Below, one piece after another: positions 1 to 64,000 of a DNA stretch of 64,000 bases. The DNA is taken from assembly GCF_037975245.1 (NCBI RefSeq), contig NC_092569.1:19647501-19711500 (forward strand), given 5' to 3'. This stretch comes from Apostichopus japonicus (lineage: Eukaryota > Echinodermata > Holothuroidea > Aspidochirotida > Stichopodidae). Under the pieces are notes generated by a model that was given only the letters and a program-made list of their open reading frames with translations, was not told where the DNA came from and ran no database searches. The position numbers and the translations under genes were made by a program. Position 1 is the first letter of the stretch. Each line of letters opens with the position of its first letter.

Positions 1-994
1 AATCTAAGAATCGATGCATATACATACACATAAACAGAATAATTTGAATTCGCGCAAGTGAACCCTGCACTACATTGGACAGTAAAAAAACGTGCAATTA
101 GACCAAACTAAACATACTAAATTTTCCGTTACTTCTACATAAAATATCAATACAAATACAACAACTTACTCTTTTGGCAGTATACTAAAAGCACATGTTA
201 TAATAACTTCAGACTATCAAGCTTTCCTGAGAAAAAAAACGGTTAATACTTCTAACAGTAAGCAAGTCGACCGTGAAGGAATGTCGCAATTGTTTCCTGG
301 GCGTGACCGGAAATTAAATACTAAAAAATGATAAATGAAAAGGTTAAATAGAACTGAAGCGTGCATCCTGACTGCTCGCAACATATAATACCGTTGACTA
401 GCCAACATAATGTGTTCAGCCGACTGTGACTGTACGTTTGAAGGTCTAGCCTTGCTTATTCAATATCACAAAGCCTACCCATTTAGATTCACATGGGAAA
501 TTACAGGAAATCTTTACCAAATGAGTGTAGACTTCAAATAAACTATTGAGCCTTATAGTTCCAGCATTTGTTTGGGAATAAATTAGAAGATTATGTGCCA
601 CTGTTCAATCTAGCCCAATACACACATAACACATTGTTAATTGGTGTTTAGAATGCACACTTTAGTGTTGAGAATGCACTGCAGTACCCAGTAGAAGCCT
701 ATAGGCTACTCACTGTCATTGCACTTGTGTATTGCGAAACGCCAACGTGACAACGGTAGCGTTACACTAACCATAATACAGTACTAGTGCCAGTGGCCTA
801 ACAATTAACTTTAATTTTACCTTCTAGTTAAAGGAATAACAGGTAGGCCGATGATGCAGTTAATACCTCCATTCTTCTAAAGACCTTCTTGGGTGATTTA
901 CGGTTGAAAGTTGCTTAGAGTGATCGTATGAAACTATGCCAAGCCCAGCAAGCTGCCGTTGCCTCTCGGTTTCCAAATTGAAGTGAATCGAATT

Positions 995-1260
995 GGGTTA
1001 AAATACATTAGTCCGTCGACACCGACTAAGCTACGATTATGGCGTAAATCGGGTGTCCGTATCGTTCTTAGTCCATGGGTTAAAATACCTTAGTCCGTCG
1101 CCACCGACTAAGCTGCGATTATATTTTCCTTAGTCAGTGTAAACTAACTAAGAAGCAGCGATGAAACGAAGATTTTTGCTAGTCCGGGTGCATTGACTAA
1201 CGTTAAAGACTAATTTAACGTTAGTCCGTGGCAATATTGACTAGTTTATTTTTTCAGTGT
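995..1260. repeat. TTAGTC/GACTAA-rich block with a duplicated 46-bp unit
   Basis: Two copies of a unit of about 46 bp start at 995 and 1077. Each runs from GGGTTAAAATAC through TTAGTCCGTCG and CACCGACTAAGCT to CGATTAT. Roughly a dozen TTAGTC or GACTAA words (some as CTAGTC or GACTAG) occur in both orientations up to about 1250. The mixture of direct and inverted short words suggests the end of a MITE or foldback element. No target duplication was found. Confidence 0.5.
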
Positions 1261-1639
1261 ATGACACTTGCCCTTTACCTTTTAGAATTTAGAGTAAACA
1301 GACAAGTCTACTTTTGATATACTCTTTGAATTCAGTAAAATTTAAATGAATTGTATATAATAATGTTTTAAATATTACCATATATGGATCCCATTCTCCA
1401 GGGACGTATTATGGTGGACTTTAAAGGTGAAGTGGGGGGGGGGGAGGAATTCCGACTGATTTATAAATCTGAACTTTTATGGAAAGGCCAAAGGCGAACA
1501 AATAATTTCATAAAGGAGGAGGACTGCCCTGGGGTCATTGAAACTGACTCCTACGTAGAGAGGGGGGGGGGAGGGTCTGGAGGTCCTCCCCACTTTCTGA
1601 TTTTAAGTATAGACGTCAAAAGGCACATTTCTACCTGAC

Positions 1640-3785
1640 ATAAAAGCGTTTCATCTAATACATCGTAACGTTTACTCATCAGAAATGCAAACTGGGCTCG
1701 TTTAAAACACCGAAAGGGAAATGCTACGTATAAAGACTAGTAACGTGCACAAGTGAGTGAAGGAGGGGGGACACCGTTCGGTCGGAGATTCCTAAAATCA
1801 GTGGGGTTAGAATCCGTCCAATCCTCTATTTGCGGACCCCCCTGCGCATTTCTATCTCACCTAAAAGCGTTTCATCCAATACATCGTAACGTTTACTCAC
1901 CTAAAAGATATTTGAATAGGAACATGTCGACAAATAAGTTCAGTTTCATCTTTCAAAAATTACCTGGGAATATTTTTACTTTCTAACTTCAACGTAACAG
2001 TTCAATCTGACGTGCAATTGGCAGAAAACGTGACGCATGTACAGAAACATCAAGAAGCATCATATTAATTATTTTTATAATTGTAGTTATTCGTTATAAA
2101 ATCCGGGTAAAATTAGAAGTAGCACTATAAACGAAAGGTTGTGCTGATAAAAAGTAACAATGAACTCAAATGACCCCCCCCCCCCCTCCCCACTGATTGA
2201 GGTAGTCACCTGAATCTAGGGGGAAGGGTGAGGGGGCATGTAGTGGTGTCTTCCAAACCCTAGAAGAATTTAAGAAAATGGTTCATTCTGAGGCATAACT
2301 ACATTTATATAGGTCTATATAATGTAGGTCTATGACGAAGCTCTAAAAGGAACATTGCGCTAATAAAATGTAATGATTTACAATTTATTTTCTAACTGAT
2401 TTAGGTAGGGGCCTCAACCGTCACCAGACGTACCAATGTGTTTGTAATGGAGGGAGTAACTACAAGTCATTGAAACCGTTTTACATCAATTTAGGGGATA
2501 TGGGGTCATAGAACCCAGATTTATTTTAAATTTAGATGTGAAATTGTCTGAGGCATATACCATAAATGTGGACCAAATAGGTATCCCATAACGCATTTTT
2601 ATAGATACTTTGTATGAGATTGTTATAAAATTAGAAGAAAAAAAACATTCTTCCCCGGCTGACGATCTGAGGTGGTCCCCAGCTCAATTTTGCACACCGT
2701 TGCCCTCCATTGCCCCTGTATTGGTGGTGAAACTCCCCCTCCAGTGTACATTTGAGAGAAGCTTAGGATTTATACTCCAGAGAAGACTTTATAATATCGG
2801 AGACACCACCTTCAGCTCCTCCCATCAGACATACAAACTGGGCTCATGTGAAACACCGAAGGAGAGACGTTTAAATAGAAGTGAAGTGCACAAGTGGGTG
2901 AGGGAGTGAAACATAGTTCAATCGGAGATTTCTAGATTCAGTGTGCACAGAATTTGACCACCCGTGTCCCCCTCCCTATTTCAACACCCGAGCCGAAAAG
3001 GTGTGAGCTTATATTTGTTCTTAACATATTAGCATATTATGCATTTATATGCCAGGGTGTTATAACACACTAACACGTGTTATGTTTTGGGAGCATGCGA
3101 GAGCTAGATAGGTTAAAGATACAATACAGTAAATCGTAGTGGTATTAAATATATATATATTTTAATTTTTTTAATTTTTTTTTTATATTTTTATATAATA
3201 TAAAATATTTTTATATATATTTTATTTTTATTTTTATATAATATAAAATATTTTTATTTTTATATAATAAAAAATATTTTTATATTTTATATTTTTTTAT
3301 ATTTTTATCTATTTTTTTAACACAGGCCGCAATAAAATGTGCCTCTAGCATAACACGTGTTATCATGTTATAACACAGATGCATATAAATGCGCAATATA
3401 TTCAAGTCGAAAACGCTATTATAAGCAACTGTACAATTCGGTTCGGGTGATTTCAACCCCCGACACAATCCATGTCGTCTTAATACATGTCAATGGGTCC
3501 TCACGACAAGATATTTGAATAGGAACATGCTGACAAAAATAATCGTTCAGTCTGAGATTACTAAAATCAGTGTTGAAAGAATCCGACCAACCGTCCGTCT
3601 GCTGCCCCCCACCCCTCACCCCCGCATACCAACCCTCACATAAAACCATTTCATCGTAACGGAACAGCTCAATACGACGTGCAATTAATAGAAAGCGTGA
3701 CGCATGTACAGACACATCAAGAAGCATCATAATAATAACTATTATATTTGTAGTTATTCGTCATAAGATCCGGGTAATATTTTCC
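1640..3785. repeat. Diverged dispersed/tandem repeat blocks
   Basis: The same anonymous segments recur in diverged form. A block with GACGTGCAATT, GTGACGCATGTACAG, CATCAAGAAGCATCAT and ATCCGGGTAA occurs at about 2008-2110 and again at about 3677-3780. A block with GGAGATT, CTAAAATCAGTG or a variant, and a following ATCCG/GACC segment, occurs near 1785, 2925 and 3560. CATCGTAACGTTTACTCA occurs near 1661 and 1881. These look like old copies of one interspersed repeat. No coding capacity is seen. Confidence 0.5.
3033..3398. repeat. AT-rich palindromic element (hairpin) with ~50-bp inverted arms
   Basis: The left arm (3033-3084) contains GCATTTATATGC, GTGTTATAACA and AACACGTGTTATG. The right arm (3349-3398) carries the same words inverted, with ACACGTGT itself a perfect palindrome in both. 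The arms flank about 260 bp of low-complexity A/T, mostly TTTTTATAT and TATTTTTA words. It would fold into one long hairpin. It is probably a MITE or an expanded palindromic microsatellite. No clear target duplication was found. Confidence 0.55.
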
Positions 3786-4018
3786 CCGTGTTTATACAAT
3801 ATATTGGAACAAACCATTATACTGTAGCTTTCAGAAACCATCTTTAATTACATGCAAATGACCCTAAAGGAAGGTCACAAGATGAAAAATTCCATTCTTG
3901 CCGGTGACAAATGCTCCTCCGTACTTTTATTTATTCCCGCTTTGCCAAAGTGTGCTTTACATCGATTTAGTTTGATTCAGTGTTTCATAGAGAATCAGCC
4001 AGAAAATATTATTTCATA

Positions 4019-4102
4019 ATGTGGATCCCAAGAAAGCTACGATTTCTTGTACAAATTTGTTTCTTTGTCCTGTCAAGAAATATAATCTGTTTCCACGGAG
4101 AG
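4019..4102 (+). other. Candidate alternative first coding exon (signal peptide)
   Basis: ATG at 4019 opens 28 codons (MWIPRKLRFLVQICFFVLSR...) that read like a signal peptide. They end in phase 0 at a consensus donor (GAG|GTGAGT). The exon is not in phase with the 7365 exon. It does join in frame to an AACAG acceptor just before 6530, giving FEI followed by the second ATG at 6539, so a transcript using both would carry two hydrophobic segments in tandem. An alternative promoter, or the leftover first exon of a lost paralogue, is equally possible. Confidence 0.45.
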
Positions 4103-7100
4103 GTGAGTACATTTTTTCCATTCTAATATTTCAGACTTTGTGGAATTTAATTTACTATAAAACTGTGATTATTATATAACTAATTTAACGGTAATTTTAC
4201 CTATTTCAATAAATAAAATGTTAAATATCATTTTAAATATCCCAATTTATAAAATAGTACAAACATTTCCATCGGTTAGGTAGATTTTAAATCCCGTTAG
4301 TTTTTCTGTCTTTAGTTGGATTTTAACTTAAACAAATTTCAATAACTATTCTCAACAGGCTTGCTAAAAAAACTCAAAAGCAAACAAAAAACAAATGGGT
4401 TCTTAAATGTTAAACCACAGCTGTGTGTGTAGTTTTTATAAGTTGTCATCCCAAATAAAGGTCATACATTTCAAAACAGAAATCATTTTTATTTGATTTC
4501 CAGAAATGAAGCTATATGTATGAAAAATACGTGATATTTAAAGTGATGTGAAAAGTGTAAAGTATTTTGTAATGACAGTTTTGCATATAGTTGTCATCTC
4601 TCAGTGTAGGCCATGCACGAGAAATCAATATTAATTTCATTTTTGAATGAAATTCCATAAGTTAAACCTAGTCGTGACAAATACATGGCATTTAAATTTC
4701 GTCCTCTTTGAATATACATTTGTAGGAACTTTTGCTCAGAAAACTTTCCTGATTATTCTAAACAAAAGTTTGTATAATAAAGAGACTGTAAAATTTCACT
4801 CGCGTCACAGGCCGTCATTTAAAACAATGTATAGACAGTATTATATAATGTATTTGTCTCAATAGGTTTGTGTGTTTCTATATTGTTGTCATCTCCCAAT
4901 AAAGGTCCACCTTGTTCAAAAGGGATTTAATTTTTTAGATCTATTTCAATTGATTTCCAGAAGTCAAATCTAAGTACAACAAAAAACATGGTATATAAAC
5001 CTCGCTCTCGTTGGACAAGCAGTTGTACAATCTATCTCTCATAAAACAGCAAACTCAGTGCTGTTTGATATTCTCGAAAAATGAATTTCTATTCTTTCAA
5101 ATTAACCGACTGTTCACTTGTCTTTATAAAGCTACATCATATATCTTTAGTTTCATTAGAGTTCTTTTAAAAACAAGTTAAAGTATATTATTTAGCGTTG
5201 ATTGTTGGATTTTGAAGTCAATTTAAAGATCTTTAATGATTTATCAAATCTGATTGCGATTGATCAAACAAAGACATCTGTCTAGAGCCTGCTGCTATTT
5301 TACATTAAGAGTAAATAAAATCTCATCTCGTCCATTCTGAGAACTTTAAGTGCCTGTCATGATACTAATTTTAAGATTTACTTCTAACCAAATTCAGACG
5401 AAACTTAATTTAGTAAATCAACTTCAAACGACTTTGACTTCAGTATTATCGTAGTTTGGAATTTAAAAAAAAATGTACTCAAAATGTTGCATTACTTTAT
5501 AATTAGCGGGCATGCATTCCTTCTGAACCAGTTAGGATCAGCTTTACAAAATCTCAAATTAAATGTTCCTAAACCTATGCTGTATATTATATATAGTATA
5601 GACAACTATTACAAATGAAGAAGAAGAAGGAATCGAGAGGAATGTAAAATGATGCAAATTCTGAAAGTATATGTACATTAAAACATTCGTGACTATATTT
5701 CTCCAACAAATCAATCTAGAATACAATTATTTCATTCAAATTAAATCATATAAAACAAATTAAATACCTTTTTTTTAAGATCTAAATTTTTCAACTTCAA
5801 GATTGGGACAACTTTGTCTAAACATTTACGCTGTAAACTTTTTCTGTCGAGTGCACAGTGTTGATCTACTCAATATTTTTACTTGCATTTGCGTCACCTG
5901 AAATTCCTCATACTACTCATTCAAACAACTATAAGTATATTTTAAAGTGTCAAATCATTCTTTATTGTAACGATATTGTATCCTAAAAAATATATAAATA
6001 TAATATTAATCCCTTCCTTCTTTAAAAAAAACAAGAACAATAAGTCAGAGAGGCGGTAGCCTTAAAGCAATGTCGTAGATAAAACGGTTTTTAGTACAGT
6101 ATCAAGATCGCTGATTCAATTCGTTGTAGAAGCCATTTTCACATTGGTAATAGTATCTTTATCTTCACACGCTCTTTACCTTATTCACAAATCCAACCGA
6201 AAATAAGAAACAAAGGCTTAATGATGATATGTAGCTACAAATTCTAAGGTAAAGAAATATCTATTATTTAGATAGTTGTCAATCAACTAACAGCGTTAAA
6301 AGAGTTTCTGTGTTAAGACTGTCAGAGTGTATCTTACGATAATTGATGCTTAATTCCCCCACCAATGCACTAGACCTCGGCTAAATTCATAGCTTCAAAA
6401 CACAAAAGTGAAAATTTAAAGAGAAATCTGTGTAGCGGTTGTGTTTGCATTTGGTTAATTTTTTTCCCGGCAAATTAAGAAAGACTATGTAGATACACTG
6501 TAATTCATATCTAGGTATATGTTTAACAGTTCGAGATCATGAGCACAAGAGTTTATTTGTGTGTTGTAACGGCGTTCTTTAGATTGGCAAGTCAAACTTC
6601 AGGTGAATGTGAATTAATTGCATTGAAGTAACGTTTCCAATGGGTGATCAAAGGATATTCAAATCTTAGTTGAAAACGAATCGGCACTCTTAATTTTTCA
6701 TTATTGAAATTTAGATAATTATCTACAGTTATTAATCCCTGAGAGCAATATAAGAACTTAATGAAAACTACTAAACAATGATCAGCATAAAGAAAATTAT
6801 ATGTCTGAAGAACAGAAACTTTTGATCAAATTATTTTTTTTCGCGCTTATTTTCGTGTACTTAGTTAATTTTAACCTATTCACTGTAAAATAAATCAATT
6901 TTTGTCAATACTAATAATATAAACTCTCTCTGTCTGCCCCTCAAAATTTTCAGAATATACACAAATCAACAAAAACCATTCATTGTACTATTTTCTGAAA
7001 ACAAAACTTTTTAATTGGTTTAATGATCTCAACGCATTTCAACATGCAACATTTTATGACTTTTAGAACATTTATGACTGAACTCGATTCCAACTCCTAT

Positions 7101-10100
7101 ACACTAGCTTTACCTCAATCCTCGCTGTTATTACTCAAGTTAAGTAGGGAAGTATTTGCCATTTGCAGGAAACAGGCACAGCCGACTCAATCTCGTAAAC
7201 ATGCACTCATAGTTCACGACTGAAAATAAACTGTAAATAAGTTAAGGAAATTCAAGTAAAATTGAAAATACAGGGGCAAATATGTTAACTATATTTATCG
7301 CTGATAACATATGCATAATGCTTTTGATTCTCTTTTACTCAGAGTAATCAACAACTCTTTGTAGGAGCGACTGAAGGAAAAGTTCACAGTGAGTGTTTAT
7401 TCATTTTCTATTAATTAATGTTTTTCCTATTTTTTCTACCTCCTGTTTATCGTAAAATTTCTCATTGATTGATATTTTCATTCCTCATAATCCATGCCAA
7501 AAATTTGTCACGGCAACATCTGTTAATATTATTATGATCACTAACTCTCGTGTAATATGAGAAGAGAAATATTTCTTCTTCTTATTAGTTCCTTCAGTCA
7601 CAAGTAAGTAAATACATTTCGACAAAAGAAATAAACGATAGTTTTGAAAAAATCTTCGACACTATAGATTTGAAATTTGTACACAAATTGCATGAAATCC
7701 TTTCCTTATTTGTCAACATATGGTGCGGTACACGTTGTGAATTAGTAAAGGATGCTCGGTGGTCTTAAATATTTGTCGATAAATGTGCCCATTTTTATAG
7801 CAGTATTTTTATCACTTGATATTAAAACTATTTAAAAGGTTATTTACATTTGATTGCTAAACTTGTAGATTATCTAAGCAACCTTTTGAAAGTAACATTC
7901 AAGTTTTTTTTTCGAGTATATAAGTTGCAATTTGTGTACCAAATATTAAGCTTGCATATATTTACGTCACATATGTTCCAAGATTATCTTCTGTACAAAA
8001 GCGAGAAACCTGAAATAAACTTTTCTTGGAAAGGAAGTGATGTCTGAGTCGAGTTTAACGTTCAAAAGCAAATTAGTGATAGATTATGATTTTATGTTTT
8101 TCAGAATATCCTTTCATTTTGTTCTTGCTTTTTTGATAGTATATCCGATACTAAAATCTTTATTTTCATATCTTACATTAAGCTTGAATTTTTCGTTTAG
8201 TTCAAATTTGACCATTTATATTTTGTATAACGTTACTGCAACTATTTAGAGAAGTGTCTTTGAGACGAAATTTTCAGTAACTTGTGTTGCATTTATAACA
8301 TTTCACTGAATATTCAAGACTAGTGAAGGCATAGCAGGCTATCTTTTATTATATCAATTGTAATATTATTTTGGAAAAAAATCTTACTATTGCATTCTTG
8401 CTCTCGATGTGTTAATCTAGCATTGAGTCGAGCTGAAATATATGATTATTTAATTAAACTCCTTTTTGTTTTAAAAATCTGGATGATGCACGGATGAACT
8501 TCTATCTTTATATGATCACCTAATAATACATCTTGAAGACAACTGAATTCTCATGATATCAGAATCACCACTTTTTCTCCTTTGACAGACTATTTTTTCC
8601 TTTATCAACGTCCTGAATACCCAAGAGATTGTCACGAAGTGTTGCATCGTTGTTCATCTACAAGTTCCAGTGGTGTTTATCTCATTAAACCAGACGGTTA
8701 TGCCGAACCTTTCGAAGTCTACTGTGATAACACCGTAGATGATGGCGGATGGACGGTACGTAGTTAAAACTGAATTATGAATGTTGATGCCAAACATCAG
8801 TCGGGTATTCAGCTTCTTTCACCTAATTAAGCACCGTTTAATAATGTTAGTTCTCGTATTCTCTAAAGCCTTTAAATTCTTCTATGATCATGTTTACTTT
8901 TTTATCCTTTTTGCATAAAATTCATTTTAAGTTGATCACAATATATATTTCATACTAAACTATAAAGAAACTTGTACATTTTACTATTCTAGAACTCGTT
9001 TCATTTGTCATCCTTTCCATAATGTATCATAATTTGTATATGAAATAATTCTTCACCCCGATGGTCAACTTCCTAAGATCTTCAAATGAGATTGCTCCTG
9101 TTTTGGTTAACAACCAGCCATGGATATAAACTTTACCGGTATGTCACAAAATAAAGAAAAAAATGATTGTTGGAAACGTAAATCAATGGTTGGCTTTAAG
9201 AATAATTCTAATTTAACTTAATATATCGTATGAATTATGTTTAAATTACTTGTTCTGTTATGCAGATCATACAACGTCGGTTTGACGGAACGATAAATTT
9301 TAATCGCAGCTGGGAAGATTATCAGCTAGGATTTGGTTTTCTTTCGAGTGAATTGTGGATTGGTAATAAGAAGCTTTCATACTTAACCAATCAAAAGAGA
9401 TATCAACTCCGTATTGACTTGACGACAACAGATGGTTCGTCTTTTTATGTGACGTATGACACATTCCGAATAAGCGATGACTTCAGCAACTACAAGCTCG
9501 TCAAAGCAGATATAACCAACAGAACAGTAGGTAAATATTTAAAAAACAACTTTCAGATATTACGTTTATTCATGTCCCAAATAAGTCTTATCTGGTCGAT
9601 AGAAGATTCGATATATATGAGGAAATAAGGATACAGGATTTCGAAGGATATGACCAATTTCAAGCTGACTAAAGTTTTCACTATTAAATAGTGTGATGAT
9701 ACCTTTATCAATATTCAAGTTTTCATTTTTTCATTTATTAGATTACTTCCTGTTTCTACTTCAATGTTTTTGTTGTGTATTATGTGCAGAACTTACTGAT
9801 TAACTCCCATAGTTACACCCTTCTGTACAGCCTACCACTGCAGCTATATCATCTCCTAAGCCTGATATTCATCTCATCATTTCAGTCTATTTTTTGCTTC
9901 ATTCATTGTTTTTTGTCTAATTTACCCAACTGCCTGTCCAAATGTCTTGTTTAAAAATGTCCTTAATTTGTCTTCGTTTCAGTTTGTCTCTGACGAAGAT
10001 CCAGCTAGGATTGATAAGCCAGGGTTCTAAGTTATTCATTTTACGAAATTGTTTTTCTTCATAAGCTAGAGTAAAGTCAAGTATCATTTCAAAGTATTTT

Positions 10101-13100
10101 GGCAAAAGGTAGAACGATCTTGAAATGTCACAGTTCCTTCTTACGTATAAATACTTTTATACAAAGTGATGTCTTTGTGGAGTAGTAAAACTCAGACTCG
10201 GAACATATTCCGTAATTTATAGAAATTGTCAACCAAACACTAAACCACTGCTTGAAGTTTATTAAGCCAAATTCGTTATGTTTCGTTACAGAGTTCATAA
10301 TAAGAATAGCTAATTTTTAAGCTTTTTTTTCCTTATTCTCATAGGCTATGTAAATAACTACATTGAATGGTGTCCAACAAATAAAACCTACAATGAGTGT
10401 CAACTTTGCGAGGCTACCTGTGCTGATCCCGATAGTTGTGTCAATACTTCCTGCAAAGGATCTCATTCGTGTGTCTGTCCTGAAGGATTTTTGATGAACG
10501 GTGATAACTGCATTAGAATAGAGGACTGCGGATGTTACATCGAAAGTGAAACAGATGGAGAGAAAGGTGTATTGTTAAAAGTAAGTAATTTCTTTCAGAT
10601 TGTGATATATATTATCAATAGTGTAAACAATTTAAATGATGCTTTAAAAAACTGGGGTTAGTTCAAAAACTGGGGTTAGTTCAAAAACTGGGGATCGATT
10701 TGCATTTGCCTCTGACCCCTTGCATTTGCCTCTGACCCCTTGCAACCAGCACACTCTTCAACTTTGGATATACGCAATTTTGCCAGTAAAGTTGGGAAAA
10801 CTGATGCATCTTGTGTGTGTTTGCAGTATTTCATCAAATCACTACTTGAAGAAACCTTGTCAGATCCCTAAAGTTACTTATGAGAAATATAACGATTTTC
10901 TACTTTCTAGGAAGGAGGACTTAACGTCTCTCCAAACTGTGACAAGAAATGTTCTTGTACGGATAATCATCTTTCGTGTGACGATAGTTATCAATGCGAT
11001 ACGAACGCAGATTGTGAAGAAAGGAACGGTCTGTTACAATGTTACTGTCCGCCAGGATATAGCGGAGACGGCACACAGTGTAGGCCTACAGGCGGCACAG
11101 CCCCTTCTGACTGTAAAGAACTGTACAACAATGGCGAGAAAACAAGTGGCGTCTATGAAATCAAACCTACATATTGGTCTGACTCTCCGTTTGAAGTTTA
11201 CTGTAACATGTCTGACGGGGGAGGCTGGACGGTAAGTGTGACAGTTTTCCTTAAACCAGTGATCCGCAGCTTTTATAGGCCGACGACACACAAGTCATCC
11301 ATGAGGACCAAACCACGACCCACCAGAGCCCAAACCCTCATAGCAGACTTTCAAAATACATTAAGCTACTTGAATTGTGAATATGATGTCCCAAAAATAA
11401 CTTGAAGATAATCAATCTCCATCCCACCTTCTATTTGATACCCGTAAGCTAGTTTAAAAAAACATTGCCGTATGTAGAACACGGGGATAGGCTACATATT
11501 TGACGAAGAATGTTGAATTCCTCATTTATTGCCACTGTGAGCGCATTCCAAAGAGGAAGAATTCTCTGTGTAATGTAAGTACTTTCAGGAATTTGTTTTT
11601 AGAAACTTCATAACATTTTAACTATTGTTTGTTCCTTTGGATAAGGGTTGATGTGTTATTTATTATTATTTTTTCAACAGGCAATAGTTATGACATCAAA
11701 ATATTAGTGCTGGCAAACACTTCCAAATGACTATAATTATGTATGTATGTTCCTTTACGTTGATTGTTTTAGGTATTCCAGCGTCGCGTTGATGATTCAA
11801 AAGACTTTTATCTTTATTGGGATGACTACAAGATTGGCTTTGGTGATCGAAGTCGGAACTTCTGGCTCGGAAATGAAAAGATATATAGCTTGACGAACCA
11901 AAGACAATATGAACTCCGGATCGACTTTGTTAACTACGACGGTGCTCCTTACTACGCCAAATACGAGTTCTTTCGTATCAGTGACGAGAATGATAACTTC
12001 AGGCTAGATGTTGGAAATTATTCTGACGGAGATGCAGGTAGGTTATTATCTCCCGATTAATCAATCCCATCATGTTATTTATGTCAGTTTGACATCATAT
12101 ATCATGTTAATTCAAGAACGAAGTTTGTATAAAGAAGTATGTAGTATTAGTTATATGATATAATTCACTATCCAATCACTTACTAGTTTATACACAAATG
12201 TTTTGTCTTTGCTGAAAATAACGAGATTAACTCGACGGCATATCCTGGTGACTTACTGTGGTAATAGCTTGTTGATCCAAGGAAGGTGCATATATTTAGT
12301 AGGTAGAAATCTCTGGACAAATAGCTGGACCTTTGGACCTACGAACACTCAAAATTAAGAAACTTCAGTTAGTAACATATAAACCCGCCATACCATACAG
12401 TATCTAATTATTTCTACACTTCTTTGCATAAGGCACACATAGGGAAAAGATTAGTTATTTATATTCGACAAGATAGACCGAATACTAGCAGTAATTGTTA
12501 ATGTAATCACACATGTAATGTAACGACAAAGTACTTATACAAATCGATTACTCAAAAGACAAATATGGAACTATCACAGGGTAAGATAGTTATGGACCCT
12601 ACACAAATTTCCACGCATACAAACACACCCACGGGCGTGCGCACAAACACAAACTTAAATATGCATATAGTACAATTGCACGAGTAGCTCGTGTTAGAGG
12701 GTACGATAACAGATCTTGCCCCTGGAGTTGGTTTTTAAGTGGTAGGCTAACAATTCTAGAAATGAACGATTCGTTAAAGTTGATCTCTATTGATTGATTT
12801 ATTTACTCCTTCCTCTATCAAATTTATGTTAGCAATGATTGATGTGAGCAAAGATATCACATTTATTTATACCGCCAGCACGCTAGATAAAAGTAGCGAT
12901 GATGAGATTGTAGGTAATGTAAAAAAAAGGGGGAGCTTCAAGAAGCTTTCAGCATAAATTAAATATATTCTTAACTATTACATAACAACAGTAAACCAAA
13001 TACACCGTAGCTGTTCTTGTAAAGGAGAGCCGGATCACTTGTAATATTGCACTGAAATAGAACTGTTCTGCATGACAATTGTCCTATATTTCCAGTTTCT

Positions 13101-13885
13101 AAAAACCTATAGATTAATGATAAAATTAGATAAAAAGATAAACAAAAACAAACTTATTAAAAATGAGGACACATGAATGAACTTCCTTTAATTCACAAAC
13201 GGCCAGATCGGGAACTCTTGCGGTACTTATGTTTGTTACGACGAAAGTAACGCATACTTCGACCATGTGGGACTTATTTTATATTTTATTGATATCATCA
13301 TGAAAGAAAATTCATTACAAAAAAACAAAAAACAAATCTTAACGCTTTTACAATATTTACAATAGTTCAACAACATAATAAGCCAAACATAATAGTTGAT
13401 AACCCCAAACCTTCCCCTTCGTTTTCTATTTATTTTCATTTCTAATAATCATAGACAATGCACGACGTTTAGTTTAGCACACGTTAATCCAAACCACATT
13501 TAATAGTCAATATTGAATTATTGGAATTACATTTTGCAAAGTATACTGAATCGATGCAATGAACTAAATTTTTAAATTTCTTTCTGTTTCTTCTTCTTTT
13601 GCTTTTTATTCAACAGGTGATTCACTGACCTACCATGATGACCAACCGTTCACTACACGAGACAACGACAACGATGATTATGACTATAGTTATCTTAGCT
13701 CTGAAAATAACAACTTAGCCCGTTATTATGATGGTGCATGGTGGTACCGTGATTATTATTATTATTATTCATCTCTAAACAGTCCCTATGGGGGTTATTA
13801 CTTTTATTGGGATACCCTTCCAGTTTATTATAATTACATTAAATTTACAGAGATGAAAGTTCGCGCAATCGATGAAGAACCATAA
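4019..13885 (+). CDS. Secreted FReD-TIL-EGF-FReD protein (fibrinogen-related)
   Basis: Nine exons join in phase: 6539-6602, 7365-7388, 7589-7603, 8589-8755, 9266-9530, 10345-10580, 10911-11231, 11773-12037, 13617-13885 (541 residues). The start at 6539 gives a signal peptide (VYLCVVTAFF). Residues about 38-178 are the N-terminal part of a fibrinogen domain (GVYLI, EPFEVYCD, GGWT, QRR). Residues about 185-250 are a cysteine-rich TIL domain, 258-318 are TILa-like plus EGF-like (CYCPPGYSGDG), and 323-539 form a second, full-length fibrinogen domain with a calcium-loop-like DNDND (468-472), GAWWY and TEMKVR. FReD proteins of invertebrates are usually secreted carbohydrate or acetyl-group binders in immunity, or matrix proteins; the ligand here is unknown. 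Oddities: FReD1 lacks its C-terminal subdomain, and FReD2 lacks two conserved cysteines. A second signal-peptide exon at 4019-4102 could join an acceptor at 6530 in frame. Confidence 0.9.
10644..10744 (+). repeat. Two adjacent short tandem duplications in an intron
   Basis: Within intron 6 of the fibrinogen-domain gene, three copies of AAAAACTGGGG with a TTAGTTC linker are followed directly by two copies of a unit of about 20 bp, TTGCATTTGCCTCTGACCCC. Both are recent, nearly perfect duplications. No function is visible. Confidence 0.7.
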
Positions 13886-13995
13886 AAACCCACAAAGGAG
13901 TGCATGGAACTCTAACACAAGAACAGTTAACAACAGTTATAATACATTGATGCTTTGGCTCTATGTTTGTGTATCGTCATGCCAATGCTTTTATC

Positions 13996-14001
13996 AATAA
14001 A
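13996..14001 (+). terminator. Polyadenylation signal AATAAA of the FReD gene
   Basis: A canonical AATAAA hexamer lies 110 bases after the TAA stop at 13883-13885. It is the first such hexamer downstream, so it is the likely 3' end of this transcript. The GT-rich element usually found further down was not examined in detail. Confidence 0.6.
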
Positions 14002-14247
14002 ACTATGTTACAAAACAAATTGACTCTTTTTTCTTTTCTTTTAAGTTTAGTGTAAAGTGAGACAGAATTTTCATCCCATGCAAATGATTGGTAACTATGC
14101 AATATGGTTTGAGAATTGCTAACACAATTTGTCCTCCCCCCCCCCCCCCAATGTTTCAATGTTTGCAGAATTCTATTGAAATTAGACCATTATGTCTTCT
14201 GTTCACCTTTCTGTTTAATGTATTTATATAACATCCCTCAAATCGTC

Positions 14248-15113
14248 ACACGTTAATCACCTTGTCACCTTGTGCCGTCGAGTCGTGTTCGACCCCTGGT
14301 GATGACCATGACTTTAATCCTCCAATCCTGCCGGCTCCTGGTTGCCCCTCGAAGTCTATCCAGAGTCAACCCAGTCGCCTGCTTGACACCATCCATCCAT
14401 CGTTGACGTGGCCTGCCCCTCTTTCGTGATCCATCACCCATTCCCACCATTAATGATTTTTCCAGAGAGTCGTCAGCACGCATGATATGACCGAAAAAAT
14501 TTAGTTGTTGCCTCAGGATCTGTGCTTCCAGTGGAAGTGAGGGTTTTATTTGTTCCAAAATCGAGATGTTTGTTCTATGTGCAGTCCAAGGGACTCTCAA
14601 TAGCCTGCGCCAGCACCATAATTCAAAACTGTCTTTTCTTTCCCTCATTCCCTTTGTTATTGTCCATGATTCACTCCCATAGAGCACAACTGGGAAAACT
14701 AGTACTTTCATCAGTTGACTCTTCGTTAATAATGAGATTGCTTTGTCCCTCCAGATCTTGTTTAACCCCGTCACAGCAGCTCTTCCAAGAGCTAACCGTC
14801 TCAAAATCTCCCCCTTACAGGTACCATTGTCATCAATTCTAGAACCGAGAAAGTTAAAGTCGTGTACTATTTCAACTTTGTTTCCACCCAAAATAATTTC
14901 GTCCAGCTCCTCTGTGCACATAACCTTGGTCTTCTTTAGGTTCAGGTGTAGCCCAGCCTGAGTGCTATGTGCCTGCACACGTTCCATCAGATTAAGGAGG
15001 TCTTCTTTGCTTTCTGCGAGCAGTGTGGTGTCATCAGCATATCTGAGGTTGTTGACTCTTCTGCCACCTATCTTCACCCCTAGCTCTACATTGTCTAGAT
15101 TGTACACGTTAAT
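14248..15113 (-). mobile_element. 5'-truncated non-LTR retrotransposon (RTE-like) with 10-bp TSD
   Basis: The direct repeat ACACGTTAAT at 14248-14257 and 15104-15113 is a target duplication around an 846-bp body (14258-15103). On the minus strand the body encodes about 280 uninterrupted residues of the C-terminal part of a reverse transcriptase. It contains NNLRYADDTTLL with the catalytic YADD (the first two-thirds of the RT and the endonuclease are missing), then NLKKTK, LGSRID and YGSESWT. A typical end follows: RRLLRV, FGHIMRAD, GRPRQRWMDG. The stop at 14265-14267 is followed by two short ACAAGGTG repeats, the kind of short-repeat 3' tail seen in RTE-clade elements. The open frame suggests a fairly young insertion that was dead on arrival. 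Confidence 0.85.
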
Positions 15114-15400
15114 AGTAGTTTATAAATACGCCTAACTCTAACATGTTTATAGTCGATTTTTTTTTTTTAAATACGCCTAACCCTAACATGTTTATATATG
15201 TTTTTAAGTAAGCATAACCCTAACATATTTAGAGTAGTTATAAAACACACCTTACCCTATTATGTTTTATAAATACGCCTTACACTAACATCTTAAAAAT
15301 ACGCCTAGCCCTAACATGTTTTCAAATACGCCTAACCATACTTTTTTTAAATAGCCGTACCCGATCATGTGTTTAACCATAACATGTTTTCAGCGAATGT
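15114..15400. repeat. Degenerate tandem array around CGCCTAACCCTAACATGTTT
   Basis: Seven to eight degraded units carry variants of AATACGCCTAACCCTAACATGTTT, with spacing that varies between about 25 and 50 bases. CCTAACCCTAAC resembles two telomere repeats, but the units are too degenerate and too long to be a telomere tract. The array abuts the LINE target duplication at 15113, so the LINE landed at its edge. Confidence 0.6.
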
Positions 15401-17207
15401 AAGCAATTCAACTTGTTTCCACGATATTAAAACATGTTTATATGTACGTAATGTACATAAATCGTATATCGCATTCCTTTAACTAATGCGATAGCTATAT
15501 ACACCCCTTTGGTGAGAATATACATTGACAACCGTTCATCATAAAAATGATTCCAAAGTCATAATTCTGTACCGCGTTCATAAACCTAGTTTTAATCAAC
15601 GACGTACATATGATTTCAAAGGAGACCATGTATGTTTCTAATTTCTTTCGACTTGGGGCATGTGACGGGCGTCCAGCTGGGCCCCGGTGGGATGGTCTCA
15701 TGTTTACTCGGCCGAATGCAAGAAAGAAAGCCACAACTTGAGATTTACACCATCCACTTCGACCAGGGTTCTACTAGTCAATGAGATAGGGTGGACATGG
15801 AGGCAAACCACATCAGAATACCGACTTGTACTTTATATCTATAAGTCCTCTTTACCAACCAAAATATTCTCATAGTGGAAGGGGACTCAATTGAGTCTAA
15901 CTGATATTAGCCAACATTTCTGACCATTTCCCCCGCCCCATAAATTCGAACACTGTCTACTGACCTGCTCTCGATTGACGCTGAAGGTGGGAACATATGA
16001 CACCCTTCTTGTATATTACAATATTTAGTTTCTGTAATAGGAATGTTTTTTCAAATGCTGAATCTAAAATATTAAAACAATGATATAACGTACTGGTGAA
16101 ACAATTGTACGGCTTCAATGATCTTTGACTTTATGGCCCTATGACGTCATCAGCTATAGCAGACTCAACATATGTTATGCACAGGAAATACACCCCACTC
16201 GATGATTTGACGTCCATCGGCCTTACGGTTAAGGAGCAAGCAAGTTGTGTTTGTAAAAAGTATGGCCACCTATAGTGACCTCCACCGATTGCATCACAAT
16301 TAGAGTGTTTTACATTACTGAATACGAGTTAAACGTTTTAAGTTTGATCTATCTAATAATTTTACAGAATTCCCCCAAATGCTATTATTATTATTTTATA
16401 TTTCACCTTTGCCCTGACGAAGGTACTACAAGACATGCCCACCCCCGGTAAGTTTTAAATTCATCGGCTTCAGGTTAAGGAGAAGCAGACTGCCTGGTAC
16501 ACTTTTTGTTCATACACAGACACATAAAAACTCGCTCACGCATCACCATGGCACATCACTTTTCGCCCTCTACACCCGAAATGGAAAATCCACTTCATTT
16601 GATTGTGTCGCACTAAAATGTCCCTCCATTAATGCCTACCAGTTTCAGTTTCTGCTACAACTTTTGTTTAGGTACCCTTCCATGCAAATCCAATTTTCCG
16701 ACAATATATGGGACAAAATGGCTCCACCTTTGGCTCTCATTAAAGCTAGTCTACCCTCCAGACCTCCCCATTTCCCCTCTCCTAGGGTAGCTACCCTTTT
16801 ACCTATTCCTCTTCTCCTTTCCCCTCCCTTCCTCCACCCTGTACAAGTCTCTGAAATATCATATAAAAAATCTATAGTCAACCAGGGAAATATTGGCTGA
16901 CTCTACGACTGGAAATCGAAAAACGTGTTGTATGCTGCGACAATAACGTATCACTTGATGATTGCTGGCACAGCGCCCCTATTTCATCAGCCAACCCTCA
17001 ACATACAAATTATATTGAACCTGTTACGAAACAGCCGATTCTCTTATGCGATAGTATAGTTACATACGTACAGCTACAGAAGCTGCATAGGAAGGATATT
17101 GAGATTTGTGAAACATAGTAAGCTAACCCAAGATAACTTCACAGACAGTAAAGACATGACGGAAACCGTTAAAATTAATTAACAGTAAGAGTTAAATTGG
17201 TATCGAA
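15401..17207. other. Spacer between FReD gene/LINE and PEX13
   Basis: No gene is supported. The short frames at 15495-15875 and 16645-16900 overlap on opposite strands and match no family I recognise. Two loosely similar segments (CATCGGCCTTACGGTTAAGGAG near 16214 and CATCGGCTTCAGGTTAAGGAG near 16463) hint at a decayed repeat. The PEX13 promoter must lie in the last few hundred bases. No TATA box at a convincing distance was identified. Confidence 0.5.
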
Positions 17208-20200
17208 ATGGCCGCTCCAGCCAAACCATGGGAGAAAATGGGTCAGAACAACAGAGAGTGTTGTCAACAAGGTGGAAGCAACATGTAAGTGCCTAACCTC
17301 GAAGTCCTTGGCCAACGTTAGCCTAACAAAAGTAACAGCAACTCAGGCAGGCCCAATACAAATATATTGTATCAATTTGTATGCCAAGCCTAGGCTGTAT
17401 ACTATTTAGGCCTAGGATTTAACTTTAAGTGATGCGTGACTTAGTCCCACTGTAGACCTACTGTAAGACTGCCTGATTGTAATTCTACCAGGCCTTGTGA
17501 TTTCTACTTGTCCTGATAGAAAAACAGTTTTGGAATGAAACAGCCGTAATATATATACTTAAAACTGGCACAAAGTAAGTAGGCCTAGTAGTAGCATGGG
17601 CTTACCAGTCAAAACGTCCCTTTACCAAAACGTCCCTGTACCAAAACGTCCCCGCTTTTGGTCAAATCGTCCCCGTTGGTCAAAACGTCCCCGTTGGTCA
17701 AAACGCCCCCGTAAGTCAAAACGTACCTGTCTATCACATTCATTCACAGTTGTGAATATATATTAATTTTAAGTTATAATTTGGCTAAGTAATCGGCATA
17801 CAAGTTGGATTACAGTCGCTAAATAAATCATGAAGGACTATATCGTTTAATTATATTTGGTATGAAAAAGGTATACGCTATATGTTTTTCAGTGAATTAA
17901 CGAATTAAGGAAATCAAAAAATATTATACAAGAGGAATTAAAAAAGAATTTGGATGCGTATACTTTACAATATATATATCTATATAATATTTTAAATTGA
18001 GTGAAATCACTTATCGTTTATTTTTACGAAGTAAAATTTTGTCACGGGTACGTGCCCCTGTTGATATTTGACATTTTGAAGTATAGAATATATCGTTCGA
18101 TTACCTTTAGTATGGTAATGTTTTACTAAAAAATTAAACTCAAAAATGTTTCCGCCCTCATAACAGTCAATTCCCATTCCTAAAAACTGTGTTTTCAACC
18201 TAAACTATACTTATCCTTACTCTTTGATTTGAACTAATAACATCCACACTTGCATTCCAACTGATTATAAAAGCGGGGACGTTTTGACTCACGGGGACGT
18301 TTTGACTGCGGGGACGTTTTGGTAAAAAGCGGGGACGTTTTGGTCTAAAAAAAACGGGGACGTTTTGGTAAGGGGACGTTTTGACTGGATACCGTAGCAT
18401 GGTGGGCTCATAATTGACGCACTGGATTTGATCAACGATATACATCAAGGAATAATCCAAATCACTCAACTGTACGTGTTTTTCATATGTGTTGTTCCTC
18501 AGAAATGTTATGCTTTCAAAATATTTAAGGTTCTGTGCTTTTGCACCATACAATTGAGCAGAATTTGACCACAAAATGTCTGCCGTGTTAAGTTCTTTCA
18601 TACCCCTAAATTGACACATTCGTTGTAAAGCTAACTGTAGTGTAGGCCTTAGTATACATCCATTGACTTAAGATGCTGTTTGCTGTGCTCTGAGCCTCTT
18701 AGCTCAGACAGGTCAGGTCCCAGAGAGTAGTGTTATCATATTGAGGTAATTTTGGTTATTTTAGGGAGTAAGGTTTCCAAATGCCCAAAAAACGTGCAAA
18801 ACTGGTTGGAGGGTGTTAAAAGCTTAAAAAATACCACAATTTGGTCAGCAAATAGATGAAATGGATTCAAACTCATGAAATGTGTCATTCTGCTTGACTG
18901 CAAAAAGTTTAGGTGGCCTGCTGTATTGTTGCTAGTAATAATTGAAGGTGCATCAATTACGGGGGTGCGTTAATTATGAAGCCTTTACTATAGTAGTTGT
19001 ATGTATGTATTGTATATTTCATCCTCCTGCAAGCAGGAACTCGCGAAGAAGCCTCATTGGCTTATCAAAGCCGCAAGCTGACTGAAGTCAGTCTGTAGTA
19101 ATTAGTATCTGCATATATTCTAACGACAGGCTACAGTACTGTATGCTGTACTGTACATAAGACTAGGCATAGTAACTGTTCTACAGACCACAGTGCTAAT
19201 GCATTTTCTGGTTATAAGGTAGGCCTCAGGCGGTCACACTAATTAGCGTCAACAGGCCGATTTCACGACAACTCACGACAACTCAAGACAACAAGTTTAA
19301 AATACCACCAAATACAATTGATGTTATCAGAGTATATCTGGAAACACTGTTAAAACTGACTGGAACCAGCGTGCATACATATTTTTCACAGGAAAAAATG
19401 TTTTTGTCGTAAATATCGCCAACTTTTTCCAAACTTTGAATTGAATGACTTGATGCTATTGCGCTTGCGCAATGCCATCGGACCGAACCATTATAATATG
19501 GGTGGGTTTGTGCTAGGTTTGCGAACTGCCTTGTGTGCAGTGTCGGTAAGGTATGTTGACGCAGTAATAAAGCACCAAAGTACTGTAGGGCAGGTCCAAG
19601 CTATTGTATCCCTAGAAGCCAAATTTCAAACTTTACTGAAGCACCCTAAATGTGGTGTCATGTTAAAGCTGAATTATTGAAGTTTCAGATTTTCATTTTT
19701 TTTTTTAATTGTTTTGCCTATTCGAACAATTACAGCCGGCTAATTTGCATAAATTCAAATTGCAGCGTGACGTACGGGACATTTGGAATCCTATTCCCCT
19801 GCCAGCAATATGAACTTATTGAATATAAGTTATGTGGGACATGATACACCCTTCCTTCCAATAATTTTGACATATTATGTTTGGGGGTTCATCAATTAAA
19901 TTAGCTAATTAGCTAGTGTCCAAATACTGATGTCCCGTACGTCACAATTTTCAGCACTTTTTTTCAAGTTTTGATATGGACGAACAATTTTTTTTCAGTG
20001 ATATTCTGTAAAGTTCTAATTAAGAACATTGTTCAACAAAATCCATCCCAAAAAAATTGAAAAAATATTCACAGCAAATCTAATTATCAAAATTAAAAAT
20101 GTGACGTACGGGACAAAATGTGACGTACGGGACATAGTGTGGGGGAAACCCTGTATTTATACATAATAAACATGCATGGGCTCCAATGGGGACCTCTACT

Positions 20201-23200
20201 GGAAACCTTCCAATGCTTACAAATTTATTTTGTTGAAAGATGGTAGTTGCAACTTATAATCCCTACATGCCTGAAGAGCACAACATGGCTTCAAATAAAC
20301 CATTGACTGATGACCACCAACAGCCCAGGTGTTGTTCAATATACTATCGGGAAGTCAATTGTGTGTGTGTGTGGGATACAGAATCATCTACAATGCTATT
20401 CAACATTGACATTGAATGAGGACAACTTCAAGAATGTTGAGTTTGCATTTCAACATTTTGTAGGCCTATTGTGAAGTGTGACTATCATGACTGTGCAACA
20501 ATGTTCTTGTGTCCTGAACTTAGATAGTAGACATTGAGATTTTTAGTTACAAGTATAGAGTTTTGCTCGCCCAATTTTTGCAGAGGACAAACACTCATGA
20601 GTTTGTTCAATAATCAGTATTAGGTCTATAGAGTTTTCTTTGTTGTACTAGTTTCATAGATGGACATTATGTGGACGTTACTGTGGACATTTTGATATGT
20701 TTTGAATGGGATGGATCATATTTCAACTTGAGGGTCAATAGTGGGGAGTATGATACAGTGTTGTACAGTATATACCGGAAACAGTTTTGCACCAAAACTT
20801 TGCATCTTGAATCATTTGTGGTCTAACAAAGCTAGAATTGATGTTATGAGTATTTGGTCTGGTAACCAGTATTAGGTCTATAGAGTTTTCTTTGTTGTAC
20901 TAGTTTCATAGATGGACATTACGTGGACGTTACTGTGGACATTTTGGTATGTTTTGAATGGGATGGATCATATTTCAACTTCAGGGTCATAGTGGGGAGT
21001 ATGATACAGTGATGTACAGTATATACCGGAAACAGTTTTGCACCAAAACTTGCATCGTGAATCATTTGTGGTCTAACAAAGCTAGAATTGATGTTATGAG
21101 TATTTGGTCTGGTAACCAGTATTAGGTCTATAGAGTTTTCTTTGTTGTACTAGTTTCATAGATGGACATTATGTGGACGTTACTGTGGACATTTTGGTAG
21201 AATATGATGGATCATATTTCAACTTGAGGGTCAATAGTGGGGAGTATGATACTGTGTTGTACAGTATATACCGAAACAGTTTTGCATCAAAACTTTGCAT
21301 CTTGAATCATTTGTGGTCTAACAAAGCTAGAATTGATGTTATGAGTATTTGGTCTGGTAACCAGTATTAGGTCTATAGAGTTTTCTTTGTTGTACTAGTT
21401 TCATAGATGGACATTATGTGGATGTTACTGTGGACATTTTGGTATGTTTTGAATGGGATGGATCATATTTCAACTTCAGGGTCAATAGTAGGGAGTATGA
21501 TACAGTGTTGTACAGTATATACCGAGACAGTTTTGCACCAAAACTTGCATCTTGGATCATTTGTGGTCTAACAAAGCTAAAAATGATGTTATGAGTATTT
21601 GATGAATGTGTAGAGTAGATTTATACTTTATGCATTCCATGTTTTATGTAGTGGAATGATCTCACAAGTACAGTCACTGCTCTTTTCGATCCCCGAAAGA
21701 AGGAAATATGGCATTAAATTACAAATGACATTGTTCTGGCATATCCAAATTAATGTTTTTATGTAGCTTGTTATGGTATATTCAGGAATAAAAATATGAG
21801 TTTTCATAGTCAATTTTTATTTGGACAAATTGTCCCGTACGTCACATGTCCCGTACGTCACAGGACAATTTTCATTTGTGTAATCACTGAACTGGAATGG
21901 CTTCATATTTTTTTCTAATATGTTACAGCTTAGCCCTTGGAAGGTTAGGCTATTCACTAGTTATAACAGCTTGATCACTGCCCTCCTAATTTCAGAGCGA
22001 TTTCAGCTTTGCTCTTTAGCAAAAAAAACACAAAATTCTCTGGTCCCGTACGTCACACTGTACATTAATTAGGATGGGACCTAATTAAAGCAAGTGTAGG
22101 AAATCTTCATAAGTTTGTAATAAAGTAGCAGCAATAACAAATATGAAAACCTGAAAAAGTTTCTGGAAAATAGATTTTTTATAACTTTTAGACACATTTA
22201 AGTCTCTGAAATGTCCCGTACGTCACAGTGCAAATAGCTTGGACCTGCCCTGTATGGTGAATGAACTCCAAATCAAATTATTTAATGTTTTAAAAATAAT
22301 GAATATTTCTTATTGTGATTATCAACTTTACAGAGTTGCTTACCATCATTTTGCCTGGTTTTATTTTGTGGGCACCATTCTCGATTGAAAATTTGCACTT
22401 ACCTGTAGTGTAATGGTTCGGTCAATGTCATTGCGCAAGCGCAATAGCATCACGTCGTCCAATTCAACGTTAGAAAAAAGTTGGCGATTTTTACGAAAAA
22501 AACATTTTTTCCCGTGAAAAATACAGTATGTATGCACGCTGGTTCCAGTCAGTTTTAAACGTGTTTCCAGATATACTCTGATAACATCAATTGTATTTGA
22601 TGGGATTTTAAACTTGTTGTCTTGAGTTGTCGTGAAATCGGCCTGTTGACGCTAATTAGTGTGACCCGCCTCAGGTGCCCACTGCTGTAAATGTTATCAA
22701 AATGTGGAAATATTTCCTTCATGATTAATACTGTAAATAGGGCATTAATACTATGTAGGTCTAAGCCTTTTCCATAAGAGAAAATTAATCACAGGTTTTA
22801 TTATTTTTATAATTCTCCAGTGCAGTTGGTAGAAACTTCAATTCAACATGGAAACAAAGACTCACACTATAGCATGGCCTATACAACAACTTGGCATAAA
22901 TCAGTAGAAACCTTCATGAAAATGAAGGGGTTTGACAAAGTACAACCTTCCTTAAAGAATGAACAGTATTTAACTTCTCAAATTAATGTTGTTCCATGAA
23001 GAAATTGATTATTAAGTATATATTTGCATTTGAATTATAATATCTATCAATTTGATCACAAGAAACATGTGCAGCTTCTCTATATGTACTTACATAAGAA
23101 TAAAGCTAAGAAACAACTTTGAAAAGACCGAGGAAAATCTTGGCTAGAAACTTTCTTTTTACAACTAATAAAAAATATTACAGAAGATGTTTCACAAGAT

Positions 23201-26200
23201 ATACTATATTGCATTTTTTTTGGAGTAAATAAATTGGAAGCTACAGTACGTGTACTGTACGTATGGGAAATTATGAACAAACCTGGCAAAGAAATTTGGG
23301 GTTAGAACAGGGTCCAACCCAGTGTCCTCAAGAATACAAGTCCTATTCCCTACCACAATTTATTACCTGTTGTGGATTTTTGTTGTTCAATGCAAAATAT
23401 TCAATATTATGATCTCGTTGTGTAGATCTCGTTGTCTCGCGCAGCTTGATCTTTAAGGTTGAAATGAACCAGGCTGTAACTGAGTGATTGATGTAAACTT
23501 ATTCATCCAAGGAAGTTGTTACAATACTTGTGCTGTAACATGCTGGTCATTGATTTTTTTTCGTGTATCATTCAACAGAGGGATATCAAACTTTCAGGCA
23601 ATGGACAGAGGTTCTCTTCCAATTCCCGGAGCCGGTACCTTCGGTCCTGCCTTGCCGTCAAGGAATGGCATAGCTACCCAGACGGGGGGACCATTTTATG
23701 GAACATCGAACAACAGATTCGGAGGTTACAGTAGTGGTTATAACTCCTACGGCTACGGCTCTGGCTCTCCCTACAGTAGTAACTTTGGTAGCATGTATTC
23801 ACCCTATGGCTACAGCAGTAATATGTATGGTAGCAGGTACGGAAATGGACACGGGGGCTACAATGAATTTGGCGGCCCCGAAGGCTACAGTCGGTTTCTG
23901 CAGCAAGCCGAGGAGAATAGCCGTCCGGCCTTTCAGTCCATCGAGAGCATCGTTCAAGCATTCGCCTCTGTCAGCATGATGCTCGACTCCACGTTTCAAA
24001 CTGTCCACAACTGCTTTCGAGCGGTGTTAGGGGTGGCTGACCATTTCTCCAGACTGAAAGTGAACATGGCTAGGATACTGTCAGCGCTGACAATATTTAG
24101 GTTTCTCAGATATACCTATCACAGACTTCTAGAAATGTTAAGGCTCAGACAATCTGGCTTTGCAGAGGAAGTATGGAAGGAAGCTGCAAACAATGCTGTG
24201 TCTATACCGGGCGCCCCCAATGGACCCGGAGGTAAAGCATCGCCCTCCTGGCCCATCTTCATGTTCTTTGCGGTGGTGGTCGGTGGACCCTACGTCATAT
24301 GGAAACTGCTGTGCAATGGAGATGGAGCTAGTCTAGGTAAAGCAGTATTATATTGTATTTGCACCATTTGTGTTCCTAAGTACTGTAGTTTAATTGACAC
24401 AGTCATAAATCACATGGTAACAGTTGGTAAGAAATTACTATAAACTTGTATTTTCCATAATATTTGGTTGTAACCCCGTATGCAGCATTGTGATTGAGCT
24501 AGTGTACAGTATGTGGATAAGTAAGTGGATATTCCATAACTCTAACTTAGGAAATAACTATACAAATTACTTAAATACAGTATGCATTGCTATCCTTGTA
24601 AATCCTTTTCAAGTTTCAATCTATGGGATGTAAGGATGTTATAACATTGTTTCCTTTGAATTAGATTGTCAGCTGTTTTCATTCGGCTGTATGCTGTGTT
24701 TACTGTTAAATTACGCACTCAGGGACAGATGCTTAAAACAATAGCATGTGTACAGCAGTAGACTCATTACCCTTCCTCTATCTATCCCATCATCATTCTC
24801 CTTGCAAAGTGCAAAGTTCACTCTGATACGAATTCAGCTTGTTGTTTACAAGGACAGTTATTCACATTACTGTACAGTCCTACAGGCATACAGTGGTTAC
24901 AGTATGCTGCATATGGTGCAGTGTATATAATGCATTGCAGACTTGTACTGTACAGCGGCTACATGTAAATACTACATGTGTTGCATATGTTACTTTACAG
25001 TGCAGACAATCACATGTACAGTATGCTGAATATGGTGCAGTGCAATAGGTTAGAATGCATTGCAGACTTGTACTGTACATCGGTTACATGTAAATACTAC
25101 ATGTGTTGCATATGTTACTTTACAGTGCAGACAATCACATGTACAGTAACTACAGTATGCTGTACATTGTACAGTCACAGTGATATACAATAGATTGCAT
25201 TGCAGACTTTTACTGTACAGCAGCTACAGTACATATTATACTAAATGTGTTGTATACAATACATGTTACTTTACAGTGCAGACAATCACATGTACAGTAA
25301 CTACAGTATGCTGCACATGGTACAGTCACAGTGATATACAATAGAATGCATTGCAGACTTGTACTGTACAGCAGCTACAGGGGTACAGTACATACTGTAT
25401 TATAACTAAATGTGTTGTATATATGTTACTGTACAGTGCAGACAAGGATTTCCTGAAAAACATGTACTTATTTTCATTAGTTACAACTATGTTGGCCAGT
25501 TTCATAACAAACACTAATTTACCAACATTCATAATGTCACCAATACTCTTTATACAGTACGTCAGGGTCCATTTTGAAATGTATTATTCTAAGTTAAATT
25601 GCAATCAACCATTAACCCAGACAGTTGGTATTATTATTGTACTGTACAGTTGGCTGCTTCAGACTTGGTATGCAATTTTCTCAAAATTCTTCACCAAAGA
25701 TTTACAGTGTATAACAAAAGAAGAGCAATGAACAGGTTAAATAAGTTAAGATTTACCATCTGTGTAACTTATGCCATGTAGCACTGTGCCTGCACAATAA
25801 ATTTATAAGCAATATTGATGAAGAAAAGTGATTTTTTATCCTGATCAGTAATCAATAACATAAATATGAGTATATGGTTACAACGAAATGTTGCGCTCTC
25901 AGACTCTGACAAATTCAGCCTTAACTTAAATTAATACTCAGACAACTGCAAGGAAACCTTTCATTCCCTTCAAAGCATGATTAAATAAAGTTCTACAACT
26001 GATCACGGTACAGTATTTTGTTTGCATCCAGTGCACCTTGCCTATGGAACTCACTTCCAGAACATGTAAAAATGTGCAATACTGTGAACAGTTTCAAATC
26101 AGCTCTCAAAGCATACTGTATCTTTTCACAAAAGCATATGCTATAATTGTTATCATTTTGTTAAGCGCTACGAGAATTATTTCATAGTTTGTTTGCCGCT

Positions 26201-29200
26201 ATAAAAAAATTATGTATATATTATTATTATATTTAACATGTGATTATTATTATGCTGCACATGCAGGTGTTCCAGAGTGGGCCAGTGGAGAGGAAGACCA
26301 CGTGGTAGCCAGAGCAGAGTACGACTTTGACTCGGATCGTCAGGATGAGGTCTCCTTCAAGGCAGGGAATGTCCTTAACCTCGCACCCAAAGGTTTGTCA
26401 ATAAATAAACATCCGAAAATGAAATGATCTCTAGATTTCAAGATTTGTAGCATTTCCTATTTGTCCCTGAGACTTCTATGATTCCATGAACTCCATATAC
26501 TGGTAGTGTAGCAAACTGTACTTAATTGTGTGCACTCTTGCAGTACTTTGCCTCATGGGTGTTTGCACTTAGTATGTACTGTACTGATACTACTGGGCTC
26601 ATTTTAGAATCTAGTACATGTAGATTATAGTGCCAGTACATGCACTCTTGTATTATTCCATGAACTCCATATACTGGTAGTGTAGCAAACTGTACAGTAC
26701 TTAATTGTGTGTACTCTTGCAATACTTTGTCTCATGGGTGTTTGCACTTAGTACTGTACTGATACAACTGGGTTCATTTTAGAAATCTTGTATGTAGATT
26801 ATAGTGCCAGTAAATGCCCTCTTGTATGTTTCCATGAACTCCATATACTGGTAGTGTAAGCAAACTCCTTAATTGTGTGTACTATTGCAGCATTCTATTG
26901 CAGAATTGTTCCCATATTGTATATGTCTGCTTTCGCTGGTACCATGAAAGGATCCTTGTCTTGCCTTCAATGTAACATGTAAATGATACATGATCATTTT
27001 TAATATTTGAACCTGTATGCATTCATCATCTGCACTCACTATCAGTGAAAATGAAGGTAACCGTTACATCTTAATCACTAGACTGTTGTTTCCTTTTGGG
27101 TGTCTTGCCTGTTAGGGATGTCAGCTTAAAGTATAAACAGTACTACTACACCATACTGCTACCATAGCATTTATGGCATTAATCTACAGTATGATGCCTG
27201 CAAGCCAGTATTAATATTTCCAGTATATATATGGTTGTTTTTTTGATACAGTGGCAAGACATCAATCCAGTGCAATCAATTTTGTACCATCTACTGATAT
27301 ATGCTGGTACTTGGTGGCATAAATTACTCACTGAAGTTCCATCATGCTTGAACGAAATGAAAAATATTATTTTCTTCCAGTATATTACTGTCTTGCTCTG
27401 TGTACTCTTCAAGTATTCTACACCTGGCTTGGGGCGATTACATCTGAATGTAATCGATTACGATTACGATTACTTGAGAATGTATTATTACGATTACGAT
27501 TACAGCCTAAAGTTGAAGTAATCGATTACGATTACATTGTAATGTAATCGTGATTACAATCACGATTACATTGTGGTTACTTGCACAATCCTTTGCATAT
27601 CTGTTTAATACAACTCTCTGCCGGGAAATAGGGCAATGAAATAGGGCAAAGGAAGGGCATTTACAGTATATACGGACAAAATTGTGGAAGTACTGTATAT
27701 CTACAATTCCTACCAGGCATTACACATTTATGCCTTAACACGTTTAAGATGTGTAACCCATAAGTGACAGTCCAGTAAAAAATACAATTTAAACAGACAA
27801 AGAGTAAACAGACAAATACTAAAGTAAAACAAATGAAGATTTTCATGCAACACTATACTTTGTAAACTAATAATTTCTGCATAGCAGCAAAACTAAAGAC
27901 TCTTTTACATTATAACACCAAAATAAAACTAAACAGCTTTGAAATGGGGCATGTTAAGTGTTTAATATATACTAATGAAATAATTTTCTATAATCAGCAC
28001 ACCATGTCAACTAATGTCAACCAGTTGTGTATGCAAAAGGATTGTGAACGCTGAGAGGCAGCATTGAACAGAATAATTCAGGTGATAAAAAATCCTTGAA
28101 TATGGCAATTAAATCCCCAGTACTTCTTAGTATAAGTTTATTGTGCTAGAGAATTCTAGAAGCAGGAACACTTCTTTGGTCACACTAAAAGCCAATAGAA
28201 AGAATTAGTTTTAATCATTTCTACTAATTTTGCCCTTCTCATTCAAATTTCACTGTAATCATAAATGTAATACGATTACGATTACTTTGCCCTTGTAATC
28301 GATTACGATTACGATTACTTTGTAATTTTCACAAAAGTAATCGATTACGATTACGATTACTTCAAAAAATGTAATCGATTGTAATCGATTACGATTACTG
28401 ATTACGATTACCCCAAGCCTGTCCTACACTATACATACTTTACTGTACACAGTATTCTACATGTACATACACAGTCTGGGGCATGTTTGCATGGTAACTG
28501 CCTCAAAGAGTGAGCTCATTATGTTGCAGTGCATACTACAGTACTACTGTACATACATACTTGTCATGGCTGGATTATTATTTTATTCTGTCAGCCCGCA
28601 ATGTGACTCGGGAGAAGTGAGCAAGACGTTGCGTAATACATATCTATAGAACTTGAAATATAATGTCAATCTTGGTACCTTGTTCGTTAGTTGTGAACAA
28701 CATAAAATTCTTTCCCCGAAATTTGCGATATTTAACAAAAGAGCAAATGGAGCGAATGTAATCTTTCTGCATATAATCTTAATGTTGCTAAACTATACAA
28801 TTTCACCAATAACAAATTTATAACATTTATTATAATTATGTCAAGAGAATGTTAAATCATTCCACATTCATCTTAAATTGACTCTAGAGTTACAGTATCA
28901 TTATAGTCAAAGTTAGGCTCTGTCAAATAGTACAGTAGACACTTGGGGGGGGGGGGTGAGGGTGGGTGCACTAACAGTGTTCCTAGCTTGAAGACACACT
29001 TCTGTTATGTAGAGAGCAGATTTTTGCTTAACATTGAAATATTTAGTCAATTGACACTGACAGGTCGCTGGCATTTTCTGTGCTTTATCATCATACTATA
29101 AACAGTAAATTTCTGATTTGAACAGTGTCTTTCTGCTTTGATGGGAAGCTTGAGAAATCGAACATATTTAAACAATATCTGTTATACGTCAAATGTAGTG

Positions 29201-29930
29201 TGTAACGATCATCTCCCGGCACACAAGTACACTCAACTTGTTCAAATAGTACTGTAGTAGTACACAAAAGATACATTACTGTACCTCAAGGAGTTCTCAA
29301 ATCAGACCTGCCTCCCCACCCCCCACACCATACACCGTACATACTGTGCTACGTAGGCTGGCAACACTTATCAAGTACTTACAGCCTACTGTATAATACA
29401 AATGCTGCCTGGCCTAGCAAATTAATGTTGCAAATTCCTTTGCAGGTAAAATACACAGCCGAGTTAGTAATTAAATGTCTCTTGTGATTCTTTCCTCTTC
29501 ATTATGATGTGTGAGGGATTTTTTTGTTTTGAATCCATCAGAATTGCAGCCAAACATCAGAGGGTGGCTTCTGGCCAGTGTCGATGGGGAGAAGGTGGGT
29601 CTGGTACCAGGAAACTACATCAAAGTACAGGGGAGGAGGAAAGGAAGGAAACACACCATGCAACCGGGTGGCGAGAGGCAGATCGTCTCTTCCAGTGGCT
29701 CCATCCCACCGATACCAGGAGACACAGGCGCCACCGCCCAACCTGCTGGCCTTCCGGGTGATGTCATGAACGGCACAAACCTCTCATCTTCCTGGAACGA
29801 ATGGTCAGCTCCAAAGACTGACCAGGAATCTCAGCTCAGTGCCTTCAATGAGATCTATCAGGAAACGGGAGACACAGAGAAGAAGGAATGCTGCTCAGGG
29901 CAGAGCTCAGGGCAGAGTAAGGTCACGTGA
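17208..29930 (+). CDS. PEX13: Peroxin-13 (peroxisomal docking-complex membrane protein)
   Basis: Exons 17208-17284, 23579-24336, 26267-26392 and 29542-29930 join in phase (449 residues; human about 403). Exon 1 gives MAAPAKPWEK, the conserved PKPWE start. Residues about 60-120 are a Tyr/Gly-rich region with 13 tyrosines (GYNSYGYGSG, YSPYGYSSNMYG). The family signature follows (FLQQAEENSRPAFQSIESIV, AFASVSMMLDSTF, ADHFSRLK). A hydrophobic segment (WPIFMFFAVVVGGPYVIWKLL, 250-270) precedes a C-terminal SH3 domain (292-350: ARAEYDF, W329, P343, Y346) split by the last intron. PEX13 sits in the peroxisomal membrane with PEX14 and forms the import site for PEX5-bound matrix proteins. In other species the YG region forms the permeable meshwork, and the SH3 domain binds PEX14 and/or PEX5. 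The gene is intact. Intron 1 is swollen to 6.3 kb by nested transposons. Confidence 0.96.
17605..18388. mobile_element. Foldback-type MITE with CAAAACGTCCC terminal arrays
   Basis: The 784-bp element begins CCAGTCAAAACGTCCC and ends with the inverse, GGGACGTTTTGACTGG. Each end is an array of units built on (GT/AC)CAAAACGTCCCC: about seven on the left (17605-17730, some degenerate) and six on the right (18271-18388), the latter in reverse orientation. The middle is AT-rich and non-coding. No perfect target duplication is seen; GTAGCATGG occurs just outside both ends (17591 and 18394) and may be part of one. It lies in PEX13 intron 1. Confidence 0.85.
19021..19096 (-). mobile_element. tRNA-derived SINE, 5'-truncated copy A
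   Basis: This copy holds only the 3' part of the SINE found at 44091 and 60594. It reads (on +) ATCCTCCTGCAAGCAGG, then AACTCGCGAAG, CAAAGCCGCAAGCTGAC and GAAGTCAGTCT. As in the other copies, its 3' side is an ATGT microsatellite (about 18999-19015). It lies in PEX13 intron 1, antisense to the gene. Confidence 0.75.
19588..22250. mobile_element. Inner (nested) DNA transposon with TGTA target duplication
   Basis: Terminal inverted repeats GGGCAGGTCCAAGCTATT lie at 19588-19605 and 22233-22250. Each end is flanked by TGTA (19584-19587, 22251-22254), a 4-bp duplication. The 2663-bp body has no long reading frame. It carries eight exact copies of GTGACGTACGGGAC and a four-copy tandem repeat of about 250 bp. 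It inserted into the interior of the outer long-TIR element, in PEX13 intron 1. The superfamily is unknown; 4-bp duplications occur in Chapaev- and Academ-like groups among others. Confidence 0.75.
20615..21603 (+). repeat. Four-copy tandem repeat of ~250 bp inside inner transposon
   Basis: Copies begin with CAGTATTAGGTCTATAGAG at 20615, 20867, 21117 and 21362, giving periods of 252, 250 and 245. They are closely similar throughout, sharing GTTGTACTAGTTTCATAGAT, CAGTATATACCG and GCTAGAATTGATGTTATGAG. Small indels and point changes shift reading frames between copies, so it is not coding. The fourth copy decays after TATTTGATG near 21603. Confidence 0.9.
24885..25450 (+). repeat. Minisatellite rich in TACTGTACAG/CACATGTACAG
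   Basis: Four imperfect units of about 125-155 bp begin near GCATTGCAGACTTGTACTG at about 24932, 25057, 25196 and 25348. They contain TTACTTTACAGTGCAGACAA and CACATGTACAGTA. The region is dominated by self-complementary TGTACA/TACTGTACAGTA words. It lies in PEX13 intron 2. Small frames in it are shadows of the repeat. Confidence 0.75.
26027..26215 (+). mobile_element. CR1/Jockey-type LINE 3'-end fossil
   Basis: Thirty-nine codons to a TAA at 26144 read SSAPCLWNSLPEHVK then NSFKSALKAY. This is the well-known C-terminal tail (WNSLP...FK..LK) of CR1/L2/Jockey-like reverse transcriptases. A short 3' UTR containing TTAAGCGCTACGAGAA and GCCGCTATAAA ends in an AT/TTA microsatellite, as such LINEs often do. 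It is a severely 5'-truncated copy in PEX13 intron 2, ending just upstream of exon 3 (26267). Confidence 0.75.
26482..26895 (+). repeat. Tandem repeat of ~175 bp, 2.4 copies
   Basis: Units starting TTCCATGAACTCCATATACT at about 26482, 26656 and 26831 repeat with a period near 175 bp. They share GGTAGTGTAGCAAACTG, CTCATGGGTGTTTGCACTTAG and GATTATAGTGCCAGTA. The third copy stops after CTATTGCAG. Located in PEX13 intron 3. Confidence 0.85.
27424..28421. mobile_element. hAT-like MITE with GATTACGATTAC subterminal repeats
   Basis: The 998-bp element has ends CTGGCTTGGGG (left) and CCCCAAGCCTG (right, inverse of CAGGCTTGGGG). Near-identical 8-bp flanks are TTCTACAC (27416-27423) and TCCTACAC (28422-28429). 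Both ends carry many GTAATCGATTACGATTAC words, left at about 27452-27570 and right at about 28255-28410. A second inverted pair (GCACAATCCTTTGCATA near 27582, inverse near 28028) extends the symmetry. The 8-bp duplication and C(A)GG...GGG end fit hAT non-autonomous elements. No transposase is encoded. Located in PEX13 intron 3. Confidence 0.85.
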
Positions 29931-30232
29931 TCATCGTATTCAGGTATAATGGACCCTGAGGCAAACAGGTCTTGTTGATATGTCGCAGATCATAGGAAAA
30001 TTACATTTTGTAAATTTTATTACCTTGATATGTATGATGAATTACCTTTGAATTACCAAATGTTCAGAAAGGTTGTCTACTACTCAAATAACCTTCCATT
30101 TTGTTGGTCTATCAGGTGTCATCAAGGACTCCCTTGTTTTGGTCAAAGTCGTCCAGTAGAACTGGACCAGCAGTGTACCATTACTTATGAAATAATGTTA
30201 TTATTATCTAATATATATTAAATTATAACAAA

Positions 30233-30238
30233 AATAAA
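30233..30238 (+). terminator. Polyadenylation signal AATAAA of PEX13
   Basis: AATAAA occurs about 300 bases after the PEX13 stop (TGA, 29928-29930), within an A-rich stretch. It is a reasonable candidate for the 3' end; no transcript evidence is available. Confidence 0.5.
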
Positions 30239-33200
30239 GGAGGTTAAAGTAAGAATCACGAACCAACTTTTACAGTTAATTTCGTTTGTAATATATATCA
30301 GTAATTAGGATAATTCCGGATGTACATCTGGTGTTCAGAACCATGCTAAATGGTATATATCAAGATCATTTTCTGTGTATTCCAGAATCCGAGTACTTGT
30401 CACAGATATTGATGAAAACGACCAAAGAAATCACAAATGAGATTTTAATGGTTCTGACTATGTGTAGTATACATGTGTTCTTGTCAGATACACAGCAGAT
30501 GATTCACTAAACCTTTGATCTAGATGATTAATCCTTCCACTCTCAGGGTAACTTCACCTAATACCATCAGGACCACATTGTCACACTGCTCTCAATGTAA
30601 AGGTACTGTGGTTGGAAGGTGGATCAAGTTCTTTGGTTGCCTTTTGCCTGGAGGATTTGCCGTGAGTGATATTTTAATATGGAGTACCTTGCACACCATT
30701 GTACAACTTCCACTTTGATTACAAATCTCTTCAGTAGACTTGTGTGTGGGAGGGAGCTCATTCAAAGAAGATCCGATGACTGGATTGGTTAAAGAAAATC
30801 AAGGACACAGTTATTATTATTATTATAATTATGACTATTGACTATGTATTTGATAGAGCGCTCTACAAAAGATCACAGTGCTTTACAGAAACAAATATAA
30901 ACTACACAATAAAAACAAACCCCAATCCTAAACACAAGCAAAAAAATACAAACATTACTGCGCAGTAAATAAATATGTTTCAATTCAAAATGAAATGAGC
31001 TAAGCTAATCAAAACTTTGTAAACAGGCTCAATGTTTTCAAATATTGGGGGTTTAATTGCATGGAATCTGAATTTGGTGTAATTATTTGCAATTAGTATT
31101 CCACAGGATGACCTCCAAAACTGATTTTGGCCAAAATTTGGTCATCACAAATGGCCATTAAAAATGAAAAAGTAATGAATTGTGAATGAGATGCGGTTAA
31201 GAAGTGTTATATATCTGAAATGTGTGGTTGGGAGCGATGAAGCTCTAAAAGAGTTGAATGTTCTTTATGGGGTAACAATAATACTTAGGGAGGTTGAGCT
31301 GGAAGTTTCTAAAAATACACTATAATGTTTTATGAATATTATTATTAATAGTCTGGAAAAGAAAGTTGGTTCTTGTCAAAGATGTGCAGTTATTTTGCCC
31401 TATAGTTTGCATGTGAGGTAAGGGATAAAGATAGAGAGAGGGATGGTGCTAGTTAATTTTGGCTAGGTGAACACTTCTGGTAAGCCTTTTAAACAATTTT
31501 CTAATGTCAGGAAATAGTGTGTGTATGGTTACATCAGACCAATCACTAGAAATAGCTAAATGTTGCTAAATTGTGGATGCCAGGACTTCTATTATATGAA
31601 CAAACATCAGCTGAGGGGCAAAATATTCCATTGAACATGAAATCAGTTTTGTTGGTTTAAGTCATTTGGTATTGAATAAAAAACATGAGACTAAGCTTCC
31701 CTTTCAAATATGCATACAGCCATTCATAATACAGTTAATTAAAAAAAAAAAATTCTTAATGTAATAAATATGATGCCCCTGTGGGTTTTATATTCTTCAG
31801 TATAAAGTTTGTGGAGTATCATATTCTGTGTCTATTTATATGATAAAAATATTACATAAATTGAACCCCAGAGTTTTGAAGACATGTGTTCCATCAAGAA
31901 TGCATTCAGAGGGACACCTGTCCTGTTGAGTTTCAGATATACGTTACCATCTTATTTATCACATCCATAAGAAACAATACTGTATTTAATTAATGAAATC
32001 ATCATTAAACCAGCACAGTCATTTGATATAAATGATGTATGTAAACCACATTGGATAACAGATAATAGAAGTTGCCAAAACTTGACATTTCAGCAGATTA
32101 GTAATTTGTGTTCAAAAGACTCAATCAAATCTGACTTCTGGAGTCTATCACTCTATCTCTCTTGTGAGATGTCATAAGGCCATATTACTGTACATGTGAT
32201 ATAACTGAAAACCATGCTCATAGTTTTCTTCTTCCTGAAAGATAAGATAACTGGAGTATTTGTTTGTAACAGTCGTCAGTTGTACCAGTTATTATAGATG
32301 CGCCTTTGTTCAAGAACCAGCTTTGCTGTTTCGACTAACGGTCTGCAAGCTTTGGGTTCTGACCAAACTGTCAGGCACAATTTTTTTTTTGTGATTTTTT
32401 TTTGGGGGGGGGGGCGGCAGCAGGGTATCAGGATTTTCCAGTTTCGAACACTATTAGTTGCTGAGGTTTCTTCACACTTGTGATGACAAACAGAATGTTT
32501 TAATGAAAAGAAGTTACCTGAAGACAAATCTATTACTTAATTGATTAATTTGTCATATCAAGAAGGTAAAATATAGATATCCTTATCAACTTTCAATTTG
32601 TCTTGATGTTTGTAATGCAAATGAAGGTTCAATCAATCATTCATTATTTAACAAAATATAAAAATGATATTTCATGATTTGTGTGAAAATCGTTGCAATC
32701 TTTTTTATTACTAAAGCCATTAACGACAATAAAGGCACTGATTTTATATTGATGGTTTTGTGCACTTGTTGGTCTTTTGATTTTGAAATTGTCGGAGCAG
32801 GGAACTTCCACTTTGACCAATTAGCAGCTACCTGGTTGGAGGAGGGAATTGCTAATTGGACCAATTAATATGTGTAATGTAAACAGTGATTTGGTCGAAG
32901 CAGTAACATATGCTGGTTTGTGAGGTGGGGATGGGTGGGGGGGGGGGGAGGGGGTTCACACATCCTTCCCATCCATCCACTGTACGATTGAATCTTAGGC
33001 AGACAAGTACATTTGGGATACCCATGAAGTTATGTGTGATTCTCACTTTTGTGATTCACTAATTGAGACCTTATATTTTGTTCTTGCATTTAGCAGACTA
33101 TAATCCGTTTCTTCTTTTACATCAGAGGCAGACCTGGGGGTGGTGGTGTACAGCCCCTATCCCCCCCCCTAATTGTTTCAATATCACATTAAAATTAAAA

Positions 33201-36200
33201 GACAATAACCTAAATATGCTTTGGAATGCACCATTTGACGTATTAAAGTTAAGGGGAGGACCCCTAGAGCTACCTATACTTGGGAGTCGACCTCATGAAC
33301 ATAGCCATCCTTTTTCCAAATATTGCTGGATCCGCACCTATACATGACCTTAATTCCTGTTTGATACAAGTTTCCTGTCACCCTTCCAACCCCACTCGTG
33401 CGCAATTTACGAGTACTTTAATCAACCATTATCCCTTATGATTTAGGGTGATTGTAGGTCAAACTGTTCTAACGGGTAAAGCTCGGAAAAACAACTTGAG
33501 CATCTGTTTTCATCTGCATTTTTCACTCCTGGTTTTTTACCCTGCCTTAAAATGAATATGATACTTTAGTTTCATTGATTGAGATGGAATATGTAGTTGA
33601 GGATTTTGTCAACGACAAACATCGTTCTTTTGGTGAACCTAGTCTGGAAGAGGTGCTCACTTACCCCACAGGTAGCAACCCCCCCCCCCTTCATACAACC
33701 ATCATACAGCGATTGGTTCTCACTCTACATAACAGAGCTCATACTATAGCACAGCATTCTCCAAAACTTGACAATCGGTTGAGGTACTCTGCAAAAGAGT
33801 TGCATAGCTTCTTAGATAAACAAAATTTTTTGGATAAAATTGGCACAAAAAAGAAGAAAAGTAGATTAAGAACAAAATGGAGGATTGGAAATCTGTCTAT
33901 AATTATTATCACTTTGATGATCAACTACAACAAAACTATAAGACAATTGTTCTTCCATTCTTGTTTAACTAAGGAAGTTGCAAGAATTTATCTCATTTGC
34001 CTGTAGTTAATTTCTATAGGTATCAAATCTGCCAGTCCAAATTAAGATGATATTCGTGGTTTATACCGCTATATAAGTGTTACAACATATGAGCTTGCAA
34101 TTATTTGAAGTGTACATGGGTTATCATACTAGATTCACTGTAAGCAAATCTTACAGGAAGGACTTGGTAAGCTGAGGGTATATTACTTCATGGAATAATC
34201 AATCGCACCGAAAGTGTGCAACAGAGGGGCGGGGGGGGGGGAGGCATGTATGCTCATGGGAATGTTCTCAGTTAATATATTTGCATTTGATAGGAAAAGC
34301 AGGGAGACTAGCAGCTCCCTGGTAGAAGTTTGAAACAAAAACCAACACCGTCAGTTTCACCAGTCCCTCTAGTCATGCATCGACTGTCAAGTATCCCTTT
34401 TTGGTGTTATTCAAAATTTGACTTCATGATGAGAAAATTGTAATTGGTAATTTTTGCCTTTGATCTCTTGATTTCTGTGATGACTGGTATTAAAAACAAC
34501 ACAGTATGCATTCCTTTGTTTTGTTTTTTATTTCATTTTTATTTGTCATTGTTAAGAAAACAAATGACATTGTGAAATATCGTAACTTCTTATAACATGT
34601 GATGATGAGGGGTTATTAAAGAAATTCACAAATTATATATGTTTAATATAATATCAGTCGCTTCTCCAAAACAGCTAAATAGATAAACTAATACCCGAGC
34701 CCCCCCGCCCCCCGTTCCCTCCAACAATCAACCCTATCCCCAATTATTATTATTACATGCCACCTGTTATGTGCCTAACAGTTCTATGTTGAAACTGCTA
34801 TGAAACAAGCCTCTAAGTAAAAAAAAAAATTTTGTATGAAATGTAAACCACCAAAATCATTTCTGAAAAATAGATCAATATGTAATTTAATTCTGAGTGT
34901 AACACAATGCTATTGTAAGTTATGTAAAATCACAGAGTGGAACATTCACACTTTTTCTAGCAGGTACTGATGACAATCTGAACATTTGATATGGTAATAT
35001 ATGGAAATATTTCATATGCAAGAGATATAGAAATATATTAGCTAAGAGTTAAACTTTTGTCATCACTAATTGTCATTCTAGAAACCTCTTCTAACAAATA
35101 CTGGACACCAAAAACTTACCTTTGAAACATTGCACCAATTGGAACGATGCATCATTGAGTTACTAAAACCACAAGGTTAGTACCTTCTAAATGCTAGCTA
35201 ATTACCTTTCATAACCACTGTATCCTATCCATTTCACCCCAGTGTCAATTAAGTTTACTGGTGCAATGTACCCTCCCAAAGCCTGATACTACCTCCTGCA
35301 AAAGCCCTCTCCCCTGCCATCCCACCGCTATATTAAATTTTTGCAGGCACAACCAGAAAATAAAACATAAATAGAGACATCTCCAAATTGACCAGTTATA
35401 ATGTAATAGTAGTTGAAACAACAAATACTAATTTATGGTATAGACAATATTAATAAAGAAAAGAATCAGAAATAGAAGACACACATTGCACGTTGAGTTA
35501 ATAATGAAGATTGAAGGTGAGCAAAACTACCTTGCAAATGGATTGTACTCGTAGCAAGCACTCGGTCCACACAGGATACTACAGATATGTATCGTTACAT
35601 TTTTAAGTTAGACATTAGGAAAATCTCTTTGCAACCTACGGGGATCTCCTTCTACTCTAACATCAGTATGCAATCTTTAAAGAATTTTTAAACAAAAACA
35701 TATTTCCTGTGACAAAAAAAGAAAGAAATAACATCATATTCAAGGTTTCATTGGTGGCATCAATGGACCTTGTTTGATTTTCAAAATAGGCCTACTGACT
35801 CCACTTGGCCAAACATTTGCTATTTGCTTTCTTTATTGGTGCAAGTAAATGGACAGTTGGTTAATACCACGCCACTTTCTACTTTGCTGATGACCAACTC
35901 GAAAAGATAATGTGGTTATTTCTAGACCACTAAGAAGGGCCTAAAGAAACTTCGGAATAGATAAAAGACTATTTTTTAGTCAAATCACATGTATGCTGAA
36001 CTGTCCTTCACATAAATATGGAGGATGTTTTTTACATCAAACCTATTTCTAGACAATGAAAGCTTTCAAGTTTGGATCAAGGGACCGATACTTTAGAGCT
36101 GGTCTTCTGTCTAAGATACAGAATCTTATCTGGTGAATCAGTACTGTGGAGTACAGCGCCGAAGATAAGGAGGGTGTGCTGTGTATCGAGCGGGGAGTTC

Positions 36201-36917
36201 CCCAGTAAAAGGTGATCGGAGCTTTTCCAGGAAAAATAGAATGTTGGCCCCTGTTTGTCTCCTTCCTCCCCCCCCCCAACTTCCCCCATGCCCATTCTGC
36301 ACTGTAGAATTAAAGGAAGGCATTTTGAGGTTCTCTCAGTGTTTGGTTATAATATGTTTCAGTTCTGACCATAATACCCATGTTTAGAACACCTTATTAT
36401 TCAAACACAAATATGTTGTCAAACTTAAAAATCCGATGACAAACAACTAAGTTCAACATGATGCTTGTCATGTGAATTACAGGCTATATAAAATTATTCA
36501 AAGATCTGGGAGGGCTTTATCTGTGTGATGCATGAATCATGAATGAACTTTATGTCTGTAGTTCTAAACAAACACAACTTTGGTTCAAGCTGCTTTCTCT
36601 ATGAATGGGAGGCACAAGCAGGTAAAACTTGAAATTATTTTGGAGCTCTTCAAACATCTGGGCATATTTCCAGGATCAGAAACATAAAATCCCGGGGACA
36701 TTTCCGATGACACCTCTAATCCGGGGACGGCAAAATGAAATCTGAGGACTGTCCCCGGAAACCGGGAACATGTGGTCAACTTGACCACAGATCCCAGAAT
36801 AGCTCATAGATCGAAGACTGTGACACGGCCATTGAAAATAGTTTGTAACAAACATGACCCAAGAATAATCATGGAATTGTTGTTGAATGAAACTCCTTTT
36901 CAAGAACCAGACTGTCT
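30239..36917. other. Spacer between convergent PEX13 and TRAPPC12
   Basis: No gene is supported. The stretch has poly-G/poly-C runs (near 32405, 32939, 33162, 34230, 36270). It also has a segment near 30854-30890 (GAGCGCTCTACAAAAGATCAC, AGTGCTTTACA) of the kind found at the ends of many marine-invertebrate interspersed repeats. The frame at 33575-34006 crosses a poly-C tract and matches nothing I know. The 3' UTRs of both flanking genes must end in this interval. Confidence 0.5.
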
Positions 36918-39900
36918 TCATGGTAGCTTCAGGCAGCTGACGTTAAAGCCATCTCCCTTGCGCTTGGCTGCCATGCCCAGGAGCTGTTGTTTCTTGTTTG
37001 CGCTCTTAGACGATTCCAGCTCGTACAGGGTGCAGAGGTTAAAGAGGATAGATTCGTCCAGGTACTTGTCAGGCTCGTCATTGACCAGGGATTCCAGCAA
37101 GTTCAACGCACTCTTGAGTTTACCCATGTACAGTAGACAGACTGATATGTTGTTGACAGCCTGTCACAGAAAAGATAAAAAAAAATATATAAAAACAGGA
37201 TTGAGAGGATTTTCAGTCGGTGGTCGAAGGGGCTCTCCAGTATTTTAGAAGAAGGGGCACTGTCCTATCCATCCTACTGTAGCAGAAGCTGAGAGGATTT
37301 ATGTGATTTATGTGACTTATGTGATTATTATATAAGTAGTCATTAATGAGTATCATCAATGTACCCTCACTCCCTTCCCCACATCCAACCATCCTCACAC
37401 CACTGAGCATCACCACTACACATCATGATTACAGTTATTGTCCTTGACAGATGTGATTGTCATTGATATATATCATCAATGCTCCCTCACTCCCTTCCCC
37501 ACATCCAACCATCCTCCGGTCCTCCCACACCACATTCAAAACAAATAATCCTTTCTCAATACAAGACATAACAGGCCTTTTTATTCTTTATTCAGCACTT
37601 TGCACATTTTTCATCTCTAGGGATGAAGTTTTGATGAGATTATTTCAAAAATAGCAGTATTTGAACACTTTGCAACACTGAACAATATTGACATTGTTGT
37701 AAAATAAGAATGATGCTTTTTTTCCATTCACACACAAAAAAGAAGAAGTTAGAAACACTAAAAATACATCCCACCTTAAATGACTAAATGTTTCTTACTT
37801 TCTTGTGGGGTAATCTCCATGATGATTTAAGAAAATAATAATTCCCAAACACTGAAAAAGCATTTTGAAAACTTGGAACCACAATCACTTGCAACCCAGG
37901 AAATTTACTTAAAGTGAAATAATATGTACTTCTTGATAATCCAAAAACTTGACCATTCTATGAAAAAAAGCAAAGGCCAAAAAAAAAAAAAACCCAAAAC
38001 AGAAGGAAATTGAGACTTACTGTGAAATTTCCAGGGTCTAGTTTAATAACCTCACTAAACTGAATGTGGGCATCTGTGTACATATTCTGTGCCATTCTTA
38101 AGAAGCCCCTGAGAGGATGAAGGAAGCAAAAGAAATACAAGACATGGTCAAGGTTATATCATGAAAGGGTGGTTAAACATCTGCTGACAAAGTACTGAAT
38201 TAGTTAAGGTAATATTATGATAATAATAACAATGATAATAATAACAATGATCATAATAACAATGATAATAATAACAATGATCATAATAATGATGATGATA
38301 ATAATAATAATAATGAAATCATAATAATATTAATTATAATAATAATAATATGTCAAAGGTCACTGAAGGAGCTGCCACCGTCTTGCCAGTTGAACTTAAA
38401 GGCTTTTAAATTGAGGCACAAATTAATTTGATACATTGCAGACCACATTAAAGAGAACTGCTATCAGTCTAACATACATATCTGTACCCATCATTTTTTA
38501 TGAGATATATGACTCATTAAATGTATGATACTCATCAACTAAAACATAAGACAGGTTACGACCTCAAATATTAAACATTTTTACAAAGCATATACAAATT
38601 TGGCAATGACAGATGATGTTGAATGTCATCTTAGGATCTTCTTCTGTGTATGTCAAGGTTTAAAAAAAGAGGCATGAACATGTTTTTGGTTTAGTTATTA
38701 GATTTTAGAACACAGTGGTTTAACATTAAGATTTTGGCCTGCACTGACGAGCTGACAACATGAAGTTAGCCGCAGATGGGGCATTCCAGAGATTTAGCAT
38801 ACTTTATCAGCAGAATATTATGAAATCCGGATCGGCTTTATAAACGTAAGTGACACTCCAATTTTTTTTCTGTTTTCTTTGAGTATGACATTTTCAAGGC
38901 TGATATTCTGCCTAAAGTCATCACATTAATCAATCATTCCAGATAATTAAACACAAAGAGCTGTATATATGTTTTGTAAATCCAGAATAAACAGAGAAAA
39001 ACAAGACCAGAAATCTGTGGTCGAGTTTGTTGGAAATATCAACTTCCACTGTTAAAGTTAACTAGTTAATTTCTATGTTTCAAACATACATACTACACTT
39101 GAGGAAAGATGTTGCATCATATGTTAAAGCTTCTTGATGTTATCATAAAACAAAAATCACCTTTGATCTCTAAAATACCATTCAAAATATCTCCTTAGGC
39201 GACCTTAAGCTTTATTTCTTTAGTTGTTTAAGATAAAAACCTTCATTTAACTCACTTGTTTATCAGAACTTGAATTTTAGCTGATTGGTCGTCTGCCTCC
39301 GACATTTTCTCGATGCCAGTGAAAGTCTCTTGAGCTGATTTTAAATCACCGAGCTGCAGACAACAGAAGAATTGAGCTTCAAATTTTAAATTCAAACATT
39401 GAACAGCTACATAATTAGCTATTAGTTGGGCTACCCCCTAACGATTAACTCAATTAACTATTTGGATTATTTAACCTTTTTGTTTTGAGAGAGAGAGATA
39501 AAGCTATATAATAATAATAATCATAAAAAAAAGGCTTATAAGCAAGTTAAACAAAAGTTTAACCTGGTCGAGATTCTGGCTGAAATCAGAACCACTGACA
39601 AATAAATAGTGTTTTATTGCCTCCTCAAAGTAGCAGCATTTTGAAGAGGAAAAAAAGACCAGCAACTGAAGGGTTTTGTTAATATTGGAATAGGAAATGG
39701 ATCAAAACTGGATGAGCATGTTACCATGGCAGCTGAACTAAACCATTGCAGGCCACTGCATAAATTAACTTCATCTTTTGACAGAAAAAATTTAAAAAAA
39801 CAAAGAAGAAGAAGAAAAAAGCAAGTGACTTTGTTAATATCACCGACAACAAGACAGGGTACCTCACCTGTAAATATATTCTTCCCACCAAAGATTCTAT

Positions 39901-42900
39901 TTGACACCAGTTGAGTGAGTCAGTCTTGCTAAGAGATTGAAATACTTTTATGGATTGGTAATAGTCCTGGTACAAGAAATAGGAGGAAGATGGTTTGATC
40001 AGGTTAGAATACTGATAAAGTTTGATATGCTTTGAGTTGTGAAAATGCACTGCAGAAGAATGGCACCCGATTGCCATAGGACATTACAGATTAAGATAAA
40101 GATACTGACAGAGTTTGATATGCTTCAGTTGTGAAAATGCACTGCGGAAGAATGCCGTCTGATTAACATAGGATATTACAGATTGAGATAAAGATACTGA
40201 CAGAGTTTGATATGCTTGAGTTGTGAAAATGCACTGCAGAAGAATGGCACCCGATTGACATAGGATATGACAGATTGAGATAAAATTGACCCAATCAGGG
40301 CTCATAAACAGCAATATTTGAAAAAAAAAAAAAAAAAAAAGAATTTTCGTCCCGGCCATCACACACAATTGGAAGCTGCATTATTCTTCCCTGACTCATG
40401 ATCATAACAGCAATATCATATAATTTTTGATTTATAATATTTTGCCCTCTGTAGGCCTGCAGTACGTAAAGACATAACTAATTATGAATATAAATATCTT
40501 CTCTAAACTGCTTAATCTATGCAAGATTTGTTTTGCCCTTCCTCCAGTTTATTTCAATTCCATGCATTTTTCAAACTATTAACAAATGTTACGAGATTGA
40601 TCACTTACTCTTAAATGAAATGAAAAGGTCAACAGAGATTTGAGGTACAGATACTGACAGAGTTAACAGCATTAACATCACAACTTGAAAATATTCTTAA
40701 AGTTCAAAATGGATTTAGTTTACAATTTTAACAGGGACAGAACTGAACCTACTATGGTCACAAAGATGCAATAATCATTATTATGCCACGTTGGTTCACA
40801 AAACAGAACATAAACTAAGAGGGAAGAACACAGTTAACAAATAAACAACCTCAAAGCTGTGCAACATGATAGAATATGGTCCGTATGGATTAGGTGGTAC
40901 AAAAAGATATAGTCAGAGAAAAAAAGCCAGGCTTTCTTACATTTATTTCAGGGTAAAAATATTTCCTAATAATTTCTTATTTTATATAAATGCATAAGAG
41001 GTGGACACAAACTAAAACAAAGCAAATCTAATGACACAAGAGACAGAAAAGTTCTGTGCTTAACGAACCTTCATAGCTAGGAGGCAGTTCCCGATAGAAT
41101 ACTGAACTCTGTTGACTCTGTTCTTCCACAAGATGAGAGAAGCTTAAAGAAAAGCGACCAAAACGGAATTAACATGTTAGTCTCCCTAGGGCAATGAATT
41201 GTGGGTAATAAAGCTTGTACCTTCAGTCAACTACTACAAATTTGGTAACAAAAACAACAAATAAGTCTTTTTCACTTTTCAAATGATTTACAGATCTGAT
41301 AATTATAATCATGGCAACTGCCTGGGAGACATTCAAGTTTGCTGCAAATTTAAGAAATAGGAAAAACCCCCCTCCCCAAAACATGCAATACTTTCCTGTT
41401 GTAATAAAAATCACTTCATAACAATCGCTAGTTTGTTGAATTGCTCTCAAAAATGCTTAATGTCAATGTAAATGACTGTGGTAACAGTATTTGTCACACA
41501 TGTGTGAACCTTTCTAGCATCCTATTTAAAAAAGCAGACTATTAAATACGCTGCCCAGACGTACCCGATTTATGGCTACAGTCCCAGAATTCATTTACCA
41601 TCCCTGGATTTCATGTACTGTCCCCAGATTGTTAAAAGCGTCCTCTGAACTATCCCCCCCAACAACATATTTACATTTTTTCTTTTTTGGCCAAGAAACT
41701 GGTAGAATGTAAGCAATGGTTTTTTACAAAGTTACTGAAGTAAACTTAAGGACATTCACACTCATGGATAAAGGCAACACAGATCACTAAATAATTCACA
41801 ATATGTAGTACTTCATATCCTTGCATATTTTGTGCATATTAATGATGAAAAATACAATTTATTTCTAATTTTCCTCTTTTGGCCATGGATTCTTCTTTTG
41901 GACAAAATACTTGATTCAGGAGGAGGTCATAAAAAAAACTTGGGTTATGTGGACAATCAATTATCAAGAGACATTTTGAGGACATCTCCATGTTTGGCAG
42001 TGTTACACTAAACACCACCAAACACTTTAGATGTCCTCCAGCTTTCGCCTCTCCCTTTATATGTAAACTGTAGATATTATCCTACATGATGTCAACATGA
42101 GGGGCCCATAATTTAATGTTTTGTCCCCAGATTCACTGAAAAGAGAAAGCAAGTCATTGTACAATGCAGGACATCATCTCTTGTATGTAAAGTCAACTTG
42201 GGTAAGTACTGAGTGATGTCTTAGTGAGATGCAACAAGGCATGTTATCACTGTCAGCATCTACCTTACTTCGCACAGAATCTCACAAGCCACTCATTCAA
42301 TTCTTTAACTTGTGCGGATTTTAGGAAATGTTTTCCGTGCCTCAAGGGTGATTCGAGACCTTTACAACGATAAGCCATCCATTCTGTGAAATCTGATCAG
42401 TAAATGGATGAAATCACAAAGTTCAAGGACAGAATTAACTAAAATGCAGTGCAAAACCACTGATATCATCATCACCCATTGTCCTTTAAATAGAAAATGA
42501 TTTTAAACTATTAGCATTGTGAAGTCACTGTATACCATCCCTACCTTCAGTAATCAGATTTTGTAGCCACGTTTCTTAAAAGCAGACAAATTTCTGTTTC
42601 AAACCTTTAATATATTCTTCGGAGACCCCTGATTTCTCTCCATATTCGTCCAAACCTTGAGATAAATTTGAGACAATCTGAAAGTGAAAAAAGAAACAGA
42701 AGTATAATATACTTTAAGGCTAAATAATCCTTAATGAAAACATCTTCAAAACATCTTAAACAACAAAAATGGTGACATCTTTCAAGTCAGTTCTAGGATC
42801 TTTGACTTATTTGTCACACTTCCTTACTTTGAGTTTCATAAAACACAATGTACAAGAAGAATTATAATATATGCCAATCCCATAGCTTAAATTATCATGA

Positions 42901-45900
42901 TAACTAATCAAGAACATTGCAAGCATAGGGCGTCAGGCAGGGGGGTAGGAGCCGGGGGGGGGGCACATGCCCCAACTTTTTTCCAAAATAGCAAATGTGC
43001 CCTTCTGGCAAATAAAATGTGTCCGGTTGATGAACTGTCTCTTGGATATCTTAAGCCTTTGTTAATTTTATTTTAATTATTTATTTATTCTTAGTCTGTA
43101 CATGATATTTTTAAAATGGCATCCCATATCTTTTTGCAGCACGGTTAACAATAAACAATCTCAATAAATAGTATTTATAACATACTAACACATCATATAT
43201 ATTTAAGTGATATGGCCGGTGTGAATCAGTTTATAGCATAACGAGTGGTGGTAGTGGAATGAGAAAGTGCCCCTCTGAAGCTGTGCCCCCCCCCCACTTT
43301 TTGGAAGCTTCTTACCCCCCTGGTGTCAGGGAGGCACACAGTGCTGTGAGTCATGAGCAACACCGTACGTGAGTATCAAAGCCAACTGTTACAGAGATTA
43401 TGAGAGATACCGATCACTAAATGAAACTTTACCTTCTGACAGGTAGCTAGCAAAGCATACAGACGGGTCATACTCTGTTGATGCTGGCTGACAAATTGTG
43501 GTATTTCAGCGACAAGGACTCGGAAACTGAACGGAACCATAGACCCTGCAGGGATAAAAGAGTTAATGGCACATGAAATTGTCAAGATTATTCACTTTCC
43601 ATTGTATTTTAAAGTCAGTAACTTGGCATGAAAAGTATTTGAGTAAAACATAAGCATGAGAAAAGAAAAATTTGTTGTGGCAATATGACAAATTGATTCC
43701 TTTGGAACCCTCCGTAAACAAGATATAAAGTTGAGGGGCCTACCACATTCCCTGGGGTAAGGAATGGTTGGAGTGAGGGTAGTATTAATGTGTACAGAAG
43801 TGGTGTCAAGGGGGCAGAATTCTACACTGAACAGAGAATAATGTATCTGGAATCACATGACAAGATACTACTCAAATCTGTTCCACAAAAGGCATCCTTT
43901 TTTCATTCTCCCTCCCTCATCATCCCCCATGATTAGACTCTGATACAAGAATGCTTTTTAAACTTTGAAAGCATATATGAAAGAGGGAGGTCTGCAAAGG
44001 GGGGGGGGGAAGGGGCAGTTTGTTGGGGAATGTATGAATGTATGTTTGTATGTGTGTTTGCGTGTATGTATGTATGTATGTGTGTATTTTAGATCCTCCT
44101 GTAAGCAGGAACTCGCAAAAGAAGCCATCATTGGCTTTCAAAGCCGCAAGCTGACGGAAGTCAGTCTCTTAGATTCATGTTTAACGAGCATGATTATGAA
44201 TTGTCAATTGTAAACAACTCTGTAACTGGACGACATACATTAATCTTGGAGTGACTCGAACTCGGGACCTTATGATTGAAAGGCACCGGCGTTAACCGCT
44301 GAGCTAACACTCCTATGAGTAGGATGGAGCATAGAAAAACTTACCCTTCCTGCCAGGGTAGAGGGCAGGGTAATACTGATAGTACAAGTCAGGTTTATCA
44401 AAGTCCCGGAAAGGTTGGCTCTCTAGTTCTGCAGTACTGAACTGTCTCAGCTTCACCAGCAATGCCAGTCTCGTGAACCAGATCTGCAAAGAATGGAAAG
44501 GGGAAGGTGAGGCAATATTGATTGACAAGTCTTTAAATGAATAATACCCTGAAAGTGTGGTGTGCTGGTAGAGCATCAGCTCTTACAATGCTAGGGGTCA
44601 CAGGCGGTCCAAACAACTTTAGGCATCATCTTACCAATCAGAATCAAATAGTATGTCTGTCACTGAAGGTATATTACAACTTGTTGATATCTGGAGGGTA
44701 AAAAATCCTCTTTCTAAAGTCTACATTTGGAGTTATGAAATTTCTCATTTTCAGTTGCAAAAGAACATTGCAGATCTCCCAGCAGCTCTTCAACGTAAAA
44801 AAGGTTTTTGTAAAGGTTGTAAATGAAGAAATAAAGGACTTTAAAGGTCCAAATTGAAGTTAATTTGTAACATACTTACCATCTATGCCCATTTGACATG
44901 ATCATCTTTGGCCCTTATTAAAACACCTGACTTACATTAACTGTTGTTTGTGAGTCTGTTTTGTATCACTGCATGAATCATGCCTGGCTGTCCACAAAAA
45001 CTGAATACCCAATGGTTAGCATGACTGAATAAAATATTTCTTCTCTAAACTAAGTCTTTAAAACATTTTTTTTAAACTTAAAACAAAAATAAAGGTTTTT
45101 AAAGGTTTTAAGCAGTATTTTGAAAAATTAAAAGCTGTTTTTGAAAATAAAGAGCTGTTTTTGAAATAAAGGTTTTTAAAGGTTTTAAAGATTTTCGCTG
45201 GGAGGTCTGAAATTGTGGCTATAAACCTTACATTAAAACTGCTGCTGGTTTCTTAGTTATGATTCTTTCAGCTTCTTAACAACTTGACGATTCTTTTGAC
45301 TTCAAGTTTTAACCTACCTGTATTGATTCAGCAGTGTTCTGAGAAGGCATACCAGATTGACCTTTGCCCTGACCTACAGAGGTCAGCAACAACCCTGTCA
45401 ACTGCACGGCTGAACGTAGGCAGCCATCATTCTAAAAGAAGACACAGGAGATAATCAGTATATATGAGACACCATAATCAGGATTGATTAATCAGGATTG
45501 ATTAATTGATTAATCACCATTGTCCTGTCATTTGCAACAGACTACGACTTCTCAATATTTGACAGGCTTTTGGGATGTTCAGTATTTCTCTGTTTTAGGA
45601 TATGCGAACTGACACAGTATCTGTATTGCAGTACGCATCACTTCATGTGACCATTTCATCGTTTCAAACACTCGAGCAAGAGGGATGGCAAGATATTAGC
45701 TTGCTATAAAATGCTGCAGTGTAACCAGGCCTTTATAATAACTAACACAGCTGACGTTAATGTACAGGTATGTACATTTTGATATGTTGGTGGGCCAGGG
45801 TGTTTCGAAAGAGGTCACCAGTGAGACATGTATTGGTAGATAAAAAATTAGTAAAGTAGTGATGCATTAAAAGAAAATTTAGTTACAAATAGCCTTGTAT

Positions 45901-47449
45901 ATAAAGTAAACTCTCATTATGTGTCTTGATTTTAGCAAAAAAACAAATATGCTAAATTTCAGAAGAGCGCCAATCCTCCCTTCAAGACATGAATGAGTCT
46001 ATGCACACTGTGAATTGGACTCCTCTAGTTTCTAATTGCTGGCTGAAGCCTTTCTACTGCATAGGCACATGGTAACTGAACCAGAACATGAAACACCAAT
46101 AGCAATCACTAACTTATAGAGTTCATAGCTCCTTGATGCTACAGTAGTTTTTTTATGAAACCAAATCATTTTCCATTCCTCAGAGTTGAATTGATCATGC
46201 ACTGGTGTGATAGAAGACTTGAAATCAGTTGAGGCTCTTACCAATAATCTTTTCAGTCCATCCAAATCCCTGGTGACCTGATCCAGAGTCAGTCTTTTTC
46301 TCTTGGTCACATCATCTTCAATATGGTACTTGTAGAGGAGCTCTTTCAGGGTGTCCACCTGGTCAGGGAAACAGTAAAGTAATGAAAGGCTTTAACTCCA
46401 GGTACTTAAATTAAGCCAGTAGATTAATATCTTTTGTTCTTTTAACACAAAAAAGTCTAACAACAAATCACCTACTTGGCTTAGTTTTGTTTACAGACTG
46501 GAAACTATTGATCTTGTCACCAGATTTCCCAAACACAACATGAAGTAAACATACATAGAAAAAGATATGAGGAGACGATGAACTTGGTACTGTAAGTAAA
46601 ATGTTCTTTATATCTTTTCCATGTAAAAAAAATTGATTCAGCCTTCTTTTTATAACATTAATTACGTCTCACCTGTGCTTCATCGAAGGAGATGCCTGGC
46701 ATAGTCAAATCAGGTCTACTGGCATAATCTGTCCCCTGCAAATTCACTCTTGACTGAAGTACATTTAGAGTAGATTCACTCGGCAACCACGCATCTTGCC
46801 TCCTGTCTGCTTCACTGTTACTTATGGCTGACAGAAATGGGTCTTCGTCATCCCAGGGAGTGTTCCCTTTGTGGAATGTCGTCACCGAGGGAAGCTTAGG
46901 GACATTCACTGGTCTTCTATCCGGCGTATCTTTTGCAAGTTCATCAACTATCTCTGGTAGAGGAGTGGACCCTTCCAGTAATTCTTCAGTGTTCAAATTG
47001 TTCTTGGCTGTTAGTTTTAGTTCACTGTTATCTATTTCTTGGTCTCCACGATCGCTTGGAGATGTTTTTTCTACAACGCTGTCTGAATCTAAATTGATTT
47101 CCTCTACCTCACTTTGCGTATCAATGATCACATTTGTAAGGTTCTCATCTGTGAATTGGTTCTGCATTTGGCTCTCTTTAGGATCTGTTGCTTTAGTGGG
47201 GTCCGAGGACTCTTTAACAAATTCCTCAGCATCCTTTTCTTCTGTGACCTCACCAGTAGAGTCCTGAACACCAGCAGAAGGTGGGTCAGCACCGATCAAA
47301 TCTATTGTCTCCGTTTGTTGTGATGGCTGGTCGAACAAACTGGTATCAAAAGGTTTAGGTTGAGACAAGTTGTTAAGCTGCCCACTTGAAGTATCAACTT
47401 CTGGAGGAGTGGAATCTATGCTAATGAGAGTTTCTTCTTGTTCTTCCAT
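36918..47449 (-). CDS. TRAPPC12: Trafficking protein particle complex subunit 12 (TTC15)
   Basis: Eleven coding exons on the minus strand join in phase: 47449-46673, 46358-46242, 45431-45318, 44483-44345, 43545-43433, 42677-42605, 41142-41069, 39966-39868, 39353-39256, 38108-38021 and 37160-36918 (644 residues; human 735). Residues 1-215 are acidic and probably disordered, followed by [10 protein letters not shown] and [12 protein letters not shown]. Family blocks follow: [45 protein letters not shown]-like helical region follows to the C-terminus ([33 protein letters not shown], ending SCLKLP). TRAPPC12 is a metazoan-type subunit of TRAPPIII, a Rab1 exchange complex in ER-Golgi traffic and autophagy. 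It also has a reported kinetochore role. The ATG exon starts at an acceptor (GTTTGCAG, before 47478), so a 5' non-coding exon lies upstream. Confidence 0.96.
37353..37525 (+). repeat. Duplicated CT/CCA-rich segment
   Basis: Two nearly identical segments of about 55 bases lie about 116 bp apart in TRAPPC12 intron 10, starting near 37353 and 37469. They contain ATCATCAATG, CCTCACTCCCTTCCCCACAT and CCAACCATCCTC. The DNA between them carries GATTACAGTTATTGTCC. No function is visible. Confidence 0.8.
38208..38352 (+). repeat. ATAATAACA/AAT microsatellite
   Basis: Compound microsatellite in TRAPPC12 intron 9: repeats of ATAATAACAATGAT and variants with TCATAATAAC, grading into AAT triplets. Simple sequence only. 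Confidence 0.9.
40008..40285 (+). repeat. Three-copy tandem repeat (~90 bp) in TRAPPC12 intron 7
   Basis: Three units of about 90-98 bp share ATACTGA(C)A, AGTTTGATATGCTT, GTTGTGAAAATGCACTGC, GAAGAATG and ACATAGGATAT or GCCATAGGACAT. The starts are near 40011, 40104 and 40195. A stray GATACTGACAGAGTT occurs again near 40650. Local duplication; no coding signal. Confidence 0.8.
44091..44313 (-). mobile_element. tRNA-derived SINE, full-length copy B
   Basis: Read on the minus strand, the head (44313-44248) looks like a tRNA. GGAGTG pairs with CACTCC, with an A-box-like TAGCTCAGCGG and a B-box-like GAGTTCGAGTC. The body follows, and the 3' end has GACTTCCGTCAGCTTGCGGC and CCTGCTTACAGGAGGATCT. 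A (TACA/CATA)n microsatellite tail lies at about 44030-44090. It is in TRAPPC12 intron 4 in the same orientation as the gene, only about 32 bases from the donor of the 44345 exon. It is not a functional tRNA gene. Confidence 0.85.
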
Positions 47450-47478
47450 TTTTGTAATCTCAAGAAGAGATGAACAAC

Positions 47479-50400
47479 CTGCAAACAGGGATAAAGAATA
47501 CAAGTATATATGCTGATTCTGTACTGTACAACTTATAAGCAAGTGAGATAACAAATGACCGTCATTCTTCTCGCGTCAAAGTTGTCACATAGGAAAGTCG
47601 TGCCATGACAGGAAAGTCATGCCATGTTGTCATTTACAGCGTTGGTTGATCATAGATCTCCCACAATTGTATATGTTGGATATTGCCATGTACAGTAATA
47701 TAGCACTTAAGGAATTTAAGTTATTCAAATAAAATCCTTTAAGCCTGTTATAAATATTTAAACAAGAGTTATCATGCGTCCCTGGAAGACCTTTAACTCC
47801 AGTTCCTCATGCTGGAGTACTTAACGAGAAAATTAAGTATTTTACAAAGACCTATAGTCTTATTCCTTCCAGAGAGTTTAGGACTCCAGAATTTTGATAT
47901 CCATGAGTATACATGTGTGTTGCCTAGATGTACTGTACTGTAGCTTACTTGGATATTGTTTGTTAGCAATTGACTCTTTGAAAGTCTGAGCAATTGGTTC
48001 ACTCAATAGTAATATTTTTATACACTTTGTGCTGTAAATCTTGAACTAATCAACAGTTCAGATATAACATCCCATCATACTGTAGTAGCCTCCCTTAACA
48101 ATCTAGGGAGGATTTGTAAGCACTAAACCACAGAGACTTCAATTTTGGTGAGATCTGCAAAACTGCAATCCAATCAGAAGGGTCTCACAATTTTTTTTTT
48201 TCTGTAGGTCTAGGCTACGGTATATGCCTGTACAACTTCTTGGTTCAACTTATGTTAGCATCATTGAGAAACATTCATATTTTTTACATTGTGATTCAAT
48301 GATGATCTGGGAGAAGGAAACCAAAAATCAACTTTTTCATCATTTTAATCTAAGTCTGTAGGCCTAAGTTTCTTCAGAATCAGAATTACCAATTGGTATT
48401 AGCAACTTTAACCAAACTGCAGGGGTAATATTACAATAGAATACCGTGGGAATTGGGATCAAGACCCATTTTGCAGTGCCTAATTTACAACATGCAGTAT
48501 GGTAGAATATGTTAATTTTGCATGTTTCCTAAATATGCGTACTGTGTTAATCATAAATGTACTGTAACTGCACTGATAGCCACTGTGTTGTTCATCAAAT
48601 TGTAACCACTTGGTCTTGGTGTAATACTGCACAAATCGCCCCTGATGTGGCTGTTGACGTGCAGTCCTCCAAGCTGGCTAATGGTGCTGCTGACTTCCCA
48701 GCATTAACTTGAAGGAGGCGGTGTATGGTGCTGATTTTAGATCAGGTGGGAGTGCGTTCCACTGAGGGATGGTGCGAGGATAAAGTGAATATTTATAACA
48801 GTTCAATCTCAAGTTTTATCTTCAAAGTCTTAACGAAAAGCAAAATTTCCACAGTGAACTAAGAAACTTCTGAGACACTGTCGAGGATTACTCCATTTAT
48901 CAGATAGTTCAACGTATGCATAGCACTGTTAAGAACAATTTTCCTTGCTTTGTTTACAGTACGCCTAGGCTAGTTTGACTTTACTGACCTAAAGTTACAT
49001 GTATAATTTTCTCTATTTACGGCGGAATTTGGTCAAACCATCGATGTAATAACATTGCTTAAGGATAAACCTAAACAACTGAGCAAAAGCAGAGAGATCG
49101 TCATCACTTCTATCCTATGGAAGATCATTAATGACATTACTATCGCGAATTTGCCGTCATGCAAATTGCAATGTAGCCTAAACCGTACACGGTAAAGTAT
49201 GCTTTGGCCCTTCTTACTGTACATATGCTACTGTACTGTAGACAAACTGTTGCTTACTGTAGGCTTTGGAGTATTAAAATGAGTCGTATTTTCACCCAAA
49301 AAGAATAGATCCGACGGATGGAGATCTACTCCTTGTTTAAAGTCCTCCTTGTTATTGGTCTAAACGGTATCATCAATTATAATGACCATGGGCGATCGTA
49401 AATTACCAAATAAGTTACGAAGACGAAATTCCAGCAGTTTGTTGCCCGACAAAAGTCTAGCATAATAATGTGCTGCAATTCTAGTCACATGATGAAAGCT
49501 TGCTATAAATCCTGAGTGATTCATGTGATCAATGAGACCATCACGTTCGTATTTTCTGCAAGGGAAAGTTAGTTCGGGTTATGACGCTTTGCTTCTTCAA
49601 TTTGTTTACGTATTTTTATGTTAAATAAAACCAGTCTTCATAATATAACAGTACAGTTTTCTCATGTAATACGCATCAACAAATCTCCCCTAATTAATAG
49701 TTTGGTTGGACATTTTCTCGCGCTTCAAGTAAATTGCCACTGCGGTTGTGCGAAACTGTATATACATGAATCACCTACGATTAATATATAACGCTTCAGT
49801 ATTGAGTTCATAAGTGAGTATTGAGGTCACCACCTGTCAAAGTCGTAGTTTTTCCAGTACTAATATGATACGACGAGGGAATGGTAAGGATTTTGAACAA
49901 ACTTTGTGGTGATTTTCTCTTGCTCAAATAAAATATAATCAAAATGACGCACAGCGTATCACAAGTTACTAATTAGTTCGTGTCAAACTTCCTCCTGTTA
50001 ATACTAGTGTAAGCGACTGTCTCGCGGAATAGGTGTTCCTGCATGACTACAAAAGTAATCACACGGATAGACCATACCTAGGCCTAGGTACTGTAGGTTG
50101 CTCCTTCTTTAAATTCTGTAAGGAAAATGTTATGAATATTTAAGGCTTGTGAGCATCTTATAATTTGCAAGCTCATCTCAAATGTTAATACTTGAACTTA
50201 GCCCTGTATACACGTGAATTATGATGTAGGCCTACTGTAGGCTACTGTCTTTGTTTAACTCTTCAATGTATAAATATATGAATCATGCTAGTATACATCC
50301 GTGAACAATCTTATACAAATGTAGAAAATCATTTTAATACGTAATAATGACAACTATCGGACTAGGCTTACAGTATGTGCTTTTCAGAAGATGTTAGATT

Positions 50401-51385
50401 GAAACCTGCAAATACAACAATAGTCTAATTAAACACAGGTCTGTGGCTTCCCGGACACATGCGTCCCAAAACAATTATTTACTCTTGACATTGAAAGTTT
50501 AAAAATTTCTTAGTCTCTTACCAAAAATTGTCAACCACATGCTTGTTGTTGATCCCAGTATCTTTTGCGATGTTATTTGACTTAAATCAATTGGCAAATT
50601 ACATTTGAATTCCATTCCTAAATACACAAATATCATTCTTTCACCTCATACTGTATTATGTGCTCCCAAATAATTATTTTCTGGTTCATGACCGATTATT
50701 ATCGATGAACCACACCACTAGAATTTTCAAACAGAACAGTTTTCTAGGATAAGTACATATCCCTAACATGTGTCCTTTGCCAACACGGCAACACCTTTCA
50801 TTGTAAAATGTCAGCAGACTGCATGCACATTGCAGTGTATTTGGTAGAGTTTGATGGTTATCTTAATGGGTTTCCATTTGTCATGGTCAATGAAATTGGT
50901 AGACGAACCAAGACACCTTACATAGTGATAGTATCTCAATGAATTCAATGTGGTTCATCCCCTGACTTTTTTTGGCGGGAGTTACAGCATATAAAAAAAT
51001 ACCACTGTGAGGTTACTTTCCTCTCAATATATTAAATTTGATAGAAACTTCAGGAACTATTATTGGTGCATAAGGGTTAAATTGTTTTACTTTCATTTTG
51101 GTTGTGAGTATGTGTATACATTTGTTCCCAAGTCAGTGAGATTTCAATACTTGAAAGTTTGTATTTAGTCTCTTGGAATTGAAACTGCTACTCTAGACCT
51201 AAGATGAGCTTTCAATTTTAACAGGGTTAAATTTGTAGCCTAGGTTTAAATGCCTATATTCATACATGGTAAGTTTTACGTTAAACTTTATTGACTAGTG
51301 GGAATGATTTAAAGTCAGAGAGTTTCTATTTCATTTTGATTCAGAAATCTGTAGATGTTGATCCAAGAAACATTACTTCTCAAAT
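47479..51385. other. Divergent spacer between TRAPPC12 and MED23
   Basis: Both genes start outward from this interval, so both promoters and any 5' non-coding exons lie here. For TRAPPC12, a non-coding exon is implied by the acceptor before 47478. For MED23, a possible acceptor (TTTTGATTCAG) ends at about 51343, just before the start exon. Apart from an RT-tail fossil (48678-48797) I see no coding signal. No convincing TATA box or CpG island was identified. Confidence 0.5.
48678..48797 (-). mobile_element. Jockey/CR1-like reverse transcriptase tail fossil
   Basis: Forty codons on the minus strand to a TAG at 48678-48680 read YKYSLYPRTIPQWNALPPDL, then KSAPYTASFKLML. This is the common C-terminal motif (FFPRTIRDWNxLP...SFK) of Jockey/CR1/L2-like LINE reverse transcriptases. 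It is a small antisense-strand relic in the TRAPPC12/MED23 spacer with no intact element around it. Confidence 0.75.
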
Positions 51386-54300
51386 ATGGAACAGCCTTTA
51401 ACGACGGCCAATATGAGCCTGTCAGCAGCAGCTGCCTTAGAGAAAAAAGTGCAAAGTATCTTAAATGATGTTTTGGTAAGATATATGCTGCTTTCTAATA
51501 TCCTTTCTCTTTCTTTGTGGTATGTATGCAAGTTTTGGGATTGTATTTTAATGTTCTTCAAGCAATAATTCATTCATGAAATATTGTCGAATTGAAGATG
51601 TTTTTGAATGTACATAGTCACAGTAAGTAATAAGCAATGGCTGGGTTGATCTTTAAGCAGTTTTGTAGGTTCCTTTGTATTGTTGGAAAGCATAAGTTTG
51701 TTAAATTTTCATGTGAAGTCTTCATAGCCTTTCTTTCTTGACATAGCAAGTTACATTGCTTTGGTTACAGTCTGTTAACAAATGGTATCATGTAGAACAA
51801 GGTTCAACGGTTTTATACAAATGACACAATTTCATTTTTATCTTGTGACACAAATAGCTTGGAGTAAATGCTAAGCTAATCACTAACTAGAGCTTGAGCA
51901 CTTCTTTTTGTCTTTAGAATGGGAACCATGTACTACATAATTAATTAATCACTACACTTTCGTGTTTGACAAAAAAATATATGTGTGTAGCTTACAGGGG
52001 ATAGATCCAGGAGGCAAACTCTCATGTAGGGATCTGGGGGTCCTTGCCAGAAAAAAATATGAATGAAAGTGAAGTAATGCTTTCTGAACATATTTTGTAG
52101 GCTATAAAGTAGTTCTATAAATTGAAATGGACGTTTCTGCAGGGGGGGGGGGGAGGGAGGGGGAGTGTACACCATACAGTGTATATGAAACATTTTAGTA
52201 TGGAAGTACTGTATATTGCATATTTATAAATTTTTCTTCCCTTTTAACATTGTCTTCCTTGGTTTTGTTTCCAGTCTGTGACTGCCATAGAAGAAGCCTT
52301 TACTGGGTAAATATATTTCTTGTCTTTGAGAAAGTAATATTGAACAAATCATTTCAACATAATGTTTAATACTGATGATGGTCAATAAAGGGTGAAACTA
52401 AAATCCCATTCTAGCAAATCATTTTATTTTTTCGTTGAGCTTCCTTTGAGTTTTATATTTAAGCAATGTTGCTTTATGTGAACAGCATTGCTTCTCACTT
52501 TATACCAATCTCTAGCAAATTCACTCTACATTGTCGTTTTCTTACTTCGGTTGCTTTTAATACTTCCTTTCCAAGTTTTTTGGTGCATTCGGAAGAAGAG
52601 GAACAGAACAAAAAGAAGCTCTGTCGGGATATGTTTTGTCAGTTTTGGAAGGCCCATGCTCAAGTAAGTACTTAATGGAGAAGGACCTCCATTGACTGTA
52701 AAGGAAGAACAACTCCCCACCAATATCTAAATAGCATGTGTAGTTAAAAGGATCAAGCTCCCTTTCAGGTAGCTTGAATCTTGGTTAGTCTGGGAGATAT
52801 TGTGCCGTTCTTGGGTGTTCCTTCATATGCTAGACCAAAGACCTGAACAAATTATTAATTAAAATAACATAACCCCAATAGTGCTTGCAAGTCTCCATCT
52901 TGAGCTACCCACTGACTTTGTGTCAGATACTGTACAATTGTTCACGATCATGAAACTGCTATTTTTTCTTTTTAATTTTTATATTTCTATTTTTTTTATT
53001 TTTTAACATTTTTTTAGCAATCTGGTGAGACCATTCTCAACATCTATGTGACTCATATGTTCCAGTTGCACTCTCAGAAGATCAGCCTGTTGTTTGACAT
53101 TTTGTCATATTGTGTAGAGAAGGGTTACATTCAAGCAAAGTAAGTACAGAGGCCCTGATGAGTCTCAGACATTAAAGGCATCGGACCGTAACGAACAGAA
53201 AGAGAAACTCCGGCAATTTTTATTAAGTTAAATGCCGTTCAGAGCTCACGATTGTCTGCTTACGTATCTCACCTGTGTCAAGCTTGTCGATAAATTTTGA
53301 GGTTGTCTTAGATTTTAAAGACTTGAGATACTTGGTTTAAAGTCTTCAGTGCTATTGTTACAGATTGTAACCTACTGTACAGTAGCTCAGTTATTATAGC
53401 AGATCCATGCTGTTCCAGTATGGTCAGCTCATGATTACTGACAGAAAGTGAATTTGACAAATCGTCATGGAAGATATGAAGTGTGGTCCCTTTTGAGTTT
53501 CCCTTATTTATTTTGGCGGATAATGTAGTTTAGTTTAGTTTAGAGACCCAATTATCAAGAAGCCTTACAGTAGCTTATTTGAGACCCTATCCATGTTAGA
53601 TCGTGGATGAACACCGGCTTATTTCAAGCCTTCTCTTTACGATGAGTGTTCAGAGTAAAACAAGGCAGGGGTGTGAATTCGCTCCCATTCCTACTCCCAG
53701 AGTTCCAGGACCGCCATTTAACGTCCCAATGCGACTGATGAGAGTGTTTGCCCCAGCATCTGACCTCTTTCTCAAATACTGAGGTAGGCCAAGGCACCCC
53801 ATTCGACATGACAGCAGTGCAGCCATGACAAACAATGTTGTTTCTAGTAGTACAGTACCTGTATATAGTATCATAACAGCCTAAATCTACCTTGCGTTAT
53901 AACTTTGCTACTGTATCTTGTAGGAGTCCTATGATCCATACTGTTATTATTACTACCGACGAAACATTGAATTTGATCAAATTGTTTGTAACAAATGGGG
54001 TCTTATCATGTTTATCAATTTCTGTTTTTCAATTGGTTTTATTGTCATCAAATTATGTAAACTTTACTGGAAGATGCATGCTAAAACTTCTTTACACATT
54101 GAAGTGGAATTCAGTTTGTAGGGTCTGTCAGGAAACTTGCAGGGAATGATTTTTGTGTTTCACATTTTATGTGGCAATTTTGTGTAGTTTTGTTTGTTTC
54201 TGATAAAGGTACTCGAGAATGGTATGGTTATGTGGACAAACACTGCCACACATCTTTGTATATGGCAGTTTTTACCAACTTTGGCAAGCAGTTTGCTTTC

Positions 54301-57300
54301 AAGACCAAATAAATTAGTCCTTTGTATTAAATTGTAAATAATAGTGAATTGATATTGAATTTCTAATAGCAATGACTTTAAAAGTAGATCTATATGTTGT
54401 GAGTAAAGAATTATGATAAGATACCTTTCTAGCAGTAATTTATGATGTATTGTCTTTCAGAATGGTGTGCGATGCATTGCTCAGCAACCCAAACCTTGAT
54501 TACAAGTCAAAGGAAGTTTGGAGGAGGTCATTTCAACTCATTTATGGAATCATTATCAAACACATTGACTACAAGGTACAGTAGGGAACCCATTTTATTG
54601 GAGATCACATTCAATAGGCATATCAGAGGTTTTTAGTCATTTTGAATATTTCATGATGATATTGAAATAATTTTGAGAGAGCCATAAAGCCATGCAACTG
54701 CATCATTGTGAATTGTTTCCTCATACATATAACCTAGTTCGGGAAATTGGTCCAAGACTTTGCATTTGAAAATGCGCCCTTTAATACAACTGCCATAACA
54801 GTTTACCTGCCTTGGGCATTTCAATAGGCTCTTGCAGTAGATCGGGGGGAAATTTGAACTGAGGAAGTGACTTTTCCATGCTCGTTCCCTTTGCTAGGCT
54901 TGGCGATTTGATTACGTAACACACATGCTAATGTTCCAGACCTTGAAAGGTGCAAAAGTGGCCAGTGGCGAAAAATGAACAGCAGTTTCACTAAAGGGCG
55001 GATTTTCGAACAGGTGTAGTTAAATATTCAGACTGTTCCAGTTCACAACCGTTAGCTACCTGGTTAAAAACCCCACAAGGAATTTCAGGAAACAGATTCT
55101 CATGAACTTCTGAAAGTTGTCATACACATTGCCCTCACTTGTGCTCCTGAATCGGTACCTTGGTCAGATACTGGCATACCCTCTGGTCCATCAGAGGGGA
55201 TGTCGGGGGTGCTAACTGGTGGTCCTTGAAATAGGAATGCCTCATTCTCTGAACACTCATTGCAAAGAGAAGGCAAGTTGGTATCAGTTTTATATGTCAG
55301 TGTTCATCCATGATCACCACAGGGTTTCATGCCTGTAAAATTTGGGATGGAGGGGGGTAGGGGGGAGGTGGTAAGGGGGACTTGGTTTCTGCTTTCTGCA
55401 TGTTGTATTTTTTCTTCTCTTTTTATCATGTTGTCTTGCAATTCCTGTGCTATTCTATTGACTTTATATCTGTGATATGTACTATATTTGCTAGTTTTAA
55501 TAACATTCAGTATCTTCCTTTTAAAAGGGCAGATTTTATTTTTACCTACCATTTTATCATTTGTTGTCGACAGGGTTGTAGAGACTTGCTAAAAGTCCTT
55601 TTGGAAAAAATCCAGCTGATCCCAGCGTCGGTGAATATCGCATACAAGAACGAAATGACTCAGATTAAACAAGTGAGCACCCTTTATTTAAGACGTTGAT
55701 AGTTTTGATCTTAGGTCTATAAAAACAAACACAAATCTGGTTGCTTTTGCAGCCAGAAATTAGTCTCATTTTTAGGTTAAACACTGTATTAATATGAACT
55801 TGTTGAATAAATATCTCACATGGAAAAATTGGAGTGACTTCGAACGATGAGTTACATCATACAAGTAATTAAGTCATGTAACCCTTGCCAGAATTTTAAC
55901 ATTGTGGAATTCAGAGTGTGTTAAGTCTTGGGCAAACTACAGTATTTATTTGTCCCATTTTGGACAAGTAGCTATCAAATCCTGACTGTTGTCTCCAAAT
56001 GTATTTATGACCCAGTGATGAGCATCTCACTCTGTAAAATCCGAAATGTCAAATTGCTATATCAGGGGTTATCAATTCATGTTTTTGTGAGGTTGAGAGA
56101 GGCAAAGGGCCATACAGATTAAAACATCTCACAATACCTAGGTTTGCTGAATGTGAATAGTAGGCCAGTATTGTGCTCAAGGGTCAAGACTAGGCCTTAT
56201 GGGTCCCAACACCCAATTAGTGCAAGACTAGGCCTTATGGGTCCCAATACCCAATTAGTGCAAGACTAAGCCCTATGGGTCCCAATACCTAATTAGTGCA
56301 AGACTAGGCCCTATGGGTCCCAATACCCAATTAGTGCAAGACTAGGCATTATGGGTCCCAATACCCAATTAGTGCAAGACTAGGCCTTATGGGTCCCAAT
56401 ACCCAATTAGTGCAAGACTAGGCCCTATGGGTCCCAATACCTAATTAGTGCAAGACTAGGCCCTATGGGTCCCAATACCCAATTAGTGCAAGACTAGGCA
56501 TTATGGGTCCCAATACCCAATTAGTGCAAGACTAGGCCTTATGGGTCCCAATACCCAATTAGTGCAAGACTAGGGCTTATGGGTCCCAATACCCAATTAG
56601 TGCAAGACTAGGGCTTATGGGTCCCAATACCCAATTAGTGCAAGACTAGGCCCTATGGGCCCCAATACCCAATTAATGCAAGACTAGGCCTTATGGGTCC
56701 CAATACCCAATTAGTTCAAAATTTAGTGCCAAATATTTTCTACCATCAACCTCTGAAGGAGAGGAAGGTGGGGGGGGGAGAACAGATTTATAGGTTTCAT
56801 TTCCAAAGGCTATCCACTATGGAAGGTTAATGGTCATTTTTTTTATATTCCAGATGCGATAACTTTCTCTTGATCAATAAAAGTTCAAATTAAAATGATG
56901 CTCTTTTTTTCTTATTCAGGTGATTGCTCTGATCTTAGACCGTCAGAATTTCCTCCTTCCTGCATATTTTGCTGTCACAGAGATCCAGGTTATCTTTCCT
57001 GACAGTAACCTGGAGACAGGTCACTGGGTAAGTAAAGTCTGTAGTTTATTTAAAGAGACACATCCTTACCATTTAAAGGCAAATTGTGTTTATGTGTTTG
57101 TTATATGTCACAGGCAGGCAAGTGATAATATTTGATAGTAAAGTCTGTAGGGAAAAGATAGTAAGGTCTGTAGGAATATGATAGTGATAGGAAAGTCTGT
57201 AGTTTATTTAAAGAGACACATCCCTACCATTTAAAGGCAAATTGTGTTTATGTGTTTGTTATATGTCACAGGCAGGCAAGTGATAGTAAAGTCTGTAGGG

Positions 57301-60300
57301 TAAAGATAGTAAGGTCTGTAGGAATATGATAGTGATAGGAAAGTCTGTAGTGTATTTAAAGAGACACATCCCTACCATTTAAAGGCAAATTATGTTTATG
57401 TGTTATATGTCACAGGCAGGCAAGTGATAGTACATATATACTCTAGTTCATTTGCTGTTCATACTTTGAGTGTGATCAATAGATCCCATAAGCCCCCCAC
57501 ATATTTTATACCAACTCCACCAAAATAATCTGTTTGATGAATCAGTTTAAATTACAGTGAAGAATACATTTGGAAAGCACCTTCTTGAACAACCTATACA
57601 TGACAGCCATGTTTTTTACTATCATATTTTCAGATCGTCGGTGAAATGTTAGGTGCTTACGTGGAATCTTTCAGAGCCGTTGCAAGAATGGTGCTAATAA
57701 CAGGTAATTAAAAGAGTCTATAAAGTTAACGCAAAATTAGAAACCAGCAGAATTTGTTTGTAAAACAACCAGAGGATATTCCTGCATTAATCTTATGTTA
57801 TATGTAACATGTATAATTTCTCTCTTCTTCGAACCAATTAAGCAATATTGGACTCTGGTCTATAGCGTAGGTGTCAAACAGTTGCGATAATATTTATAAG
57901 AAGTTGATCAAGTAACTTTCAGAGCAGTGAACAATGTCATACAGTCTCGTGATCAGTATGCTTTACCAATTTTCATCATGATTTGAAATATCAGTGACTA
58001 GTCAAAATAAGAAAACAAAAAATGATATTGTCATGAGCATGTAAAGAATCATGAGATGTGAGTTTATTGAAAGCAGCAGAAAAACTGATTTTCAGTTAGT
58101 ACGAGAAGAGGCTTTTACAAGCAGGTACATGTCTCTCTCTCTCTGTCTCTGCAGGACGTCCTCACCTTCTACCCATCATTGGTCATTCTAACACTTCCGG
58201 TCATGCCTGGAAGCTTGACCCACACACACTCACGTTTGTCTTGAAAGGAAATTTACCGTTTGATAAAGTAAGTGTATGTTTTTCTTTGCTCTTTCTTTAA
58301 ATCTATTTCTGCAAATTTCACTTTACAAAATCATGCTTTACCTTTTGTTCTAGTGAGATTCATATGAGATTGTTGTTGTGTTTTTGTTGTTGTTGAAACT
58401 AATTTGATAATTATAAAGGTATTCTTTCAACTGACTGTTTAGCCTTCAAACCTCAAGCAACTTTACATTAAAACTATTGCATTCTAACAGTAGCCTATGG
58501 TTGTTACTCGCTCATCATTTTTGGCTATTTAACCAAAAAAGCCATTTCATTTTGACAGAACATTTTCACAGCTACTCTCAATATCATATTTAATTGAATG
58601 AATAAAGCTTTATCACAGAGTTGGGGAGGGGAGGGGGGGGGAGATGCCAGTGTATGTAAGCTCATGGCTCACTACTTGAATGTCGTCACTGACTATTTTT
58701 AGTTGTAGAGCAAGCCCTCATCTTGAACGCCTAACTCCTCTACTATATCTGCATGTACTATTTGCAAATAAACAATAGTCATTTTACTTTCTAGTAAACA
58801 CCAACTCATCTTTAAGACAGGGCTGAAGAATGATTTCATGTATGCTAATTTGTTGTGCAACCCACCCATCACTTTTGATATTGAAAATGTGGCTCACACA
58901 CTCAAAAAAAAAAGGATAGTACCTCTCTATGAGAGCAAAACTCACAAAAGATTGGCTTTATGATCATTCTTCATAGGAACTAATTAATTTAATTAATCTA
59001 ATTAATCTCTTTCTTTCTCAGGATCAGATGAAACCTCAGTTTGAGCTGATACGCTACGCCCTGAAACAGCCGTACAGTAGGGATACAGTCTGCAATATCA
59101 TCTCGCTGAATAAACAGGTACTAATACCTCACTTAACAGATATGAAACCTTCTCTCCTACCTCTAGAAGTGATTTACCTGGATCCTGCAATGGTAATCCG
59201 CTCGGGTGTTCTTGAATTGCATGATGGGACTTTTCCCTTTAAACTGCATTTATTCCTATGCGATCTGGACGAAGGAGAAAATTATAAAACCTTTTTTCTG
59301 GGTAATGAAATTTGTAGAATTTTTGAAGTTCAAAAAGTCAAGCAAAAATCTTTCTTAAAAAACTATTGTAAAAGCAAGACTTTTCATAAAAAAAAAATGT
59401 CCTTTTTTGGTAAAAAGAGCATTTTTGTCCAGAGATGTCAAATTTGGTGCCCTCTCCTGCGTTTTGTAAGTTTCCATTAAATTTGAGAAACATCACTACT
59501 AATCATGCATTTTGTGTAAACCATGGGTTACACACTCTATTGACTGGGGGGGGGGGGGGGGAGAACTTGTCAGAAGCTGCAGTTTATTGCCTACCGAGTA
59601 ACAAGGCATCACATCCCACTTTCATTTAAAAGAAAAGTGGCAGGGATGGGATTTCAAGAGACAATTAGCATTTCTCTGCATATATATGTAAGTAAATTAA
59701 CAGAAGTTGCTTGCTGCAGTATCCCAGTTTAGTTTTGAAACTTTGAAGATGTTTAGCAAAGAGCATTCTTTTTGTACCTCATCATGCTGTTCTGATGCGG
59801 TGTACTTAAACACTTTCTATGATAGGAAGTGTCACAACTCAACAACAATTAAACAAATGTTTGGAAGTGTGCACACTGTCAGGTGCTTCATTATTCACAA
59901 CAATGTTGGTAACATTTTGTCTCTAATGCACTCACTGTGCACATTCCAACAATCTCATACCCATAACTGGTATATCGTTGTTTCTTATTTTTGCAAATTC
60001 TATGAAAAAATTGTTGTTTCTCATTGCACATCCTGAAATTAGTCTGATATCAGTTATAATCAAATAGTGTCCTATCTGTACTAAATCAAACTAGAATGCT
60101 TAGAACATCTCTTATCATACACTAACCATATGGTATTATACCATGGTATTATTATTATATTATATGATATTATTATATTATTATACCATGGTATTATATA
60201 CAACATGTAGTATAGAGAACTCTAAATTTCATAGCTAACACAAGCTGACTTCCCCAGCCTTCAAATATCTTTATTTATTTTTATTTTTCTTGATAGCAAA

Positions 60301-63300
60301 AGCAGAGGTCTGCAGTACTTGAAGGCCAATTGGCTGAGTTGGTGATGGTGGCCATGGAGAGGTCTGAACAGGACATGACAGCCCCAGCTGATAGGTATGG
60401 TACCCCCTTACACGCCCTCTGGCAACACCTGTCCAGTCAGCTCATCATCTTTGCCCTCTTCCAGTTTGTCAACTTTCCAGACGTGGTTGAACTACTCTAC
60501 AAGAAGGTAAAACTCTCACTAAATAGAAACTCTGTCAAGAATGTTCAGAAATGGTTAATACTTTATACCATGGGTTTAAAATATATGTACTTTAGATCCT
60601 CCTGCAAGCAGGAACTCGCGAAGGAGACTCGTTAGCTTATCAAAGCCGCAAGCTGACGGAAGTCAGTCTCTTAGATTCATATTTAACGTCCATGATTATG
60701 AATTGTCAATTGTCAACAACTCTGTAATTGGACGACATACATTAATCTTGAAGTGACTCGGACCGGGGACCTTATGATTGGAAGGCACCGGCGTTAACCA
60801 TTGAGCTAACACTCCACAGCTAACACTCCAATGGTTTCTGGACCAAAGGGCCACAGAGAACCAATGCTTTACCAATACTGTATTTATAGAATCTCATTAT
60901 ACCTGGATTGAGCAAACACTATTAAGGCAATAAGAAATATCTATTGTTGAAGTAGTCAAGTCAATCATGAACTGCATTGCTATGGTGTGATCAAAAAATT
61001 ACCAACATTTATGCAAATAGTTGATTTACACGTGAAGGCTTGCTAGATTTATATCTTGTTTTCATGAGTGGGAAGTAGATTGGGGACATTCCTTCCTTGA
61101 TATGTGAACATGTGTTAACTAAATAAGTAATGCCAACCAAGCTTTCTTTGTCCTTCTTAAGCTCAAAGGCCGAAACTTAACCAAAGGAAGAGACTATTTA
61201 ATGTGGTTGCTGCTGCAATTCATCTCTGGGAGTATGAAGAAGAATCCACTCCATGAATTCCTGCCAATCCTGAAACTCTTTGAACTCCTCTACCAGGAGA
61301 CGGAGGTACGTCAGTCAACTTTCATAGTTTGCAAAAATATTGAATTTGTGTAAAAGGAAAAGAGGAGAGAAGTCAGCTTGGATGGGTTTGGTACGATAGA
61401 TGGATGGATGGATTTGAGGGTGAGGGGTGGGCAGGTGTTATATATAGTTTGTGTTGTCCATTAATTATTTTAAAGAGCCTGTTTATCACTTACTTTCATT
61501 TTGATGAAATGGCATTTGGTGTTCCTGTCCTGTTTCTCATGTGGACATATTTATCTGTATCTCAAGCATTCGAAAGAATACAAGTAACTTATATCACACT
61601 ACCACCGTGGTATCCCTCTCCGTTCCGAATGTACATTGTCACGCTGGCATATTAAACTGTCCCTATCTTCTAAACGTCTTTGCCATATAAATAAAAAAAT
61701 TCACAATCCTCAAAATGTGTGGTATCCTCAACATCACATCATGACTAGGTCTACCATACATTCTGATGCATCAGGTTGTCCCTCTCCGTTCCGAAAGTAT
61801 ATTGTTACACCGGCATATTTAAATTGTCCCTATCTTCTGAAGGTCTTTGCCACATTAATAAAAAAATCACAATCTAAGAAATAGTACTAATGTAGTGTGC
61901 ATCGACATGTGTGACCATTAAGGAAGCATGATACAACCATTTGTAACAAACAAGCACGGTTGATGGCCACATCTTATATTAACCTCACAAGCTTGGCGGG
62001 AAAGCTGGTTACTATAGACTAAATAGTTGTGACAATTTCTAACACAGTCTAACATTAAGGTAGCTTTTCTCGCTTTAGTACTGTAGTTATGTATTGAGTC
62101 GCTCTGGCGGTAGGTATGTGGCTAAAGTAAGTTAAAACTAACTTGGTGTCTCACTCGACAAATCATGGTAACTCTATTCTCGACTTGATCTACTGTAAGC
62201 ACCTCTGACGCAGCTATTGACCTAATTGAGCCATTGTTATTTCTTGATAATTGAGTGTGATTTCTTTGAAGAATCATAGAACAGCCAAATGCCTTCACCA
62301 TGTTGTCATTTTCTTTTCTTGTTTGAATTTTGCTGCGAGATAAGTTAAGCTGTGTACAATGTACTCTGTAGCACACTGCATATGTTCAACAATTTCATAT
62401 CAATTAATATCATTGAACTGAATTTCATTCCATTGAAATTTCATTCAATTAATGCATTGTGTGAGCTAACAAAGAGCATATTCTTTTCCAGCCTCTGCCT
62501 GTTCCAGATGTCAATTACCCATCGTGTGTGCATGGGATGGCCATGGCCTGTGTTTGGCCACATTTGCTGGGAAAAGCGGCCCTGGAGAAGAAAACCTTAC
62601 CCTGTCCAATTCCGAAAGTGCTCCAGTTGCAGTATGAGTAAGCATCTCTATTTGCAGATAAGACTAACATCCTGATAGGAACTTGTATGACTTTATATTG
62701 TAAGAGGTCTGTAAAAGGAATTTATTTCTTTGTATAATATTAGTTTTCAATTTTAATTATCATATTGTAGTCTGATAGTTTTAGACCTCTGGGAGGGTTT
62801 CAGATATCTAAAAAAGAAAAATACTAGGCTCTCTAAGGTTAAATACAACAGTAACTTAGAACTTACATATATCTTCTTTATATATAAATATATATATATC
62901 TTCTAATCAATTCCACTCATTGTTTACTCATATCACCCACAGATTGAAACCGTATAACAAATTAAAGTGACTTTTCAAATGAACTCAGGTGTTGGCTGTG
63001 AGTTTAGCACCTTTGGTGATTCTAGTCACTCCCAATTCAATGATTATGAAAGAATGTTATATGAAAACTCAGTGATAAGTAGGTCAATCTCTTTTACTCT
63101 TCTGTGTAAATTTATTGTATTATACCTCACTGATGATGATACTTGTGAAAACATAGAACACCTTAATTTCATTAAACCCATCTTGCTTCTAATTCACAGC
63201 CTTTCTCCTCCTAACAGCCTACTGCCCAGTCATCCCCATAGTCTACCCCAAGTGAAGTGAATTACTCTTACCCGATGTGTTTGTGATGTGTGTATCATAT

Positions 63301-63395
63301 CTTTTTAATTTTGTATTTCAGATTCTTGCGGAAGAGTTCCAAGACGCCTAATCTACCCCTCACAGACTACCGTATAGCTCTGATGTGCAATGCAT
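51386..63395 (+). CDS. MED23: Mediator complex subunit 23 (5' part; runs off right edge)
   Basis: Fourteen exons join in phase: 51386-51475, 52275-52306, 52576-52663, 53018-53139, 54461-54575, 55574-55672, 56920-57027, 57634-57703, 58155-58267, 59022-59117, 60297-60506, 61162-61305, 62492-62637 and 63322-63395 (502 codons plus one base). Human MED23 is about 1,370 residues, so roughly the N-terminal third is here. Family blocks include KKVQSILNDVL...AIEEAF, HIDYKGCRDLLKVLLEKI, NFLLPAYFAVTEI, AWKLDPHTLTF, QPYSRDTVCNIISLNKQ, ALWQHLSSQLIIFALFQF, GRDYLMWLLLQFISGS and LTDYRIALMCNA. MED23 is a tail-module Mediator subunit that relays activators (for example Elk1 and E1A in mammals) to RNA polymerase II in the nucleus. 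The N-terminus (MEQPLTTANMSLSAAAALE) is about 18 residues longer than in human; a downstream Met at codon 10 is possible. Confidence 0.96.
56185..56716 (+). repeat. 38-bp tandem array, 14 copies (higher-order structure)
   Basis: Fourteen contiguous 38-bp units run in strict register from 56185 to 56716. The unit starts CAAGACTAGG and contains TATGGGTCCCAATACCCAA and TTAGTG. Variants at unit positions 11-14 (CCTT, CCCT, CATT, GCTT) show that units 3-6 are duplicated as units 7-10 with one difference, a 152-bp higher-order repeat. Located in MED23 intron 6, ending about 200 bases before exon 7. There are no spacers, so it is not CRISPR-like. Confidence 0.95.
57030..57432 (+). repeat. Three-copy tandem repeat just after MED23 exon 7 donor
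   Basis: Units of about 150-160 bp start near AAAGTCTGTAGT at 57033, 57192 and 57340. They share TTTAAAGAGACACATCC, TACCATTTAAAGGCAAATT and TATATGTCACAGGCAGGCAA. The first unit begins within a few bases of the donor GTAAGT of exon 7 (57028). No coding signal. Confidence 0.85.
60594..60815 (-). mobile_element. tRNA-derived SINE, full-length copy C
   Basis: It is homologous over its whole 222-bp length to the copy at 44091-44313, with scattered substitutions. It shares CTCCTGCAAGCAGGAACTCG, CAAAGCCGCAAGCTGACGGA, ATTGTCAA, CGACATACATTAATCTTG and GGCACCGGCGTTAACC (on +). The tRNA-like head is on the high-coordinate side. GCTAACACTCCA is repeated immediately outside the head. It lies in MED23 intron 11, about 88 bases past the donor, antisense to the gene. 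Confidence 0.85.
61612..61872 (+). repeat. Two-copy direct repeat (~92 bp) in MED23 intron 12
   Basis: Copies near 61612-61706 and 61780-61872 share CCCTCTCCGTTCCGAA, a TA(C/T)ATTGT stretch, GGCATATT, TGTCCCTATCTTCT and GTCTTTGCCA, with about 10-15% divergence. They are separated by about 73 bases of different sequence. No function visible. Confidence 0.8.
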
Positions 63396-64000
63396 GTACG
63401 TTTATCAGGCAGTACATGTAACAATGTATGAATTAATCATAGCATAGTACATTATAGTCCATGTACACCTTGTCACGGTTGTCCCAGCCCAGATTCCGTA
63501 CATGCAACAACACCCGTTTGATCATTGGGTACCTCCCCCACTTTAGGGAGGGAAAAGCTGAAAATCTCAAAAAGTACAATTTTTTTATGCGGTACCGTCA
63601 ACATTTCACAATATAGGCTACTCCTTGCCCACATTGGGGTAAAAGAAATGGTGAATATTCAGGCAATTCTCTTTTGCTCTCCAGGTAAGATATAGTATTA
63701 TTGTTAGGATATCATATTTACTTTAAACTGACCTTTGAATGTTGTTATCTATAAGAGTGTACAATACTTAGCGTAATTGACACATGGGTATGTCCATATT
63801 TCGGATTTCTTCATGCATTCATATTTGATAAATTTAAGATTATTTTAAAGTTATAAATTATCACACGAATATTGAATGCAAAAATGGCTACCGGAGCTGC
63901 AGTTTTTGCCTCTTCTGCTTGCAAATCACACATATCAGAAATAAGTAATGGCCAACATTTTAATTCTGATTATCAGATAATTATATTTAATTATCACAGT
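63396..64000 (+). other. MED23 intron 14 (partial)
   Basis: The sequence after the donor GTACGT at 63396 shows no convincing next MED23 exon before the window ends. No repeats stand out. Confidence 0.6.

Follow-up and report, generated by a model that had tools for sequence, protein, structure and literature searches.

The window examined in this study (64 kb of Apostichopus japonicus genomic DNA) contains at positions 19588-22250 an inner transposon that is one copy of a recently active, non-autonomous cut-and-paste DNA transposon family with terminal inverted repeats (TIR). The family comprises roughly 130 copies, in which the eight sites occupy constant positions. These sites are under strong selection in the lineages that kept moving, and sequence comparison makes it probable that they are bound in trans by a transposase or by a transposon-encoded partner protein. 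The features of the element and of its surroundings are given in Table 1.

Table 1. Features of the inner transposon and of the outer repeat (positions in the window).
Feature	Positions	Strand	Remarks
Outer repeat, left arm (element inserted within)	19232..19478	+	Other outer-repeat copies give the empty site
Left flanking duplication TGTA	19584..19587		Sequence; 4-bp target-site duplication in 16/21 family copies; target anomaly
Left terminal inverted repeat GGGCAGGTCCAAGCTATT	19588..19605	+	261 genome matches at ≤2 mismatches
Site 1 GTGACGTACGGGAC	19767..19780	+	Exact 14-mer; preceding base C here, T in consensus
Site 2	19932..19945	-	Exact 14-mer; sole site facing outward
Site 3, left pair, first (19-bp period)	20101..20114	+	Exact 14-mer; homologous place is a 19-bp array in L087
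Site 4, left pair, second	20120..20133	+	Exact 14-mer
Tandem block, four units of ~245-252 bp	20611..21601	+	Unit count 1 to 6 among 21 copies
Site 5, right pair, first (16-bp period)	21832..21845	-	Exact 14-mer
Site 6, right pair, second	21848..21861	-	Exact 14-mer
Site 7	22043..22056	-	Exact 14-mer; 3' neighbour C, not A
Site 8	22213..22226	-	Exact 14-mer; 24 bp inside the right end
Right terminal inverted repeat	22233..22250	-	Exact inverted match to the left 18 bp
Right flanking duplication TGTA	22251..22254		Sequence
Outer repeat, right arm	22425..22666	-	Other outer-repeat copies give the empty site

The first-pass annotation had reported eight exact copies of a 14-mer, mostly pointing inward and including two closely spaced pairs. 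All of them were recovered with the coordinates and strands it gave, inside the element and nowhere else in the 64-kb window, and allowing up to two mismatches added no further copy in the window. Seven of the eight point inward, and the two close pairs were likewise found, one at each side. In agreement with the annotation, chance does not account for the array, since 0.11 copies are expected and none of 100 shuffles reached eight. The sites are subterminal and split four per end, at differing distances. The full site is the 16-mer TGTGACGTACGGGACA, as in the consensus ends a T precedes the 14-mer in 8/8 sites and an A follows it in 7/8. Read off the sequence, this 16-mer is a quasi-palindrome at 12 of its 16 positions, TGTnnCGTACGnnACA, with the half-site pair pattern TGTnnCGT/ACGnnACA. 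In a relative, L087, the site has undergone tandem expansion into a 19-bp array.

The terminal repeats formerly placed at 19588 and 22250 are exact 18-bp inverted repeats, and no third match turned up in the 64 kb even when 3 mismatches were allowed. In the 671.6-Mb A. japonicus genome, the family inverted repeats are also 18 bp long, start with GGGCAGGTCC, carry the end motif GGGCAGGTCCAAGC and give the termini GGGC...GCCC. A genome search for these termini, which the annotation had suggested as a check, returned 261 ends at up to two mismatches, compared with none for the control, and the 20 other copies fetched all end at the same bases. The exact 14-mer has 765 genome copies against one for the reversed control and is confined to the family rather than equally dense in unrelated DNA; among the matches listed, a comparison by eye placed 100 of 100 between listed ends or within about 2.1 kb of them. 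There were 95 exact left ends (one, the right end of L029, being excluded), and 20 of these were unpaired. The other 75 had a properly placed right end no more than 15 kb away; the spacing was 1.7-3.5 kb in 72 cases (a single right end being counted for two of them) and longer in 3. Recent movement is indicated by three other right ends that match that of the window at 100% (rounded) over 471 bp.

With respect to the flanking TGTA duplications, the earlier reading was correct that TGTA stands at both ends, but the target of this particular copy is odd. The element lies within an outer repeat, and the corresponding target had no TGTA in any of the 23 other outer-repeat copies read (20 were exactly CACCAAAGTATGGTG and 3 were point variants). 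Relative to them, the target in the window has an extra CTGTA, which implies a 5-bp insertion before or along with that of the element. In spite of this anomaly, the 4-bp duplication is real across the family: it was perfect in 16 of 21 copies, matched at 3 of 4 positions in two and at 0 to 2 of 4 in three.

The set of sites is almost complete in the 21 elements compared, 167 of the 168 expected being found at up to 3 mismatches and 139 of them exactly. It might be argued that this identity merely reflects the youth of the element or the spread of the site by duplication, without any function; the copies are indeed young, and the array of L087 shows that the site can expand. We regard this explanation as very improbable in view of two comparisons. 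The first was made within the family, on segments from 36 left ends and 27 right ends, by scoring non-CpG substitutions as shared (in at least 2 copies) or singleton. Shared substitutions affected 2/2,483 alignment cells in the sites versus 520/29,308 elsewhere, and singletons 19/2,483 versus 311/29,308. As several copies may carry a shared variant that arose once, cell counts overstate significance and a test by columns is fairer. Inherited variants occurred in 1 of 80 non-CpG site columns versus 106 of 919 others (Fisher p = 0.002), and private ones in 16/80 versus 272/919 (p = 0.07). Private variants are thus near the background rate while inherited ones are scarce, indicating that mutations in the sites arise after insertion but that the progenitor copies lacked them. 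When CpG columns were included the site windows had 9 shared variants against a mean of 13.7 in random windows, which is not significant (13.7% of draws were as low) because CpGs mutate so readily.

The second comparison concerned two elements of divergent subfamilies, L027 and L029, which diverge by about 36% outside the sites and keep the sites in corresponding places. All eight sites can be made out in L027. In L029 seven can, and a gap with dissimilar letters stands where the eighth would be. Non-CpG identity in the 16-mers was 89.6% for L027 against 64.5% for the rest (Fisher p = 1e-7), and 86.5% against 63.0% for L029 (Fisher p = 4e-6); in the TIR it was 91.7%. Counting CpGs and gaps, 111/128 letters were identical in the sites of L027, a value reached by none of 20,000 random eight-window draws, and 95/128 in those of L029, reached by 0.4% of draws. 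On the other side of the balance, only 25/32 (L027) and 18/30 (L029) of the CpG letters in the sites were kept, and only 6 of 12 older relatives have more site-like words than each of 20 permuted motifs. On the whole, the sites look like functional cis-elements under selection and not like a by-product of youth.

This upkeep cannot serve a transposase encoded by the element itself, as open frames reach at most 78 aa in the window's copy and 130 aa in the 21 elements. None of the copies read had a transposase of its own; they include 18 of the 72 pairs spaced 1.7-3.5 kb apart, the other 54 being paired by coordinates, and the array is consequently best explained by a transposase or partner acting in trans. 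Neither an autonomous partner nor a binding protein was found among the ends read. Unpaired left ends were read at least partly in 18 of 20 cases. In one set of 20 ends read, 13 match the non-autonomous element over the whole length read, whereas the other 7 diverge from it or show rearrangement, and eight departing loci (L022, L024, L026, L043, L044, L048, L053 and L060) have no interior in common. In the loci read for this part of the search, flanks included, the longest frame is 168 aa, and L023 has one of 165 aa. A degenerate left-end pattern matched only three places in the genome, the third being a truncated copy with frames of up to 118 aa.

Several candidates for the autonomous partner were rejected. 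The 13.2-kb copy at G000:C14:11920628-11933793 (L030+L031) has both ends, and seven of its sites still match the 14-mer at up to 3 mismatches; nevertheless, its 817-aa frame belongs to the gene set of a nested CACTA element. The junctions show an ordinary non-autonomous copy interrupted by an insert that has CACTG...CAGTG ends and a 2-bp duplication, TG, and a 40%-identical relative likewise begins with CACTG. The long copies L021 (4.05 kb), L002 (5.4 kb), L001 (6.45 kb) and L028 (6.6 kb) contain extra repeats and inserts, their longest frames being 119, 117, 130 and 136 aa, respectively. A search based on L029 led to older relatives, 12 of which were fetched. No frame in them exceeds 193 aa; of the five that reach 150 aa, one is a hAT C-terminal piece, two at separate loci are kinase-like, one is a repeat and one is unassigned.

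The original proposal of a transposase-binding array is strongly supported insofar as it concerns an inner transposon with functional arrays at its ends (ends, copies and selection agree), while the transposase as ligand is our inference. A transposase, or a transposon-encoded partner, produced elsewhere would bind the sites, probably as one dimer per TGTnnCGT/ACGnnACA half-site pair; the protein loaded on both ends would bring them together, and cleavage at the GGGC termini and 4-bp staggered insertion would follow. The same annotation had pointed to TGACGT within the site as a possible CRE/bZIP half-motif acting on host transcription. A host factor of this or another sequence-specific type, opening chromatin or driving transcription, could also serve a non-autonomous element, for example by keeping its chromatin accessible, but we consider it unlikely. 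The entire 16-mer is conserved, with half-sites on both sides and not TGACGT alone; the sites lie at both ends alongside the inverted repeats; they are retained in elements having no transposase gene to express, and the window element has no frame above 78 aa to drive. Moreover, a search of one context class (G or C as the second following base) gave 4 places with the exact 14-mer, 2 of them in family members, so that in this class it occurs beyond the family about as often as chance predicts. It is likewise unlikely that the sites serve a regulator or repressor encoded by the transposon, or protect the ends against silencing, instead of taking part in a synaptic complex. The En/Spm protein that binds subterminal repeats is also a suppressor and a positive and negative regulator (PMC2613891); here, the action of selection on sites of elements that lack a transposase gene suggests that the sites are needed in cis for movement itself, although the two roles are compatible.

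Every site bears two CpGs, and the rest of the element is CpG-poor: in the consensus ends 16 of 18 CpGs fall within sites, and the remainder of the window element contains 17 CpGs versus 73.5 expected. Given this concentration, methylation may gate binding by the transposase or its partner. In soybean, methylation near subterminal repeats accompanies lost mobility (PMC4219821). Cytosine methylation of the site CpGs could abolish binding and, hence, mobility. A bolder version, that this is an undescribed DNA-transposon lineage whose transposase loads on a dimeric CpG-bearing array, with direct gating by host methylation as a selection-kept on/off switch because the ends lack nearly all CpGs except those in sites, is conceivable but doubtful. 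Since the CpGs are confined to the sites, the idea that methylation gates transposition can be put to the test. With its eight near-identical sites, its roughly 130 copies and its older subfamilies, this recently active animal family is a natural record of the bases that its transposition machinery needs. The comparison of inherited with private mutations is usable for any young non-autonomous family and gives cis-requirements without an active enzyme. In addition, the family is a lead to a transposase in an echinoderm that is probably farmed.

Regarding known systems, hAT elements produce target duplications of 8 bp, and the subterminal motif of Ac/Ds differs from the site of the family. Kolobok elements target TTAA, which is absent from all 16 perfect duplications; the nuclease protein of Academ elements is of the XPG type. 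Ac/Ds is comparable to the family in that its non-autonomous elements have their short inverted repeats, and part of their subterminal repeats, in common with an autonomous partner (PMC3260210). The same absence of TTAA separates the family from piggyBac (PMC5199201). The AcademX branch of Academ, with duplications of 3 or 4 bp, fits its duplication length (PMC10045372). Chapaev (CMC) also has 3- to 4-bp duplications but invariable CAC...GTG termini (PMC4079192); these termini and the CACTA ends of EnSpm/CACTA (PMC2613891) contrast with GGGC...GCCC here, as do the TG...CA termini of Ginger1 and Ginger2 in the source that also ascribes to Sola a 4-bp target duplication, as in the family, and ends of highly variable sequence with inverted repeats of 11 to 1124 bp (PMC10741241). 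The likeness to Sola is one to a published description, no Sola transposase being tied to the family ends. A published rule for such comparisons with Repbase/Dfam entries asks for equal duplication length and for agreement at positions 1-11 with one mismatch (PMC4455052). In open-access full text, the listed matches to site and end sequences hold only a 12-letter end string, in unrelated subjects.

Plant elements provide the best-known examples of subterminal arrays that bind a transposase, and a few more come from animals and yeast. The family differs from the CACTA-type elements seen in its own genome, which have CACTG ends and, in one read at both ends, a 2-bp TG duplication. It also departs from En/Spm in its GGGCAGG termini (not CACTA/CACTG), its duplication of 4 bp (not 3) and its different motif. 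On the other hand, En/Spm has a short motif of 12-20 bp in asymmetric clusters at both ends inside the inverted repeats, kept by non-autonomous copies, as in the family, and a link with methylation that may hold for the family as well (PMC2613891, PMC4219821). In En/Spm, TNPA binds the subterminal repeats, excision depends on these repeats in cis, and derivatives with internal losses stay mobile provided that the repeats are retained (PMC2613891).

The window contains eight copies of the 14-mer GTGACGTACGGGAC, all within the transposon copy at 19588-22250 and at exactly the positions listed in the first-pass annotation, while 0.11 copies would be expected in the whole window. The terminal sequence GGGCAGGTCCAAGCTATT had just two occurrences in the window, one at 19588 and the other, in inverted form, at 22250, and TGTA adjoined the element at both ends, which agrees with the termini and duplications previously described. 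The orientation reported as mostly inward applied to seven of the eight sites. Those of the left end start 179, 344, 513, and 532 bp from it and those of the right end lie at 24, 194, 389, and 405 bp, the two layouts not being mirror images. In the consensus, the 14-mer is preceded by T in 8/8 sites and followed by A in 7/8, giving the 16-mer TGTGACGTACGGGACA. As 12 of its 16 bases equal its own reverse complement, this sequence suggests two half-sites TGTnnCGT and, by inference, a dimeric binding protein. In the consensus ends, 16 of 18 CpGs fell inside the sites; outside them, the window element had 17 CpGs vs. 73.5 expected (1,073 vs. 2,114 in the whole window). This pattern suggests control by methylation.

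The genome search for termini and sites proposed in the first-pass annotation was carried out on the assembly of 671,581,487 bases and 35 contigs (the window lies on contig C9). It gave 261 matches to the family end sequence at up to 2 mismatches (204 exact; reversed control, 0) and 765 matches to the 14-mer (reversed control, 1). Twenty family copies, picked among the end pairs listed and including the two longest listed, were fetched, and the window copy was added (n = 21). Their length ranged from 1.8 to 6.5 kb, mainly owing to a tandem block of ~250-bp units (1-6 counted) and to later inserts. Target duplications of 4 bp, varied in sequence and mainly AT-rich, were perfect in 16 of the 21 copies, matched at 3/4 bases in two more and at 0-2/4 in three. 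The 21 elements retained 167 of the 168 sites expected at up to 3 mismatches, 139 of them exact, whereas by our own arithmetic ~0.2 chance matches per element would be expected at 3 mismatches. Three other right ends were 100% (rounded) identical to that of the window over 471 bp, and therefore the family moved recently.

The features located are provided in the table. The element is inserted in a longer outer repeat with many copies in the genome, which ends near GGTCACACTAATTAGCG and whose flanking sequence points to a duplication of 7-8 bp around CCTCAGG. A search with the joined flanks revealed many outer-repeat copies without the element, the empty site being visible in three alignments. 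The extra CTGTA preceding the window copy was absent in all 23 other outer-repeat copies read (L062-L084). Given that duplications are 4 bp family-wide, the target of this copy had five extra bases, which may be the excision footprint of an earlier insertion; a private variant would also fit. The gene with the Peroxin-13 domain downstream in the table may contain the nested repeats or adjoin them.

Features in the window and at loci fetched from the source genome
Feature	Location	Strand	Description
Outer repeat	19232-22666		
Outer-repeat arms	19232-19478 and 22425-22666		~240 bp, 90-98% complementary
Target with extra CTGTA	19580-19587		Before the element
Exon-like frame	23484-24443		Lies ~1.2 kb from the element and has the N-terminal domain of Peroxin-13 (PF04088, E 2.4e-45)
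Reverse transcriptase fragment	14268-15119	-	PF00078
Fibrinogen-C/EGF frame	10911-11402	+	PF00147, PF12947
Site array in an older relative	L087:1630-1778		Array of about eight 19-bp units, at the position of the left site pair
hAT C-terminal dimerisation fragment	L096:483-1061	-	PF05699, begins ~0.3 kb inward of the right terminus in an old relative
Kinase-like frame	L093 and L094 (G000:C16 near 23.78 and 23.90 Mb)		Directly adjoined by old relatives; weak Pkinase match in L093
Nested CACTA-type element	L030 ~777 to L031 (G000:C14)		10.7 kb, CACTGTAAAAA ends, TG duplication

Since exact sites alone are weak proof in a young family, inherited variants (present in two or more copies) were separated from private ones (singletons). 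The comparison used segments from 36 left ends and 27 right ends, those of the window counted in, and required that each cover 93% or more of the corresponding end of the window copy. Fifteen loci that were divergent, foreign or short had been left out beforehand, and other loci failing the coverage rule were also dropped. At non-CpG positions, shared variants occupied 2 of 2,483 site cells vs. 520 of 29,308 elsewhere, while singletons occupied 19 and 311, respectively. By column, shared variants were found in 1/80 site columns vs. 106/919 others (p = 0.002) and singletons in 16/80 vs. 272/919 (p = 0.07). By this sequence comparison, the sites are under selection: mutations arrive after insertion, yet the copies that reproduced were free of them. 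With CpG columns included, the depletion was not significant (9 shared-variant columns, where random windows averaged 13.7 and 13.7% of draws were as low), because the CpGs of the sites mutate often; the 21 elements had 33 site mismatches, of which 16 were CpG transitions. The inverted repeats had no substitutions in the segments compared, a result biased by the selection of copies through these repeats and hence left unused.

Two relatives, L027 and L029, diverged from the family at ~36% of ordinary positions. They retained 89.6 and 86.5% of the non-CpG site bases, respectively, 91.7% of the inverted-repeat bases, and 25/32 and 18/30 of the CpG letters of the sites; L029 lacks one site of the eight, a gap and dissimilar letters standing in its place. 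When all columns were counted, random sets of eight windows reached the score of L027 in 0 of 20,000 draws and that of L029 in 0.4%. Among 12 still older relatives, six (L086, L087, L090, L091, L093, and L094) exceeded all 20 permuted motifs in site-like words (up to 5 mismatches), a count that tallies near-palindromic words on both strands; the other six did not exceed every one of them. The hAT fragment at L096 is probably an unrelated neighbour or insert. The kinase-like frame, which we take to resemble a polo-like kinase, was found twice in a similar setting, possibly reflecting a duplicated gene.

An autonomous relative with the same ends, the further check proposed in the first-pass annotation, was not found among the loci read, which took in the interiors of 18 of the 72 ordinary pairs (all but 54). 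Exact ends whose next base was not T (96 listed) comprised 95 left ends of the family and the right end of L029, and 78 exact 25-base right ends were listed. Of the left ends, 72 formed pairs spanning 1.7-3.5 kb, two of them with the same right end; 3 were paired at longer distances and 20 were unpaired. The longer spans, when read, contained no transposase of the family. A 13.2-kb span was rejected as an autonomous copy, given that its 817-aa frame (P0001) belongs to the nested CACTA element. In the parts read of 27 loci at seemingly unpaired or long ends, the longest frame was 168 aa, flanks included, and eight departing loci had no interior in common. The partner is either absent from the assembly, diverged at its ends, or was missed. 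P0001 has C2H2-like fingers, and the motifs C(2)C and H(4)H were recognized in it by eye; no Pfam or NCBIfam family was above the cut-off, and DUF4218 matched only below threshold. A first look at the genome gave 362 CACTA candidates, and many of the 55 scored had uninterrupted frames of ~900 aa. This is an expanded and apparently intact animal CACTA group outside Pfam coverage.

With respect to classification, the target of Kolobok is TTAA, which ruled it out. CMC, Ginger, and piggyBac were ruled out by the CAC...GTG termini, TG...CA termini, and TTAA target rules as given in passages of PMC4079192, PMC10741241, and PMC5199201, respectively. By the descriptions in passages of PMC10741241 and PMC10045372, Sola, with 4-bp duplications and variable ends, and AcademX, with 3-4 bp duplications, are possible assignments, and the family was not filed in either. 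The array is real and evidently functional, and the element that carries it is of a new, though ordinary, kind. The family constitutes a clean record of natural mutagenesis; the surprise is moderate and the enzyme is still missing.

The longest open frame among the 21 elements was 130 aa, and the sites do not serve transposase expression, because copies without a transposase retained them. They are located at both ends together with the inverted repeats, and the frequency of the exact site outside the family is close to that expected by chance (one context class, searched genome-wide, gave 4 places, 2 of them inside family members). The selection on the sites sustains the functional part of the transposase-binding array proposed in the first-pass annotation, while the transposase or its partner as ligand would follow by analogy with En/Spm. 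For these reasons together with that parallel, the array is taken as a putative loading platform for the transposase or its partner. Methylation is a plausible switch of this putative binding, by a parallel with soybean drawn from part of PMC4219821. The nearest understood parallel to the array is the En/Spm TNPA system, in which, according to passages of PMC2613891, TNPA binds subterminal repeats that excision requires in cis, and defective copies still move as long as these repeats are retained.
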